Origin: Rossellomorea aquimaris
GTDB taxonomy: Bacteria > Bacillota > Bacilli > Bacillales > Bacillaceae_B
Direction: 5' to 3'
Length of the DNA stretch: 64,000 bases
Assembly: GCF_008180865.1 (NCBI RefSeq)
Contig: NZ_VTEX01000006.1
Location: 248,281 to 312,280, forward strand
In this document: piece by piece, positions 1 through 64,000 of the stretch
Position numbering within the stretch: the first letter of the stretch is position 1
How the letters are laid out: each line of letters begins with the position of its first letter
Translations under genes and position numbers: made by a program
Notes under the pieces: model-generated
What the model was told of the DNA's origin: nothing
Seen by the model: only the letters and a program-made list of their open reading frames with translations
The model's database searches: none

Positions 1-190
1 CAACGATTTTATCTGCATAGGTGCCCCTCTTAAACTCATTGCATCACGGCCTTCTTTATTTTGGTTAGTAAAGTTTACTAATTAACAAGAAATATACCTT
101 ATTATGGAATAAGTTACAATAGTTATTTTAATTTTATGATAATTTAAAATATTAATATGACAACAGTTTGAATTTTCTGTAAAATATTTA

Positions 191-219
191 TTTACATTAT
201 TATCCTTGTGTGATACTAA
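191..219 (+). promoter_or_regulatory. possible sigma-A promoter upstream of the PIG-L gene
   Basis: TTTACA at 191-196 lies 17 nt before TACTAA at 214-219. The -35 is a 5/6 match, while the -10 is poor. The rest of bases 1-346 is AT-rich and I see no gene in it. Confidence 0.3.
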
Positions 220-346
220 TTAGGAGAGGTTGCTGGGTTTAGTTAGTTAGGCAATTTAACTAACATACTAAAGACCTATGACGAAGGGAGTGTGAGATAA
301 AGGTTCAACGTTTTACTAAATTCCTGAAAATGAAAGGGGTTACACG

Positions 347-2848
347 ATGAAGTTCATGAGTTATTTGCTTTCGCTATTGTTGGTGCTTTCTTTTTTACCT
401 TTTAGTGGTGTCGTTCATTCAGAAGAGCATGATGTTGAGTTATGGAATGTCGTCAAACCTTTGGATACGACCGTTACGTTCTTGAACACAGGGGCACATC
501 CTGATGACGAACGAAGTGATTTCCTGGCCTACCTATCCAGAGGTCTTGGAGTGAAAACCTCAAGCTTGATTGCGAATAGAGGAGAGGGCGGCCAGAATGA
601 AATAGGGCAGGAGCTCGGGAATGGACTTGGCATCATCCGCTCCAGGGAAATGATCGAAGCCGCCAAGATTACTGGCGTAAAGTCCTACCACCTCAGCGAA
701 ACCACCTCAGATCCGATTTACGACTTTGGATTTTCCAAAACCCCTGATGAAACGTTGGAGAAATGGGGAGAAGAACTAACTTACGAAAGACTCATCCGCT
801 TCATCCGGACCTACCAGCCAGATATTTTAATGCCTTCCTTCAGAGACTCCGACTCCCAACATGGACATCATCGATCCATCACCATACTTAGTGAACGCGC
901 GTTCGAGGACGCTGCCAATCCAGACGTATTCCCGGAACAGCTGGAAGAAGGCTTGTCGGTTTGGCAGGTGAAAAAGTTCTATTTACCTGCAGAATCAGAA
1001 GAAACAGCCACTACATCCCTGGAAATTGGGGATTACGATCCCATTTATGAGATGTCTTATCCGCAAATAGGGGAAGAATCCCGCTATATGCATAAGAGTC
1101 AGGGGATGGGGAATGACATCGGTGTGTCCCCGAGACAGACTCATTTGGAATTAGAGAAGAGTTCTGTAGAAACTACAGGCACTGATGAATTGTTCGAAGG
1201 AATTCCATATGATTTTAAAGAGTGGGCAGAAAAAATGCCTAAGGGGGAGAAATCCCTCAAGGTTCACTTCACTAAGTTTCAAAAGAGCCTGGAAGGGATC
1301 ATTTCAAGCTATCCTGACCGGGGCGAAGCGTTCAAGAAAACACAGAAAGCATTGAAAGAAGCAGAAAGACTCCAGAAGAAAACCGAGAAATCAAAGCTTG
1401 AGGAACAAATGAAGAAAGACCTGCTTCATAAAATTTCTTTGAAGAAAGAGCAGCTGAATGCGGTGAGCTTTGTCGCTTCGGAATTAAGTGTCGATGCCTC
1501 TGCAGAAACGACCGTTCTGACAAAGGGGCAAGAAGTGCAGGTGAAAGTTCAATTAGCCAATCAGGGAGATGAGAAGCTGAAAAAGGCGGAAGTCGAGCTC
1601 GTTACACCGGAGGATTGGGTTGTCGAGAGCGGTGGAAAAGCGGTTGACCTCAAGCCTGGTGAGGAACGTGAAGTGGTATTTGACGTTGAAGTTCCGGGTG
1701 ATGCCGAGTATTATCATGCTTACGATGAGCCGGTAATCCAGGCTAAGGTAAGCTTTGAGGCAGCTGGTGCAAAAACGACTCACGTTCAAGATCTAGAAGG
1801 AACCATCGCCGTCTTGCCTGACGTAGGCATAACCCTTAACCCGGAAGATATCGTGGTCAACAGGGCTGAAGTTCAGGAGGAAATTCCTGTAGTCGCGAAG
1901 GTGAAGAACTATCGCAATGGAGCCACTTCTTCACAGGTATCGTTAACGGCTCCTGAGGGCTGGGAGGTATCTCCTCAAGAGGTGACGGTTCAATTTACTG
2001 AGTCACTTGAGGAGAAAGAGGTATCCTTTACACTCAGTCCTCCGGAAGATATCGGTGAAGGGAATTTCGAGGTGGATGCACAAGCCGTCGTGGGCGGTCA
2101 AACCTTCTCTTCAACGGTCCAGGAAATAAGCTATGACCACATCGGGACATTTTATTACTTGTATGATTCAAAAGTGAATGGAGTGGCGTTTGAATTGCTG
2201 ACTCCTGAAAATCTGAAAGTAGGCTACATCGAAAGCGGCTTTGATAAAGTGGCAGACTATCTTCGCAATGTCGGGATGGACATCACATCACTGACAGACG
2301 AAGATTTAGCGTCGGGAGATCTTAGTCAATACGATACAATCGTGACAGGGATCCGTGCTTATTTATCGAGGGAAGACCTGGTGGCGAATAATCCGCGTCT
2401 GAAAGAATATGTGGAAAACGGCGGACATCTGGTTGTTCAGTATCATAAACCGAACGACGGATGGGATAAAGATACGACAGCACCATACCCACTAACCATT
2501 GGTAGCCCGTCGATCCGCTGGAGAGTGACCGATGAAAATGCGGACGTGACGGTATTGCAGCCTGAATCACCATTATTTAACTACCCCAATGCGATTACCG
2601 GATCGGATTGGGATAACTGGGTACAAGAAAGAGGCTTATACTACCCAATGGAATGGGATGACCGCTACGAGACATTTGTCAGTATGGCAGACCCCAATGA
2701 AGAACCATTCGACGGAGGAATCCTCATGACCGAATACGGACAAGGAACCTACCTATACACCAATCTCGTATTCTACCGCCAAATCCAAGGCGGAATCCCC
2801 GGAGGCTACCGAATCTTCACCAACCTCCTGAGCTACGGACAAAACTAA
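347..2848 (+). CDS. secreted PIG-L (LmbE-like) deacetylase with C-terminal beta-sandwich and ThuA-like domains
   Basis: Predicted extracytoplasmic amidohydrolase of the PIG-L/LmbE family, zinc enzymes that remove N-acetyl groups from amino sugars. A signal peptide covers about residues 1-25. The metal and catalytic motif AHPDDE is at 50-55 and the second metal motif HGHHRS at about 172-177, so the active site looks intact. At 833 aa it is far longer than a plain PIG-L domain (about 230 aa). Residues about 375-600 read as one or two NPCBM/NEW3-type beta-sandwich domains, and the last 220 resemble a ThuA-like glutamine-amidotransferase fold. GAAAGGGG precedes the ATG at good spacing. The substrate is unknown; a wall or exopolysaccharide amino sugar is plausible. 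It stands alone, and a copy of the GGGACGGACCT repeat begins 3 nt after its stop. Confidence 0.8.
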   Translation: MKFMSYLLSLLLVLSFLPFSGVVHSEEHDVELWNVVKPLDTTVTFLNTGAHPDDERSDFLAYLSRGLGVKTSSLIANRGEGGQNEIGQELGNGLGIIRSREMIEAAKITGVKSYHLSETTSDPIYDFGFSKTPDETLEKWGEELTYERLIRFIRTYQPDILMPSFRDSDSQHGHHRSITILSERAFEDAANPDVFPEQLEEGLSVWQVKKFYLPAESEETATTSLEIGDYDPIYEMSYPQIGEESRYMHKSQGMGNDIGVSPRQTHLELEKSSVETTGTDELFEGIPYDFKEWAEKMPKGEKSLKVHFTKFQKSLEGIISSYPDRGEAFKKTQKALKEAERLQKKTEKSKLEEQMKKDLLHKISLKKEQLNAVSFVASELSVDASAETTVLTKGQEVQVKVQLANQGDEKLKKAEVELVTPEDWVVESGGKAVDLKPGEEREVVFDVEVPGDAEYYHAYDEPVIQAKVSFEAAGAKTTHVQDLEGTIAVLPDVGITLNPEDIVVNRAEVQEEIPVVAKVKNYRNGATSSQVSLTAPEGWEVSPQEVTVQFTESLEEKEVSFTLSPPEDIGEGNFEVDAQAVVGGQTFSSTVQEISYDHIGTFYYLYDSKVNGVAFELLTPENLKVGYIESGFDKVADYLRNVGMDITSLTDEDLASGDLSQYDTIVTGIRAYLSREDLVANNPRLKEYVENGGHLVVQYHKPNDGWDKDTTAPYPLTIGSPSIRWRVTDENADVTVLQPESPLFNYPNAITGSDWDNWVQERGLYYPMEWDDRYETFVSMADPNEEPFDGGILMTEYGQGTYLYTNLVFYRQIQGGIPGGYRIFTNLLSYGQN

Positions 2849-2850
2849 GA

Positions 2851-2865
2851 GAGGGACGGACCTTT
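2851..2865 (+). repeat. GGGACGGACCT repeat, solo copy after a stop codon
   Basis: GAGGGACGGACCTTT starts 3 nt past the stop of the PIG-L gene. It is one of about 18 copies of the 11-bp core in this window. Confidence 0.8.
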
Positions 2866-2952
2866 GTTCTTTTCGTAGCGTGGTGGAGAAACGTTGTCCA
2901 CTCAGCGTTAACGTGATTTGATGTGCAGGGAGTGTGCAAGGAGAGTGCTGGT

Positions 2953-3046
2953 AGGGACGGACCTAAAGTAAGGTGGTTTTTCTTTAGAAATCCCCGATAC
3001 CAAAAGGGTTATCAATCCATTTGAGGTTAATAGAGGTCCGTCCCTC
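2953..3046. repeat. inverted pair of the GGGACGGACCT repeat (BIME-like)
   Basis: AGGGACGGACCT at 2953-2964 faces AGGTCCGTCCCT at 3034-3045, giving a unit of about 94 bp with a non-coding centre. The pair ends at the stop of the coding-like tail on the minus strand. It has the same layout as the pair at 3906-3988 next to the RAYT gene. Confidence 0.8.
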
Positions 3047-3190
3047 TAATACCAATCCTTCATCGTCTGGTAAAGGTGATTGACATGTGTGATGAATTTT
3101 TCTTTGCGTTTTTCTGTGAAGTAGGTGAGGGAGGATAGGGTACGTTTGAATTTGGGGTAATCTAATCCTGAAGGATCTTCAGGATTGCCC
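3046..3190 (-). pseudogene. coding-like tail downstream of the XRE gene, no start of its own
   Basis: The minus strand has an open frame of about 46 codons that reads like protein (it contains PSGLDYPKFKRTLSSLTYF and ends HLYQTMKDWY, stop TAG at 3046-3048). It has no usable start, and a TAG directly precedes it. It lies in a different frame from the end of the XRE gene just upstream. It may be the frameshifted 3' end of that gene or the remnant of another one. Confidence 0.35.
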
Positions 3191-3197
3191 TATTTTC

Positions 3198-3476
3198 TTA
3201 GTCTTCGAAGTTTTCTCTTAGAATCATGGGATTGTGACTATTCCCAATCCCTTCACTTTCCTCGCCGTACATAATTCGATTCATTTCATGAGTAGGGATT
3301 TTATAGACTTCCTTAAAGGTAAGGAGCATTTTATACGGGATGTCTCTTGTGCCATTTTCATAGTTTGATAACGTACTCTGATTGATATTTAAACGAATGG
3401 CTGCTTCTCTCTGAGTAAGCTCCAATACGCCATTCCGATAACGCTTCAACTCTATATGTAAGTCCATTCTATTCAC
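3198..3476 (-). CDS. small XRE-family HTH regulator
   Basis: A 92-aa protein with one Cro/C1-type helix-turn-helix. The core at about residues 20-60 contains LTQREAAIRLNINQSTLSNYENG, split here as LTQREAAIRLNI and NQSTLSNYENG, which is typical of XRE DNA-binding domains. The start is GTG at 3476 with AAGGGA about 6 nt upstream; an in-frame ATG at codon 4 is an alternative. There is no ligand or oligomerisation domain beyond a short tail, and the protein may be truncated, because a coding-like segment in another frame follows its stop. The divergent neighbour at 3641 could share a regulatory region. Target unknown. Confidence 0.7.
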   Translation of the reverse strand: MNRMDLHIELKRYRNGVLELTQREAAIRLNINQSTLSNYENGTRDIPYKMLLTFKEVYKIPTHEMNRIMYGEESEGIGNSHNPMILRENFED

Positions 3477-3652
3477 CGACTATCCCTTTTTTCTTCAAGG
3501 TAAAGGTTTTAATAGACATCAACGTGAAATTACACAATATGAAACATGATTATTGATTACAAATACAGATATTTTGGAAAAGGTATACAAAATTACATGA
3601 AAACGTATTAAAATGTAAATATAATTGTAATTTTGTCGAATTGGGGGTAAAG

Positions 3653-3886
3653 GTGGAAGATAGAATGGGAGATCAGAACAAAGGGAAAAAGATTAGAGTT
3701 ATAGGAAACACGAAACCCGGTTTAGAGGGAAAGGTCAAATGGATACCTTTGAGGTCAGAGTCAAATCTGGTATTCAGTACTAAAAATAACGGCAAACATC
3801 TTGTGATCTACTATTCTCAAAACAGCTTTACCAGCGAGGGAACGAACAGAAAAGATTACTTATTAATAGATAGAATAGAAGAATAA
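3653..3886 (+). CDS. small protein of unknown function
   Basis: A 77-aa hydrophilic protein, not recognised. It is rich in Lys/Arg near the N-terminus and has a beta-rich pattern (KIRVIGNTKPGLEGKVKWI, then HLVIYYSQNSF and YLLIDRIEE). An in-frame TTG lies at 3641, but I prefer GTG at 3653 because GGGGG is placed 5 nt before it. It diverges from the XRE gene and is followed by the repeat pair and the RAYT gene. Nothing in the sequence points to a membrane or enzyme role. It may belong to the same accessory segment as the RAYT. Confidence 0.5.
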   Translation: MEDRMGDQNKGKKIRVIGNTKPGLEGKVKWIPLRSESNLVFSTKNNGKHLVIYYSQNSFTSEGTNRKDYLLIDRIEE

Positions 3887-3905
3887 AGGTGGTTCACTAA
3901 AAAGA

Positions 3906-3988
3906 TGAGGGACGGACCTCCAAAGTATAACTTGAAGCCAAGAAGCTTAATTTAACTTCTTTTGTGAATTACCAGAGGTCCGTCCCTC
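3906..3988. repeat. inverted GGGACGGACCT pair immediately upstream of the RAYT gene
   Basis: GAGGGACGGACCTC (3906-3919) and its exact reverse complement (3975-3988) enclose 55 bp that themselves contain a small AAGAAG/CTTCTT hairpin. The unit ends 80 bp before the start of the transposase gene. This is the layout expected of a REP doublet (BIME) beside its RAYT. Confidence 0.85.
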
Positions 3989-4068
3989 AAAAAAAGAGGA
4001 TTTTTCGGAGTTGTGTCGAATAGGTAATTGTACGAAATTTAGTTTAAACCAAGAGAAGGAGTGATGTT

Positions 4069-4662
4069 ATGGTACGAACGCCTCGGGATTGGTGTCCGAG
4101 AGCCACTTATCATGTGACGGCGAGAGGGAATCGGAAGCAAGATTTGTTTCATGATATTGAAGACCGAAAGAAGTATTTATCCTACCTGCAGGAAACGAAA
4201 GACAAGTATCCCTTTACTATCCACGCTTACTGTTTGATGTCCAACCACATTCATCTTCTAATCGAAACCCATGACATTCCACTCGAGCAGATCTTCAGAA
4301 TCCTTCATACCCGTTATGCGATTTATTTCAATAAAAAATATGATTATGTCGGACATGTTTTTCAAGGAAGATATGGCTCAACCAAGATTGATACACCTGC
4401 CCATTTCATTAAGGTCAGCAGATATATTCACCAAAATCCTGTCAAAGCCAAACTCACTGTCGTCCCCGAATATTATCCCTGGAGCAGCTACCCCTCATAT
4501 GTTCATTCCATCGACAATCCGCTTCTCTCAAAGGAGAGGACCCTGGCCTATTTTCCAGATTCAGAAGTGAAGCTTTATAAAGAATATGTAGACAAAGACG
4601 AAGAGAAGGAAGACCCAAACAAGGAATTTGACGAAAATACAACTAAAGTTGTAAAAAAATAA
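4069..4662 (+). CDS. REP-associated tyrosine transposase (RAYT, Y1/IS200-like HUH family)
   Basis: Single-domain HUH endonuclease of 197 aa. The HUH motif reads NHIHLLIE with His60 and His62, the probable catalytic tyrosine is Tyr119 in YIHQNPVKA, and the conserved GHVFQGRY precedes it at about 95-102. All expected catalytic residues are present and the length is normal for RAYTs, so it looks functional. RAYTs are single-copy, IS200-derived enzymes thought to bind and spread short palindromic REP sequences. An inverted repeat pair lies directly upstream (3906-3988) and many more copies are scattered nearby, as expected for its substrate. A purine-rich GAAGGAG precedes the ATG. No classic IS200 ends or TnpB partner are seen. 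The last 40 residues are a charged, acidic tail of unknown role. Confidence 0.88.
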   Translation: MVRTPRDWCPRATYHVTARGNRKQDLFHDIEDRKKYLSYLQETKDKYPFTIHAYCLMSNHIHLLIETHDIPLEQIFRILHTRYAIYFNKKYDYVGHVFQGRYGSTKIDTPAHFIKVSRYIHQNPVKAKLTVVPEYYPWSSYPSYVHSIDNPLLSKERTLAYFPDSEVKLYKEYVDKDEEKEDPNKEFDENTTKVVKK

Positions 4663-4752
4663 AATATTTTTGTAAAAGTTTAAAGGGAATTAGATGTTTA
4701 TGTCGAAATTCATGTTAGTAGGACCAAATTCCTATACCGAGGAGGAGGAAGT

Positions 4753-5235
4753 ATGAAAAAAGACTTTATATTGGTGTTTGAGGATTTTCATGTTTCAAAG
4801 AGGAGTATCAAGAAATCGAAAAAACATTTAGTCGTCTTTCAAGGTCAGCATTATTACAATAAGTTAGTCGTTGTGAATCAGCCACCCGGATTTTCCCATG
4901 CACTGGAAAGCATCATGTATTCTGATAAGATACTTGAAACAGTTGGGTTTACCACCTTGTTTGCCGTTCCAATCGATCGTAATCATTCCATCCCATTTAA
5001 GTTTGTCCGAATAGGTGACAACACACCAAAGGAATGTAAGGTTGTTCTGGAAAAGCGGGAGGGAGTGGAGCAACTGAATATACGATCTTTATACCCTATG
5101 GATGACCGTCTTGCCAATGAAGACAAACAGGATATTCTGTCCTACCTGAGCCTGAAGTCTGATGATGGAACCGTCACCTATCTCATGAACAACCCGCAAG
5201 TGTTCAAAGGAAAAGGCAAAAAACAAGAAGAGTAA
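4753..5235 (+). CDS. hypothetical cytoplasmic protein, 160 aa
   Basis: Not recognised. A soluble protein with no signal peptide or membrane segment, and with a basic N-terminal stretch (SKRSIKKSKKH) and a basic C-terminus (KGKGKKQEE). AGGAGGAGG lies just before the ATG, an unusually strong ribosome site. It follows the RAYT gene by 90 nt in the same direction and could be cotranscribed with it, although no terminator or promoter decides this. No motif supports a function. Confidence 0.6.
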   Translation: MKKDFILVFEDFHVSKRSIKKSKKHLVVFQGQHYYNKLVVVNQPPGFSHALESIMYSDKILETVGFTTLFAVPIDRNHSIPFKFVRIGDNTPKECKVVLEKREGVEQLNIRSLYPMDDRLANEDKQDILSYLSLKSDDGTVTYLMNNPQVFKGKGKKQEE

Positions 5236-5295
5236 AGGAGGAATGAGGCGAACCTAAATTGAATAGGTACGTCTTTTCTAGTTCTTATTGTTTAT

Positions 5296-5309
5296 GAGGG
5301 ACGGACCTC
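5296..5309. repeat. GGGACGGACCT repeat, solo copy
   Basis: A perfect 14-bp palindrome-like GAGGGACGGACCTC in the gap before the hut promoter, with no partner in inverted orientation nearby. Confidence 0.8.
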
Positions 5310-5422
5310 CAACCGTTTGAACTAGTGAACACCCCCTACGCCTCTGCCAGAGAAGCTCTCCAAAACCCTTTACCACGCTACCAAACTACCTCTCTAAGTT
5401 TCTAAAATCACCACTTTTTTCG

Positions 5423-5451
5423 TTGACCTCTTATGAAACAGACCATACAAT
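5423..5451 (+). promoter_or_regulatory. sigma-A promoter of the hut operon
   Basis: TTGACC (5423-5428), a 17-nt spacer and TACAAT (5446-5451) make a near-consensus vegetative promoter about 50 nt before hutP. Confidence 0.75.
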
Positions 5452-5502
5452 ATAAGTAGTTATTAGTATTTTTAGAATTTTCACGTAAGGTGCGAATGCC
5501 AC

Positions 5503-5949
5503 TTGGATAAGACAGATCATACTCGTATCGGAAAGAATGCCATGCTTCTTCTCCTCGTAGATAAAGAGGAAGAAGAATGGAATCGTCATTTCAATGAACT
5601 GAATTGGAGTTACTGCACTGGGAAAATCGGTTCCATGGATAGTCAAAAAATCGTGGCTGCGATTGAAACGGCAGCGAAGCGAAGTGATCTTGTCCGGGAA
5701 GATTTGTACCGTGAAATGCATGCCTTATATCACGCCATCATGGAGGCATTGACGGGTGTGACCCGCGGCCATACGCAATTAGGTGAGGTTCTGCGCACAG
5801 TGGGATTGCGCTTCTCTGTTGTACGGGGGACTCCATATGCAAGTGAAGATGAAGGCGAATGGATCGCAGTAGCGTTATATGGAACGATTGGTGCGCCAAT
5901 TAAGGGGTTGGAGCACGAGACAATCGGACTTGGAATTAATCATATTTAA
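5503..5949 (+). CDS. hutP: HutP, histidine-dependent antiterminator of the hut operon
   Basis: RNA-binding regulator that, with L-histidine and Mg2+, binds the hut leader RNA and prevents termination ahead of the structural genes. The 148-aa product matches the family along its length, including [33 protein letters not shown], and a C-terminus ending [14 protein letters not shown] plus GLGINHI. His73, His77 and His138 fall where I recall the metal ligands of the B. subtilis protein. The start is TTG with AAGG 12 nt upstream; a downstream ATG would remove conserved N-terminal sequence. It is the first gene of the operon, after a good promoter. Its target, the terminator at 5982-6030, lies between it and hutH. 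Confidence 0.95.
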
Positions 5950-5955
5950 ATAATC

Positions 5956-6030
5956 TAGAGCCTAGAGATATTAGTTGAAAGGAGGCTCGACCAACGGCAG
6001 AAGTCTGTCTTTGGTCGAGCCTCTTTTTGT
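5956..6030 (+). terminator. HutP-regulated leader: UAG repeats plus intrinsic terminator
   Basis: UAG triplets at 5956, 5963 and 5972 and an AAG at 5979 are spaced 4, 6 and 4 nt apart, resembling the NAG repeats bound by HutP. They run into a 13-bp stem (GAGGCTCGACCAA at 5982-5994 with TTGGTCGAGCCTC at 6011-6023) followed by TTTTTGT. This is the expected attenuator between hutP and hutH. That HutP binds it is inferred from family knowledge. Confidence 0.85.
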
Positions 6031-6077
6031 GTGGAGTTTTTGGGGTCAAGATTTTCGGGAGTGGACTGTGCAGATTT

Positions 6078-6193
6078 GGAGGTCCGTCCCAGAGTGGTTT
6101 AAAGCGTTAAAGAATGAAACAACAAACATAGCGATTCAGAGGGGTTTGGCCAGATTGAGGTTGTGCAGAGGCGACTTATGGAGGTCCGTCCCT
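6078..6193 (-). repeat. two direct GGGACGGACCT copies upstream of hutH
   Basis: GGAGGTCCGTCCC (6078-6090) and GAGGTCCGTCCCT (6181-6193) lie in the same orientation, 103 bp apart, between the hut terminator and hutH. The second ends 11 nt before the hutH ribosome site. Confidence 0.8.
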
Positions 6194-6216
6194 AAAAATA
6201 TGAAGAGGTGATTGTA

Positions 6217-7741
6217 ATGGTTGAGTTGACGGGTTGTAGTTTGACGCTGGATGAGGCGAAGAGGGTTATTTATGGGAAGGAGCAGGTGGAGCTTTCGCCG
6301 GTTAGTATGGAGCGGGTGCGGAAGAGTCGTGAGGCGGTTGAGCGGATTGTGAAGGAGAAGCGTGTGGTGTATGGGATCAACACGGGCTTTGGGAAGTTTA
6401 GTGATGTGTTGATTGATGCGGATGATGTGGAGGAGCTTCAGCTGAACCTGATTCACTCTCATGCTTGTGGAGTGGGTGATCAATTTCCTGAAAACGTTTC
6501 ACGTGCCATGCTTCTACTGAGATGCAACGCTCTTTTAAAAGGCTATTCTGGTGTTAGGCCAGTGATCGTCGAAAGGCTAGCGGAGTTCTTGAATAAAGGA
6601 ATCCATCCTGTGGTCCCGCAGCAGGGATCACTTGGAGCAAGCGGAGACTTAGCGCCACTTTCACACCTTGCCCTAGCATTGATGGGAGAAGGAGAAGTTC
6701 ACTATCAAGGAGAGGTACATCAAACCCTTCCTGTCCTATCGAAAGAAAATATCTTCCCAATCCAGCTTCAGGCGAAAGAAGGATTGGCACTCATCAACGG
6801 AACACAAGCGATGACTGCAATGGGAGTAATCGGATACCTGGAAGCGGAGGAACTTGCTTTCCAAAGTGAGATGATCGCAAGTCTGACCTTGGAGGGACTT
6901 AGAGGAATCATGGATGCCTTCGACGAAGATATTCATTTAGTAAGGGGTTATCCTCAGCAGGTCGCAACGGCCAAAAGAATCCGGGATTACCTGGTAGACA
7001 GTAAACTGACAACGAAGCAAGGAGAACTCAGAGTCCAGGACGCATATTCGTTACGATGCATCCCGCAAGTACACGGAGCATCTTGGCAGGCGCTTGACTA
7101 TGTAAAAGAAAAGCTGGAAATCGAAATGAACGCCGCAACCGATAATCCACTCATTTTTGATGACGGAGAAAAGGTCATTTCAGGCGGGAACTTCCATGGC
7201 CAGCCAATCGCATTCGCCATGGATTTCATGAAAATTGCCATTGCTGAGCTTGCCAACATTTCAGAAAGACGGATCGAACGACTCGTGAATCCGCAGCTCA
7301 ATGATCTGCCACCGTTCCTGAGTCCACAACCAGGACTTCAATCCGGTGCCATGATCATGCAATACTGTGCAGCATCACTCGTATCCGAAAACAAAACACT
7401 CGCCCATCCAGCGAGCGTCGATTCCATCCCGTCATCAGCCAACCAGGAAGATCACGTCAGCATGGGAACCATCGGATCGAGACACGCCTACCAAATCCTG
7501 CAGAACTCAAGAAGAGTCCTCGCCGTCGAACTTATCTGCAATCTGCAGGCAGCAGAACATCGAGGGACGGACCTCATGGCAAGCAGGACACGACAATTTT
7601 ACGAAGCAGCGAGAAAGGTCATCCCTTCCATTACAAAGGACCGGATCTTCTCGAAAGATATAGAAAAAGCCAACCAGTGGCTGCAACAGATCTCGTTAAG
7701 CACACTCATCAAACCTAACAAAACAAAGGAGGAAACGACAA

Positions 7742-7749
<8 letters not shown>
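6217..7749 (+). CDS. hutH: histidine ammonia-lyase
   Basis: First enzyme of histidine catabolism; it converts L-histidine to urocanate and ammonia. At 510 aa it has normal length. The Ala-Ser-Gly triad that cyclises to the MIO cofactor is at 141-143 in [13 protein letters not shown], and the GTQAM and QDAYSLRC motifs of the family follow. An upstream in-frame GTG exists at 6208, but ATG at 6217 is preferred because GAGGTGA sits 5 nt before it and the N-terminus then matches relatives. The 3' end overlaps hutU by 8 nt, implying coupled translation. Expression should depend on HutP antitermination at the upstream terminator. A perfect 14-bp GAGGGACGGACCTC lies inside the gene at 7562, read in frame as RGTDL. 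Confidence 0.96.
7562..7575 (+). repeat. GGGACGGACCT repeat inside hutH
   Basis: GAGGGACGGACCTC read in frame as Arg-Gly-Thr-Asp-Leu near the C-terminus of HutH. It keeps the full 14-bp palindromic form within coding sequence. Confidence 0.75.
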
Positions 7750-11631
<3,882 letters not shown>

Positions 11632-11632
11632 C

Positions 11633-11678
11633 AAAGGTCCGTCCCTCACCGCTTTAAAGTGGTGAGGGACGGACCTTT
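11633..11678. terminator. 46-bp palindrome from two inverted GGGACGGACCT copies, end of hut operon
   Basis: AAAGGTCCGTCCCTCACC (11633-11650) pairs perfectly with 11661-11678 around a 10-nt centre that is itself nearly palindromic. It begins 2 nt after the hutG stop. It can form an 18-bp hairpin but has no U-run, so it could be a Rho-type block, an mRNA 3' stabiliser or a cruciform rather than a classic terminator. The rest of the gap to about 12020 is AT-rich and I see no gene in it. Confidence 0.7.
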
Positions 11679-12021
11679 GACGGTGTTGCCCTGATCGTCT
11701 CCCCTCCATCTCATCTGTTATGTTGAATTGTCCTTTATCTTTTGTTTCAGTAACTTCTATTGTCAATCACTCTCTTTCCTATTTAGAATCCGAGAAGATA
11801 CAACATTTTTAATCAATTGTTAAGTCAGTTAATAACAAGATTCGTTTTTTTGTTAAATAATCTCAAAAAATGAGACACCTAAATCCCGACAAACGTCTAA
11901 TTCAAGAATAACTTACAAAAATGTAAAAAAATTCATTAAACTATAGCGGATGGGGAACGGACCTGGGTATAATGAGGACTCGGAAATAGCAGCCATCCAG
12001 CCTAATCAAGGGGGATATAAA

Positions 12022-12588
12022 ATGGGAGAAGTTATACAGCATGAGAAGAGGGGAGTGATGCAGATGGAAGTAAGTGGGGAAAGGCTGATTGAGAATTTGA
12101 TTGACGAGTATGAAGCACAGGTTACAAAATTGGTGTATTTGTATGTGAAAGACTGGTCAACTGCTCAGGATATTACGCAAGAGGTATTCATTAAAGCATT
12201 TCATGCTCTCCATCAGTTCAATCAAAAATCCTCCTACAAAACGTGGATTTACAGAATAGCCATTAACCAGTGTAAGGATTATAAACGCTCAGCTTATTTC
12301 AGGAAAAATATGATTGTGAATAAATTCCATAGCATTCTTAATAAAGAGACGGCAGTTACCCCGGAACAAGAAATCATAAAAAACGAAGAAAATGACTCTG
12401 TTGCATTTCATATCTTCTCATTGCCCCTGAAATATAGAGAAATCATTTTATTATACTACTACGAGGAATTATCGACCCAGGAAATCGCTGAAATGCTGGG
12501 TATTAACCCTTCAACGGTCCGGACAAGGTTAGATCGCGGAAGAGAAAAGCTGAAGAAAACAATGGAAGGGAGGTTTCCCAATGAATAA
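12022..12588 (+). CDS. ECF-type RNA polymerase sigma factor
   Basis: Sigma-70 family, extracytoplasmic-function group. Region 2 includes YLYVKDWSTAQDITQEVFIKA and region 4 includes PLKYREIILLYYYEELSTQE followed by a MLGINPSTVRTRL helix-turn-helix; both are complete. The frame is open back to 11950, where a degenerate repeat-like GGGAACGGACCT lies, but that start has no ribosome site. I prefer ATG 12022 (AAGGGGG, 7-nt spacing); ATG 12064 (AGGGGAG, 8-nt spacing) is equally possible and would fit the usual N-terminus of the family. It overlaps the next gene by 8 nt, the usual arrangement for a sigma factor and its membrane anti-sigma partner. Confidence 0.88.
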   Translation: MGEVIQHEKRGVMQMEVSGERLIENLIDEYEAQVTKLVYLYVKDWSTAQDITQEVFIKAFHALHQFNQKSSYKTWIYRIAINQCKDYKRSAYFRKNMIVNKFHSILNKETAVTPEQEIIKNEENDSVAFHIFSLPLKYREIILLYYYEELSTQEIAEMLGINPSTVRTRLDRGREKLKKTMEGRFPNE

Positions 12589-13900
12589 GGACCCTTTGCA
12601 CAATTTGAAGAATGAAATAGAACGGGAAGTATTCAAGAACACCGACCCTGTCAGTCAAAAAAGGGCCATACTGACGAAGATAAGGAGTGAAAAACAAAAG
12701 AAGTCATCTGTTAAGTCCATCTTTATCAATCTTGGCGTCCCTTTATGCATCATCCTGATCCTTTCTATCCTGGGCAGCAGCTATTTATTCAAGGAAGATT
12801 TGGTGAAAGAAAATGAAAAAGAAATAGAAGAAGAGCCTACAGATCAACTCACATACATACCAACTGACGAGTGGGATGAAAAGATCATAGACGAAAAAGC
12901 CTCCATCAGAAAATCGGCGACTCCCATCGATGAAGTAACAGAGGAACCAAAGCAAGAATCAGAAGCACCACAAGAGAAGAAAGAAGAGGAAGACAAGACG
13001 GAACCGATGGATGCGCCACCTCTACCTGCCTTTGACTTTTCTATGATCCTGATCAATCCAAATGATTTCAAGGAAAAAGCAGCCAATGGAACGTTCGTCG
13101 GAACTTCCTTTACGATTGGAGACTCCATGGATGAGATACAGGAGGCATACAAGGACAGGTATGAGGATCTCAACATCATGAAGGGTCACAGAAGTTATGA
13201 CCAAATTGAGAACTATCTTCTCCACTTTCAAGCTGAAAAGAAGCTAGCACAGGTCCGTTCCGATATCAGACCGTCTTATAAGTTGGATAAGGTCATTTCG
13301 ACCTTGGGTGAACCGTATTATTTCATGAATGCTTTAGAAGGTGTATATTCAGCGAATTATCTGTATGGTGAATATATAGTGGAAATGGAGTTCCAAGGTA
13401 ATAACAAACTTAAGCCATATTCGATGGAAGAGATTCAATTCATTGATCGTGAATCTATCATTACCTCAGTAGCTCTTTTTAAAAATGACGGACGTACCGA
13501 CTCCCTGAGTAAGGATGTAAAGTATCTAGGAGAAGAAGAACTGATGGAATTCCGTCCTGAATGGTTCAACGAAGCGAGAGACTATATCGTGCAAAATACA
13601 GTATCTCACGCAGTCATCCTTCACTCTCAACAGGACCCGTTGGAATTTAACATCGTCGTCCCACAAGAAACACCAGAGGACGAAATGAGAGCTATAGCAA
13701 ATCAATTCCTGAAGAGATTGACGGATGTTTCGAACGAAGCAATCGAAGAAGGAACAATATGGAATGATTATACCTATGTTATTCATATTGAGAATAGTAT
13801 AGACGGTTATTACGATACGGGATCGAGCAGTTCGAAAAGTACTCATGAAGGGGGTTATCCAGACATCAATTGGACCGGTGATTTAAGCTCCATTGAGTAA
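12581..13900 (+). CDS. membrane-anchored anti-sigma-like protein with large extracellular domain
   Basis: A 439-aa single-pass protein. It has about 45 cytoplasmic residues, a transmembrane helix at about 48-67 (IFINLGVPLCIILILSILG), an acidic Glu/Lys-rich linker (about 70-150) and an extracellular domain. The latter contains GTFVGTSFTIGDSMDEIQE and resembles DUF4309-type domains of Bacillus surface proteins. By its position, overlapping the sigma gene by 8 nt, it is probably the cognate anti-sigma factor with a sensory ectodomain. The cytoplasmic part lacks an obvious zinc-binding HxxxCxxC motif, so it is not a ZAS-type anti-sigma. The C-terminus is Ser/Gly-rich. Its stop codon overlaps a repeat copy. 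Confidence 0.7.
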   Translation: MNKDPLHNLKNEIEREVFKNTDPVSQKRAILTKIRSEKQKKSSVKSIFINLGVPLCIILILSILGSSYLFKEDLVKENEKEIEEEPTDQLTYIPTDEWDEKIIDEKASIRKSATPIDEVTEEPKQESEAPQEKKEEEDKTEPMDAPPLPAFDFSMILINPNDFKEKAANGTFVGTSFTIGDSMDEIQEAYKDRYEDLNIMKGHRSYDQIENYLLHFQAEKKLAQVRSDIRPSYKLDKVISTLGEPYYFMNALEGVYSANYLYGEYIVEMEFQGNNKLKPYSMEEIQFIDRESIITSVALFKNDGRTDSLSKDVKYLGEEELMEFRPEWFNEARDYIVQNTVSHAVILHSQQDPLEFNIVVPQETPEDEMRAIANQFLKRLTDVSNEAIEEGTIWNDYTYVIHIENSIDGYYDTGSSSSKSTHEGGYPDINWTGDLSSIE

Positions 13901-13913
13901 GGTCCGTCCCTCA
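13899..13913 (-). repeat. GGGACGGACCT repeat overlapping a stop codon
   Basis: AAGGTCCGTCCCTCA begins with the last two bases of the TAA of the anti-sigma-like gene. Confidence 0.8.
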
Positions 13914-13916
13914 CAT

Positions 13917-13944
13917 AAGAACTTTGGCATATGCCAAAGTTCTT
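13917..13944. terminator. 28-bp perfect palindrome
   Basis: AAGAACTTTGGCAT is followed directly by its reverse complement. There is only a short T-run, so termination is possible but uncertain. Confidence 0.5.
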
Positions 13945-14074
13945 TACGTATGTATGCGACGCGTGAAACATATATGCAGTTCAAACTTCATTGAAAAAAT
14001 GAGATTGGCAGGAGTTTTGTTAAGAAAAGGTGAAATGAATCATAGGTAAGATTTTATGAAAATGAGGAATCATT

Positions 14075-14395
14075 ATGATTGAAGCACTTATAGGCTTATT
14101 ATGTGCCATGCTCTTCCTGCTCCTTTCATCCATAATCGTTGCAGTAATCCCGGCATATTTGTTTAAAAAGAAATTAACCTATGAAAAGAGGGTAGTAGTG
14201 GAGGCAGTGTTATGGGGCTTATGCTCAATGGTGGTATTCATACTCAATCTACCATACTTTTTAATCAATTCATTTGCCTGCGCAGCCCTTACAATCAACG
14301 GAGTGAAATTAGTTTCCCTTCCAGTATTGGGTATGTTGAAACGCTCGAATAAAAGAAGGTATATCGTTTTGAGACGATTTATGAGGAAATTTTAG
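14075..14395 (+). CDS. small integral membrane protein of unknown function
   Basis: A 106-aa protein with two to three hydrophobic segments (about 3-29, 41-62 and 63-88) and a strongly basic C-terminus (RSNKRRYIVLRRFMRKF). GAGGAA precedes the ATG at good spacing. No family recognised. A hairpin 16 nt after the stop separates it from the convergent gene at 14455. Confidence 0.6.
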   Translation: MIEALIGLLCAMLFLLLSSIIVAVIPAYLFKKKLTYEKRVVVEAVLWGLCSMVVFILNLPYFLINSFACAALTINGVKLVSLPVLGMLKRSNKRRYIVLRRFMRKF

Positions 14396-14410
14396 AATGT
14401 CAGATGCAAA

Positions 14411-14439
14411 AAGAGGCAGCCCAGATGGGATAGCCTCTT
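14411..14439. terminator. hairpin between convergent genes
   Basis: AAGAGGC (14411-14417) pairs with GCCTCTT (14433-14439), with an inner CCC/GGG. It is short on T residues and probably serves either direction weakly. Confidence 0.45.
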
Positions 14440-14454
14440 CAATCTAAACAACAT

Positions 14455-14781
14455 TCAATTACTAATTCTTTCCCGCGTCATGTCATAACCAGAATGAATT
14501 TCTTTCATCCCGATCACTTTCAGAAAGTGGCGGAGCTTGTTCATGCAGGATTCCCCAAGGCCACCTGCGATTTCGAACTGATCAATGACGGCACACTTCT
14601 CAACTTTAGAAGTTGTTACGCTTTGGGTTTTACGATACTCCACATGGTTGTTAATGGCGTACGTGGATACCATGGCTTGCCCGACCTTACAATCACCTTT
14701 GGAAAATTCGAATTGGAACTGGATCGACATATCCAAATCCGAGTATAGAGGATTTACTTTCATGCTTATGCTTTTCATCAT
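14455..14781 (-). CDS. hypothetical protein, 108 aa
   Basis: Not recognised. A soluble protein starting MMKSISMKVNPLYSDLDMS, with an amphipathic mixed alpha/beta pattern. The minus strand is preferred over two overlapping plus-strand frames because AAAGGGGG sits just before its ATG and its codon use looks normal. Two adjacent ATGs (14781 and 14778) are possible starts. It ends near the hairpin shared with the convergent gene at 14075. Nothing else supports a role. Confidence 0.5.
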   Translation of the reverse strand: MMKSISMKVNPLYSDLDMSIQFQFEFSKGDCKVGQAMVSTYAINNHVEYRKTQSVTTSKVEKCAVIDQFEIAGGLGESCMNKLRHFLKVIGMKEIHSGYDMTRERISN

Positions 14782-14838
14782 GAAGCCCCCTTTCTTTTAT
14801 TGTACTTTTATCCTAACAAATTTAATTGAATAAGGTAT

Positions 14839-15489
14839 TTGGCACCAGAAAGCAATACAGGTGATATTGGTTTTGAAATCTCCTCCAATGGTCACTTTAT
14901 CTCCATTAATATAACTCCGGGCATATTCTTAGAAGAATATTTTAGGACGTGAATCATCATGTGAAAGGAGGATGGTTCCAAAATCACATTCCTTCTAAAG
15001 TTCTCTTTTAATGAAGGATATCAACACATAAGAATAGAATAATATTCAGTAAGGAAGCGATTTTTAATCAGGAAGATAGAAGATCTGATGTCAGGAATCT
15101 TATTATTAAACTGTATAGTCAGTAGGTAGTATAACATTTATACTAGTAAAGTTGTCCTTTTGATATGCGCTCTATAAAATACTGACTTTAGTAAAGAGAG
15201 GAAATCGTGAGAAGAACTTGAGGTCGCTAATGGTCATGATTGGCTGTGGCATGAATGTATAGACCGGTTACATAGCATCAAAAACACTCATTTTGAAAAT
15301 GGCTAATATGTAAGAGTCATTGAGGTTATATATCGATCGGTTTGTCCTTATCTACAAAACATAGGCTACCCAGTGAAATATTCCTCGTTTTTGTTTTATG
15401 ATAGGGAAAACTTTCTAGACATATGCTTAAAAGAATATAGTGAGAGTGTAAATTCATATTATAATGAAAAAAAAGCCTCCTGCGTTTGA
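14839..15489 (+). pseudogene. remains of a decayed protein-coding gene
   Basis: The gap between two intact minus-strand genes holds protein-like reading frames broken by stops. The first (14839-14952) reads APESNTGDIGFEISSNGHF and on to EEYFRT, then stops. The second, in one frame, runs from about 15170 to 15489 through a TGA near 15205 and a TAA near 15306. It contains EELEVANGHDWLWHECIDRL before the TAA and VIEVIYRSVCPYLQNIGYPV after it. Restoring the TAA as a sense codon joins about 90 residues. The family is not recognised. The last codons overlap the terminator of the peptide gene, so the end is uncertain. Confidence 0.5.
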
Positions 15490-15495
15490 AGGCTT
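15467..15495 (-). terminator. intrinsic terminator of the ELPSVY peptide gene
   Basis: On the minus strand AAGCCT...AGGCTT is followed by a run of eight T, about 20 nt after the stop of the 82-aa gene. Confidence 0.75.
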
Positions 15496-15517
15496 GTCAT
15501 CTCTCTAAGTTGGAGTA

Positions 15518-15766
15518 TTAGTAAACAGATGGAAGTTCTTTAGAATAAACAGAAGGCAATTCAGCTGCATTCTCAGTAGGGGCTTTGTACACAGATGGAA
15601 GCTCTGCTACAACTTTAGAGTAAACAGAAGGTAATTCTGCCACTACATTTGGAGTCGAGTAAACAGAAGGTAGTTCAGCTACATCATTAGAGGGTGCTTT
15701 AACTGCTGCGAAAGCTCCAAGAAGTAAGACAGAAGCAGTAATAACTGTAAGAAAACGTTTTTTCAT
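15518..15766 (-). CDS. secreted precursor with five ELPSVY repeats, candidate signalling peptide
   Basis: An 82-aa protein: a Sec-type signal peptide (residues 1 to about 24, MKKRF plus a hydrophobic core ending AVKA), then only repeats. ELPSVY occurs five times, at plus-strand positions 15521-15538, 15545-15562, 15587-15604, 15620-15637 and 15659-15676. Four copies are preceded by Ala, and the last is the exact C-terminus. Spacers differ in length (2-7 aa) and sequence, while the hexapeptide is invariant despite differing codons. GGGAGGA lies 7-8 nt before the ATG. It diverges from a PlcR-like HTH-TPR regulator. AELPSVY resembles the PapR heptapeptide ADLPFEF of the B. cereus PlcR system (small-acidic-Leu-Pro-x-x-aromatic). 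I infer a multi-copy pheromone precursor. Confidence 0.8.
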   Translation of the reverse strand: MKKRFLTVITASVLLLGAFAAVKAPSNDVAELPSVYSTPNVVAELPSVYSKVVAELPSVYKAPTENAAELPSVYSKELPSVY

Positions 15767-15838
15767 AGGTATTTCCTCCCTTTTTCAAAGTGAAAGTTTT
15801 TGGGTATGATTGATTAAAAGATTGTTAACTATATTAAA

Positions 15839-15855
15839 GCATATTTAACAAATGC
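15839..15855. promoter_or_regulatory. dyad in the divergent promoter region, candidate operator
   Basis: GCATATTTAACAAATGC is an imperfect inverted repeat (GCATnTnTnAnAnATGC). On the minus strand it lies 5 nt upstream of TATAGT, a likely -10 for the peptide gene that lacks a good -35. The dyad thus takes the -35 position, as at an activator-dependent promoter. Binding by the adjacent regulator is inferred. Confidence 0.45.
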
Positions 15856-15920
15856 ATACATCCCGATTCTAGGGGCTTATTCACCAATTTTAGTGATGAA
15901 AGATAAGCCATACGGCTGAT

Positions 15921-15926
15921 TATAAT
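15921..15926 (+). promoter_or_regulatory. -10 element for the HTH-TPR regulator
   Basis: TATAAT about 45 nt upstream of the regulator start; no convincing -35 at 17 nt. Confidence 0.4.
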
Positions 15927-15971
15927 GAAAAATATAATTATAGGAATATTTTTTTCTTAGGGGAGATTGAC

Positions 15972-16850
15972 ATGGACTTTAGTATCGTAGGTCAAAAAAT
16001 AAAAGAACTACGTAAGAATATAGGTCTTTCACAGGAAGAGCTGGCAGAAGGGATTTGTACCCAGGCTCAGATAAGTAAAATCGAAAAAGGAGATGTCTTT
16101 CCGTACGCATCGACGTTGTTTCTAATATCCAGGAAGCTTGGAGTAGACGTTAACTACTTTTTTGATATAGGAATGACTCCTCGACTTGATTATGTTCTAG
16201 AGGTTGGAAGACAGTTGCAAATTGCGAGAAGAAATATGGATTATAAAGAAATGAAAGAAGTGGTCACAGCTGAAGAAGAAAATCCTTTATTCTTTAATAA
16301 TAACAGAAATTTGCAGCTTCTGAAGTGGCATAAAGGAATTTATCAATTTGAGCTCGATAAGGATCTTGAGAAAGCAGAAAAAACACTCCGTAAATCCATT
16401 ACTCTCACCCACACAACAGATAAAATTTGGACAGAAAGGGAAATTGAAATCCTCCTGACCATTGGGGTTATGTATTTTGAAGAAGGAATTTTCGAAAGAG
16501 CATTGAACATCTATCAAGAAGTGAAGGCGCATATTGAAGCGCTGCCTCACCTGACAGATTATACAATCAAAACGAGACTTTACTATAATATTGCCAGGGT
16601 TTTGACCAGGCTTGAAGAAATAGATCAATCCACAAAGTACTGTAAAGACGCCATTGACTGGTGCATCCTGAAGGACAATATGTATCTTCTTGGAGAACTT
16701 CACTATCACATCGGTTACAACTATGAACTACAAGGGAAAGTGGCAGCAGCCGAGAAATACATGCAAAAAGCACTCATCGTCTTCGAACTTCAAGGAGATG
16801 ACAAATTCATCCAATACATCCGTCGAAAAATAGAAAAATTAACGATATAG
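15972..16850 (+). CDS. HTH-TPR transcriptional regulator, PlcR/RRNPP-like peptide receptor
   Basis: A 292-aa protein with an N-terminal XRE helix-turn-helix (about residues 6-60; QKIKELRKNIGLSQEELAEG, then CTQAQISKIEKGDVFP) followed by helical repeats to the C-terminus. The last ones, such as LGELHYHIGYNYELQGKVAA and AEKYMQKALIVFE, are clear TPRs. Length and architecture match the PlcR/NprR/Rgg class (RRNPP), in which the TPR domain binds a short re-imported peptide. GGGGAGA sits 5 nt before the ATG. The divergent neighbour encodes the repeated AELPSVY peptide, the natural candidate ligand. The stop overlaps a repeat copy. Phage or plasmid regulators share this layout, but no such genes are near. 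Confidence 0.85.
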   Translation: MDFSIVGQKIKELRKNIGLSQEELAEGICTQAQISKIEKGDVFPYASTLFLISRKLGVDVNYFFDIGMTPRLDYVLEVGRQLQIARRNMDYKEMKEVVTAEEENPLFFNNNRNLQLLKWHKGIYQFELDKDLEKAEKTLRKSITLTHTTDKIWTEREIEILLTIGVMYFEEGIFERALNIYQEVKAHIEALPHLTDYTIKTRLYYNIARVLTRLEEIDQSTKYCKDAIDWCILKDNMYLLGELHYHIGYNYELQGKVAAAEKYMQKALIVFELQGDDKFIQYIRRKIEKLTI

Positions 16851-16862
16851 GGACGGACCTCC
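16849..16862 (+). repeat. GGGACGGACCT repeat at a stop codon
   Basis: AGGGACGGACCTCC begins inside the TAG stop of the regulator gene. This is the last dense-region copy; the next is near 40 kb. Confidence 0.8.
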
Positions 16863-16892
16863 ATTACATGAACGGGATGGGAGTGATAGACA

Positions 16893-17579
16893 ATGAATAA
16901 AAGACAAAAATTGTGGTTGAAAATAAGTATATCTTTCCTATTATTAGGAACCATCATCATGTCTATCGTAGCTTATTTCCTTATCCAATCCATAAGAGAG
17001 GTCTTTTATCAACGTGCGTTTGAGAAGCAATATGACTATGTGTCATTAGAGGAAGAGGGATCGATTGATGCGGTCCAGGTCTTTCACGGGGTGAAAATAA
17101 ATACCTATGTTGAAAGTGAGAGTAACGCGAGCATCGTTCTAGAAATAAATGACGAAGTGGAAGCGAAGATAAAAGGACTTAAGGTTGACCCTGAGGAAGA
17201 GGGCATGCAGCCTTTTTCGAATGTGATCCAATATAAATCAGTAACAGACATTCAATCAGGCAAAGAGCAGTTCATCGTCAGCCTGCAAACGACTCCCGCT
17301 AACAAAAGGGACGGCAACATTAAATACAGGGCCTACACGATCAATGAAAATGGCATCGTTAAGAAGAGTAATTTCACAGCAAGCACCAAATCAAAGCTTG
17401 AAACCCAATGGATAAGGGGGATCCCGGAGGTAACACAAGGATATTATACCAATGTACCCTATCAGGATGGTTCAGTGGGAGCTATTTTGTTCCTTACTCT
17501 TATCGGGCTGGCAAGTATTGCAGGTGGGGTCCTATTGAGAAGAGCGGTTATTATAAATGAAAGAAGCACAGCTGCTTAG
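16893..17579 (+). CDS. membrane protein of unknown function with extracellular beta domain
   Basis: A 228-aa protein with a transmembrane helix near each end (about 10-32 and 196-218) and about 160 residues between them, predicted outside the cell. No family recognised. It starts 42 nt after the regulator with GGGAGTG before the ATG, and could be cotranscribed with it, so it may be part of or controlled by the same signalling system. The sequence does not decide this. A long hairpin overlaps its stop codon. Confidence 0.6.
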   Translation: MNKRQKLWLKISISFLLLGTIIMSIVAYFLIQSIREVFYQRAFEKQYDYVSLEEEGSIDAVQVFHGVKINTYVESESNASIVLEINDEVEAKIKGLKVDPEEEGMQPFSNVIQYKSVTDIQSGKEQFIVSLQTTPANKRDGNIKYRAYTINENGIVKKSNFTASTKSKLETQWIRGIPEVTQGYYTNVPYQDGSVGAILFLTLIGLASIAGGVLLRRAVIINERSTAA

Positions 17580-17599
17580 GGAGCTGTGCTTCTTTCATT
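17556..17599. terminator. terminator overlapping the stop codon
   Basis: An 18-bp stem, AATGAAAGAAGCACAGCT paired with its reverse complement around an 8-nt loop. The 5' arm is the last codons of the gene. T-rich tail ATTTT. Confidence 0.65.
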
Positions 17600-17631
17600 T
17601 TGGTCATTTTAAAAACACTAACACATAAAGT

Positions 17632-18561
17632 TTAATTCAAATCCAAATGATCCTTTAAATCACTCTGAACCTTTTGCTTTTCTTCTTCAGGGACAACGTA
17701 ATAATAAATATTACTGATCATTTGCCCTTCGCCGGCAATCTGACTTTGAGAAATATCTTTCGTTGCGCTTTTATAATTCTTTTGGATATCGACCATTTCG
17801 TCCAGTGATAAGTTCGTTTTAACATTATTACCTATCGCACCGAAAATATCGCCGAAGTTCCATAAAGAAGAGACACTGGCACCCTCTTTGATAACGGCTT
17901 GAATCACTTGGCGTTGACGGGCTTGGCGCCCAAAGTCGCCGCGGGGGTCTTGTTTCCTCATCCTTGCGTAAGCAAGGGCTTCTTCACCAGTCAGTTGATT
18001 TTGTCCTTCATTAAAGGAATAGCCTCCGGATGAAAAGGCGAAATCATTTGAAACCGTTACACCGCCAACAGCATTTACGATATCCTTAAAGCCTTCCATA
18101 TTGATCTTTGCATAGTAATCAATTGGAATATCCAGAAACTCTTCTACTGTATCCATCGCCATTTCAACGCCGCCAAAGGCATAAGCGTGGTTAATCTTGT
18201 CTTCATATCCTTTTCCGACTATATTTACGAGAGTATCACGCGGTATGCTTAGCATTTTCGTTGTTTTCTCGTGAGGATTTACCGTTACAACGATCATGGA
18301 GTCGGAACGTCCTTTGTCACCGTCTCGTTCATCGACACCTAACAGCAAAACGGAGAATGGATGTTTCTTATCGAATTTCACTTCTTCCGTCCGTTTCTCG
18401 GATTTAGGTCGATCAATATTTTCATTCATCGTTTCAGCTGTCTTATTTAATGAATGATATATGGAATAGGCGTAGCCTCCACCAGCTAATAGCAGTAGGA
18501 GGAAGAATATTCCAACCACTTTTGGCCACTTGCGTTTTTTTCGATGTTTATCCGCTCTCAA
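17632..18561 (-). CDS. LytR-CpsA-Psr (LCP) family wall-polymer ligase
   Basis: LCP enzymes move lipid-linked glycopolymers onto peptidoglycan at the outer face of the membrane. Here there is a basic cytoplasmic tip (RADKHRKKRKWPK), one transmembrane helix (about 15-35) and the LCP domain with the conserved SVLLLGVDERDGDKGRSDSM, LSIPRDTLV, KINHAYAFGG, and the Arg-rich ALAYARMRKQDPRGDFGRQA phosphate-binding motif. The frame opens at a GTG at 18573, but TTG at 18561 is preferred, since AGGTGG then lies 8 nt upstream. It lies between the signalling locus and the polymer cluster and probably attaches the polymer made by the 22-38 kb operon. It ends near the terminator shared with the convergent membrane-protein gene. 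Confidence 0.9.
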   Translation of the reverse strand: MRADKHRKKRKWPKVVGIFFLLLLLAGGGYAYSIYHSLNKTAETMNENIDRPKSEKRTEEVKFDKKHPFSVLLLGVDERDGDKGRSDSMIVVTVNPHEKTTKMLSIPRDTLVNIVGKGYEDKINHAYAFGGVEMAMDTVEEFLDIPIDYYAKINMEGFKDIVNAVGGVTVSNDFAFSSGGYSFNEGQNQLTGEEALAYARMRKQDPRGDFGRQARQRQVIQAVIKEGASVSSLWNFGDIFGAIGNNVKTNLSLDEMVDIQKNYKSATKDISQSQIAGEGQMISNIYYYVVPEEEKQKVQSDLKDHLDLN

Positions 18562-18721
18562 ATTATTTCCCACCTATAAAGTAATAAATTTTACACATAA
18601 GAAAAATATACTAGAAATCAGCTGAAAAAGAAATACATTAGTAAATTTTTGTCTCTATATGACTAATAATTAGGAAAATACCAATTAATTGTCGATTAGA
18701 CCCGAGAGTGTTGGATTAATT

Positions 18722-18730
18722 TGGTATACT
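18722..18730 (+). promoter_or_regulatory. extended -10 promoter of the CWB2-CAP gene
   Basis: TGGTATACT, an extended -10 with no good -35, lies 30 nt upstream of the TTG start. Confidence 0.5.
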
Positions 18731-18759
18731 TAATACATAAAAAGAGAGGAGTGGATATT

Positions 18760-20505
18760 TTGATAAAAAAAGTTGGATTACCCATTATAATATTCATCCT
18801 TGCTTTCAGTTTGATACAAATGGATCGTGTAAAAGCGAATTCAAATGTAGAACGAATAAGCGGAGATAGCAGGTATGATACTGCAGGTGTGATATCTATA
18901 TGGGGATGGAACCAGTCGGATGATATTGTACTTGCAAGTGGAGAGACATTTCCCGACGCCCTCGCAGGCGGCCCCCTTGCTTATAAACTAAACGCTCCTA
19001 TATTACTTACGTCTAAACATCGATTACCTTCAATAACAAAGGAGAGAATCGAGCAACTACAAGCAAAGCATGTGTATATATTGGGTGGGGTCGGGGCAAT
19101 TGACCAATACGTTGAACAGCAGTTAAAGGATTTAGGCATGAAGATTACAAGAATCGGAGGCGACGATCGTTTCCAGACAGCTGCCAAAATAGCAAACTAT
19201 TTACCGTCCAACAAAGCCATCGTGGCAAATGGAAGGAACTTTCCGGATGCCCTGGCAGTGGCACCTTATGCAGCAAAGCATGGAATTCCCATTGTGTTAA
19301 CCGAGTCCGGAAATTTACCGACTGCTACAAAAACGATAACAGATAAAAAAGAAAAAACGATTTTAGTAGGAGGAGCAGGAGTCATTTCTTCGAGTGTTGC
19401 AGCAAAACTCCCTCCCAATACCCGGTATGGCGGTGCAAATCGCTATGACACCGCGAAGAAAATCATTGAAGGCCTTCCAATGAAAACGGATCGTGCCTAC
19501 GTGGCAACCGGTGCAAACTTTGCTGATGCATTGTCGGGATCTGTTATGGCAGCAAAAGATAACGCACCAATCCTTTTAGTGAAAAAAGATCAAATTCCTT
19601 CTTCAATGAAAAGTCTAGTAAACTCTTACCCGGCATTTTCCATTTTAGGGGGGAGCAATGCCGTTGCTTCTGGGGTGGAGGAGGAATTGATAGGCAGTAC
19701 TGAAGAATTCCAATTCCAAGGAGTTCATATCAATGCGACAGAAGCATTTCTGCGCTCTGCTCTCGGAAATCCCCAGCGAATAGATGAGAGCAGGTTCAGC
19801 TTTGATTGGTATGTTTATAATGAAGATCCCAAGACGTATATCCAATTTGGTGTATTTCAGGGATTGGTTGTGGCTCTCTATTCAAATTCGGATAGCTGGA
19901 TTTCCCAGTCAGGGCTTAAGCTGGGTCTGGCGAAATCGGAAGTAGAAGCTCTTTTGAAACAAATAGGTGCGGAACATAATCAGGGAAACGATTATTATGA
20001 TGATGAAATGCTCATACGTACTTATTTTGATAAAAATGATGGTAATACACTTTCCGGTATCTTACTCATGAGGGACGATTTTACGATAACCAATCCCGAT
20101 GTGAACGAAACAGCATTAAGAGATAGTTTGGAGAAGCAGCTTCTTGATCAAGCAAACGCATTACGGGCACGACATCTTATCGCTCCTCTTCAAGCAGATT
20201 CGGAGGCCCGGGAAGTGGCAAGGGCCCATAGCAAAGACATGGCCGAAAGAAATTTCTTCAGTCACGATAACCCGGATGGCCTCTCGTCCTTTCAACGAAT
20301 GGACCAGGCCGGCATCCCCTACTCATCAGCAGGAGAAAACATCGCGGCAGGTCAATTCAATGCCATCGCTGCACACGATGCCTGGGTTAACTCCTCCGGT
20401 CATCGTAAAAACATCCTGAGCCCGCTATTCAAAAATTTGGGTGTGGGAGTGCACTTTGGCGGAGAGTATGGGGTGTACTATACTCAGGATTTCTATACAC
20501 CATAA
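18760..20505 (+). CDS. cell-wall protein: three CWB2 repeats plus C-terminal CAP (SCP/YkwD-like) domain
   Basis: Secreted wall-bound protein of 581 aa. The start is TTG at 18760, with AGAGGAG 8 nt upstream, giving a clean signal peptide (IKKVGLPIIIFILAFSLIQM); a further upstream frame start lacks support. Three CWB2 repeats follow, marked by SGDSRYDTA, GGDDRFQTA and GGANRYDTA, each with the FPDALA or FADALS signature. A linker domain (about 320-440) resembles the region often found before Bacillus CAP domains. The CAP domain has HSKDMAERNFFSHDNPDG, the SAGENIA motif and WVNSSGHRKNIL. CAP proteins of bacteria have no settled activity. CWB2 modules bind an anionic wall polymer non-covalently, so it should sit in the wall. 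Confidence 0.9.
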   Translation: MIKKVGLPIIIFILAFSLIQMDRVKANSNVERISGDSRYDTAGVISIWGWNQSDDIVLASGETFPDALAGGPLAYKLNAPILLTSKHRLPSITKERIEQLQAKHVYILGGVGAIDQYVEQQLKDLGMKITRIGGDDRFQTAAKIANYLPSNKAIVANGRNFPDALAVAPYAAKHGIPIVLTESGNLPTATKTITDKKEKTILVGGAGVISSSVAAKLPPNTRYGGANRYDTAKKIIEGLPMKTDRAYVATGANFADALSGSVMAAKDNAPILLVKKDQIPSSMKSLVNSYPAFSILGGSNAVASGVEEELIGSTEEFQFQGVHINATEAFLRSALGNPQRIDESRFSFDWYVYNEDPKTYIQFGVFQGLVVALYSNSDSWISQSGLKLGLAKSEVEALLKQIGAEHNQGNDYYDDEMLIRTYFDKNDGNTLSGILLMRDDFTITNPDVNETALRDSLEKQLLDQANALRARHLIAPLQADSEAREVARAHSKDMAERNFFSHDNPDGLSSFQRMDQAGIPYSSAGENIAAGQFNAIAAHDAWVNSSGHRKNILSPLFKNLGVGVHFGGEYGVYYTQDFYTP

Positions 20506-20509
20506 TAAA

Positions 20510-20541
20510 AGACCCCGATGACGATAATGTCCTCGGGGTCT
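20510..20541. terminator. bidirectional terminator
   Basis: AGACCCCGA (20510-20518) pairs with TCGGGGTCT (20533-20541) between two convergent genes, A-rich on the left. Confidence 0.75.
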
Positions 20542-20547
20542 ACTATT

Positions 20548-21777
20548 CTATAATTCATAAAATTTCTTAAATCCATCAAATTTAGATTTCCAGTAGGAAT
20601 TATCCAAACTGGTAATCTCAACGCCATTATCCCCTGCATGAATGAATTTATTATTCCCTACATAAATGCCTAAGTGAGAAATGCCTTTTTTATATGTATT
20701 TTCGAAGAATACAAGATCCCCCGGCTGAGGGTTATTCACGTAATAAGAGCGACTATAGTACCCTTCACTCGAAAGACGCTTTACACTGTCTGCACCAGCC
20801 TTTTTGAATACATAATAGATGAAGCCGCTGCAATCGAAACCGCCGGCCGATGAACCTCCCCAAACGTAAGGAGTTCCCATATGAGACGTTGCCTCACTTA
20901 ATAATTTATCAACGCTAAAGGAAGCAGGAGTTCCAGGCTTATCCTGTTTTGGTGGATCTGCTGGTTTCTTCCCTGATTTGACTTGAAGGACCTGGCCAAC
21001 TCGCAGGAAATCATTCTTAAGCCCGTTCCAGCTTTTTAACTGAGCCACTGAAACATCAAACTTCATACTGATATGGGATAAAGTATCTCCCGATTGTACA
21101 GTATAGGCCTGCTGGGTTGATCCAGAATCAGGTTTGGAAGGTGAAGGAGCTGTCGGAGCAGGAGCTTGGCCATTTCCATTCGCCAGCTTCAAGACTTGTC
21201 CAGGGTAGATCAAGTGTCCCTTAATTCCATTCCAGGATGATAATTCATTTACGGATACAGAGTAAGTAAGCGCGATTTTCCCAAGAGTATCACCTGACTT
21301 CACGGTGTAAGACCCTCGATTTTCCTGTGGTTGACTGGGAGTTGGTTTCGGTGCGGGAGAAGGATTAGAACTAGAACCCTTTGAAACCTTTAGTACCTGT
21401 CCAGGATATATCAAATGACCTTTGATCCCATTCCAGCTTGATAACTCCGAAACCGATACAGAATGGGTAAGAGCAATCTGTCCCAAAGTGTCCCCGGATT
21501 TTACGGTGTAGGTTTTGTTACTGGAGTTACTCTTCTTAGGGGGCGAAGCAGCGCTAGTCGAATCGCTTTGAGCGACCTTCAGAAGCTGGTTAGGGTAAAT
21601 AAGCTCTGAGTTCAGCTTATTCCAGCTCTTTAGGTTCGATACCGTCGTGTCATACTCACGAGCGATTGTCCATAACGAATCACCTGATTCTACCTTATGG
21701 GTACTAGCAGCCGCATAACTAACAAAGGAAGATGAGAGAACAGCCGTAGCTGCTACAGTGGTAAGCGTCTTTTTCAC
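20548..21777 (-). CDS. peptidoglycan hydrolase: four LysM domains plus NlpC/P60
   Basis: Secreted D,L-endopeptidase of the LytE/LytF type, expected to cut peptide stems of peptidoglycan. A signal peptide covers 1-25. Four LysM repeats follow, each starting with a VKSGDTL-like motif, separated by Ser/Pro-rich linkers. The C-terminal NlpC/P60 domain has Cys316 (FDCSG), His368 (ISHLG) and His380 (FIHAG), a complete triad. LysM repeats two and three are nearly identical, including ELSSWNGIKGHLIYPGQVLK, which suggests recent internal duplication. The start is GTG with AAAGGAG 8 nt upstream. It anchors through LysM to glycan, unlike its neighbours that use CWB2. Confidence 0.95.
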   Translation of the reverse strand: MKKTLTTVAATAVLSSSFVSYAAASTHKVESGDSLWTIAREYDTTVSNLKSWNKLNSELIYPNQLLKVAQSDSTSAASPPKKSNSSNKTYTVKSGDTLGQIALTHSVSVSELSSWNGIKGHLIYPGQVLKVSKGSSSNPSPAPKPTPSQPQENRGSYTVKSGDTLGKIALTYSVSVNELSSWNGIKGHLIYPGQVLKLANGNGQAPAPTAPSPSKPDSGSTQQAYTVQSGDTLSHISMKFDVSVAQLKSWNGLKNDFLRVGQVLQVKSGKKPADPPKQDKPGTPASFSVDKLLSEATSHMGTPYVWGGSSAGGFDCSGFIYYVFKKAGADSVKRLSSEGYYSRSYYVNNPQPGDLVFFENTYKKGISHLGIYVGNNKFIHAGDNGVEITSLDNSYWKSKFDGFKKFYEL

Positions 21778-22026
21778 AGATATTTCTCCTTTATTGTCAT
21801 AGTTTGGTAGATAATATTGTCATTTTATCACATTAAAGAGAGAAATTGAGGAAAAAGTTTTCAAAAAACTAGTACTAAACGCCTTATTTTGTAATATGTA
21901 ATGGTAATAATATGTAATTAAGGAATTAACCTTATAAAAAATGAGGTAATAATTTATCATATGTAACAAATAGTTTCATTTATGTTAATAATATTACAGG
22001 AATCGACTGGAAATAGAACTAAAATA

Positions 22027-22115
22027 TGATATAATATGACAGGAATTTTTTTATTTTCGACTCGGATAATTAGATGAGACTGGTTGCTTAAAAGTTCAGC
22101 AATCAGTTGTTTTAT
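22027..22115 (+). promoter_or_regulatory. promoter and possible attenuator ahead of the glycopolymer operon
   Basis: TGATATAAT (22027-22035) is an excellent extended -10. About 45 nt downstream, ACTGGTTGC (22079-22087) can pair with GCAATCAGT (22099-22107), followed by TGTTTTAT, a weak terminator-like hairpin. The first gene starts 290 nt from the promoter, so the leader is long. The remaining bases from 21778 to 22330 hold no gene I can support. Confidence 0.45.
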
Positions 22116-22330
22116 ATTGAGACGAAACTCACAAAAATGCAATTTTTCAAGGAAGAATGTAATAAGCAATTTTAGACGATGCCAAAAATGGGGCTATCCC
22201 CGTATTGACTTGGATCGAATGATGGAACAATTAGCTCTAACTCTGTTCAAGCTAGTGATAGAAAAAATATAAGAAAATTTTCACAAATAACATAGAAACA
22301 ATTAATCATGAAAAGTATTGGTGGGGTTGG

Positions 22331-23572
22331 ATGAAGAAGATTTTAATCATTTCACAGAATTTTTATCCGGAAATAGGCAGTGCCGGCAATAGGATGAAGA
22401 ATATTTTCCTATTGTTAAAAAAACGCGGATATGATGTGGAAATACTGACGACAGAACCTACCTACCCTACCAAGAAAATTTATGAAAATGATGATTTCTG
22501 GGATGACCCATCGATCAATGAATATGAATCTTCTATTAAAAGGATCAAAATCGGGAATCGGAAATATTCGAGAAGCATCTTCAATCGCTTGTTATTTTAC
22601 TTGGAAATGTACTTTAAATTTATCTTTGAAGTGCTAATCAATCGAACCAAATATGAAGTAGTATTTGTGACCTCTCCAGCGATATTCGTAGCGATGGTTG
22701 GTGTCATTGCCAAGTGGAGGTTTAAAGCTAAACTGATATTGGACGTACGTGACCTTTGGCCGGAATCATTAAAAGGAGTTGGTGTATTTAACAACCAGCT
22801 TATATTAGCCTTTTTTAATATGATAGAGTCTTGGATCTATAAATTCTCCGATGAAATCATTATTAATAGCCTTGGCTTTAAAGATCATATTGTGAATAAG
22901 CGTAAAATTGATTCTTCCAAACTATCATTTATGCCAAATGCAGCCAGGTTAAGTGAGATAAGATCGATTACAACCAATACGGACCGGTTTAAAGTCATTT
23001 ACGCAGGCAACATCGGGTTGGCACAAGATGGAGACTTATTAATCGAATTAGCCAAAAAGTTATGGGAGAGAAACATAGACTTTACCATCATTGGTTATGG
23101 AATTAATAGAAAAGAAGTGTATGAAGAAATTAAAAGAAATAATTTATCAAACGTTCAATTCATATCACCGAAAACCAGGAAAGAATGCTTGGATATTATG
23201 GCACAACATCATGTGGGAATCGTTACGTTAAATGAAAAATCTGTATTTGAAACGGTGCTCCCTGGGAAAGTTATTGATTATATGACGTGTGGAGTTCCCA
23301 TTGTTGCTGCAGTATCTGGTTATTCTAAACAGGTTATTGAAGAGGAACATGTTGGATTTGTAGTGGCTGATAGAGACGGTCAGAAGCTTGTTGACTTAAT
23401 AGAATTTCTCCAGCGTAACAAAAAGGTACGGAATGTGATGTCTCAGAATGGAAATAAATACGTGAAGAAAAATTTCAATTGGGATGCTAACATAGACACA
23501 TTGACAAAAATAATAGATAAATCTATCAATTCAGAAAAATACAATAAAAGAGATAAGGTTGAAAACATATGA
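22331..23572 (+). CDS. glycosyltransferase family 4, WbuB-like
   Basis: GT-B fold glycosyltransferase of 413 aa, probably acting on a lipid-linked sugar at the inner membrane face. The N-terminal domain opens KKILIISQNFYPEIGSAGNR, and DVRDLWPESL at about 139-148 is typical of WbuB-type enzymes that add amino sugars. The C-terminal domain has FKVIYAGNIG and the donor-binding region around VLPGKVIDYMTCGVPIVAA. First gene of the polymer operon; its stop overlaps the next start by 4 nt (ATGA). GGTGGGG lies just before its ATG. Donor and acceptor are not determinable here; an N-acetylated sugar is likely given the epimerase and dehydrogenase in the same operon. Confidence 0.88.
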   Translation: MKKILIISQNFYPEIGSAGNRMKNIFLLLKKRGYDVEILTTEPTYPTKKIYENDDFWDDPSINEYESSIKRIKIGNRKYSRSIFNRLLFYLEMYFKFIFEVLINRTKYEVVFVTSPAIFVAMVGVIAKWRFKAKLILDVRDLWPESLKGVGVFNNQLILAFFNMIESWIYKFSDEIIINSLGFKDHIVNKRKIDSSKLSFMPNAARLSEIRSITTNTDRFKVIYAGNIGLAQDGDLLIELAKKLWERNIDFTIIGYGINRKEVYEEIKRNNLSNVQFISPKTRKECLDIMAQHHVGIVTLNEKSVFETVLPGKVIDYMTCGVPIVAAVSGYSKQVIEEEHVGFVVADRDGQKLVDLIEFLQRNKKVRNVMSQNGNKYVKKNFNWDANIDTLTKIIDKSINSEKYNKRDKVENI

Positions 23573-24873
23573 AAAAGAGCGTATGTATGTTTGTTTGGAA
23601 TCACTTTACGAACGACGCCCGTGTCATGAGAGAATGCACAGCACTGTCTGAAAATGATTATAAAGTAGATTTAATATGTATTGATGATCCAAAGGATGAT
23701 AGCATAAGTCGGTTTGAAGAAATCAATCCAAATTTTCATGTATATCGAGTGAGAAGATATCCGCTATTATTAGAACTTTTACAAAAGGTTTACAGAATCA
23801 GCTTGAAGCACAAGATGATTGGATTACTATTATTATTAGCCTGGCTCTCTGTAACTGTTGTAGCACCACTAGTTGTTTTGCCAGTTAGCGCGATTTTGTT
23901 TTTATTTTGGCGAACCAAGTTAAGCGTTATTTGGGTTAGAGGAAGCATCATTTTAAGAATGATAGCAAGAGGATGGCAAAAGAAATACGATATTTACCAC
24001 TCTAATGACCTTAATACCCTTCCTCAAGGATATATATGCGCAAAATGGCGTGTTAATAGAAAGAAGTTAGTGTACGATTCTCATGAAGTACAGACGAGTC
24101 GAACTGGTTACGATAGTGGCGCATATGCAAAGATGGAAGGCTTTCTTATTAATAAAATCGATACAATGATTGTGGAGAACCATACGAGAGCTAAATATAA
24201 TGAGGAATTGTATGGGTTTTATCCAGGAGTGGTTTATAACTATCCTTTTAAACAGGAAGAAAGCTTAATAAATGAAGAGAAAGTTAATCTTCACGTACTT
24301 TTGGGGTTGCCTAAAGAAGAAAAAATACTCTTGTATCAAGGTGGAATCCAGACTGGACGAGGTTTGGAAAACTTGGTGAAGGCAGTTCCTTTATTCAAGG
24401 AAGGTACCCTTGTCTTTATTGGTGATGGTCGTATTAAGCCTACTTTATTAAAAATGGTTGAAGAGATGAACCTTCAAGATCGAGTGAAGTTTCTTCCTAA
24501 GGTTCCTTTGAGAGAACTACCTAAATATACAAGAAACGCATATCTTGGGTTTCAAGTATTGAATAATGTTTGTTTTAATCATTATTCTGCTTCGTCTAAT
24601 AAGTTATTTGAATACTTGATGAGTGGAGTGCCAGTGGTTGCTTGTAGTTTTCCGGAGATTAAGAGAGTGGTTGAAGGTGAAAATGTTGGTGTTTGTGTAG
24701 ATTCACATGATTATGAGGATATTGCTAGAGGTGTAAATGTACTTTTAGTTGATTCTAACCTAAAGCAGCGTCTTAGTGAAAATACTGTTAAAGCTCGTGA
24801 AAACTACAATTGGGATGTAGAGAAGAATAATTTTCTAAATATTTATACATCACTGGAAGGAGAATTTGCTTGA
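23569..24873 (+). CDS. glycosyltransferase family 4 with internal membrane segment
   Basis: GT-B enzyme of 434 aa. The N-terminal domain includes WNHFTNDARVMRECTAL and the HSNDLNTLPQG motif common in GT4 wall-polymer enzymes. A hydrophobic stretch at about 84-115 probably associates it with the membrane. The C-terminal half carries LLYQGGIQTGRGLENLV, FIGDGRIKPTL and SSNKLFEYLMSGVPVVA, the nucleotide-sugar site. It is translationally coupled on both sides: 4-nt overlap with the previous gene, and the next gene starts TTGA at its stop. Specificity unknown. Confidence 0.87.
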   Translation: MKKSVCMFVWNHFTNDARVMRECTALSENDYKVDLICIDDPKDDSISRFEEINPNFHVYRVRRYPLLLELLQKVYRISLKHKMIGLLLLLAWLSVTVVAPLVVLPVSAILFLFWRTKLSVIWVRGSIILRMIARGWQKKYDIYHSNDLNTLPQGYICAKWRVNRKKLVYDSHEVQTSRTGYDSGAYAKMEGFLINKIDTMIVENHTRAKYNEELYGFYPGVVYNYPFKQEESLINEEKVNLHVLLGLPKEEKILLYQGGIQTGRGLENLVKAVPLFKEGTLVFIGDGRIKPTLLKMVEEMNLQDRVKFLPKVPLRELPKYTRNAYLGFQVLNNVCFNHYSASSNKLFEYLMSGVPVVACSFPEIKRVVEGENVGVCVDSHDYEDIARGVNVLLVDSNLKQRLSENTVKARENYNWDVEKNNFLNIYTSLEGEFA

Positions 24874-25175
24874 GAAATACAAAAGTGGATTACGAAGTGA
24901 AATACTATGAATTAGATAAAGAACTAATAGATTTTAAGCAAAGAACCTTCGCCTATTTAGATGCTTTAAATGATGCCCTTGATCAAAATAACCAAAAAGA
25001 TGAGATTATTTCTCAAAATAAATATGAATTATTAATACTAAACAACAAAATCTCCAAACTTGAGACAGAGTTGTTGATGACTCAGAAAAAACTTTCGGCT
25101 TTGCAAAATTCTAAGTTAGGTAAGTTGACCAGAAAATACTGGAAGTTGCGGAAAAGTGTCAAAAAGGGAGTGTAG
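24870..25175 (+). CDS. small coiled-coil protein in the glycosyltransferase operon
   Basis: A 101-aa highly charged helical protein, almost certainly a coiled coil (residues about 35-85, heptads of Leu/Ile such as LLILNNKISKLETELLMTQK). It ends in a basic SKLGKLTRKYWKLRKSVKKG segment of a kind I recall as the N-terminal part of larger glycosyltransferases. It starts at TTG, overlapping the previous stop by 4 nt, with GAAGGAG upstream. It may be a split-off coiled-coil arm of the CgeB-like enzyme encoded 3 nt downstream, acting as an assembly or membrane-association factor. No enzyme motif. Confidence 0.65.
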   Translation: MRNTKVDYEVKYYELDKELIDFKQRTFAYLDALNDALDQNNQKDEIISQNKYELLILNNKISKLETELLMTQKKLSALQNSKLGKLTRKYWKLRKSVKKGV

Positions 25176-25177
25176 TA

Positions 25178-27331
25178 ATGGTTAAAATGGTCGACTTAAA
25201 GACGGGTGTATTAAGTTTTCAAAAAGAAATTTTGAATGATTTAAATAAGTATATGGTGAAAAAAGAAAACTTTTTAGACCATTTAAATTGGCACAAGTCT
25301 AGTGAAAATATTGATGTTATAAATCAAATAGGAAAACTATTAATTTCCTCTCAAACCAAATCTAAATCCTATATTTCTTTCTTGGAAAAAAATAATAGTT
25401 TTTCTGTTTTGCCTAACGAAATTATCAGAGCATTACCTGAAGAAACAATAGAGCTAGAGCTTAAAGCTAAGGCATTTGGAACAATAACAGCTAATTTAAT
25501 GCTTGTTGAATATAATAATGTAAATAAAATTAAAACACATATGGTTGAAGTAAATAAATTAACCAGATTAAAGTTTTCTAAGGAAACAAGAAAGATAAGG
25601 TTTGCAATTAGGATTTCTGGTGAGGGTTTTCTTTCTATTGAAGATATTTTAATGGAGCGTTTATTTGAAAAAAATACATTTACATCGCAATCTAAAAAAG
25701 TAATCAGTAATAATAAAACTCCTAAAGGTCTAAAAGACGTTAAAATAGCATGTATTTTTGATGAGTTTAGTATGACTTGCTTTCAAGAACAAGTTGAGTT
25801 GATCACCTTTACTCCGGATAACTGGGAAGAAGTTTTAGGTAAAAACCCACCAGATGCATTAATTGTAGAATCGGCATGGAAAGGTAACTTTGGCGCATGG
25901 GAATATATGATTGCAAAATATAATAATCAAGACCAGAGTGCTCTGCACTCATTAATTAAATGGTGTAATGATAATGATATTCCTACATCCTTTTGGAATA
26001 AAGAGGATCCGATACATTTTGAGAAATTCATCCATACTGCGAAGTTGTTTGATCATATTTTCACAACTGATTCTAATATGATTGCTGAATATAAAAAAGC
26101 ATCAAAAAGAGACACAGTTTATGCTCTGCCGTTTTCCGCTGAACCAAAGCTTCATAATCCAATTAAGTTAGACGAAGAAAGAATAAATAAAATTAGTTTC
26201 GCAGGCTCTTATTACGCAAATCGCCATGAAGATAGAAAAAAAGATATGGATGATATGCTAGATATCGCTGCTGAATTTGGATTGCATATATATGATCGTA
26301 ATTTTTCAAGGAGCAAAGGTAAGAGAACGGATTTCAGCTTCCCTGAGAGGTTTGAGGATAATATTATTGGAAGCCTTAGATATGATGAAATTGGGAAAGC
26401 ATACAAAGGTTATAAAGTAATGTTAAATGTTAATAGTGTCAAGTATTCACCAACAATGTTTTCTAGAAGAGTTTTTGAAGGTCTTGCCAGCGGAACACCT
26501 ATATTAAGTAGTTATTCAGAAGGTGTTAGGAGAATTTTCAAGGACATAGTTATGATTTCAGAAAATGAGAGCGAATTAAGAGAGAATCTGCAAGCTATTT
26601 TCAATAACGATACTTTATATAGAAGTAAATCATTAGAAGGTATTAGAGAAGTTTATTTAAACCACACGTATAAACATAGATTAATTTACATGCTTGAGAA
26701 ATTGGGATTATCTGTGATAAATAAAGAAAAAGAGGTAACTGTAGTCTCAATCATAGAATCTAAGGAAGAATTAAAAAAAGTCTTATCTTATTATCAGAAT
26801 CAAACATGGGATAAGAAGAAGCTAGTTCTATTTCTGGATTTATTTGAAGGGTATACAGATATATTAAATGAGTTCAATACTAAAGATATTAACTCTTATG
26901 TATTGAGCTATATGGACCACTACGACAGAATCAATCAACTAGTGGAGACAGAATACATCTCATATTTTGATTCAAACAATTTTTATGGCGAAAACTTTTT
27001 ATTAGACTTAATGATCGCTTCTGAATACAGCCAATCCGAAATAATTGGTAAATCCCATTATTATAATATTAAAAACAATAGATTAAATGAAGTAAACAAA
27101 AAAAATGAGTATATTTATGTTAATGATTTGAATATTGATGCTGCCATTCTACAAATCGATATATTTAAAGGTGAAAACATTACCAACATTCTAGAAAATT
27201 TCAGGAAAAACAATTCTTTAAATTCTTATTTTAGAAAAGGTTACAGACTATTCAGTTCTGACAAATTCAATTTTATTCAGAATTTCACTTCAAAGAAAAA
27301 AGATGTCTCGCTAACTAATATAGAAATATAG
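25178..27331 (+). CDS. large glycosyltransferase with CgeB-like module
   Basis: A 717-aa protein. Residues 1 to about 170 are unassigned. Residues about 190-510 resemble the CgeB/GT4-like family: PPDALIVESAWKGNFGAWEY, DHIFTTDSNMIAEYKKAS, and the donor-site segment SPTMFSRRVFEGLASGTPIL. The last 200 residues resemble a GT-A (family 2) fold that lacks a recognisable DxD-type centre and may be inactive. CgeB-type proteins glycosylate spore or wall polymers. The gene is very AT-rich compared with the flanking tag and wall genes, suggesting the specificity core was acquired horizontally. GGGAGTG precedes the ATG and it follows the coiled-coil gene by 2 nt. Confidence 0.75.
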   Translation: MVKMVDLKTGVLSFQKEILNDLNKYMVKKENFLDHLNWHKSSENIDVINQIGKLLISSQTKSKSYISFLEKNNSFSVLPNEIIRALPEETIELELKAKAFGTITANLMLVEYNNVNKIKTHMVEVNKLTRLKFSKETRKIRFAIRISGEGFLSIEDILMERLFEKNTFTSQSKKVISNNKTPKGLKDVKIACIFDEFSMTCFQEQVELITFTPDNWEEVLGKNPPDALIVESAWKGNFGAWEYMIAKYNNQDQSALHSLIKWCNDNDIPTSFWNKEDPIHFEKFIHTAKLFDHIFTTDSNMIAEYKKASKRDTVYALPFSAEPKLHNPIKLDEERINKISFAGSYYANRHEDRKKDMDDMLDIAAEFGLHIYDRNFSRSKGKRTDFSFPERFEDNIIGSLRYDEIGKAYKGYKVMLNVNSVKYSPTMFSRRVFEGLASGTPILSSYSEGVRRIFKDIVMISENESELRENLQAIFNNDTLYRSKSLEGIREVYLNHTYKHRLIYMLEKLGLSVINKEKEVTVVSIIESKEELKKVLSYYQNQTWDKKKLVLFLDLFEGYTDILNEFNTKDINSYVLSYMDHYDRINQLVETEYISYFDSNNFYGENFLLDLMIASEYSQSEIIGKSHYYNIKNNRLNEVNKKNEYIYVNDLNIDAAILQIDIFKGENITNILENFRKNNSLNSYFRKGYRLFSSDKFNFIQNFTSKKKDVSLTNIEI

Positions 27332-27341
27332 GTGGTAAATT

Positions 27342-29474
27342 TTGAGGAAATTAAGAGTATTATTATACGGTGACGTAGATTTAAATATTATGGATGGTTC
27401 TGCAGTTTGGTTAACTTCTCTAGCGAATGTATTAAACAAGGATGAAAATATAAATATAGATGTACTTTTAAAAGCACCAAATGTAAAAAAAAGGATATCA
27501 GATAGCATTCAAAATTTAAATCGTGTAAATGTTATTGATACATTTACACGATTTAAGGATAGACCCTTTGATAATAGGAATAGAATGAATGTTAATGAGG
27601 CTCTAAAACTTATTGAAGAATTAGATTCTTCCAACGGTTATGATTGCATTATCATTAGGGGAATTAATATAGTAACTCAAATGCATAATAGTAACTTAAA
27701 GAATAAAACTATACCCTATGTCACTGATTTTACACATGATAAGAGTAAAATTGAAAATAGTGAAATTGAGTTATTAAAAAGCTTTTACAATGATTTTCCA
27801 TATATGTTTGTTCAAACAGAACAAATGAAAAATACGTTGTCAGAAATGATATCAGTAGCTGGAGATAAATTTAAGCTTATTTCACCTATGATTCCTGATT
27901 ATGTAACTATACCTAAATTTAGAAACCAAAATAATTCATTGATATATGCGGGGAAATTTGCTGAAGAATGGAATACAGAAGAGATTTTAGATTCTTTTAA
28001 AGGAATCCAAGAACTAGACCCGACCATTACCCTGAATATTGCAGGAGATAAATTCCAAGGGAACTTGATACAAAATAAGGATAATATCATAGAACGGTTT
28101 AAAACTCAAAGTGGAGTTAATTGGGTTGGTGGTGTTTCGAGAGACATAGTTCAGGAATTACTAACTGAATCTGATGTGGGTGTTGCATGGAGAAGTATAG
28201 AAATTGATAACGACAATAGTGTCGAATTATCTACTAAGCTTTTGGAGTACGGACGAGCTGGTAAACCAATTTTACTAAGAAGAACAAAAATTCATGAAGA
28301 GGTTTTAGGAGCAAACTATCCACTTTTTGTTAATACTGAAGAAGAATTTATGGAGAAGGCTATAAAAGTATTATATGACCGTAATTTATATAGAACGGCT
28401 GCTAAAATAGTCTTTCAAGCTTGTAAAAGGTACACCTTCTCTGAGATCTATCAAACCATAAAACCTTTACTGTGGAGTTTTCACAAAGGAAAAACCAATA
28501 TTTTATTTGCAGGACATGATCTGAAGTTTCTAAGACACACAATAGAGTTTTTCGAAAGATCAGAAAGTTTTAATGTGAAAATAGACCAGTGGAAAGGTCA
28601 TAATACTCATGATGTCGATACATCTAAACAATTAAGGGATTGGGCCGATATAGTATTTTGTGAATGGGGATTAGGAAATGCAGTTTGGTATTCCAAAAAT
28701 AAAAAAGAAGGCCAGAAGCTGATTGTCAGAATGCATTTACAAGAAAGAGAAACTGAACACCCCAATAACTTTAATATGGAAAAAATAGATCGTATTATTG
28801 CTATTTCTCCATATATTTATGAAGAATTCAGTAGAGTGTGTAAGATACCAAGGGAAAAAATGACAATGATTTATAACATGATTGATACGCAAAAATTAGA
28901 TTTACCGAAAGGAAATCTAAATGAAGTCAAATATAATCTTGGTATATGTGGGGTTCTGCCATCTCGTAAAAGATTAGATAAAGCTATAACTATTTTTGAA
29001 AAGCTATGGGAAAAGGATAAGAGGTACAAACTTTTTATTAAAAGTAGGTTACCGAAAGACTTACCTTGGCTTAAAAATAGAACAGATGAAATGGAATTCT
29101 ATGATGAGGTATTTGAGAAGATTGAGAATTCGCCTTGGGCAAAAAATGTTATCTTTGATCAGCATGGAAGCGATATGCAAGATTGGTTTAGAAAAATAGG
29201 TTATGTATTGTCAACCAGTGACTTTGAAAGTTTCCATCTTGCTCCAATGGAAGGGATGTCTTCAGGTAGTTTACCCGTTGTTCTACACTGGCCAGGTGCA
29301 GAAACTATTTATTCAGAAGAGTTCTTATTTAAAGGTGAAGAGCAGGCCGTAAAATTTATTCTCGAAAATAAGAAGTTCATTGGAGATAAGAGTATCAAGG
29401 AGTACCCTAAGAAAAATTTTGATATAAAAGTTATTAACGAGAAAATTCATAATCTAATAGTAGAAACACTTTAA
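27342..29474 (+). CDS. double-module glycosyltransferase (two GT4-like domains)
   Basis: A 710-aa protein with two GT-B-like halves. The first (about 1-380) opens KLRVLLYGDVDLNIMDGSAV and includes NNSLIYAGKFAEEWNTEEIL and VELSTKLLEYGRAGKPILL. The second (about 385-710) opens TNILFAGHDLKFLRHTIEFF and carries LGICGVLPSRKRLDKAI and FESFHLAPMEGMSSGSLPVV. Two domains may add two successive sugars or polymerise a repeat. The start is TTG with AGGTGG upstream. It is as AT-rich as its neighbour. Specificity unknown; the second half lacks the usual EALACG and has EGMSSG instead, which some GT4 enzymes share. Confidence 0.8.
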   Translation: MRKLRVLLYGDVDLNIMDGSAVWLTSLANVLNKDENINIDVLLKAPNVKKRISDSIQNLNRVNVIDTFTRFKDRPFDNRNRMNVNEALKLIEELDSSNGYDCIIIRGINIVTQMHNSNLKNKTIPYVTDFTHDKSKIENSEIELLKSFYNDFPYMFVQTEQMKNTLSEMISVAGDKFKLISPMIPDYVTIPKFRNQNNSLIYAGKFAEEWNTEEILDSFKGIQELDPTITLNIAGDKFQGNLIQNKDNIIERFKTQSGVNWVGGVSRDIVQELLTESDVGVAWRSIEIDNDNSVELSTKLLEYGRAGKPILLRRTKIHEEVLGANYPLFVNTEEEFMEKAIKVLYDRNLYRTAAKIVFQACKRYTFSEIYQTIKPLLWSFHKGKTNILFAGHDLKFLRHTIEFFERSESFNVKIDQWKGHNTHDVDTSKQLRDWADIVFCEWGLGNAVWYSKNKKEGQKLIVRMHLQERETEHPNNFNMEKIDRIIAISPYIYEEFSRVCKIPREKMTMIYNMIDTQKLDLPKGNLNEVKYNLGICGVLPSRKRLDKAITIFEKLWEKDKRYKLFIKSRLPKDLPWLKNRTDEMEFYDEVFEKIENSPWAKNVIFDQHGSDMQDWFRKIGYVLSTSDFESFHLAPMEGMSSGSLPVVLHWPGAETIYSEEFLFKGEEQAVKFILENKKFIGDKSIKEYPKKNFDIKVINEKIHNLIVETL

Positions 29475-29503
29475 GAATATATATTATTAGGGAGAGTAGT
29501 ACA

Positions 29504-32167
29504 TTGGAAATTACTACAAATCATATTCCGAGAGAAATGTATAATGCGTTAATGAATATGCTTCCTAAAAGTAGGAATAAAGATTATTTAAAATCAGCAA
29601 ATTTAATTTTAAATGATAATAAATACATTATTCCTCCCTTTGGAACCATTCATTACTTTGAAGGTATTCAGTGGAAAGAAGACAGATCAAGAAGTTACTT
29701 AAGACTTTTACATGCTTTAACACCTTTAGGATGTTTGACTGATGCATTCTCAGACACAAAAGAAACTAAATATGTAAAAAAAGGCTTAGATATAATAAAG
29801 GATTGGAAAAGCATACATGAATATTCCAAAGATAAAAATACAATGGCGTATCATGATGAGACAACAGCTCTTAGGTTACAGTACCTACTTAGATTCTATA
29901 TTATTTCTCAAGAAGCCCTAAACCCTGAGGATAAAATCATGTTAGAAGAAGAGATGTTCTCTACTAATCAATTATTGTCACAAGAACACTTTCATTCCAC
30001 TAATACAAATCACGGGATGTTTCAAGATATAGCTTTATTGTTGTATTCTTGCTACTTTAATCAAAAGCAATATATTCAATTAGCACTTGATCGTCTACTA
30101 AATTATTTCAATCATGTATATACTACAGAGGGTGTCCATAAAGAACATTCACCTGCTTATCATTTAGTAGTTTCAAATAATTTAATGAAATTAATTAATT
30201 TTCTTGCTACTTTTGATACTAATGTAAGTAATAAGTTGAAAGAAATATTTGTTAAAACCGAAGAGTTCGCAACATTTATAATTCGACCTGATGGAGTTCT
30301 CCCTCCCATTGGAGATACAGAAGAAAAAAAGTTCTCTAAGTCAGGGTTTAAGAATCTATATAGTAGTGAGCACTTTAAATTTGCTTCTTCAAAAGGTGAA
30401 GAAGGAGAACCGCCAGTGAATACTGACAGAGTATTTAAAGAGTCGGGATATGCAATATTTAGAGATGATTGGTCAAAAAAAGAGAATTCAACGTATGTCC
30501 TCTTTAATGCAGCATATCATGTTGATTATCATAAACATAGCGATGATTTAAGTGTATATATATATTCAGATGGAGAAGACATAATTACGGAAGCCGGCCC
30601 GAATGGATATAATTATAAAGATTCTTTCACACAATATGCTTATTCATCTTTTGCCCATAACACTCTAATTGTAGACGGAGAAGGTTTACTTAGAACAGAT
30701 GGACAATATGAAAAGTTGTATATAGAAGATTATAAAATTAGTGAAGAAACATCAGAAGCTACTGGAGTAAATAAAAGGTTTTCAGATGTTATACACAAGA
30801 GGAATGTTAAGTTTAATAAAGTTGATCAACAAGTTGTTGTAACAGATAACATAATTGCAGGTAGTAAACACAACTATAAACTATTGTGGCATGTTGCAGA
30901 AGAGATAGATGTACATCTTAGGGATACAGTTATTGAATTATTTAGAAGAGATAAAAAGATAATGGAAGTTGAATTTCACTGCCAATCACCCTTTAAATTA
31001 AAAAAAGTCAAGGGTCAATCTTCTCCTTCTGTTCAGGGTTGGAAGTTCCCTAAAATGGAGGAAAAAGTACCCTCATCGGTAATTGAAGTAGAATTTACAG
31101 ATAGCAACACAATGTTTAAAACGGAATTTAGGTTGGCAAATTTTAAGGTGAATACAAAAAAACCTCCTTTCGAATTAGAAAAAGTTTTTAGCAGTGTTCA
31201 TAATGTAAGATATCATTTTCAAGAAGCAACTGATGATAATCTAAAAGATCATCTAATAATTATTTTTTCTAGTCTTGCAGAAAAGTACCAGTATAAATAC
31301 AACTATATTCGAACACTTGAAAATATACCTACAAATAAATTATATATTTTAGATGATTTTGGTGATCAAGGTGCTTACTATTTAGGTAACAAGAGAGATT
31401 TCTCCATAGAAACAACAGTAAATTCATTAATACAATTTATCATGAAAAAATACAATATTGTCCATAGAAATCTTACTGCGGTAGGCTCGTCTAAGGGAGG
31501 TTATGCAGCACTGTATTTTGGCATAAAAAACTATGTAGGAAATATTATAGCGGGTGCACCTCAGAGCAGATTAGGACATTTTTTAATTAATCAAGCAAAG
31601 CATCATAATATTTCTAACTATATTTCTGGGGGCTCTTCTAAAGCAGATCAGGTATTTTTAGACCAGTTACTCTTTAGTCTTCTCCAGCAACCTTCAGAAT
31701 TAGGTCCCAGAATAAGCATAATGGTAGGGGATAAAGATCACCATTATGAAAACCATGTGCTACCACTTGCTGAGGCTTTAAAAACTAGTGGATTCGGGGT
31801 GGATGTTGAAGTTGAAAGAAGTTTAGACCATAATGGCTTGAAAACTCATTTCCCTAAATATCTTACCAAAAAAATATTAGAAGTATTAAACTATAAAATA
31901 GAATTACCTGAAATATTGAGTGCAGATATTATTAGAGAAAATGCTTCAACATTAAAAATTTCTTGTACTAGTAGTGGTGAGAATCTAGAGTATGCTTTTT
32001 ATATTTATAGAGATAATGAACTAGTTAAAAAATTTATGTATTCGACGTCCCCTAAAATTGGATATAAAATTACGGAAAACGGAAAATATATGTCCAGAGT
32101 TTTTGTTAGAGACAAATCAGGTAATAGGGTTACGAAATATACGGAAAGTATAACAATCGATATTTAG
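29504..32167 (+). CDS. heparinase II/III-like lyase domain fused to a serine alpha/beta-hydrolase domain
   Basis: An 887-aa multidomain protein without signal peptide. Residues about 1-290 form an alpha-helical toroid of the heparinase/alginate-lyase type (NTNHGMFQDIALLLYS). Residues about 300-570 are the Hepar_II_III beta-sandwich (HKHSDDLSVYIYSDGEDIIT, then SSFAHNTLIVDGEG). From about 580 a hydrolase domain begins with nucleophile elbow GSSKGG (probable Ser663) and a candidate late histidine in DHNGLKTHFP, similar to XcbB/CpsF or Asp2-like capsule proteins. A short beta domain may end it. Lyases of this fold act on uronic-acid glycans, and the next gene makes a uronic sugar nucleotide. Start TTG with GGGAGAG. 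Cytoplasmic location is inferred from the missing signal peptide. Confidence 0.75.
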   Translation: MEITTNHIPREMYNALMNMLPKSRNKDYLKSANLILNDNKYIIPPFGTIHYFEGIQWKEDRSRSYLRLLHALTPLGCLTDAFSDTKETKYVKKGLDIIKDWKSIHEYSKDKNTMAYHDETTALRLQYLLRFYIISQEALNPEDKIMLEEEMFSTNQLLSQEHFHSTNTNHGMFQDIALLLYSCYFNQKQYIQLALDRLLNYFNHVYTTEGVHKEHSPAYHLVVSNNLMKLINFLATFDTNVSNKLKEIFVKTEEFATFIIRPDGVLPPIGDTEEKKFSKSGFKNLYSSEHFKFASSKGEEGEPPVNTDRVFKESGYAIFRDDWSKKENSTYVLFNAAYHVDYHKHSDDLSVYIYSDGEDIITEAGPNGYNYKDSFTQYAYSSFAHNTLIVDGEGLLRTDGQYEKLYIEDYKISEETSEATGVNKRFSDVIHKRNVKFNKVDQQVVVTDNIIAGSKHNYKLLWHVAEEIDVHLRDTVIELFRRDKKIMEVEFHCQSPFKLKKVKGQSSPSVQGWKFPKMEEKVPSSVIEVEFTDSNTMFKTEFRLANFKVNTKKPPFELEKVFSSVHNVRYHFQEATDDNLKDHLIIIFSSLAEKYQYKYNYIRTLENIPTNKLYILDDFGDQGAYYLGNKRDFSIETTVNSLIQFIMKKYNIVHRNLTAVGSSKGGYAALYFGIKNYVGNIIAGAPQSRLGHFLINQAKHHNISNYISGGSSKADQVFLDQLLFSLLQQPSELGPRISIMVGDKDHHYENHVLPLAEALKTSGFGVDVEVERSLDHNGLKTHFPKYLTKKILEVLNYKIELPEILSADIIRENASTLKISCTSSGENLEYAFYIYRDNELVKKFMYSTSPKIGYKITENGKYMSRVFVRDKSGNRVTKYTESITIDI

Positions 32168-32179
32168 GAGGAATTTTTA

Positions 32180-33457
32180 ATGAAAATTTGTACAGTAGGT
32201 CTAGGATATATCGGATTACCTACTTCTATTATGTTTGCAAAATATGGTGTAGAGGTAGTAGGGGTAGATATTAACCAAAGTGTAATAGATTCATTGAACA
32301 ATGGACAAATTCACATTGAAGAACCTGGTCTTCAAGACGCCCTCGAAGAAGTATTAGAAACACGTAAATTCCGTGCATCTATGGCACCAGAGAAAGCAGA
32401 CGCATTTATTGTATCTGTACCAACACCAAATAATGACGACGAATATAAATCGTGTGACCTTACTTATGTACTTAGTGCTGTAAAGAATACTATTCCATTT
32501 CTTGAAAAGGGAAATGTACTAATAGTTGAATCTACAATCGCTCCAAGAAGCATGGATGATTACGTAAAGCCACTTGTTGAGGAAGCTGGATTAATAGTTG
32601 GTGAGGATATTTTCCTTGTTCATTGTCCAGAACGTGTATTACCTGGGCAAATTATGCATGAGCTAATTTATAACAATAGAATTGTTGGAGGGGTAACACC
32701 TGCATGTACAGAAGCTGGCGTAAAAGTTTACAGCACTTTTGTTAAGGGAGAGATTATTAAGACAAATGCCAAAACAGCTGAAATGTCTAAGTTAATGGAA
32801 AATACTTTCCGTGATGTAAATATCGCTTTAGCAAATGAATTAACAAAAGTTTGTACGGAACTAGATATCAATTCATTAGACGTAATAGAGATGGCGAATA
32901 AGCATCCGCGTGTTAACTTACACACACCAGGCCCTGGAGTTGGTGGTCACTGTTTAGCAGTTGATCCTTACTTTATTGTTGCAAAAGCCCCGGAACAAGC
33001 TCAACTAATTAACCTGGCGCGTAATATCAACACATCTATGCCTTCATATGTAGTTGAGAATGCAAATAAGTTAATGAGACAAGTTGATGGAAAAGTAGTT
33101 ACTATATTTGGTTTAACCTATAAAGGAAATGTAGACGATATTCGAGAAAGTCCTGCAATGGAGATTAAGGAAATGCTTGAGTTCCAAGGTGACTATGAAG
33201 TCCGTTCTTATGACCCACATGTTGAGAAGGATTTTGTTTATAACAATTTAGAAGAAGCAGTTAGTGGTTCAGATTTAATATTGATTCTATCAGATCACAA
33301 TGAGTTTAAAGAGTTAGATTGGAAAAGACTTGAAGGAATGAATAGTAAGCAAATACTAGATACAAAAAATGTTGTTAGTAACCGTTCTGATGACTTCAAC
33401 TATATTAACTTTGGTAATTTATACGAGAATACTAAGAAAGTTGCAGCACTTGTATGA
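32180..33457 (+). CDS. wecC: UDP-N-acetyl-D-mannosamine dehydrogenase-like (WecC family)
   Basis: Nucleotide-sugar dehydrogenase that should oxidise UDP-ManNAc to UDP-ManNAcA in two NAD+-dependent steps. The 425-aa protein has the Rossmann motif VGLGYIGLPT near residue 6, HCPERVLPGQIMHELI and NRIVGGVTP, the WecC-like TAEMSKLMENTFRDVNIA, and catalytic Cys258 in GPGVGGHCLAVDPYF. These motifs match WecC better than UDP-glucose dehydrogenases (TuaD/Ugd), so ManNAc is the likely substrate. The UDP-GlcNAc 2-epimerase at the end of the operon would supply it. AGGAGG precedes the ATG; the stop overlaps the next start by 4 nt. Confidence 0.9.
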   Translation: MKICTVGLGYIGLPTSIMFAKYGVEVVGVDINQSVIDSLNNGQIHIEEPGLQDALEEVLETRKFRASMAPEKADAFIVSVPTPNNDDEYKSCDLTYVLSAVKNTIPFLEKGNVLIVESTIAPRSMDDYVKPLVEEAGLIVGEDIFLVHCPERVLPGQIMHELIYNNRIVGGVTPACTEAGVKVYSTFVKGEIIKTNAKTAEMSKLMENTFRDVNIALANELTKVCTELDINSLDVIEMANKHPRVNLHTPGPGVGGHCLAVDPYFIVAKAPEQAQLINLARNINTSMPSYVVENANKLMRQVDGKVVTIFGLTYKGNVDDIRESPAMEIKEMLEFQGDYEVRSYDPHVEKDFVYNNLEEAVSGSDLILILSDHNEFKELDWKRLEGMNSKQILDTKNVVSNRSDDFNYINFGNLYENTKKVAALV

Positions 33458-34257
33458 CCCATATATACCAAGTGCTGAAAGAACAGATCCAAAATTTTCA
33501 TTTGATCTTACGTTTATCATCGTATGAGTTAAAAGGTAAATATCAAATGCACTATTTGGGAATTCTATGGCAATTTCTTAATCCAGCCCTCCAAATTTTA
33601 ATCTATTGGTTTGTTTTTGGTGTTGGGATTAGAAATGGAAACCCGGTTGGAGATGTTCCATTTTTCGCTTGGTTAATTACAGGGCTGATACCTTGGTTTT
33701 TTATCAGCCCTTCTATCATTCAAGGTTCCAATAGTGTATATTCTAAAGTTAATTTAGTTTCAAAAATGAATTTTCCAGTAAGTGTGTTACCCAGTATTGT
33801 GATTTTTAGTAATATCATTCAATTAATTGTTATGTTGCTTGTCCTTGGAATTGTATTATTCCTATATCAAATGAACCCGGGTATTTATCTACTTCAGCTG
33901 CCATATTATTTATTTGCACTCTTGCTATTTCTTTTTGCTTTTACTACACTTTGCTCTACCATTTCAACGATAGTGAGGGACTTTCAAGTAATATTGCAAT
34001 CAGTAATGAGGATGATGCTTTACTTAACTCCTATTTTATGGGAAACGGGACAACTTCCTAAACTTCTGGAAACCATCCTTAAATTAAACCCTTTATATTA
34101 TTTAATTGAAGGGTTCAGGAAGACTTTCTTAGGTCAAGGATGGTTTTTTAGTGATATAGAATATACTATTTATTTCTGGATTGCTACATTACTAACTTTA
34201 TTTATTGGTGCAGTAATACAGTCCAAATTCAAAGATAAATTCATTGATTATATATAA
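33454..34257 (+). CDS. tagG: TagG-like ABC-2 permease, wall polymer exporter
   Basis: Membrane half of the polymer exporter. A 267-aa ABC-2 protein with six predicted helices, opening with the amphipathic LRLSSYELKGKYQMHYLGIL and containing WQFLNPALQILIYWFVFGVG, which is very similar to TagG of teichoic acid export. It overlaps the dehydrogenase gene by 4 nt and is followed 15 nt later by the ATPase. Expected to carry the undecaprenyl-linked polymer to the outer face, where LCP proteins attach it. Confidence 0.92.
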   Translation: MTHIYQVLKEQIQNFHLILRLSSYELKGKYQMHYLGILWQFLNPALQILIYWFVFGVGIRNGNPVGDVPFFAWLITGLIPWFFISPSIIQGSNSVYSKVNLVSKMNFPVSVLPSIVIFSNIIQLIVMLLVLGIVLFLYQMNPGIYLLQLPYYLFALLLFLFAFTTLCSTISTIVRDFQVILQSVMRMMLYLTPILWETGQLPKLLETILKLNPLYYLIEGFRKTFLGQGWFFSDIEYTIYFWIATLLTLFIGAVIQSKFKDKFIDYI

Positions 34258-34272
34258 ACTGGAGGCTTATAT

Positions 34273-35883
34273 ATGAAGCCCAAAGTAGTTTTTAAAAATG
34301 TTACAAAAAAATATTCTCTTTATGCTAAAAAAACTGACAAAATTTTAGAATTAATTCTACCAAACAAAAAAACAAAAAACTTTTATGCTTTACAAGATAT
34401 TTCTTTTGAAGTCTTTGAAGGTGAAACGATTGGAATAGTGGGGATAAATGGCTCAGGTAAATCAACACTATCAAACTTACTCGCTCAGGTTGTGTCCCCT
34501 ACAAGTGGTACCATCGAAATGGATGGAACACCTTCTTTAATTGCAATCTCTGCTGGATTAAACAATCATTTAACTGGAATGGAAAATATTGAATTGAAAT
34601 GTTTAATGCATGGATTAAGTAAGAAGGTAATAAAAGAACTTACTCCAAGTATTATCGAGTTCGCTGAAATTGGAGACTTCATTAATCAACCAGTAAAAAA
34701 TTATTCTAGTGGTATGAAATCGAGATTAGGGTTCGCCATTTCTGTTCATACAAATCCAGATATTCTCGTAGTAGATGAAGCATTATCAGTAGGTGATCAA
34801 ACCTTTTACCAAAAATGCATAGAAAAGGTTGACGAATTTAAAAAAGAAGGTAAAACAATCTTTTTCATTAGTCATTCCCTTTCCCAAATGGCATCGATAT
34901 CAGATCGTGTAATGTGGATGCATTATGGAAAAGTAAAAGAATTTGGAGATTCATCCCAAGTTATAAAAGATTACAAAGAGTTTATCAATTGGTTTAATAA
35001 ATTAAGTACGAATGAAAAAAAAGAGTATAAGAAAAGCCAATTAAACGAACAATCCTTAGGAAAAACAATTTCAAACAATAGTGACTATCGCAGATCTCGA
35101 AATGGAAAGAAATCCTCGGGGTTGTTATTTTATTTGCAGACAACCATAATAATCGCTTTATTTTTGGTGTCTTCATCTTTTATGTTTTTTAATGATCCTG
35201 TAAAAAGTATCATGAGTTATGTAAGTGATGTAACAATTAAAGAAAATAGAGGGGATTTATCTACTAATAAGCCAGATAATCAGATAAAAACCACCGAGTT
35301 AAAGAATGTTGATAAACAAGGTATTGTCCAGTCTAAATCAGCAAAGTTATTCGACAAAGTTAACCAAGAAAATGAGAAGCTTAACTTGGACTTTGGCACA
35401 AAGGTTTGGATTCAAAAGTCTAATGGGGATATTCACCAAATCTTAATTAACAATCAATCGTACTATACAAATGCTGAGAACATTGGTGATAATCTTAAAG
35501 ACACCTCAAATGTTCAACTGAACGATTTTAGACCTACGTTTGATAGTTCATTGGACCAAACCTATCAATATTTCCTAGCTTTCTTTGGAAGTGATTATAG
35601 TGAAATTAAAGATAGTTTAAACGGTTTAACATCAGAATCATCAGATTATTTAAAGTATGGATATGATGGTGTAACTTATCATTTTAATAATAATAAAATT
35701 GCAGATGAGATTATATTTGATGGAATTGATTTAAGTCAACTTGACTCTCCAGATTTATTGAATCAAGCAGAAATAATATCTTCTAGTAAAGAAAACTATT
35801 ATTTCATAGGAGAAAAATATGATTTAGTAGTGTCTAAAGAAAACAATACTATTAAAGTTATATTAAACCAGGAGGGCTCTTAA
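34273..35883 (+). CDS. tagH: TagH-like ABC ATPase with C-terminal membrane and extracellular extension
   Basis: ATPase half of the exporter, 536 aa. Walker [10 protein letters not shown] is at 57-65, the signature [13 protein letters not shown] at about 143 and Walker [15 protein letters not shown] at about 163. As in B. subtilis TagH, the domain is extended: a transmembrane helix at about 283-305 ([20 protein letters not shown]) and about 230 extracellular residues, here Asn/Ser/Asp-rich with no recognised domain. The second half is less conserved than the ATPase. AGGAGGAA-like GGAGGC precedes the ATG. The permease and ATPase together define the operon as an export-type glycopolymer system rather than a Wzy-dependent one. 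Confidence 0.92.
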
Positions 35884-35885
35884 TT

Positions 35886-36773
35886 TTGACTAAAAAAATA
35901 ACTAAAGCAATAATACCTGCTGCAGGATTGGGTACACGATTTTTACCCGCTACAAAGGCAATGCCAAAAGAAATGTTACCGATCGTGGATAAACCGACAA
36001 TTCAGTACATCATTGAAGAAGCAATTGAATCAGGTATAGAAGATATAATAATTGTAACTGGAAAAGGGAAACGTGCGATTGAGGACCATTTCGATAGTGC
36101 ACCGGAATTAGAAATGAATCTTCTTGAAAAAGGAAAATCAGATCTCTTAGAAAAAGTACAATATTCAAGTAACCTTGCTAACATTCATTATATTCGTCAG
36201 AAAGAACCAAAAGGTCTTGGTCATGCTGTCTGGTGTGCACGGAAATTTATTGGGGACGAACCTTTTGCAGTTTTATTGGGAGATGACATTGTAGTAAGCG
36301 AAAAACCTTGCGTTAAACAATTAATTGAACAATATGAGCAAAATAATTCTTCTGTTATAGGGGTACAAACAGTACCAGATAAAGAGACCCATCGCTATGG
36401 AATAATAAATCCATCTGAGAATGAGGGTCGTCTATATAAGGTTAGCAACTTCATTGAAAAACCAGCCATTGGAACAGCTCCATCTAATCTGGCTATAATG
36501 GGTAGATATATTCTTACTCCCAAAATTTTCGATTTCTTAGAAAAACAAGAAACAGGTGCTGGAGGAGAAATTCAATTAACGGATGCAATCCAACAACTTA
36601 ATGAAAAAGAAAATGTATTTGCTTATGATTTCCTCGGCAAGCGCTATGATGTTGGTGAAAAATTAGGATTTATTAAAACAACAATTGAATTCTCACTAAA
36701 TAATCCTGAACTAAAAGATGAGGTACTTGAGTTTTTACAACAAGAGTTGAAAGAGAGAATGGTAAAATTATAA
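35886..36773 (+). CDS. gtaB: UTP-glucose-1-phosphate uridylyltransferase
   Basis: Makes UDP-glucose from UTP and glucose-1-phosphate. At 295 aa it has the usual length, with the nucleotide-binding [20 protein letters not shown] at about 12-31, [17 protein letters not shown], and [10 protein letters not shown]. The start is TTG, 2 nt after the tagH stop, with AGGAGGG upstream. UDP-glucose may feed this polymer directly, or through the 4-epimerase-like enzyme at 43961 for UDP-galactose. The gene has the same neighbours (tagH, mnaA) in B. subtilis. Confidence 0.95.
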
Positions 36774-36792
36774 ATTTTAAGGAGTTTGATTC

Positions 36793-37950
36793 ATGTCTAC
36801 CCCCATCAAAGTAATGACAATCTTCGGAACAAGACCAGAAGCAATCAAAATGGCTCCACTTGTTCTTGAACTGGAGAAACACCCAGAAAAATTCGAATCA
36901 ATCGTCACAGTTACGGCTCAACACCGCCAAATGCTTGATCAAGTTTTAGAAATATTTGATGTTAAGCCTGACCACGATTTAAATATTATGAAAGACCGCC
37001 AAACGCTTACCGGTGTTACAACTCGTGCATTGGAAGGTTTAGACAAGGTAATGAAAGAAGTAAAGCCTGATATTGTATTGGTTCATGGTGATACTACCAC
37101 AACATTTGTTGCGAGTATGGCAGCCTTTTATAACCAAATAGCAGTTGGGCATGTTGAAGCGGGATTACGTACGTGGGATAAATATTCTCCTTTCCCTGAA
37201 GAGATGAATCGTCAATTAACAGGTGTTATTGCAGATCTTCACTTCTCACCAACAGATAAGTCTGCACAGAATCTATTAAATGAAGGTAAAAAGGAAGAAG
37301 CCATCTTTATTACCGGTAATACTGCGATTGATGCTTTGAAAACGACAGTTCAAGAAGAATACTCTCATGAGATTCTAGATAAGATTGGTGATGACCGTTT
37401 AATCCTACTGACAGCTCATAGACGTGAGAATCTTGGAGAGCCAATGAGAAATATGTTTAGAGCGATCAAGCGTATTGTTGAGGAACATGATGATGTTCAA
37501 GTTGTCTATCCTGTGCACCTTAACCCGGCTGTTCGCGAAGCTGCGGATGAGATTTTAGGAAACGATCCACGCATTCAACTCATTGAGCCACTGGGCGTTA
37601 TTGATTTTCATAACTTCGCATCAAGAGCTCACCTGATCTTAACTGACTCTGGCGGGGTTCAAGAAGAGGCTCCATCATTGGGGGTTCCTGTCCTAGTATT
37701 GCGTGATACTACTGAAAGACCAGAAGGAATTGAAGCGGGTACTCTGAAACTGGCTGGAGTGGAAGAAGAGAATATTTATAACCTTGCTAAAGAGTTGCTT
37801 ACGGATGTTGCTCATTATGATAGTATGGCAAAAGCGGTAAATCCATATGGTGATGGTCAAGCATCCAGAAGAATTGCAGAAGCCATCCATTATTACTTTG
37901 ATAAGAAGAATAATGATCGACCTGATACATACAATCCTTTAGAAGGTTAA
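36793..37950 (+). CDS. mnaA: UDP-N-acetylglucosamine 2-epimerase
   Basis: Interconverts UDP-GlcNAc and UDP-ManNAc, the precursor for teichoic linkage units and for ManNAcA. A 385-aa, non-hydrolysing type enzyme with MTIFGTRPEAIKMAPLVLEL at the N-terminus, VHGDTTTTF, the VGHVEAGLRTWDKYSPFPEE active-site segment and LTDSGGVQEEAPSLGVPVLV near the C-terminus. AAGGAG precedes the ATG. Last gene of the operon; a strong terminator follows. With the dehydrogenase at 32180 it completes a UDP-GlcNAc to UDP-ManNAcA route. Confidence 0.96.
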   Translation: MSTPIKVMTIFGTRPEAIKMAPLVLELEKHPEKFESIVTVTAQHRQMLDQVLEIFDVKPDHDLNIMKDRQTLTGVTTRALEGLDKVMKEVKPDIVLVHGDTTTTFVASMAAFYNQIAVGHVEAGLRTWDKYSPFPEEMNRQLTGVIADLHFSPTDKSAQNLLNEGKKEEAIFITGNTAIDALKTTVQEEYSHEILDKIGDDRLILLTAHRRENLGEPMRNMFRAIKRIVEEHDDVQVVYPVHLNPAVREAADEILGNDPRIQLIEPLGVIDFHNFASRAHLILTDSGGVQEEAPSLGVPVLVLRDTTERPEGIEAGTLKLAGVEEENIYNLAKELLTDVAHYDSMAKAVNPYGDGQASRRIAEAIHYYFDKKNNDRPDTYNPLEG

Positions 37951-37965
37951 GTGAAAAAACCAATA

Positions 37966-38001
37966 GAAAACATCCCCGTTAAACATATCGGGGATGTTTT
38001 C
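37966..38001. terminator. terminator of the glycopolymer operon
   Basis: A 13-bp stem GAAAACATCCCCG / CGGGGATGTTTTC with a 10-nt loop, A-rich on one side and T-rich on the other. It serves the operon and the convergent gene. Confidence 0.85.
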
Positions 38002-38003
38002 TT

Positions 38004-38738
38004 CTACCTATGCCAACGACTCTCCCCATACTTCCCAGCCTCCACAAAATAAGACTCCACCGAAGTATACCCAATACGATAAAACCCTTCACCAGGCTCC
38101 CAAATCCGATAAGCATCCAAACTCTTAGTATATTCATCAGAGAGATCGTCAGGCACGGGATATGTGTCCTCGTACTCCAAATGCTCAAACTCTTGAACTG
38201 GGAGGTAATAGAGGGCAGATTGTATGGTCCCGTCTTCAACCAGCTTTTTCAAGGCTTTCCCCGAAGTGGCATGGTCTTTGTGAGGATCGTTGTAGGTTAA
38301 CGCATGATGTCTGGCTTCAGGATATCGTTCATTCATTTCTTTCATGACCTCGATGACATCATCTTCCTTGATTTCGCCATCGGGTAGGTCATATACGAAA
38401 ACGTTCTCTGGCTCGACTCCCAATTCTTCAACGGATTTCTTAAATTCCATCACCCGTGAGTCACCGAACTCTTCTTTAGAAATAGGTGGCAAATTTTTTT
38501 CTCGTAAGTTTTCGTTGACTTTATTAATGGATTGGCTGGCTTCACCGTGTGATAGCAGCACCACGGCTACTTCATTTCCCTTGTCGATTTGACGAAGGAT
38601 AGAAGGCCCTAAACTGAGCGTTTCGTCGTCTGCGTGTGGAGCATAATAAACCGATGTTTCTGGTTCTTTTTCAAAAAGGGTACAGGCGCTGAGGAACGCG
38701 GATAGTAATAAAATGATAGAGAGATAGACAACTCGCAT
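38004..38738 (-). CDS. PIG-L family deacetylase lipoprotein
   Basis: Predicted extracytoplasmic, lipid-anchored N-deacetylase of 244 aa. The N-terminal signal ends in the lipobox LSAC (Cys19). The PIG-L motif is AHADDE (residues about 34-39) and the second metal motif is DPHKDH at about 150-155. GGAGG lies 5 nt before the ATG. It converges with the polymer operon and diverges from a multi-TM acyltransferase, so it may deacetylate amino sugars of the wall polymer or peptidoglycan. It is shorter and clearly separate from the larger PIG-L protein at 347. Substrate inferred only. Confidence 0.85.
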   Translation of the reverse strand: MRVVYLSIILLLSAFLSACTLFEKEPETSVYYAPHADDETLSLGPSILRQIDKGNEVAVVLLSHGEASQSINKVNENLREKNLPPISKEEFGDSRVMEFKKSVEELGVEPENVFVYDLPDGEIKEDDVIEVMKEMNERYPEARHHALTYNDPHKDHATSGKALKKLVEDGTIQSALYYLPVQEFEHLEYEDTYPVPDDLSDEYTKSLDAYRIWEPGEGFYRIGYTSVESYFVEAGKYGESRWHR

Positions 38739-38858
38739 GTGGACCTCCAGGTGAGAAAAATAGTTAAATCTTTACTAATTGATTCTATCAAAGTTTTGGG
38801 GCCTGGTGTATACTTTCATAGTAGGAAAGTATAGAACGTGAAGTGAAAGGAACGGAGT

Positions 38859-40004
38859 ATGGAACAAGTTCAACCAACAGAGAAACAGGTACAAGTAAAA
38901 AAGAAAAAAAGAGTCTATTCCCTTGATATGCTGAGAGGGATTATTGTAGCATTATCCGTATTTTTAAGTACGATTCCTTATGGGAAGGTGGACTATCCTT
39001 ATTTCCGTCATGCGGATTGGTATGGGGTCACTTTGATTGATATCATTTTACCGACGTTCATCACCATTTTTGGTGTGAGTATGGCGATTGCGTATCAGCG
39101 CGGGGTGAAATGGGAGAAGATTTTAAAGCGGACCGTTCGATTGATCGTGTACGGTATCATTTTTACGATTATTGTGGAATGGACGTTGGATTTCCCGACT
39201 ATCCGACTGACCGGTGTATTACAGATGTTCGCACTTCTGGGAATTGTTACGGTGGCGATCACCAAGTTTGTACAATCTCCTTTGAAGTTAATGATGATTG
39301 CCTTGTTGGTGTCGTCGGTGTATGGGGGGCTGATCCTATACACAGGTCAATCGTGTGAAGGAGGGTTGCCTCAGCCGGAATGCAATGCTTCACATGTGGT
39401 GGATAGTGCTGTGTTTGGGGAGAGTCATTTGTATCATCATGGCGAGCGGGGATATGACCCTGAAGGTTTGGTCACCAGTTTGTCGGCCTTATCGAATGTC
39501 CTCTTCGGATATGCGTTTGGACGATTAATATTGACCCGTAAAGAGACAGGGGCATGGCGGGAGTTATTAGGGATAGGTGTTCTATTGATTGCCGTTTCTC
39601 TCGCTTGGGATCATTTCCTGCCCTATAACAAACGTTTATGGACGTCTGCGTTTGCTCTATTGGCAGCTGGATTCGCAGCTAGTATGCTATCGATTCTTTA
39701 TCTAATATTCGATAAACGAAAAGTAGACGCCAAAGAGACGGCGCTTAAGCCGGTTGTTTGGTTCCTGGAAGCCTATGGACGGAATAGCTTCTTGATTTAT
39801 TTTGGTAAATTCATGCTCGGTTCTGTGCTGATCCATCTTTCAGTCACGGATGACGGTATAGAAAAATCGCTTTCCAGGGTTATCAATGAATGGGTAGCAA
39901 CGTTTGCCCCTCATCCCCAGCTGGCTTATGGCTTATTGAACCTGATTTTCTGGACAATCGTTGCATTTGTCTGTCATAGGAAAAAGTGGTATTTGAAAGT
40001 ATAA
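38859..40004 (+). CDS. multi-TM acyltransferase, NagX/HGSNAT-like
   Basis: A 381-aa integral membrane protein with about ten transmembrane segments after a basic, Gln/Lys-rich cytoplasmic N-terminus. It opens RVYSLDMLRGIIVALSVFLS, the start typical of the COG4299/DUF1624 group related to heparan-alpha-glucosaminide N-acetyltransferase. A loop HASHxx-like segment (HVVDSAVFGESHLYHHGERG) carries several histidines. These proteins move acyl groups across the membrane onto amino sugars. AAGGAAC precedes the ATG. Divergent from the PIG-L lipoprotein; the two could control N-acetylation of the same surface glycan. It ends at a hairpin made from the GGGACGGACCT repeat. Confidence 0.75.
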   Translation: MEQVQPTEKQVQVKKKKRVYSLDMLRGIIVALSVFLSTIPYGKVDYPYFRHADWYGVTLIDIILPTFITIFGVSMAIAYQRGVKWEKILKRTVRLIVYGIIFTIIVEWTLDFPTIRLTGVLQMFALLGIVTVAITKFVQSPLKLMMIALLVSSVYGGLILYTGQSCEGGLPQPECNASHVVDSAVFGESHLYHHGERGYDPEGLVTSLSALSNVLFGYAFGRLILTRKETGAWRELLGIGVLLIAVSLAWDHFLPYNKRLWTSAFALLAAGFAASMLSILYLIFDKRKVDAKETALKPVVWFLEAYGRNSFLIYFGKFMLGSVLIHLSVTDDGIEKSLSRVINEWVATFAPHPQLAYGLLNLIFWTIVAFVCHRKKWYLKV

Positions 40005-40009
40005 AAGAA

Positions 40010-40046
40010 AGAAGGTCCGTCCCTCTCATTGAGGGACGGACCTTCT
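40010..40046. terminator. bidirectional hairpin made of two GGGACGGACCT copies
   Basis: AGAAGGTCCGTCCCTC (40010-40025) and its reverse complement (40031-40046) around TCATT, flanked by A-rich and T-rich stretches. It fills the 43-bp gap between convergent genes and probably terminates both. Confidence 0.8.
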
Positions 40047-40047
40047 T

Positions 40048-40605
40048 CTATTTCTGATTTAAAGTCTTTTCAAATATAAGGCTGGCATAGGTTCTTGTGT
40101 ATTTCAGAATGGTTTCTCCAACCTCTTCAGCCGGAAAATCAAATAAAGGTTGGAACAACTCTTTATTGCTCTCTGTACCGAATGCGTCGATAAAACGGTA
40201 CGTTAATCGAAGTTCTGTGAAGGTCGTCGTAAAGTATATTTCCAATTGTGTGATGAGATCATAATTGGATTCTTCACTCTTGATCTGCTCTTGATAAAGG
40301 GGGATTAGTTCATCCATTCCATTTTCAATGCGCACTTGAGCGCGATTAATAAGTTGTGAAACGCCGTCTAGGTTAGGATATTTTTCATTTAACAAAAGTG
40401 GCTGCAGAATTCCATGAAGGGCATTTGTCGTTTCAACCTGAAATACAATGGCCTTCATCAAGTTATGGGTGTATTCATCCTCTGTTGATGAGCTTTTTAT
40501 CGTTTGAAGTAAATGATTATTTATTTCTTCTCGAAGTTTGTCCTTATCTAGATGTATAACTAGTTTCTTAAAGATGGTAGCAACTGATTGCGTGAGGGAC
40601 TCCAT
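40048..40605 (-). CDS. hypothetical helical protein, 185 aa
   Basis: A soluble, all-helical protein, not recognised with confidence. There is no signal peptide or membrane helix. Hydrophobic heptad-like spacing and many Leu/Ile/Glu residues suggest a helical bundle, for example a regulator core without its DNA-binding part. AGAAGG lies upstream of the ATG. It converges with the acyltransferase gene on the repeat hairpin. No function proposed. Confidence 0.6.
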   Translation of the reverse strand: MESLTQSVATIFKKLVIHLDKDKLREEINNHLLQTIKSSSTEDEYTHNLMKAIVFQVETTNALHGILQPLLLNEKYPNLDGVSQLINRAQVRIENGMDELIPLYQEQIKSEESNYDLITQLEIYFTTTFTELRLTYRFIDAFGTESNKELFQPLFDFPAEEVGETILKYTRTYASLIFEKTLNQK

Positions 40606-40693
40606 GGGTTATGTGCCTTCTTTCTTATGTAAGGTTTGAAACTTGCTACTATTCTACCATTAAAATACAGAAAATTCTATATATTATTCTGTG

Positions 40694-40721
40694 TAAAAAA
40701 ACGCGCTCTGAATAGAACGCG
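40694..40721 (-). terminator. terminator of the 3' PPC-CWB2 gene
   Basis: On the minus strand ACGCGTTCT pairs with AGAGCGCGT (one mismatch) and is followed by seven T. Confidence 0.75.
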
Positions 40722-40732
40722 TACTCTACGGA

Positions 40733-42133
40733 TTATTGGTTGCCTTCAAGGACTGCCCAAATGTCCTTCTCTACATTAGGCTGAATGGCTTTGATTCCGC
40801 CAAGGATCTTTACATCATAAGTGTAATCAACCATCAGATCTTTGATTGCTGGATGTAATCTGTCCGGGGGAGTCAATAATAAAGGCTCACCGATATGTGC
40901 TGCAAGGGAGGAGCCTGTTAATGCATCGGCAAATTGAGTCCCGGTTGCAAAGAACACAGAACCAGTATGGACGTTGAAATTCTGAATGATGCTGGCGTTC
41001 GTTTCATAGCGATTCATACCGTAAATTCTTGTTGGATGGTTTAATTTAGTCATGACGGACTGACTGATGACACCTGTTCCGCCAATGACGTAGTTTTTCT
41101 TATATGTGTTCGCTTGAGCAAGGGTGGAAGCAGGGATTATGTCCTTCTCGGATAACAGAATCGGATAGCCCTCTTGTGCAGCGATGGAAGCAATGGAAAG
41201 GGCATCAGGGTAGTTCTTTCCACTTACGACAACCGCTGCCTCATGATTGGGAAGAGATTTAGAAATGGCAACGGCTGTCTCATAACGATTGTTTCCGCTG
41301 ATACGGGTAACAGAAACCCCCAAATCTTTAATTTCCTCTACTACATTATCAGATATCACGCCTGCGCCCCCAAGGATGGTTACTTTTTCGACATCCAATT
41401 CTTCAATTCCTTTTTTGGCTGAAGAATGCAGAGTTTGCTTGGAGGTTAATAGAATCGGAGCACCCTTATGGTAAGCAAGCGGTGCTCCGGCCAGGGCATC
41501 AGGATAATTGGTCCCGGTAGCTAAAATCATTTCATCACTACCCGATTCCCACCCCTTTAATGCAACTTGAAGAGCCGTTTCATAGCGATCCGCACCGTAA
41601 ATCCGTTCTACATTAGGCTCGAGATAGAACTGGGACACCATCAACGTATATTCTTTATCCACTCCCAAATCACTTTTATTCTTCACAGAAACATAGTAAG
41701 TTCCAGACGTGGATGGGTAAAAGGCAGAATATCCATTTTCTTCATTAACAAAGAATTCGTTGGGTTCAACGGCTTTTTTGTTCTCATCATATAAAGTGAT
41801 TTCCATTGGGATACTGATTGTTTCCTGCCAAAACCAACCGGATAAATATAATGGATTGTCGGTATCCAGCACTACTTTATACATATCTACATCATCTTCA
41901 GGAAGGGATCCTTTTATAAAGGCAGGATTGAAAAGATCGCCAGCCGTAATATCATTTGCAGCTTCAAACGTATTATTTGGTTCTTTTTCCAATACTAATA
42001 ATTCTTCTTCATTTCCTAAAAATTCCATTGTCGGTGGTAGTGTATCTGTACGTTTATCTGCGAATACGGACGCACTAAATAAGCTGGATGCCAGCAAGGC
42101 GGATCCAACCGAAATAATAAACCTCTTTTTCAT
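40733..42133 (-). CDS. wall protein: PPC-like domain plus three CWB2 repeats
   Basis: Secreted 466-aa protein. Signal peptide 1-25 (ending SVFA), then a beta domain of the bacterial pre-peptidase C-terminal (PPC) type at about 50-170, recognised by EKEPNNTFEAAN, DDVDMYKVVLD and SGTYYVSVKN. Three CWB2 repeats follow (YGADRYETA, SGNNRYETA, YGMNRYETN). No catalytic domain, so it is more likely a structural, ligand-binding or adhesive wall protein. Paralogue of the next gene on the same strand, sharing architecture and much sequence: a tandem duplication. GGGGGAAAAAG precedes the ATG. Confidence 0.88.
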   Translation of the reverse strand: MKKRFIISVGSALLASSLFSASVFADKRTDTLPPTMEFLGNEEELLVLEKEPNNTFEAANDITAGDLFNPAFIKGSLPEDDVDMYKVVLDTDNPLYLSGWFWQETISIPMEITLYDENKKAVEPNEFFVNEENGYSAFYPSTSGTYYVSVKNKSDLGVDKEYTLMVSQFYLEPNVERIYGADRYETALQVALKGWESGSDEMILATGTNYPDALAGAPLAYHKGAPILLTSKQTLHSSAKKGIEELDVEKVTILGGAGVISDNVVEEIKDLGVSVTRISGNNRYETAVAISKSLPNHEAAVVVSGKNYPDALSIASIAAQEGYPILLSEKDIIPASTLAQANTYKKNYVIGGTGVISQSVMTKLNHPTRIYGMNRYETNASIIQNFNVHTGSVFFATGTQFADALTGSSLAAHIGEPLLLTPPDRLHPAIKDLMVDYTYDVKILGGIKAIQPNVEKDIWAVLEGNQ

Positions 42134-42225
42134 CTTTTTCCCCCATTTAGATATTCTCTCTATTTTTGTTAAATCTTTACCATCTCATTTTAACACACTG
42201 TAAATGGCTAGTTTAAGAGAATATG

Positions 42226-42255
42226 AAAAAAACGCGCCCTTCACGAGAGCGCGTT
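42226..42255 (-). terminator. terminator of the 5' PPC-CWB2 gene
   Basis: AACGCGC/GCGCGTT stem followed by T7 on the minus strand. It is similar in sequence to the terminator after the paralogue, so the duplication included the 3' flank. Confidence 0.8.
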
Positions 42256-42260
42256 CAGCA

Positions 42261-43637
42261 TTATTCATTTCCTTCTAAAATGGACCAAATCTCGTTCTCG
42301 ACATTAGGCTGGATCGCTTTCTCTCCACCAAGGATCGTCGCCCCGAATGTATAATCCACCATCAAGTCCCTGATTTCAGGATGTAACTCATATGGTGTGG
42401 TCAGTAACAATGGCTCTCCCCAATTAGCTGCAAGAACAGAACCTGTTAACGCATCCGCGAATTGAGTACCGGTAGCAACGAAGACGAAGGTGGTAGGAAC
42501 GTAGAAATCGCGAATGATATTTGCATTCGTTTCATAGCGATTTTTCCCTGCAATCCTCGTTGGGTCGTTCAGCTTTCTGGAAACTGCATTACTGATGACA
42601 CCTGTCCCTCCAATAACATAGTTCATTTCATATGTCTTCGCCTGTGTCAGCGTTGCTGCAGGAATACTATCTTTATCAGATAAGAGAATAGGATATCCGT
42701 TTTGTGCTGCAATGGACGCAATGGATAGTGCATCTGGATAGTTCTTTCCGTTGACGACTACGGCTGCGTCATTATTTGGCAGCTTTTTAGAGATGGCTAC
42801 GGCCGTTTCATAGCGATCTTTCCCATTGATGCGTGTAACGGAGACATCCAAAGCTCTTAATTCCTTCACTACTTGATCCGAAATGACGCCCGCCCCACCA
42901 AGGATCGTCACCTTATTGACACCTAATTCAAAAATGGCTTCCTCCACTGATGGATGAAGGGAACCCTTCGTAGTTAATAGAATAGGAGCGTCTTTATGAT
43001 AGGCAAGCGGTGCACCGGCCAAAGCATCAGGGAAATTGCTTCCTGTAGCTAAAATGATTTCATCTGTTCCGTATCCCCAGCCCTGTAAAGCAATTTCGAG
43101 AGCGGTCTCATACCGGTCTTTACCAAATATCCGGTCTACGTAAGACTCAAATAAGAATTGTGACGCAACGACTACATACTCTTCCCCAGTCGCCGAATTC
43201 GTCTTATCTTTTACAGACATATAATAAGTACCAGTAGTAACAGTGTAATCGGCTATTAATCCATCTCTCAGATTTGAGCTCATTTCATTTGGTTCAATCA
43301 CATTTTTGTTCTCATCATAAAGAGTGACATCTAATAGAATCCCAGGGTTTTCATCCCATGATCCCCCGTATATAATCAATGGATCTTCAGTGTCGACTTG
43401 AAACTTATACATATCTACATCGTCTAGAGGGAAGGTCCCTTTTATGGCATCCTCAAGAGAAATTTCATTGGAACTGGCAAACGAATTGTTTGGCTCTTCC
43501 TCAACGAAGAAACCTTCACGATCGTACCCTAAAAGCTCCATCTTTTGTTGGGAAGGGCTTTCCGATAGGACAGATGTGCTGAATAAACTTGAAGCAAGTA
43601 ACGCTGAACCCACTGAAGCAATAAACCACTTTTTCAT
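42261..43637 (-). CDS. wall protein: PPC-like domain plus three CWB2 repeats, tandem paralogue
   Basis: A 458-aa secreted protein with the same plan as its neighbour: signal peptide (1-25, SVGSALLASSLFSTSVLS), PPC-like domain (EEEPNNSFASSNEISLED, DDVDMYKFQVD, TGTYYMSVKD) and three CWB2 repeats (FGKDRYETA, NGKDRYETA, AGKNRYETN). Repeat ends such as VMTKLN versus VSRKLN and shared stretches like PDALSIASIAAQ show close paralogy. No catalytic motif. Each copy has its own terminator and the spacing suggests separate transcription. Probably redundant or antigenically varied surface proteins. Confidence 0.88.
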   Translation of the reverse strand: MKKWFIASVGSALLASSLFSTSVLSESPSQQKMELLGYDREGFFVEEEPNNSFASSNEISLEDAIKGTFPLDDVDMYKFQVDTEDPLIIYGGSWDENPGILLDVTLYDENKNVIEPNEMSSNLRDGLIADYTVTTGTYYMSVKDKTNSATGEEYVVVASQFLFESYVDRIFGKDRYETALEIALQGWGYGTDEIILATGSNFPDALAGAPLAYHKDAPILLTTKGSLHPSVEEAIFELGVNKVTILGGAGVISDQVVKELRALDVSVTRINGKDRYETAVAISKKLPNNDAAVVVNGKNYPDALSIASIAAQNGYPILLSDKDSIPAATLTQAKTYEMNYVIGGTGVISNAVSRKLNDPTRIAGKNRYETNANIIRDFYVPTTFVFVATGTQFADALTGSVLAANWGEPLLLTTPYELHPEIRDLMVDYTFGATILGGEKAIQPNVENEIWSILEGNE

Positions 43638-43839
43638 CTTTCTTTCCCCCGATTGTTATGTTCTTTCTATTTTTAGATAAAACTGTACTAAAGCTGATGT
43701 CATTGGTACTCCCATACCAATTTTCATAACATCTAGAATAGTATAATAGCGTTTTGAACGTTTGACTAGATAGTTGCAAATAAATATTTTTCGCCCTTTT
43801 TTGACATGAATGGAAGGGAATTCAGGAAGGGTGATTAGG

Positions 43840-43944
43840 GTGAAAATTAAGGATGTTTTACATTTTAATGACCGCATAGAATCGTGTTGTGAATTTTGCT
43901 ATACTTACAAGAGTGAAAAAATAAAGAATAACTCTCCATACTGA
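43840..43944 (+). CDS. possible Cys-rich 34-aa peptide upstream of the epimerase
   Basis: GTG at 43840 with AGGAAGG about 9 nt upstream opens 34 codons that include RIESCCEFCYTYKSEK, ending TGA at 43944. It overlaps the likely epimerase promoter, so it may be chance. No family known. The rest of the 43638-43960 gap is regulatory. Confidence 0.2.
   Translation: MKIKDVLHFNDRIESCCEFCYTYKSEKIKNNSPY
43897..43905 (+). promoter_or_regulatory. extended -10 promoter of the epimerase gene
   Basis: TGCTATACT, 55 nt before the ATG at 43961; no clear -35. Confidence 0.5.
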
Positions 43945-43960
43945 AAGGGGAACAACATAA

Positions 43961-44908
43961 ATGAGCAAGATCCTTGTTACAGGCGGGGCCGGATTTATCG
44001 GCTCTCATATTGTAGAAGATTTGTTAAACAATAACGAAACAGTGGTAGTGATAGATAATTTCTCAATGGGTTCAATGGATAACCTGCCGAAGGACGATAA
44101 CTTAACAGTGGTAGAAGGAGATATTTCTTCTAAAGAAACCATCCAATCGTTATTTCAACAACACCAATTCAAAAAAATCTTCCATTTAGGGGCGATTGCC
44201 AGTGTAGCGGCTTCAGTAGAAGATCCCCTTCATACACATCAAACCAACTTGGAAGCGACCTTATACTTATTGGAAGAAGCCCGGAAACAAGGAGGTTTGG
44301 AGCGTTTTGTTTTCGCTTCGTCTGCAGCGGTTTACGGAGATGAGCCAACACTTCCCAAGAAAGAAACATCGACGATCAGACCATTGACGCCTTATGCCAT
44401 CGATAAATTTGCCTCAGAGCAATATGTGCTGGCATTCAGCCGCTTGTATGATATACCTACAACGGCGGTTCGATTCTTCAACGTCTTTGGAAACAGACAA
44501 AATCCATCTTCACCATACTCTGGTGTCGTATCGATCTTAACGGACAAGTTCAAGCAGTTAGTAAACAATGAAGAAACCAACTTCACTTTATATGGAGATG
44601 GAGAACAAACCAGAGACTTCATTTATGTAAAAGATGTTGTTCAAGCAAACCTTCTCGTTTCAGAATCAAAAGAGGCCATCGGCAGGGTATTCAACGTTGG
44701 CACAGGGGAATCGACAAGTTTAAACGAATTGATTGGCATGTATGAAGAGATTACGAATACAAAGCTTCCTATCGAACAATTGGAAGAACGTTCAGGAGAT
44801 ATTAAAGAATCCTACTCTGATATTTCTGAGCTTAAATCTTTAGGGTTCGATCCAAAGTTCACTATGAGAGAAGGACTTTTGGAGTATTGGAATAAAGAAA
44901 ACGAATAA
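43961..44908 (+). CDS. NAD-dependent sugar-nucleotide epimerase (UDP-glucose 4-epimerase-like)
   Basis: Extended short-chain dehydrogenase of 315 aa. The Rossmann motif is TGGAGFIGSH at about 7-16, and the catalytic Ser and YxxxK are in FASSAAVYGDEP and PYAIDKFASEQ. FYVKDVV-like DFIYVKDVVQANL and NVGTGESTSLNEL complete the family signatures. It probably interconverts UDP-Glc/UDP-Gal or the N-acetyl forms to feed the wall polymer, but WbpP-type or dehydratase specificity cannot be excluded. GAAAGGGG precedes the ATG. Monocistronic, ended by a strong terminator, and placed among CWB2 genes. Confidence 0.88.
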   Translation: MSKILVTGGAGFIGSHIVEDLLNNNETVVVIDNFSMGSMDNLPKDDNLTVVEGDISSKETIQSLFQQHQFKKIFHLGAIASVAASVEDPLHTHQTNLEATLYLLEEARKQGGLERFVFASSAAVYGDEPTLPKKETSTIRPLTPYAIDKFASEQYVLAFSRLYDIPTTAVRFFNVFGNRQNPSSPYSGVVSILTDKFKQLVNNEETNFTLYGDGEQTRDFIYVKDVVQANLLVSESKEAIGRVFNVGTGESTSLNELIGMYEEITNTKLPIEQLEERSGDIKESYSDISELKSLGFDPKFTMREGLLEYWNKENE

Positions 44909-44910
44909 CG

Positions 44911-44947
44911 AAAAATGCCCGTTTCTACTGCAGAAACGGGCATTTTT
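44911..44947 (+). terminator. strong intrinsic terminator
   Basis: A 16-bp perfect stem AAAAATGCCCGTTTCT and its complement with a 5-nt loop, ending TTTTTGTG. Confidence 0.9.
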
Positions 44948-45080
44948 GTGTCGTTTACAGGAAGGGATATTACAAAAAAGGGGTAAATATGACGAATTTT
45001 GTTACATAACTGTAAAATTATTTTGAAAATTTTAATGATAAGATTGTTTTTGTAGATTTATAGAGAAGGGGAATTGAGAA

Positions 45081-46397
45081 ATGTCTAATTATCGCAAACC
45101 TGTATCTATTACTTTCGTCACGGTAGTAAGTTTCATGTTCCTATTATTTTTCCAGAACCCTGCATCAGCTGCAGGTACACAGATAGATCGAGTAAGTGGT
45201 GCAGACCGGTATGAAACGGCAGTTAAAGTATCCAGGCAAGGGTGGAGCAGTGGTGCAAAGACCGTCGTCATCGCAGTGGGAAATAATTTTCCGGATGCGT
45301 TAGCAGGCGCACCGTTAGCGGACAAATATAATGCGCCTATCTTATTAGTAACAAAAGATAGCGTTCCTTATAGTGTGAAACAAGAATTAAAACGATTAAA
45401 GCCAAGTAAAGCATACATATTAGGTGGAAGTTCTGTCATTTCATCCTCAGTCGAAGCTCAGCTTAAGAGTTTAGGGATTACCGCTACAAGGGTGGCAGGG
45501 GAAAACAGATATGAAACAGCGGCGAAAATCGCTGCATTAGTAGGTGGATCACAAGCCATTGTTACATATGGAAGGGATTTCCCGGACAGTCTGGCGGTTG
45601 CACCTGTTGCTGCAAGTAAATCAATGCCGATTCTATTAACAGAAAAAAACCATGTCCCTGAAGAGACCAAGAAAGCGTTAAATCAATATAGTTCTTCTAT
45701 TCTTGTAGGAGGCAAAGGCGTGGTAAGTGACGGCGTCAAGAATCAATTACCACGGGCCACCCGTATTTCAGGGAAAGACCGATATGATACGGCAGCAAAA
45801 GTCGCCGAGAAATATTACTCATCTTCAAATAGTACAGTGATTGCCACAGGCGAAAGCTATGCAGATGCGTTGACGGGATCTGTCCTTGCAGCCAAGAAAG
45901 GTTCACCTGTTATGCTGGTTCAATCCAATAATGTCCCATCGTCTGTGAAGTCAACAGTTGATAAATTGGGTATTAATCAGTTTACGATCATTGGCGGGAC
46001 GTCCGTGATTTCTGAGAAAGCCCAAAGTCTATTTGGTTTTGATACAGATGGTTTAATCAAGACGGCGAAACAGTATATTGGGACACCTTATAAATGGGGT
46101 GGAACGACTCCAAGTGGTTTTGATTGCAGTGGCTATTTAAATTATGTATATGATAAATATGATATTGATCTGCCTAGAACGACATCGGACATCTGGAATT
46201 TTGGAAGCCGGTCAAGCTCTCCCGCAGTCGGGGATATTGTCATGTTTGAAACGTACAAGCCCGGCCCGTCACATGGTGGAATCTATATTGGAAACAACCA
46301 GTTCATCCATGCTGGTAATGATGGAGTAGAAATCACAAGTATGAGTAACGTATATTGGAAGCCTCGTTATCTGGGCGCAGTGAAGGTTGTAAATTAA
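45081..46397 (+). CDS. wall hydrolase: three CWB2 repeats plus NlpC/P60 endopeptidase
   Basis: Secreted 438-aa protein. Signal peptide 1-30 (ending ASAA), three CWB2 repeats at about 35-320 (SGADRYETA, AGENRYETA, SGKDRYDTA) and a C-terminal NlpC/P60 domain with Cys349 (FDCSG), His398 (GPSHGG) and His410 (FIHAG). Expected to cleave D-gamma-glutamyl bonds in peptidoglycan stem peptides while held to the wall polymer. The catalytic domain is closely similar to that of the LysM protein at 20548 (shared GNNxFIHAGxxGVEITS), so one hydrolase domain is combined with two anchors in this window. GAAGGGGA precedes the ATG. Confidence 0.93.
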   Translation: MSNYRKPVSITFVTVVSFMFLLFFQNPASAAGTQIDRVSGADRYETAVKVSRQGWSSGAKTVVIAVGNNFPDALAGAPLADKYNAPILLVTKDSVPYSVKQELKRLKPSKAYILGGSSVISSSVEAQLKSLGITATRVAGENRYETAAKIAALVGGSQAIVTYGRDFPDSLAVAPVAASKSMPILLTEKNHVPEETKKALNQYSSSILVGGKGVVSDGVKNQLPRATRISGKDRYDTAAKVAEKYYSSSNSTVIATGESYADALTGSVLAAKKGSPVMLVQSNNVPSSVKSTVDKLGINQFTIIGGTSVISEKAQSLFGFDTDGLIKTAKQYIGTPYKWGGTTPSGFDCSGYLNYVYDKYDIDLPRTTSDIWNFGSRSSSPAVGDIVMFETYKPGPSHGGIYIGNNQFIHAGNDGVEITSMSNVYWKPRYLGAVKVVN

Positions 46398-46410
46398 TAG
46401 AATGATAGTA

Positions 46411-46443
46411 AAACTGTTTGTCACATGGCAAGCAGTTTTTTTC
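46411..46443 (+). terminator. intrinsic terminator
   Basis: AAACTGTTTG / CAAGCAGTTT stem with one G-U pair, followed by a T-rich run. Confidence 0.75.
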
Positions 46444-46550
46444 TTTTTACCCGATTCAATAGTCCTTAAACATTTTCTTTTTAATATTTTATTCTAATAG
46501 ATAGTTGAATTCGTACTATGTTTTCTGAAAGGTGAAATATTTACCATGAT

Positions 46551-46680
46551 GTTGATTGGAGCGGAAGGTGCTCGACTCCTGCGGGAATAGCGGGAAAGTT
46601 GAGACCCCACAGGGCAAAGCCCGAGGAGGCTCAACTCACGCCCCGCGGAAAGCGAGCACCTGGAGCGGAGATCGACCACC
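46551..46680. repeat. structured Bacillaceae dispersed element, copy 1
   Basis: About 130 bp, much more GC-rich than its surroundings, with nested complementary segments: GGTGCTCG (46567) with CGAGCACC (46653), and AGTTGAG (46597) with CTCAACT (46630). It contains CTCCTGCGGGAA and CCCCGCGGAAAGCGAGC, which I recognise as a repeat common in Bacillus-type genomes; I do not know a settled function. The rest of the gap 46398-46911 is AT-rich and without a gene. Confidence 0.75.
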
Positions 46681-46911
46681 ACTCCCTAAGAGCCAATGTT
46701 TATAAATACAGTTTATATAATTAATCAAGCTTGAAAACACAATAGTAAAAATATATTATTTTTTCTGAAAATAACGTCTCCTTTTATTGACTAAAGAACT
46801 AACTGAGATTAAAATGGAAAATAGAGTTCGAATTTTTCCATAATTATATTTTTTTGGAAGATGCGGAGTATTTCGGACCACTACTATTAATCTATCAAGG
46901 GGGAAAAGGGA

Positions 46912-49900
46912 TTGACGTTTAAGAAAAAGGTATTTTCGGTTATGGCCAGTGCTGCTTTGGTAACTTCCTCATTCGCTGGAATCACAGCTTTCAATCCTGA
47001 TAAAGCAGAAGCTGCTTTACAGGAAACGAAAAAGTTCAAAGTTTCGAATTTCTCAGAGGTTGTGGCACTTTCTATGAGTGAGCAGGCTGTTCAAGAGCTT
47101 GTCATCGTAGGTAACGGTAAAGTAGATGCGACTAGTCAATTAGAGAAGCTTGGCGTTAAGGTAAAACAGAATTATAAGAACTATGTTTACTTAGCGGATG
47201 TACCTACACGCAAAGTGATGGAAGTTCTTGACCTTAAGAGTGTTCGTACAGTGGGTAAAAATGCTGAAATCGAATTAGGCGAGGTCAAGGATCCTGAATT
47301 AGCCGTGAAGGATCAAAATAAGGTCGATGAAGATGCGGTTGTAAAACCTAATCAGGCAGAAACTCATGCTCCGACCGGAGTAGATGATTTCCACGATAAG
47401 TTTGATGGTAGTGGTACACGTATCGGAATCATTGACTCAGGTCCCGATCCGGGTCATGAATCCTTCACAGAGGGTCTTGAAGAAGGAACACGTAAATATG
47501 GTGATTCTAAGATTGTCGCTGTAAGAGACTACACCATTTCGAATCGTCAACTTGCTTATGGCATTGAAGAGCGCTATAAAAAATACTTAGGTGAGGGTGT
47601 CAATTATCTTTCCGAGGGAGACGTGCTATTCGATAAAGGACATGCTGAAGGTGACTCCATTACAGTAGGGGAAACTACATATAATACAGCAGGGATTGAC
47701 GCTTCCGATGATAAATTACACTACGGGAAAACGGCATTTGAAACAAATCCTTATCCTCAGGGGAATGCTAACTGGACGAATCAGGATTTAAATGCCGATG
47801 GGACAAATGGAAATTCTGATAACTTCTCTGTTTTATTGGCAGGGGACAAAGTCTATATCGATACAGATATGGATAATGACTTCACTGACGAAACAGCCTA
47901 TGCGAATAATGAAACAGGTACATTCGATGTGAATGTAGAAGATGAGAAGCTTGGAGCGAACTTCCGTGTCAATGATATGGAATTGAACTGGTTCGGTGCA
48001 GGTCTGAAGAAGATCAATCTATTCACGGACTTCAACGGGCACGGTTCACACGTTTCGGGTATTTCTGCCGCAAACGGTCCGGCAAAAGCGAATGCCTTCG
48101 GTGCCGTTGCCGGTGAAGGGGTTGCCCCTGGAGCCGAGCTTGTCGGTATGCGTGTGTTCAAAGCAGCTGGCGGAGCCCCTACATTCAGTATCCAAAAGGC
48201 TATGGTCGATGCGGCGCTTCCTGAATCAGAAGGCGGATTTGGCGTCGATGTTGCTAACTTAAGCTTAGGTTCTTCACCGGATTTAAATGATGGTCTGGGA
48301 TCCTATGGAGAATTAATGACAGTCCTAAGTGAAGATACAGATATCGTATTCGTTACATCTGCTGGAAATGCCGGGCCTGGTGCAGACACAGTTGGATCAC
48401 CTGGTGACGTAGCTCCTATCATTTCTGTTGGTGCACATATCACGGCTGACATGTGGGCAAAAGAATACAATTCCTATCCATATGGTAAAAATGCAGACGG
48501 TACTCCTAAAGAGGGACAAGGATTATGGTACTTCTCTTCTGTAGGGCCGAACGAAGCTGGGAATCAAAAGCCTGATATCGTTGGACCTGGATCTGCATTT
48601 GCTGCTCATCCGGTACAAAATGGACCGTACGTTGTGATGCAGGGTACAAGTATGTCTTCACCATATGTTGCTGGAGCTGTAGCGTTGCTGAAATCTGCAG
48701 CTGAGAAAGATCGTATTCCATTTAATTATGAAATTGCCCGTGAAGCATTGATTGAAACGGCTAATCATTTAGATGGATACAACCGTGCTCAAGAAGGTGG
48801 CGGACTGATTGATGTTCCGGCAGCTTATGAGTATCTGCGCAAGAACTTCATCACAGATATTAAAGATGTAGACGTAACGGTCTATCACGGAGAGAAAGTG
48901 TCCGGCGGTCCGGGTCTATATGTAAGAAATAAAGAAATTCCTGAAACCGTTGAAGTATTAGTAGAGAACAAGACGGATGAAGATAAGAGCCTGGATGTAT
49001 CTCCTACTGGCGATTGGATCAAGCCATCTGTATCGAAAGTAGATCTTAAAGCTGGAGAAAGCAAAACGATTACAGTTGACTACGATGCGTCGAAATTAGA
49101 GACAGGCGTAAATGCTGAGACATTAGTCTTTGATGATGCGTCTACTCCTTATGTAGAAGCTAGATCAGCTCAAACAATTGTTACGGGTCATGAGTTTAAC
49201 CAGGAAAATCGTTTCCGCTTCCGCGAAGAAGGTGAAGTACAATCTTCTCAAACAAAAGGCTATACATTTGACGTAAAACCAGGTGTAAGTGAAGTTCGTT
49301 TCTCACTGAATGCAATCAGTGAAAATGATGATTATAAAGGCCGCGTACGCGCGATCGTCTTCAATCCTGACGGAGTGGAAGTAAGTGAGTTCCAAGGGTA
49401 TGCTGGATACGGTGCCGGTGGATTGGGCGTTGAAGACCACGTCTTCAAGTCTCCTAAACCAGGGGTATGGGAAGTACATGTTTATGGGACTTCCGGACCG
49501 GAAGCAGGTAAAGAAGTAAATAAATATCAATTAGAGGCTGTTGTTCAGGATGTGGTTGCTGAACCAGGTGAAATCGATTTAGGGAATGTTTCTTCTGACA
49601 CTGAAATGACGAAATCTGTAACATTCTCAAACTACTTATCTGAAGCGAGAGAAGTGAAGGTTGTCGGTGCACCATTCAGCACGCCTAAGCTTTCTTCCGA
49701 GAAGGTAGAAGTACCAGGTAACAATGCATTTTACTACAAAGATATCAAAGTGAAGAACAACGTATCTTTAGAAGTTCAAACTTCAAACCCATCACATTCT
49801 ACTGATGACGTAGATCTATATATCTTTGATTCTAAAGGTAACCAGGTAGCTTACTCTGCAGGTGCGACATCTGATGAAAAAGTTTCATTGACTTCTTTAC

Positions 49901-51135
49901 CGAATGATACGTACACAATTGCCATTGAAGGCTATGCAACAATGGATCCGACGACAACTCTTGATCTATCAGTCAATGAGTTTGGCGTACTGTCCCCTGG
50001 TGAAAAAGGGAAAGGGAAAGTAGAAGCCAATGCTTCACAAAACCTTAAAGTTGGAAAATCTTTAACGACAGATGTAAAGATTACAACTCCATCTGAGTCA
50101 GTTGGATCAATCGGAGCAGTATATTTACTTGATGCAAAAACGGATGAAGTATTATCACTGCTTCCAATCAAGGTAGACGGTGACATCATCAATGAAGTAT
50201 CAGGTCTAGACCGTGTAGGAACTGCGATCGAAGTTTCCAAAAAGCTTCATATGGATGGCTTTGCCGATGACCATGAATACAAAACAGTTATCCTCTCAAC
50301 TGGATACAACTTCCCTGATTCATTATCTGCAGGTCCATTGGCATCCGCAATCGATGCGCCAATCTTACCTGTAGGCAGCGATGGGAAACTTTCTAAGGAA
50401 GTATTAGTTGAAATTGAACGTCTTGGTGCTGAAAATGTGTATATCCTTGGTGGAGAAGGTGTCGTATCCAAAGATGTATTCACACAATTGAACAGCATCT
50501 CAATCGACTCTTCTGATATCGAACGCTTAGAAACAGATGGTATGCCAAACCGTTACGGTACAAACCTTGCCATCGTTTCGAAGCTTCAAGAGCTTGGATT
50601 CAAAGGAAACGGTGTATTCGTTGCAACTGGTAAGAACTTTGCAGATGCACTAAGTGCTGCGGCAATTGCCGGTGCGAATGATATGCCAATCGTATTAACG
50701 GATGGAAAAGATTTATCTGCTGAAGCGAAAGCCATTCTTGAAGACGAGAAAGTCTATGTGCTTGGTGGTAAGTCAGCTGTCCCAGAAAATGTAGTAGCTC
50801 AAGCTAAAAAAGTAGCTGTCGATGTTAAAGTACTTTCTGGTGTGAACCGTTATGGTACACTGGCTGCAATCCTAGGAGAGTTCGCCAATAGCACAGATAA
50901 GTTATATGTTGCCAGCGGTAAGAACTTCCCGGATGCATTATCTGCTGCTCCACTTGTAACAGATAACGCAGGTTTACTATTACTGACAGATCCTAATGGA
51001 TTACCGAAAGAAGTAGACGCTTTCTTAACGAAGTATCTGTACCAGAACAAAATCACTTCTGTCACTGTACTTGGTGGTAAAGGTGCAGTTGGTGAAGGAG
51101 CAAGAGAAGACCTTCAAGGAAAAGTATCAAACTAA
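46912..51135 (+). CDS. large wall-bound subtilisin-like protease (S8) with three C-terminal CWB2 repeats
   Basis: Secreted 1407-aa serine protease. Signal peptide 1-34, pro-region to about 150 (LEKLGVKVKQNYKNYVYLAD), then an S8 domain with Asp175 (GIIDSGPDPG), His377 (NGHGSHVSG) and Ser580 (GTSMSSPYVAG), a complete triad. The long Asp-His distance reflects an insert of about 130 residues (220-350) rich in Asn/Asp, possibly calcium-binding. PPC/beta-sandwich domains follow at about 760-1080, and CWB2 repeats at about 1100-1400 (GLDRVGTAI, PNRYGTNLAI, SGVNRYGTL). The start is TTG after GGGGGAAAAGGGA. Similar overall to minor extracellular proteases such as Vpr with a wall anchor added. Confidence 0.92.
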   Translation: MTFKKKVFSVMASAALVTSSFAGITAFNPDKAEAALQETKKFKVSNFSEVVALSMSEQAVQELVIVGNGKVDATSQLEKLGVKVKQNYKNYVYLADVPTRKVMEVLDLKSVRTVGKNAEIELGEVKDPELAVKDQNKVDEDAVVKPNQAETHAPTGVDDFHDKFDGSGTRIGIIDSGPDPGHESFTEGLEEGTRKYGDSKIVAVRDYTISNRQLAYGIEERYKKYLGEGVNYLSEGDVLFDKGHAEGDSITVGETTYNTAGIDASDDKLHYGKTAFETNPYPQGNANWTNQDLNADGTNGNSDNFSVLLAGDKVYIDTDMDNDFTDETAYANNETGTFDVNVEDEKLGANFRVNDMELNWFGAGLKKINLFTDFNGHGSHVSGISAANGPAKANAFGAVAGEGVAPGAELVGMRVFKAAGGAPTFSIQKAMVDAALPESEGGFGVDVANLSLGSSPDLNDGLGSYGELMTVLSEDTDIVFVTSAGNAGPGADTVGSPGDVAPIISVGAHITADMWAKEYNSYPYGKNADGTPKEGQGLWYFSSVGPNEAGNQKPDIVGPGSAFAAHPVQNGPYVVMQGTSMSSPYVAGAVALLKSAAEKDRIPFNYEIAREALIETANHLDGYNRAQEGGGLIDVPAAYEYLRKNFITDIKDVDVTVYHGEKVSGGPGLYVRNKEIPETVEVLVENKTDEDKSLDVSPTGDWIKPSVSKVDLKAGESKTITVDYDASKLETGVNAETLVFDDASTPYVEARSAQTIVTGHEFNQENRFRFREEGEVQSSQTKGYTFDVKPGVSEVRFSLNAISENDDYKGRVRAIVFNPDGVEVSEFQGYAGYGAGGLGVEDHVFKSPKPGVWEVHVYGTSGPEAGKEVNKYQLEAVVQDVVAEPGEIDLGNVSSDTEMTKSVTFSNYLSEAREVKVVGAPFSTPKLSSEKVEVPGNNAFYYKDIKVKNNVSLEVQTSNPSHSTDDVDLYIFDSKGNQVAYSAGATSDEKVSLTSLPNDTYTIAIEGYATMDPTTTLDLSVNEFGVLSPGEKGKGKVEANASQNLKVGKSLTTDVKITTPSESVGSIGAVYLLDAKTDEVLSLLPIKVDGDIINEVSGLDRVGTAIEVSKKLHMDGFADDHEYKTVILSTGYNFPDSLSAGPLASAIDAPILPVGSDGKLSKEVLVEIERLGAENVYILGGEGVVSKDVFTQLNSISIDSSDIERLETDGMPNRYGTNLAIVSKLQELGFKGNGVFVATGKNFADALSAAAIAGANDMPIVLTDGKDLSAEAKAILEDEKVYVLGGKSAVPENVVAQAKKVAVDVKVLSGVNRYGTLAAILGEFANSTDKLYVASGKNFPDALSAAPLVTDNAGLLLLTDPNGLPKEVDAFLTKYLYQNKITSVTVLGGKGAVGEGAREDLQGKVSN

Positions 51136-51149
51136 TAGAGTTTAATAGG

Positions 51150-51183
51150 GTCACCTGCTATTTATAGCGGGTGGCTTTTTTTT
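51150..51183 (+). terminator. intrinsic terminator
   Basis: An 11-bp stem (two G-U pairs), a 4-nt loop, then eight T, 14 nt after the stop. Confidence 0.85.
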
Positions 51184-51470
51184 ATTAATCTTTTTGGGCA
51201 AGGCTCTTTTCGTAAACATTGTAGCCTTCTGTCTTAGATAGGTGGAAATGTAAAAAATAGACCGTTCCTTTCCGTCCCAAGCACAAGATTCCCCGGAAAG
51301 GAAGTCAAGCCTTCTCGACGTTCTCTCTTTCTGGTCTAAAGTTGAAAACCAGATCTACTAAATTCCCCTCACCATCCAGCTCACACTTGATTGACAGAGC
51401 CCAGGAAGGAGAGCTATTGGCAAAGAGTGTTGTTTATATTTGTATCTTTTGGAAGAGTCATGCTTAAAAA

Positions 51471-51600
51471 GTTGATTGCAGCGGAAGGATGTTCGACTCC
51501 TGCGGGAATGGCCGGACAGGTGAGACCCCGGAAGCGCTGCTGAGGAAGCTCACCGCCAGCCCCGCGGAAAGCGAGCATCCTGTAGCGGAAATCAACTACT
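51471..51600. repeat. structured Bacillaceae dispersed element, copy 2
   Basis: Second copy of the element at 46551. Terminal GTTGATT/AATCAAC is perfect. The inner pairs are GGATGTTCG (51487) with CGAGCATCC (51572), and GGTGAG (51519) with CTCACC (51549). The stems differ from copy 1 but stay paired. It fills much of the 51136-51773 gap; I see no gene in the remainder. Confidence 0.75.
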
Positions 51601-51773
51601 ACTTTCTTATTTAAAATGGCAACAGATGCGAAAAGAAGTTTTTTTATATGAACATAAAGGTCTTTCAGCCTATTATTCTGAAAATTTCTTGAATTCGTGG
51701 ACAGGCCTTCCACCATCTTATATACTTTTTACAGATGATGTAAATGACATTCAACTGAGAGAGGAGTGGCTTA

Positions 51774-53828
51774 ATGAAAATGAGAATAATCACTTCTATT
51801 ATCTTCTTATTTGGTTGCATCCTGCTTCCAAACGGATTTGCGCAGGCGGATGATGAGAAGAAGGTTCAACTTTTGGTGGTTCACAAGGATCAAAAAGGTG
51901 ATATATCGACACAGTCATCGGACACGGGTGAAGGGAAATTAGAAGTCATAGAAGTTCCTGCTAAAGATGTTCCTGGCACTCTAACCAAATTAAATAATAA
52001 TGAAAACGTGGAATATGCAGAGATTGATCAGCTCGTACATACACAAGCTGCTCCGCCAAATGATACATATTTTAATAATCAATACCAAGATTTTCAGGTA
52101 ATGAAGGTATTGGAAGCCTGGGAAAGCTACAATCCCATTGAAGAAGTTACCGTGGCGATTGTCGATTCAGGTGTTGATCTGAAACACCCTGAGCTTCGGA
52201 GTAGATTAATAGAAGGAAAGAATTTCATGAATGAAGGGGAGCCCCCTGGCGATACGTCAGGACATGGGACCCATGTCGCGGGTCTTGTAGGAGCTGTGAC
52301 CAATAACAAAATGGGTATTGCTTCTGCTGCTGAAAAGGTAAAAATTATGCCTGTCAAAGTGTTTGAGGGTAAGACCACCTATATGTCAACGGTTATTAAA
52401 GGCATTCGTTATGCAACGGACAACGGAGCAGATATCATCAATTTGAGTCTTGGCAGCTATAGCAATATGCAAGCACTAGAGGATGCAATTGATTACGCTG
52501 TGGACAAAGGTGCTCTCATGGTAGGTGCTGCAGGTAACGATGATGAGCACGCAGTTCTTTACCCGGCAACTTACCCGGATGTCCTGGCAGTAGGAAGCGT
52601 GGATTCTGCGACATTGGCTAAATCGACGTTCTCAAACTATGGGGATACAGTAAATGTATCTGCCCCGGGAACGAACATTTTCAGCACATGGATGGGTGGC
52701 TATGAGACATTGGATGGTACCAGTATGTCAACAGCCATTGTAAGTTCGATTTCCGCCATGGTTAAACAGCAATACCCTTTTCTAAAAGGTATGCAGGTAA
52801 AGGATGTTCTTGAAAACTCCACTACCCCATTACCTGAAGTCGAAAGGCTTGGAACGGGTTTGATCAACGCAGAAAAAGCGCTGAGCTATGTCCAAACAAA
52901 AAATCGGCACTACGGACTGACTTCTGTGGAAACAGCTGTAGAAATATCTAAGAATGGCTGGAACTCACTACAGGAAGAAGAGTTGACGATCGGTGGCAAC
53001 AAATTGTATGGATCGTTTGTTGTCTTAGCAAGCGGTGATTCCTTCCCGGATAGTTTAGCAGCTTCCCCGTTGGCATCTCATTTGGATAGTCCGATTCTAT
53101 TGGTTAAGAACAATCGATTAAGTGAATCCGTTAAGGAAGAACTGAAAAGGTTGAACCCTTCTCATGTTTTGATGATCGGAGGGGAAAATGCCATCTCTCA
53201 TGAGGTTGAAAATGAGATTAAGAATCTATCAATCTCGACCGCTCGACTATTTGGCGTGGACCGTTATGAAACGGCCGTAGCGATCAATGACGCCATTCCA
53301 TACACAACCAATAAGGCATTTGTCGTCTCGGGTCAAAACTATCCTGATGCGTTGTCGGTCGCTTCCTATAGTGGCAGTATGCAATATCCTGTACTCTTTG
53401 TTCAAAAAGACAAGGTTCCACAGTCGGTTCGTACGTATATGAAAGAGAATGAAATTTCTAAGACGTACGTGATCGGCGGTCAGGGCATCCTTACAAATAA
53501 GATGGTTGATCAATTGCCGGGACATTTTCGAATTTACGGTCTGGATCGTTATGAAACCAATTATAAAGTTCATCAGACGTTTGCTTCGGAAGATTCGGAT
53601 TCAGTTTATTTTGCCACAGGAGGGAAATTCCCTGATGCCCTTAGCATAAGCCCGCTGGCTGCAAGGACCGATAGCCCGGTTGTATTGGTGGATAAGCGGC
53701 ATAACCCTTATTTACAGAAATCGATAAATGTATTCTCTAGTAGGAACAGTTATCATATTTTAGGTGGACCGGGTGCTTTATCCATAGAAAAAGCATGGGA
53801 AATTGATCATTATATGATGAACGAGTGA
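51774..53828 (+). CDS. wall-bound subtilisin-like protease with three CWB2 repeats
   Basis: Secreted 684-aa S8 protease. Signal peptide 1-25 (FLFGCILLPNGFAQA), a short pro-domain to about 95, and the catalytic domain with Asp131 (VAIVDSGVDLKHPE), His164 (SGHGTHVAGL) and Ser317 in GTSMSTAIVSS. The usual GTSMAxPHVAG is altered: the conserved Pro is Ala and the following HVAG is lost, which is unusual but leaves the nucleophile. CWB2 repeats occupy about 385-680; the first has a degenerate YGLTSVETAV, the others GVDRYETAV and GLDRYETNY. About half the length of the protease upstream and not a close copy. GAGAGGAG precedes the ATG. Confidence 0.9.
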   Translation: MKMRIITSIIFLFGCILLPNGFAQADDEKKVQLLVVHKDQKGDISTQSSDTGEGKLEVIEVPAKDVPGTLTKLNNNENVEYAEIDQLVHTQAAPPNDTYFNNQYQDFQVMKVLEAWESYNPIEEVTVAIVDSGVDLKHPELRSRLIEGKNFMNEGEPPGDTSGHGTHVAGLVGAVTNNKMGIASAAEKVKIMPVKVFEGKTTYMSTVIKGIRYATDNGADIINLSLGSYSNMQALEDAIDYAVDKGALMVGAAGNDDEHAVLYPATYPDVLAVGSVDSATLAKSTFSNYGDTVNVSAPGTNIFSTWMGGYETLDGTSMSTAIVSSISAMVKQQYPFLKGMQVKDVLENSTTPLPEVERLGTGLINAEKALSYVQTKNRHYGLTSVETAVEISKNGWNSLQEEELTIGGNKLYGSFVVLASGDSFPDSLAASPLASHLDSPILLVKNNRLSESVKEELKRLNPSHVLMIGGENAISHEVENEIKNLSISTARLFGVDRYETAVAINDAIPYTTNKAFVVSGQNYPDALSVASYSGSMQYPVLFVQKDKVPQSVRTYMKENEISKTYVIGGQGILTNKMVDQLPGHFRIYGLDRYETNYKVHQTFASEDSDSVYFATGGKFPDALSISPLAARTDSPVVLVDKRHNPYLQKSINVFSSRNSYHILGGPGALSIEKAWEIDHYMMNE

Positions 53829-53859
53829 GATAGAGAGGATTCCTCTCTATCTTTTTTTT
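53829..53859 (+). terminator. intrinsic terminator
   Basis: GATAGAGAG / CTCTCTATC with a short loop and T8, directly at the stop codon. Confidence 0.9.
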
Positions 53860-53930
53860 GCCAATGAAGGGTTATAGTTTACTAGATACTATGATAAGAT
53901 GGAATAAAATAACATTAAAAGGGGAACACA

Positions 53931-55766
53931 ATGAATCTAAAAATGAAGAAGCTTGTATCCGGAATAGCAGCGGTGGCACTTACTGCGACACTGGCGAGTC
54001 CGATCAATTCGAAGGCAGCGGGGTATGAAAACCCATCAAAATATGAAATTAATCGACTGTTGACGGAAGCAGCAATGAAGTATGACGTTCCGGCAGAAAT
54101 CGTGAAGGCAGTGGCTGCAGAAGAGAGCGGTTGGAAGCAATTCACGTCAGATGGAGAACCGAATATTTCGGGTGATGGCGGAATCGGGATCATGCAGGTG
54201 ACTGATACAGCAGGCTATGATGTTGAACGTTTGAAAAATGACATCGCCTTCAATATCGAATCAGGTATCAAAATCCTGAACGAAAAGTGGGAGCTCGGTG
54301 AGAAAGGCATAACCAACTGGGATCGCTCTACCAGCATCCCTACTGTCGGAGATAATGAGCGTGACATCATCGAGAACTGGTATTTTGCCCTTTTAGCTTA
54401 CAATGGCCAGGTGCAGGAGAATAGTCCGATCAAAATGGCGACAGGCGAAAGAAACTTAGGAAGCTATCAAGAACGGGTGTATGCAGAGCTTGTAAGTGGG
54501 AATCCCGGTATTTTCAAGAATGATAGAGTCGAGTTTTCTTTTGCCAAATCGGATTTCACCTACACCGGGGAGCCAAACTATTATTTATTATTCAACAAAA
54601 AGCAGTATGAAGTAGAGGGACTTGCCCATACGTCAAAACATTCGTATCAAGCAGGTGACCTGGTCATTTCTGCAGATGGTTCCCGTTTTAGAGAACGACC
54701 AACTTCTGAGTCTGATGAAGTGTCTGCGAAACTTCCAAGTGGTGAAACGGAAGTACTTGAAATCCTTAAAGGATTTGAATACGATCAATCCAAGAATCCG
54801 AATCACTTCGTCTGGTACAACGTTGAACGTGAAGACAATAAACAAGAGGCATACGTTGCTTCAAGCGAACTAAACAAAATCGGTGAGCGACTATCTGGTA
54901 CAGATCGAATCAAGACGGCCGTTGATATTTCCCAGTCTGGCTGGGATCAGGCGGATACGGTGGTTGTGGCACAAGCTTATAACTTCCCGGATGCCTTAAC
55001 GGGTGGCCCGCTTGCTTATAAAAATGATGCGCCACTTCTATTAACGGATAAAAATAAACTGACTGAATCAACGAAGGATGAGATCAAGCGATTAAAGGCT
55101 TCGAACATCATCATTTTAGGTGGAAAAGGGGCAGTCAGCGAGGGAGTCAGTGATGCTATTGAAGGAATGGGATTGCAAGTTGACCGAATCGGTGGCGTCG
55201 ATCGTTATGAAACAGCCCAACTCATTTCGGAGCAAGTAAATCCGAATCCGGACAAAGCGATCATCGCTTCAGGAAAGAACTTCCCGGATGCTCTCTCAGT
55301 GGCACCTTATGCTTCTGTCAAAGGATACCCGATTTTATTAACATCCAAGGATGCCGTTTCTTCTTATACGAGTCAGGCTCTTACTGGAGTGGATAGCACG
55401 ATCGTTGTTGGTGGTGCAGGGGTCATCAGTGATGGCGTCATGAAAAAGGTGAAAGCAGAGCAGCGGGTAAGCGGATTGGATCGTTTCGAAACGTCTCTTC
55501 AAATCGCGAAGAAGCTTCCACTTGCTAATCCCGATGAAAAAGCCCTGATCGCAAGCGGTAAAAACTACCCGGATGCGTTATCGGGATCTGTATTGGCAGC
55601 AAAGCAAAAGGCCCCACTCCTATTGTCTAATCCGGAACAGCTGCCAACGAGCGTCAACAACTTTATCGCAGTCGAGAAATATAAAGAGTTCTTCCTGCTC
55701 GGAGGACCAGGTGCAATGAATGTGGAAGACGAGCTTGGAGATTTATACAAAAAGCTGTATTATTAA
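53931..55766 (+). CDS. wall hydrolase: lytic transglycosylase (SLT) plus SH3-like and three CWB2 repeats
   Basis: Secreted 611-aa protein. Signal peptide 1-30 (ending SKAA), then a goose-type/SLT lytic transglycosylase domain at about 35-190 with catalytic Glu65 in VAAEESGWKQF, GGIGIMQVT, and ALLAYNGQV. An SH3-like domain is at about 235-320 (GDLVISADGSRFRERPTS). CWB2 repeats fill the rest (SGTDRIKTA, GGVDRYETA, SGLDRFETS). It should cleave the glycan strand non-hydrolytically, leaving anhydroMurNAc. AAGGGG precedes the ATG at 53931. Its cleavage complements the endopeptidase at 45081 and the amidase at 61579. Confidence 0.92.
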   Translation: MNLKMKKLVSGIAAVALTATLASPINSKAAGYENPSKYEINRLLTEAAMKYDVPAEIVKAVAAEESGWKQFTSDGEPNISGDGGIGIMQVTDTAGYDVERLKNDIAFNIESGIKILNEKWELGEKGITNWDRSTSIPTVGDNERDIIENWYFALLAYNGQVQENSPIKMATGERNLGSYQERVYAELVSGNPGIFKNDRVEFSFAKSDFTYTGEPNYYLLFNKKQYEVEGLAHTSKHSYQAGDLVISADGSRFRERPTSESDEVSAKLPSGETEVLEILKGFEYDQSKNPNHFVWYNVEREDNKQEAYVASSELNKIGERLSGTDRIKTAVDISQSGWDQADTVVVAQAYNFPDALTGGPLAYKNDAPLLLTDKNKLTESTKDEIKRLKASNIIILGGKGAVSEGVSDAIEGMGLQVDRIGGVDRYETAQLISEQVNPNPDKAIIASGKNFPDALSVAPYASVKGYPILLTSKDAVSSYTSQALTGVDSTIVVGGAGVISDGVMKKVKAEQRVSGLDRFETSLQIAKKLPLANPDEKALIASGKNYPDALSGSVLAAKQKAPLLLSNPEQLPTSVNNFIAVEKYKEFFLLGGPGAMNVEDELGDLYKKLYY

Positions 55767-55788
55767 AATAGTAGGTTTTAATCCTAAA

Positions 55789-55820
55789 GACTCTATCGAT
55801 TATCGATAGAGTCTTTTTTG
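55789..55820 (+). terminator. intrinsic terminator
   Basis: GACTCTATCG / CGATAGAGTC with a 5-nt loop and T6. Confidence 0.9.
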
Positions 55821-55930
55821 ATAGGATTATTAAACAGAGATTACATTTATGTAAGATTCTATTTTTTTAATCTATTTCATGATAAAATTATTTTTCGTAT
55901 TGATCTTCGATTTGAAAGGTGAAAACATAC

Positions 55931-57025
55931 ATGAAGACTCGTAATGATTATAAACAGCGGATGAGAAGAAGAAAGAGATTCTTCCGCATATTTCTTGCAC
56001 TTTCTTTCTTGGGACTAAGCATCGGAACAGCGTATTTTCTTTTCCAGTATCAAACTGGAAAAATGAATGCCGGCAAGACACAGGCGGCATCCGAAGAAAT
56101 TCCTGAATTTAATGGGAAAAAAGATGAGCATGGAAAGATAAATGTGTTACTCCTCGGTTCGGATACGAGGGGCGAAGAAAAATCCCGTACAGATACGATC
56201 ATGATTGCCCAATACGATCCTGACAAAGGTGAGGCCAGATTGGTATCATTGATGAGGGATATGTATGTAGATGTACCGGAATACGGAAAGTATAAATTGA
56301 ATACTTCCTATTTCCTAGGGGGGCCGGAACTCCTTCGACAAACATTAAAAGAGAACTTCGATATAGATGTACAATATTATGCCTTAATGGACTTTAAAGG
56401 ATTCCAGAAGATTGTAGATGCACTGGCGCCAGATGGAATTGAAATGAATGTGGAAAAAGAAATGTCCACTAATATTAATGTGACTCTGGAGCCAGGTTTG
56501 CAAAAATTGAACGGTAAGGAACTATTAGGATATGCCCGTTTCCGCCATGACGCGGAAGGAGACTTCGGCCGTGTTAAGCGCCAGCAGGAAGTCATTAATG
56601 CCTTGAAAGATGAGATGCTGTCATTAAACGGAGTATCCAAAATTCCTAAACTGATGGGGACAGTCTCACCATATATCGAAACGAATATTGGCTCGATGGA
56701 CCGAATCAGTCTTGCAAAAGAATTTGTACTGAATCCGGTTGATAACATCGAAACCATGACATTACCAATCGACAACTCGTTTGAAAATGCCCGATATGAA
56801 GGCGCCGGTGCCGTGTTAGACGTAGACCTGGAGGCAAATACCGAGGCATTAAAAGACTTTTTGAATGGTGAAGAACCAAAGTCGTATGCAGAGTATGTGG
56901 AGGAAGATGGGGTAAGTGACGATGCCTTGGTTGAGGATACAACTGGGGTGGAGGAAACCAATGAGGATTCTGGTGTTTATGAGGAATCTATAGAAACTGA
57001 GGATTCAAGTAGTTACGAGGAATAG
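55931..57025 (+). CDS. LytR-CpsA-Psr family wall-polymer ligase, second copy
   Basis: A 364-aa LCP protein with a basic N-terminus (KQRMRRRKRFFR), one transmembrane helix (about 20-40) and the LCP domain: NVLLLGSDTRGEEKSRTDTI, LVSLMRDMYVDVP, KLNTSYFLGG, and the phosphate-binding LLGYARFRHDAEGDFGRVKR. An upstream GTG at 55919 is in frame, but ATG 55931 is better placed after GAAAGGTG. The C-terminus adds an acidic 45-residue tail (EETNEDSGVYEESIETEDSS) not seen in the copy at 17632. Probably attaches a wall glycopolymer; two LCP genes may serve different polymers or overlap in function. Confidence 0.9.
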   Translation: MKTRNDYKQRMRRRKRFFRIFLALSFLGLSIGTAYFLFQYQTGKMNAGKTQAASEEIPEFNGKKDEHGKINVLLLGSDTRGEEKSRTDTIMIAQYDPDKGEARLVSLMRDMYVDVPEYGKYKLNTSYFLGGPELLRQTLKENFDIDVQYYALMDFKGFQKIVDALAPDGIEMNVEKEMSTNINVTLEPGLQKLNGKELLGYARFRHDAEGDFGRVKRQQEVINALKDEMLSLNGVSKIPKLMGTVSPYIETNIGSMDRISLAKEFVLNPVDNIETMTLPIDNSFENARYEGAGAVLDVDLEANTEALKDFLNGEEPKSYAEYVEEDGVSDDALVEDTTGVEETNEDSGVYEESIETEDSSSYEE

Positions 57026-57038
57026 AAATTATAGATTG

Positions 57039-57074
57039 AACCCACGGAGTGAAGTGATGCTCCGTGGGTTTTTT
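57039..57074 (+). terminator. intrinsic terminator
   Basis: AACCCACGGAG / CTCCGTGGGTT stem with T6, 13 nt after the LCP stop. Confidence 0.9.
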
Positions 57075-57119
57075 AGTAGGTGTGGACCTTAAGGGTGATT
57101 GGCAAATGCTACAGTTGGT

Positions 57120-58500
57120 AAAGAAAATTCGACACGGAGGATCAATTAATTGGAATTGGGATCAAATAATCATATTTCGGATTAATAAAGCCCAAACCGG
57201 ATCAATTATTCTAAATCGGGATCAATTCCATCCCAAACCGGATCAATTATTCTAAATCGGGATCAATTCCATCCCAAACCGGATTAATTATCGTGCCGAG
57301 TGACATTTCAAGGCACGGTTTGATCACGCCAATCGGCCTTCAAGCTAATCGAAGACCACATTCACAGCTAAAAAGGACAATCTTAAGGAAAAACCCTTCC
57401 ATAATGGAAGAATTACATCAAACACTTACTCATCTAGAGAAAAATCCGAAAGCTAAAGTTACGCTCTTTCAGCTATTGGTTATCTGCCTGTTGGCGAGGG
57501 AGGGAACTTGAGGTAGATGGAATTTCACACACATATTTAAAGAAAATTCGACACGGAGGATCAATAAAATAGAATTCGGATCGAATAATGATATTTCGGA
57601 TTAATAAAGCCCAAACCGGATCAATTTTTCTAAATCAGGATCAATTCCATCCCAAACCTGATTAATTATCGTGCCGAGTGCCATTTCAACGCACGGATTG
57701 ATCACGCCAATCGGCCTTCAAGCTAGTCAAAGACCACATTCCCAGCTAAAAAGGACAATCTTAAGGAAAAACCCTTCCATAATGGAAGAATTACATCAAA
57801 CACTTACTCATCTAGAGAAAAATCCGAAAGCCAAAGTTACGCTCTTTCAGCTATTGGTTATCTGCCTGTTGGCGAGAGAGGGAACTTGAGGTAGATGGAA
57901 TTTCACACACATATTTAAAGAAAATTCGACACGGAGGATCAATAAAATAGAATTCGGATCGAATAATGATATTTCGGATTAATAAAGCCCAAACCGGATC
58001 AATTATTCTAAATCGGGATCAATTCCATCCGAAACCGGATTAATTATCGTGCCGAGTGCTATTTCAAGGCAGGGATTGATCACGCCAATCGGCCCTCAAG
58101 CTAGTCGAAGACCGCATTCCCAGCTAAAAAGGACAATCTTAAGGAAAAACCCCTTCATAATGGAAGGATTACATCAAACACTTACTCATCTAGAGAAAAA
58201 TCCGAAAGCCAAAGTTACGCTCTTTCAGCTATTGGTTATCTGCCTGTTGGCGAGAGAGGGAACTTGAGGTAGATGGAATTTCACACACATATTTAAAGAA
58301 AATTCAACACGAAGGATCAATTAATTGGAATTGGGATCAAATAATGATATTTCGGATTAATAAAGCCCAAACCGGATCAATTATTCTAAATCGGGATCAA
58401 TTCCATCCCAAACCGGATTAATTATCGTGCCGAGTGCTATTTCAAGGCACGGATTGATCACTCCAATCGGCCTTCCATCTAGTCAAAGAGTCAAAGTCCA
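57120..58500. repeat. 378-bp tandem repeat array, three full units plus a partial fourth
   Basis: Units begin with AAAGAAAATTC at 57120, 57539, 57917 and 58295. The last two spacings are exactly 378 bp; the first is 420 bp because a segment of about 42 bp with CCGGATCAATTATTCTAAAT is duplicated inside unit 1. Units 1-3 are about 95 percent alike by eye; unit 4 ends after about 180 bp. Each unit has a head rich in degenerate GGATCAAT motifs and a tail with an open frame of 35-72 codons. It fills most of the 57026-58604 gap, between two terminators. Confidence 0.85.
57404..58267 (+). other. three near-identical 35-codon frames inside the tandem array
   Basis: ATGs at 57404, 57782 and 58160 each open a 35-codon frame containing THLEKNPKAKVTLFQLLVIC and ending LLAREGT. 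Copies differ by one residue (Glu to Gly at position 3 in the third) and a few silent changes. A longer GTG-started frame of 72 codons covers the same end. A charged helix followed by a hydrophobic segment is suggestive of a small peptide, but no ribosome site is convincing. Coding status is unproven. Confidence 0.3.
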
Positions 58501-58592
58501 CATCCAAGGACCATCTTGAACCAAAACCACTCCAGAGGTGAAGGAAAACCAGCAAAATGGACACGAAACCATTCTTGAAAAACCCCGCAAAA

Positions 58593-58619
58593 AAATCCCC
58601 TCAATCACTGAGGGGATTT
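58593..58619 (-). terminator. terminator of the flippase gene
   Basis: AAATCCCCTCA / TGAGGGGATTT with the flippase stop codon inside the 5-nt loop, followed on the minus strand by a T-run. Confidence 0.85.
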
Positions 58620-60038
58620 CTTCAAACGACGCATAACCAGCTGGCGTATTCCATTAATATTCAAAGCCAATACTACAGCCCCATAAGCAACAATTCCAAC
58701 TGCAATTTGCACAATAAAACCGAAGATGCCATCAACAGCAAGTGCCGGCCAAACTAGAAGCGCCATCACACCAGTCGCAACAAAGATCTTTCCGACTTCT
58801 TTGAACGGAAACGTAAGCGGGAAGATTTTCTTTCCAATTAACGCGCTTAATAAAACGGATACCACGTATGAAATGATCGTCGCATAGGCTGATCCGAATA
58901 TGCCGTACTCTGGTATTAAGAGTAAGTTCAGGACCACATTCAGTACAGCTGCGGCCAACACTGGCCATATTTGCAGCTTCGTATTTTTCCCGAGCTGGAA
59001 AGCAAGGTCGAAGTAGTACATTTTAAAGCCTTGGATAAAGATTGCCAGCGCAATCAGTGAAAAGATCGTCGCTGCTTTTCCCTGATAGGATTCTCCCAGG
59101 AAGATCCCGGTAAAGGAATCGCTTAATAAAATCATTCCTGTGGTAGCAGGGACAGACACGAGTAACAGCAGGGACGTGTTTTCATTTAGTTGTTTCTGAC
59201 ATTCTTTGATTCCACCTGTTTCAAGGGCTTTGACCACAAGTGGGTAAGCGGCGAGATTGATGATCATCATCAATAAGAACAGGATTTGTTTGGCCAAGTC
59301 GTAAGAAACGGCGTAGATCCCGACAGAAGCCTTGTCCATTAACCAGCCTATCAAGTAACGGTCTGTATTTAGGATGATTGCTTCCATCGAAAGAGCCGCA
59401 ATAAATGGAATGGAATATTTCACGACTTCCTTAATCATATCCCGGTCAATCAACTTAATGTCAATTAAGTGAAGGTACTTCGGAATAAAGAAGACAATCG
59501 ACAGGAAGATCCCGATGATCAGTCCAAGGATGATCCCTTCTGCCCCGAACCCGAAGAATTTAATCAGAACGACAGCGGTGATAAGGGATAATACCACTTT
59601 TAAAGCTGTCACAACTCCGAATAGTTTGGACGAAAGCTCTGAACGCAAGTATTCAGTGAATAAGTCGAACATGCTTTGCATGGTGAGTAATCCGATTCCC
59701 AGGAACCATAAGAGAGCCATTGAATGAAAAGGTGTATAGACAATGAATGCACCTGTAGCCAGGAACACCGTCAAGACCGTCATGGAAATGAATGTAGCTG
59801 TGATCGAGCTGATGAACATGGCTTTCTGATTGCCTTCGTATTTAGGGTTGTAGCGGAGCAATCCTAATCTAAGCCAGTGGAACAAGGTTGTATTCACAAA
59901 TGTTACAGCCGCGATGACCAGTGCATATTCACCGTACTCGCTTGGTGACAGTAGACGTGTATATAAGGCGATGGCCACGAAGTTGATGATCCCGGGCACA
60001 CCTTTAGATAGAAAATAGATAAACGTATGTTTAAACAT
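58605..60038 (-). CDS. polysaccharide flippase (MOP/Wzx-type)
   Basis: A 477-aa integral membrane protein with 12-14 helices, opening MFKHTFIYFLSKGVPGIINF and containing LYTRLLSPSEYGEYALVIAA, the family signature near the N-terminus. It should flip undecaprenyl-linked oligosaccharides to the outer face. The frame extends to 60062, but ATG 60038 is preferred with AGAGAGG upstream. No Wzy polymerase or other Wzx-pathway gene is in the window, so it may handle a different glycan from the TagGH system, or work with the divergent glycosyltransferase at 60279. The stop lies in its terminator loop. Confidence 0.9.
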   Translation of the reverse strand: MFKHTFIYFLSKGVPGIINFVAIALYTRLLSPSEYGEYALVIAAVTFVNTTLFHWLRLGLLRYNPKYEGNQKAMFISSITATFISMTVLTVFLATGAFIVYTPFHSMALLWFLGIGLLTMQSMFDLFTEYLRSELSSKLFGVVTALKVVLSLITAVVLIKFFGFGAEGIILGLIIGIFLSIVFFIPKYLHLIDIKLIDRDMIKEVVKYSIPFIAALSMEAIILNTDRYLIGWLMDKASVGIYAVSYDLAKQILFLLMMIINLAAYPLVVKALETGGIKECQKQLNENTSLLLLVSVPATTGMILLSDSFTGIFLGESYQGKAATIFSLIALAIFIQGFKMYYFDLAFQLGKNTKLQIWPVLAAAVLNVVLNLLLIPEYGIFGSAYATIISYVVSVLLSALIGKKIFPLTFPFKEVGKIFVATGVMALLVWPALAVDGIFGFIVQIAVGIVAYGAVVLALNINGIRQLVMRRLKKSPQ

Positions 60039-60278
60039 GGAAATACCTCTCTGAACGTACAATTTTTATCACTGTGATTTAACAAAATTTATATAGTTTT
60101 TACAAATAAATTCAATTTAATCGCTTTTTATATTATGATAAGAAGTATCAAATCAATTAGTATATTATATCACAAACGATATTATTGAATATATTTCTTT
60201 TGACAGTCGGTTTTTTAAGAGGCCTTGTCAATCATTTCAGCAAGCCAGTAGTAAAAAAGAGAGTGTGGTACCCGAGTT

Positions 60279-61376
60279 ATGAAAGTTTTATTATTAGCAC
60301 CAGCGAATAATGTACATACGAAGAAATGGCTTGATTACTATAATTCGGTTGGTATCGAGGTCATCAATATTAGCTTAGAGAACCATAAAGACTCTTCTGA
60401 ACACATCCCTTGGGAGAATGTAAGCAGAGTCTATTTAAATCTGAAATTGAATCATAAGATTTCATATTTATTTACGGTTTCAAGGCTTAAGAAGATCATC
60501 CGAGACTATAAGCCAGATCTCATCCATTCCCATTATGCTTCTAGCTACGGATTAATAGGAGCGTTAACAGGGTTCAGTCCTTACATTCTATCGGTGTGGG
60601 GGTCTGACATCTATGATTTCCCCAAGCGGAACGTGATGAATCGGATCATCCTCCAGTACGCCTTGAGAAAAGCAGACTATATTTGTTCAACGAGCCCTGC
60701 ACTTGAACAGGAAACAAAAAAATATATAGATGAGAACAAGCCATTGTCCATTACGCCATTTGGTGTTGATATAACACAATTCAAACCTAATCCAACGAAG
60801 AAGGTGGAAGGGCAATTCAGAATCGGGATTGCTAAGGGAATGGAGCCGAAATATGGGATTGAATATCTACTGAAAGGCTTCAAGCTTTTCTTGGATACAC
60901 TTGGATCGGAGCGCCAGTATGTACGCCTGCAACTGGCCGGGGACGGACCTTTCCTGACGAAGTATATGAAACTGACAGAAGAACTGGGCATAGTTGAGAA
61001 TGTAGAGTTCTTAGGAAGAATCGCTCATGAGGATGTTCCTGATTTCATCTCATCTCTTCATATATTTGTCATTTCTTCCTTGATTGAAAGCTTCGGAGTT
61101 TCAGCTGTAGAGGCCCAGGCTTGTGGCGTACCCGTTATCGCTACAGATGTCGGTGGTCTCCCGGAAGTGGTGTTGGATGGAGAGACAGGCTATCTGATCC
61201 CCTCGAAGAATCCAGCTGCTTTAGCAGAAAAGTTATTATATCTCTATAAAGATTCTTCAGAGCGAGAGAAACTAGGGAAAAACGGCAGGGAACATGTAAT
61301 CAATCATTATGATTGGGAAGATAATTCAAAGAGAATGGTAGATCTTTATAATGAAATAATAAAGGTCGTGAGATAA
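60279..61376 (+). CDS. glycosyltransferase family 4
   Basis: GT-B enzyme of 365 aa. The N-terminal domain has LAPANNVHTKKWLDYYNSVG and LIHSHYASSYGLIGALTG. The C-terminal domain has the classic AGDGP followed by FLGRIAHEDVPDFISS and the donor motif ESFGVSAVEAQACGVPVIAT. Divergent from the flippase, which suggests a shared glycan. Its AGDGP codons coincide with GGGACGGACCT (60940-60950), so that copy of the repeat core may be chance. No strong ribosome site precedes the ATG; GAGTGTGG is 10 nt away. Confidence 0.9.
   Translation: MKVLLLAPANNVHTKKWLDYYNSVGIEVINISLENHKDSSEHIPWENVSRVYLNLKLNHKISYLFTVSRLKKIIRDYKPDLIHSHYASSYGLIGALTGFSPYILSVWGSDIYDFPKRNVMNRIILQYALRKADYICSTSPALEQETKKYIDENKPLSITPFGVDITQFKPNPTKKVEGQFRIGIAKGMEPKYGIEYLLKGFKLFLDTLGSERQYVRLQLAGDGPFLTKYMKLTEELGIVENVEFLGRIAHEDVPDFISSLHIFVISSLIESFGVSAVEAQACGVPVIATDVGGLPEVVLDGETGYLIPSKNPAALAEKLLYLYKDSSEREKLGKNGREHVINHYDWEDNSKRMVDLYNEIIKVVR
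60940..60950 (+). repeat. GGGACGGACCT core inside a glycosyltransferase gene
   Basis: An exact 11-bp match in the codons of the conserved Gly-Asp-Gly-Pro. Likely coincidental, because the residues are fixed by function. Confidence 0.4.
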
Positions 61377-61423
61377 ACTTTTCTATTACGGTGGGGTACA
61401 TCATTTCATTTCCAATAAATATT

Positions 61424-61469
61424 AAAGACACTTAATGATCCTAATTTAAGGAGATTGAGTGTCTTTTTT
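61424..61469 (+). terminator. intrinsic terminator
   Basis: A 13-bp stem AAAGACACTTAAT / ATTGAGTGTCTTT (one G-U) with a 17-nt loop and T6. Confidence 0.85.
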
Positions 61470-61530
61470 GATGTTTATGTAAAACTTTACGAAAACATGT
61501 CAAAAGTATGTCAACTGTTGCCGATAATAA

Positions 61531-61539
61531 TGGTAGAAT
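61531..61539 (+). promoter_or_regulatory. possible extended -10 promoter of the amidase gene
   Basis: TGGTAGAAT with a weak TCAACT 17 nt upstream, 40 nt before the ATG. Confidence 0.35.
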
Positions 61540-61578
61540 AAAGGAAAATTTTAATATTATGGAGGAGAATGCAGAAAA

Positions 61579-63639
61579 ATGAAGAAAAAGATTGCGATGC
61601 TTGTTGTTACGATGACGATGTTTCTAGTCATTCCAATTCTGGCATCAGCAGAGAAGAATGTAGTCATTGACCCAGGTCACGGAGGTTGGGATTCAGGAAC
61701 AGCAGGATATTCTGGGAGTTCAACTGGTTATTATGAAAAGCATGCCAATCTGGCAATCTCTGAAAAATTACGGGATAAGCTAAGAGCAGCAGGATTTAAT
61801 GTTTATATGACTCACGATAATTTAGATACGTATTTGAGTCTTCAAGAGCGTACAGATATAGCTAATTCATTCGCTAGAGGAAAGAATGATCAAACGGTTT
61901 TTGTTTCCGTCCATCATAATGCGGCACCTACAAACCCGTATGTACGTGGATTCGAATCGTATCATTATGATAATAAATATGCCTGGGAAGCTGAATACCC
62001 GCCAGATCCCATTCAGGTAGCGTATGGAAGTGAATCGAAGAGATTAGCAGAAACGGTTCATCCGAGTACGGTCAATGCCATTGGATTGACAGACAAGGGA
62101 ATGAGAAATAATCAGGCGTTTTATGTGATTCGTAATACACAGATGCCATCACTTCTATTGGAGATGGGGTTCATGTCGAACCCGACAGAGGAAGCCCTGA
62201 TCAAAACATGGTCGTTCCAAAATAATGCAGCAGAGGGTATCAAGGATGGAATTGTTTCCTATTTCAAAGTATTTGAAGTATACAATGCTGAGAACAAACG
62301 ACTTAAGATTTACGAGTCGAAAGACGAAGCGATTCAATATTCCAAGTCCCAATCGAATACATATGTGTTTGATAAATACCAGCAGAAAAAAGTGTACGAG
62401 AATTTAAATGAATACAGTGTCTATCAAAAAGGGAATGAAAAGCTTAAAACCTACCCGATTAAAGAAGACGCTATTCAATATGCAGAAACATTAGAAAATA
62501 CTAGAGTAGTAGATGAGCACACTGAAAAGATTCTTTGGTCTAATTACTTATCGAAAAAGTACAGCGTTCAAACAGAGGCTGGAAAAAGTTTATGGTCTTA
62601 TTACGATGTGAAGAGCGCAATCGATTACGCTAAATGGAAGGCAACACCATTAAAAGTGGTTGATATTGATTCTAAAGGAGTCATTTGGTCGAGTATCGAT
62701 GGGGTTAAGATCAATCGTTTCATCAACGATACAAACTTAATTGGACTGGATCGAATGGAAACGGCGATCAAAGTTTCCAAAGACCTTTATCCTAACGGTT
62801 TCTCAAGTTCCAAAGCGAAAAAGGCTGTTGTATTAGCAACCGCATATGATTTCGCAGACGCACTCTCAGTAGGGCCCCTGGCAGCTCAATTAGATAACGC
62901 ACCTATTCTATTAACGGCTAAGGACGAGCTTTCTTCAGAAGTAGAAAGGGAGCTTACGAGACTGAATGCGAAAGAAGTATACATGATCGGTGGTAAGGGA
63001 GCCGTTTCAAATGCGGTTCAAGATCGATTAGCGAATCTTGGTATGACGGTTACCAGAGTGGGCGGCGCTGATCGTTACGAAACGAATCTTCTTATTAATA
63101 AGAAGCTGACGAATGTAAAGGGTGCTTTTGTCGCTTCGGGTAAAAATTACGCCGATGCACTGGGCGCTGCACCGATCGCTTCAGCCAATCAATGGGCCAT
63201 CGTGCTGACGGGCAAGGACAGCATCAATTCTTCCGCACTAACTTACTTGAAAGGAAAGCAAGTGAAGGTACTTGGGGGAGGAAATGCGATTTCTTCAACG
63301 GTTGAACAGTCGATTAAACGATATTCAACGAATGTTGAAAGGCTTTCAGGAACAGACCGTTATAAAACACTTGCCAAAGTGCTGACGAAATTTAAATCAT
63401 TGATGGGTTCAGACAAATTCATCGTTTCAACAGGAACGAATTATCCCGACGCTTTAACAGCTTCTGCGCTGTCTGTGAAAACAAAGGCACCGATCGTATT
63501 GGTCGGAGGTTCATTAGATGGGCATTTAGAGGATTTCATCCTTGAGTATCAGCCATCAACCGGTGTTAAAGAAGTGATCAAAGTAGGCGGAAAAGTCGAT
63601 GACAGCATCATTGAAAAAATGAAGAATGTCTTGTATTAA
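61579..63639 (+). CDS. N-acetylmuramoyl-L-alanine amidase with three CWB2 repeats
   Basis: Secreted 686-aa autolysin. Signal peptide 1-24 (ILASA), then an Amidase_3 domain at about 27-230 with zinc ligands His34 (DPGHGG), Glu53 (YYEKHAN) and His112 or His113 (SVHHNA), and catalytic Glu195 (LLLEMGFMSN). Residues 235-390 hold four repeats of about 40 aa with the pattern (V/K)Y...EAIQYAK (DEAIQYSKSQSN, EDAIQYAETLEN, KSAIDYAKWKAT), of unknown function. CWB2 repeats follow (GLDRMETAI, GGADRYETN, SGTDRYKTL). Related in role to B. subtilis LytC, which carries its CWB2 repeats at the N-terminus instead. A lipoprotein gene follows 12 nt later, as lytA and lytB accompany lytC. Confidence 0.94.
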   Translation: MKKKIAMLVVTMTMFLVIPILASAEKNVVIDPGHGGWDSGTAGYSGSSTGYYEKHANLAISEKLRDKLRAAGFNVYMTHDNLDTYLSLQERTDIANSFARGKNDQTVFVSVHHNAAPTNPYVRGFESYHYDNKYAWEAEYPPDPIQVAYGSESKRLAETVHPSTVNAIGLTDKGMRNNQAFYVIRNTQMPSLLLEMGFMSNPTEEALIKTWSFQNNAAEGIKDGIVSYFKVFEVYNAENKRLKIYESKDEAIQYSKSQSNTYVFDKYQQKKVYENLNEYSVYQKGNEKLKTYPIKEDAIQYAETLENTRVVDEHTEKILWSNYLSKKYSVQTEAGKSLWSYYDVKSAIDYAKWKATPLKVVDIDSKGVIWSSIDGVKINRFINDTNLIGLDRMETAIKVSKDLYPNGFSSSKAKKAVVLATAYDFADALSVGPLAAQLDNAPILLTAKDELSSEVERELTRLNAKEVYMIGGKGAVSNAVQDRLANLGMTVTRVGGADRYETNLLINKKLTNVKGAFVASGKNYADALGAAPIASANQWAIVLTGKDSINSSALTYLKGKQVKVLGGGNAISSTVEQSIKRYSTNVERLSGTDRYKTLAKVLTKFKSLMGSDKFIVSTGTNYPDALTASALSVKTKAPIVLVGGSLDGHLEDFILEYQPSTGVKEVIKVGGKVDDSIIEKMKNVLY

Positions 63640-63651
63640 GGAGGACAACCC

Positions 63652-64000
63652 ATGTTAAACAGTCGTAAAAATTTCTTTCTGGTCTCTCTGCTCATCTTGT
63701 CTATGACTGTCGTTACGGCATGCAATGCTTCCTCGCCGAGTGAGAAAACAAATAAGGAAGAACCGGATACATCTAAGGTTGAAAGCGAAACGTCGAATGA
63801 AGATACCTCTCTTAATGAAGAATCGGATACCTCCACTGTTCAGGAAGAAGTGGATGGAGAGGATACTCAGGAGCCGGCCGAAGATGCATCTCCTGAAGAA
63901 GAAACATCAGATGAAGACAAGGATACAACGGATAAAGAAGAAGTAAACCTGTTACTCCAGCAGCTCAAACCTGAAAAAAACATGGTCAAAACCTTTGAAA
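63652..64000 (+). CDS. lipoprotein with acidic Ser/Thr-rich linker, cut by the window end
   Basis: ATG at 63652 with AAGGAGG 7 nt upstream opens a frame that runs to the window edge. The lipobox is VVTAC (Cys24). The next 85 residues are a Glu/Asp/Ser/Thr-rich low-complexity linker (EEPDTSKVESETSNEDTSL) leading to a possible domain (VNLLLQQLKPEKNMVKTFE). It follows the amidase by 12 nt and is surely cotranscribed. Folded part and function lie beyond the window. Confidence 0.8.
   Translation, partial: MLNSRKNFFLVSLLILSMTVVTACNASSPSEKTNKEEPDTSKVESETSNEDTSLNEESDTSTVQEEVDGEDTQEPAEDASPEEETSDEDKDTTDKEEVNLLLQQLKPEKNMVKTFE

Follow-up and report, generated by a model that had tools for sequence, protein, structure and literature searches.

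The locus examined here, in a 64,000-nucleotide stretch of Rossellomorea aquimaris DNA (the window), raises the question of whether a small secreted protein and the regulator encoded opposite to it are a signal precursor and its receptor. A sequence-only reading had described an 82-aa secreted protein with five exact ELPSVY copies facing a 292-aa HTH-TPR gene, and the window sequence bears out this arrangement (Table 1). We put at roughly 0.87 the probability that the two genes form a quorum-sensing pair of the PlcR/PapR type, in which the peptide would be exported, processed, re-imported and bound by the receptor with an ensuing change in transcription. The observed base of the pair is its gene anatomy, its PlcR kinship, linkage across genera, purifying selection on every peptide copy and conserved intergenic elements.

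Table 1. Coordinates of the candidate signaling locus and flanking features within the window.
Feature	Position	Strand	Basis
Conserved neighbor gene, 108 aa, downstream of precursor and on its strand in relatives	14455..14781	-	predicted short GNAT-like fold
Hairpin resembling intrinsic terminator, 3' of precursor gene	15473..15495	-	1 found in stretch, 0.4 expected in shuffles
Putative gene for the pheromone precursor (82 aa: signal peptide and five ELPSVY copies)	15518..15766	-	sequence
Sec-type signal peptide, about aa 1-24	15695..15766	-	cleavage after VKA judged by eye
ELPSVY copy 1, aa 31-36	15659..15676	-	sequence
ELPSVY copy 2, aa 44-49	15620..15637	-	sequence
ELPSVY copy 3, aa 55-60	15587..15604	-	sequence
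ELPSVY copy 4, aa 69-74	15545..15562	-	sequence
ELPSVY copy 5, aa 77-82, C-terminal, abuts stop	15521..15538	-	sequence
Divergent intergenic region, 205 bp	15767..15971		sequence
Element B, 20 bp, within dyad 15822-15851	15824..15843	+	genome and genus scans
Element A, 18 bp, about 30-40 bp before receptor start, contains -10-like TATAAT	15931..15948	+	conservation
Putative receptor gene, 292 aa, PlcR-like HTH-TPR, ATG start	15972..16850	+	Pfam, homology, predicted fold
HTH domain of receptor, aa 10-63	15999..16160	+	Pfam HTH_3
RNPP_C TPR domain of receptor, aa 82-282	16215..16817	+	Pfam RNPP_C (PF18768)

The larger protein has the domain order of RRNPP/RNPP receptors, with an N-terminal HTH (HTH_3, 1e-11, 45.1 bits against a cut-off of 23) and a C-terminal TPR peptide-binding domain (RNPP_C, 5.2e-20, 72.3 bits against a cut-off of 26.5). 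Its proposed likeness to PlcR holds on two counts that agree: PlcR is the sole full-length match in a sequence search of the PDB, and it comes first when the predicted fold is compared with solved structures (23.6, followed by RapI at 19.0, Rap at 18.5 and NprR at 16.6), although the unrelated TPR protein 3gw4, at 22.7, is tied with PlcR. The closest solved homologue is PlcR, not Rap, NprR or Rgg; among the fold matches listed, NprR and most Rap chains align over the TPR part of the receptor. NprR and Rap are longer receptors with more TPRs, Rap lacking an HTH, and a 292-aa protein with an HTH does not fit either. In TPR3, N206 and R209 align with Asn201 and Lys204 of PlcR, which we take to be peptide-binding residues. 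N205 and K208 of PlcRa are named in excerpts of PMC3519770. Nearest among the named relatives listed is R. aquimaris 97B, whose receptor is 97% identical to that of the window.

The smaller gene begins with ATG behind a GGAGG ribosome-binding site and has the features of an RRNPP propeptide, being a small secreted protein 205 bp from the receptor gene with a short putative mature peptide at its C terminus; secretion was judged by eye and by a simple rule from the anatomy of the signal peptide. Comparison of all pairs of the five ELPSVY copies gives 32 differences in 180 nucleotide comparisons and none in 60 residue comparisons, and this nucleotide divergence without residue divergence, together with whole-precursor orthologues at 95-96% identity in three other species of the genus (protein search), argues that the copies are not a product of chance. 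The proposal that AELPSVY is the unit stands in part: four copies follow Ala, but Lys precedes the fifth, and K, S, T, Q, V, H, R, N or L precedes the LP-type peptide in other copies and species. The leading Ala is thus not conserved, and the conserved unit is approximately [ED]LPxxx. In some relatives (G111, G291, G134, G184 and the ELPGLYK rows) residues trail the last copy.

The pairing recurs across genomes. A protein search with the 82-aa precursor, which tests the linkage without bias, gave 8 matches among 36 genus genomes, every one adjoining an orthologue of the receptor, so that the homologue without an HTH-TPR neighbor that would have counted against the sequence-only reading did not appear. 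The receptor orthologue is present in 35 of the 36 genomes (the remaining one is 84% complete), once per genome, at 61-100% identity, with paralogues at 56% or less. Single-copy precursors were missed by the protein search because they have little beyond the LP core in common; a divergent small signal-peptide gene with an LP-type peptide nevertheless lies upstream of all of the first 41 receptor orthologues (35 genus genomes and 6 loci of other genera), the single-copy peptides in this set including ELPNAY, ELPTVY, ELPNEY, DLPGWAY, ELPDNPY, ELPTTVY, ELPT(T)QH and others, and a divergent precursor gene is likewise found at 16 of 16 named loci. Of 38 loci read later in four genus groups, 33 being new relative to the earlier readings, 37 have a precursor and the 38th is frameshifted; these precursors are mostly two-copy (ELPGLY, ELPSVF, ELPTQF), with ELPSVY in G332. 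For the genus of G239, the receptor was detected at 1e-95 in 32 of 36 genomes and 30 loci were read. The gap between the two genes spans 183-205 bp in the first 41 loci and 150-205 bp once the later loci are included. Frameshifts at the start of one receptor (L033, G020) and one precursor (L143, G328) are either real or assembly errors.

At the level of the order, the receptor is matched at 1e-60 or better in 69 genomes of an even sample of 299. The genus accounts for 12 of these, and 20 loci were chosen by hand among the 57 non-genus genomes with a match. Thirteen of these carry a divergent precursor (receptor identity at least 44% in 12 and 42% in one); two distant ones have a same-strand downstream gene ending in GLPNQH or GLPSQH, which is the PlcR-PapR order; and at the other five (receptor identity 45, 43, 42, 40 and 40%) a precursor was sought and none found. 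Since the large survey was scanned beside receptors, it shows that receptors have precursors and not the reverse.

One alternative is that the repeats form a multi-core precursor whose secreted product (bacteriocin-like, RiPP-like or a wall or matrix peptide) goes unsensed, the HTH-TPR protein merely controlling its gene. In its favor, a repeated secreted peptide with a divergent regulator next to it would also fit a regulated product, and several copies are present in 41 of 78 precursors. We nonetheless regard this as highly unlikely, as 28 of the first 41 loci encode one C-terminal copy in a PapR-like layout, no modifying enzyme was recognized among the neighbors viewed, and the receptor belongs by Pfam to a peptide-sensing family.

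The precursors of relatives carry 1, 2, 3, 4, 5, 6, 9 or 14 copies, and ELPSVY itself occurs at four doses (x1, x2, x3 and x5). The 13 order-wide precursors comprise 14x ELPTMY (G134), 9x ELPPIY (G184), 6x ELPPIY (G233), 5x ELPPVH, 5x FPPRML, 2x ELPTLF and seven with a single copy; the longest array, at L103 in G134, is a 230-aa precursor, divergent from its receptor, with 14 identical copies at a 14-residue period. Mapped onto the receptor tree, the multi-copy state requires 4 changes, of which well-supported branches force at least 3, and this repeated change of copy number, from 1 to 14, suggests that it acts as a dial on signal yield.

Each copy appears to be maintained. The first set includes 13 multi-copy precursors, whose copies disagree in 11-25% of the nucleotide comparisons and never in a residue. 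Across the 78 precursors (41 first and 37 later, with G012 set aside in the copy comparison), the 41 with several copies hold 115 copies with 277 nucleotide differences between neighbors and zero residue changes, where about 76% of random nucleotide changes would be expected to alter a residue; 18 ELPGLY rows among these 41 are almost identical to one another and do not count as independent. Mismatched repeats within a precursor, a second observation that would have told against the sequence-only reading, thus occur in none of the 41, and residue identity despite 277 nucleotide differences indicates that selection keeps each copy. That same count, together with the fact that all copies of a precursor share the hexapeptide difference that separates lineages (5x ELPSVY, 4x ELPPVY), makes it most improbable that the extra copies are neutral tandem duplications with the C-terminal copy alone functional, even though tandem duplication is easy and spacers are repeated almost unchanged in G134, with its 14 copies, and in G184. 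The four five-copy orthologues lend that alternative some further weight: repeat codons show residue change at 0 of 30 positions and synonymous change only at 17, spacer codons at 2 of 28 and 13, and signal-peptide codons at 4 of 24 and 3, so that spacers are nearly as conserved as repeats at this short distance.

A check proposed at the outset, namely covariation of the peptide with the TPR pocket, gave a suggestive result that is not statistically established. A mutual-information ranking, in which residue 89 comes 11th of 170 columns, was discarded because phylogeny confounds it. An association between Ser169 and a Pro that follows LP, which was spotted post hoc, gives a median p of 0.25 in an independent pairs test, where of 5 pairs on average 3.5 go the same way, 0.3 the other way and 1.2 show no difference. 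Held-out loci, for which the Pro/Ser169 prediction had been noted, provide one clear new confirmation (G072, LPPLF with S169) and further agreement of F169 with LPS/LPT peptides, against which stand S169 with ELPLMH and V169 with ELPGLY and ELPPML.

The region between the two genes contains the dyad that had been reported there, with 11-nt arms at 15822-15832 and 15841-15851 that are 91% complementary. Closer to the receptor start, element A (TATAANTNTAGGNAT core) is kept at 39 of the 41 first and 37 of the 38 later loci, with one base changed at the three exceptional loci. As a regulon marker it was dropped, given 3 sites in the window's own genome against 1 in the control at up to one mismatch. 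An exact copy (G000:C1:1159252; L080 1501-1518) precedes, by about 94 bp, the gene for a 418-aa HTH-TPR protein (1612-2868) that is presumably NprR-like, to judge by its size; this single case suggests a possible link between two RRNPP-type regulators. The PlcR box, TATGNANNNNTNCATA, was rejected as operator of the divergent gap, in which it has zero sites at up to two mismatches (54 against 46.5 expected in the whole window), and a sigma-70 promoter scan shows no excess (2 found, 2.1 expected).

Element B extends the comparison to receptors that stand without a precursor. Six paralogues of the receptor, 49-51% identical to it, are encoded on contigs C14 and C11 of the window's own genome (4.74 Mb, with the window at C14:248281-312280), and a signal-peptide ORF scan, which follows a simple rule and can miss genes, found no LP-type precursor near these six or at 14 paralogue loci of other genomes. 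Several of these 14 loci hold one to eight such orphan receptors in tandem, among them arrays of eight in G012 (L083; two shortened) and five in G011 (L084); by the look of their sequence, we take the genes flanking the arrays to be inorganic-pyrophosphatase-like and murB-like. At up to two mismatches, element B has two sites in the own genome and none in the control, one in the divergent gap and the other, on C11, ahead of a pair of orphan receptors. Across the genus it has 38 sites against 5 in the control, of which 17 lie 122-129 bp upstream of cognate receptors and 9 lie 122-132 bp upstream of orphan paralogues in the same orientation, the remaining 12 having no receptor of the compiled list within 200 bp. 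By this spacing and orientation, cognate and some orphan receptor genes have a common upstream architecture, which may reflect either control of both by one regulator or a relic of duplication.

These observations bear on the possibility that the peptide is indeed a signal, read by the six orphans besides or instead of the adjacent receptor. The orphans keep R209 in all six cases and N206 in five, and element B sits at a similar distance before both receptor classes. We still consider such a reading rather unlikely, since the precursor stays beside one particular receptor across genera, the common upstream element may merely be a duplication relic, and element B was found at only one of the six orphans in the own genome. 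A broader picture, which we offer tentatively, is that of one LP-type signal, made by the single precursor of a genome, whose dose is tuned by identical copies gained and lost repeatedly (1 to 14) and which would be read by the adjacent receptor and by orphan arrays, up to eight in tandem, that keep the same upstream element, while peptide and groove drift together to give species-specific codes with occasional convergence. ELPSVY was also found in a distant genus.

Two genes flank the pair. The 108-aa neighbor may lie outside the signaling system; the gap that separates it from the precursor (14782-15517) measures about 740 bp in the window, compared with roughly 200 bp in many congeneric species and 300-550 bp in other relatives. 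On the other side, a gene for a 228-aa protein whose N terminus has a membrane-like stretch (16893-17579, plus strand) begins 42 bp beyond the receptor gene, a position that it also holds in close relatives, and could be co-transcribed with the receptor gene; the protein has no Pfam or NCBIfam match.

We therefore propose, in keeping with the PlcR/PapR-type reading, a pathway in which the 82-aa precursor would be exported by Sec and cleaved extracellularly to yield as many as five [A]ELPSVY molecules, which an oligopeptide permease would re-import. The peptide would then bind the TPR groove of the divergently encoded regulator, a match that linkage, kinship and selection make very probable, and the peptide-bound regulator could change transcription, the likeliest first target being the divergent promoter region of its own gene, which would make it autoregulatory.

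The statement that no ELPSVY system has been described agrees with our literature search, which found no paper containing ELPSVY and, among the matches listed by title and start of abstract, none on the precursor-receptor pair. The RRNPP_detector study (PMC10075063) reported 34 high-confidence clusters, of which 21 were new, and recorded the orientation of their genes; Rossellomorea, aquimaris and Cytobacillus are absent from the main text of that paper, and the window pair may already fall within one of its uncharacterized clusters. As far as the literature search shows, the new features are the ELP code, a divergent gene layout that persists across genera, the series from 1 to 14 copies and the element common to cognate and orphan receptors. 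The copy series addresses the question of why bacteria encode several identical pheromones per precursor, and natural alleles make the relation of copy number to response threshold testable; over 20 naturally occurring peptide codes, together with their matched receptors, provide material for studies of pherotype specificity, and the orphan receptors for tests of eavesdropping.

Among known systems, PlcR-PapR of the Bacillus cereus group has in common with the locus an HTH and TPR receptor of about 290 aa, a peptide of the form [A][D/E]LP..aromatic (PapR being ADLPFEF) and a signal-peptide precursor next to the receptor. It differs in that papR lies immediately downstream on the same strand, whereas the window precursor is divergent and upstream, has five copies and borders a gap free of PlcR boxes; and the Glu of the PapR core LPFEF is read by K89, Q237 and Y275, whereas here the peptide is ELPSVY and the aligned residues, M89, E242 and F279, all differ. 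Bacillales pheromone genes are placed immediately downstream of their receptors in the excerpted text of PMC9765709. PlcRa-PapRa of B. cereus, as far as the excerpts of PMC3519770 go, resembles the window pair in having its 93-aa precursor upstream of the receptor gene, with a peptide, CSIPYEY, that resembles PapR; PapRa holds one internal copy, unlike the precursor here, and PlcRb and PlcRc are without a precursor, as are the orphan receptors. Five copies, described at the outset as unusual for this type, have precedents: PMC9765709 already describes propeptides of the AimR, NprR, PlcR and Rap subfamilies with as many as six identical copies. Propeptides with up to eight copies are mentioned in excerpts of PMC11343458, where both copies of a two-copy Phr are matured and active, and a five-copy precursor is thus not new in kind. 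The multi-copy RRNPPA propeptides in the portions cited (PMC9765709, PMC11343458, PMC5199041) repeat an identical mature peptide within one propeptide as the window precursor does, while their gene order is unlike its divergent layout and their quoted maxima of six and eight are exceeded by the nine copies of G184 and the fourteen of G134.
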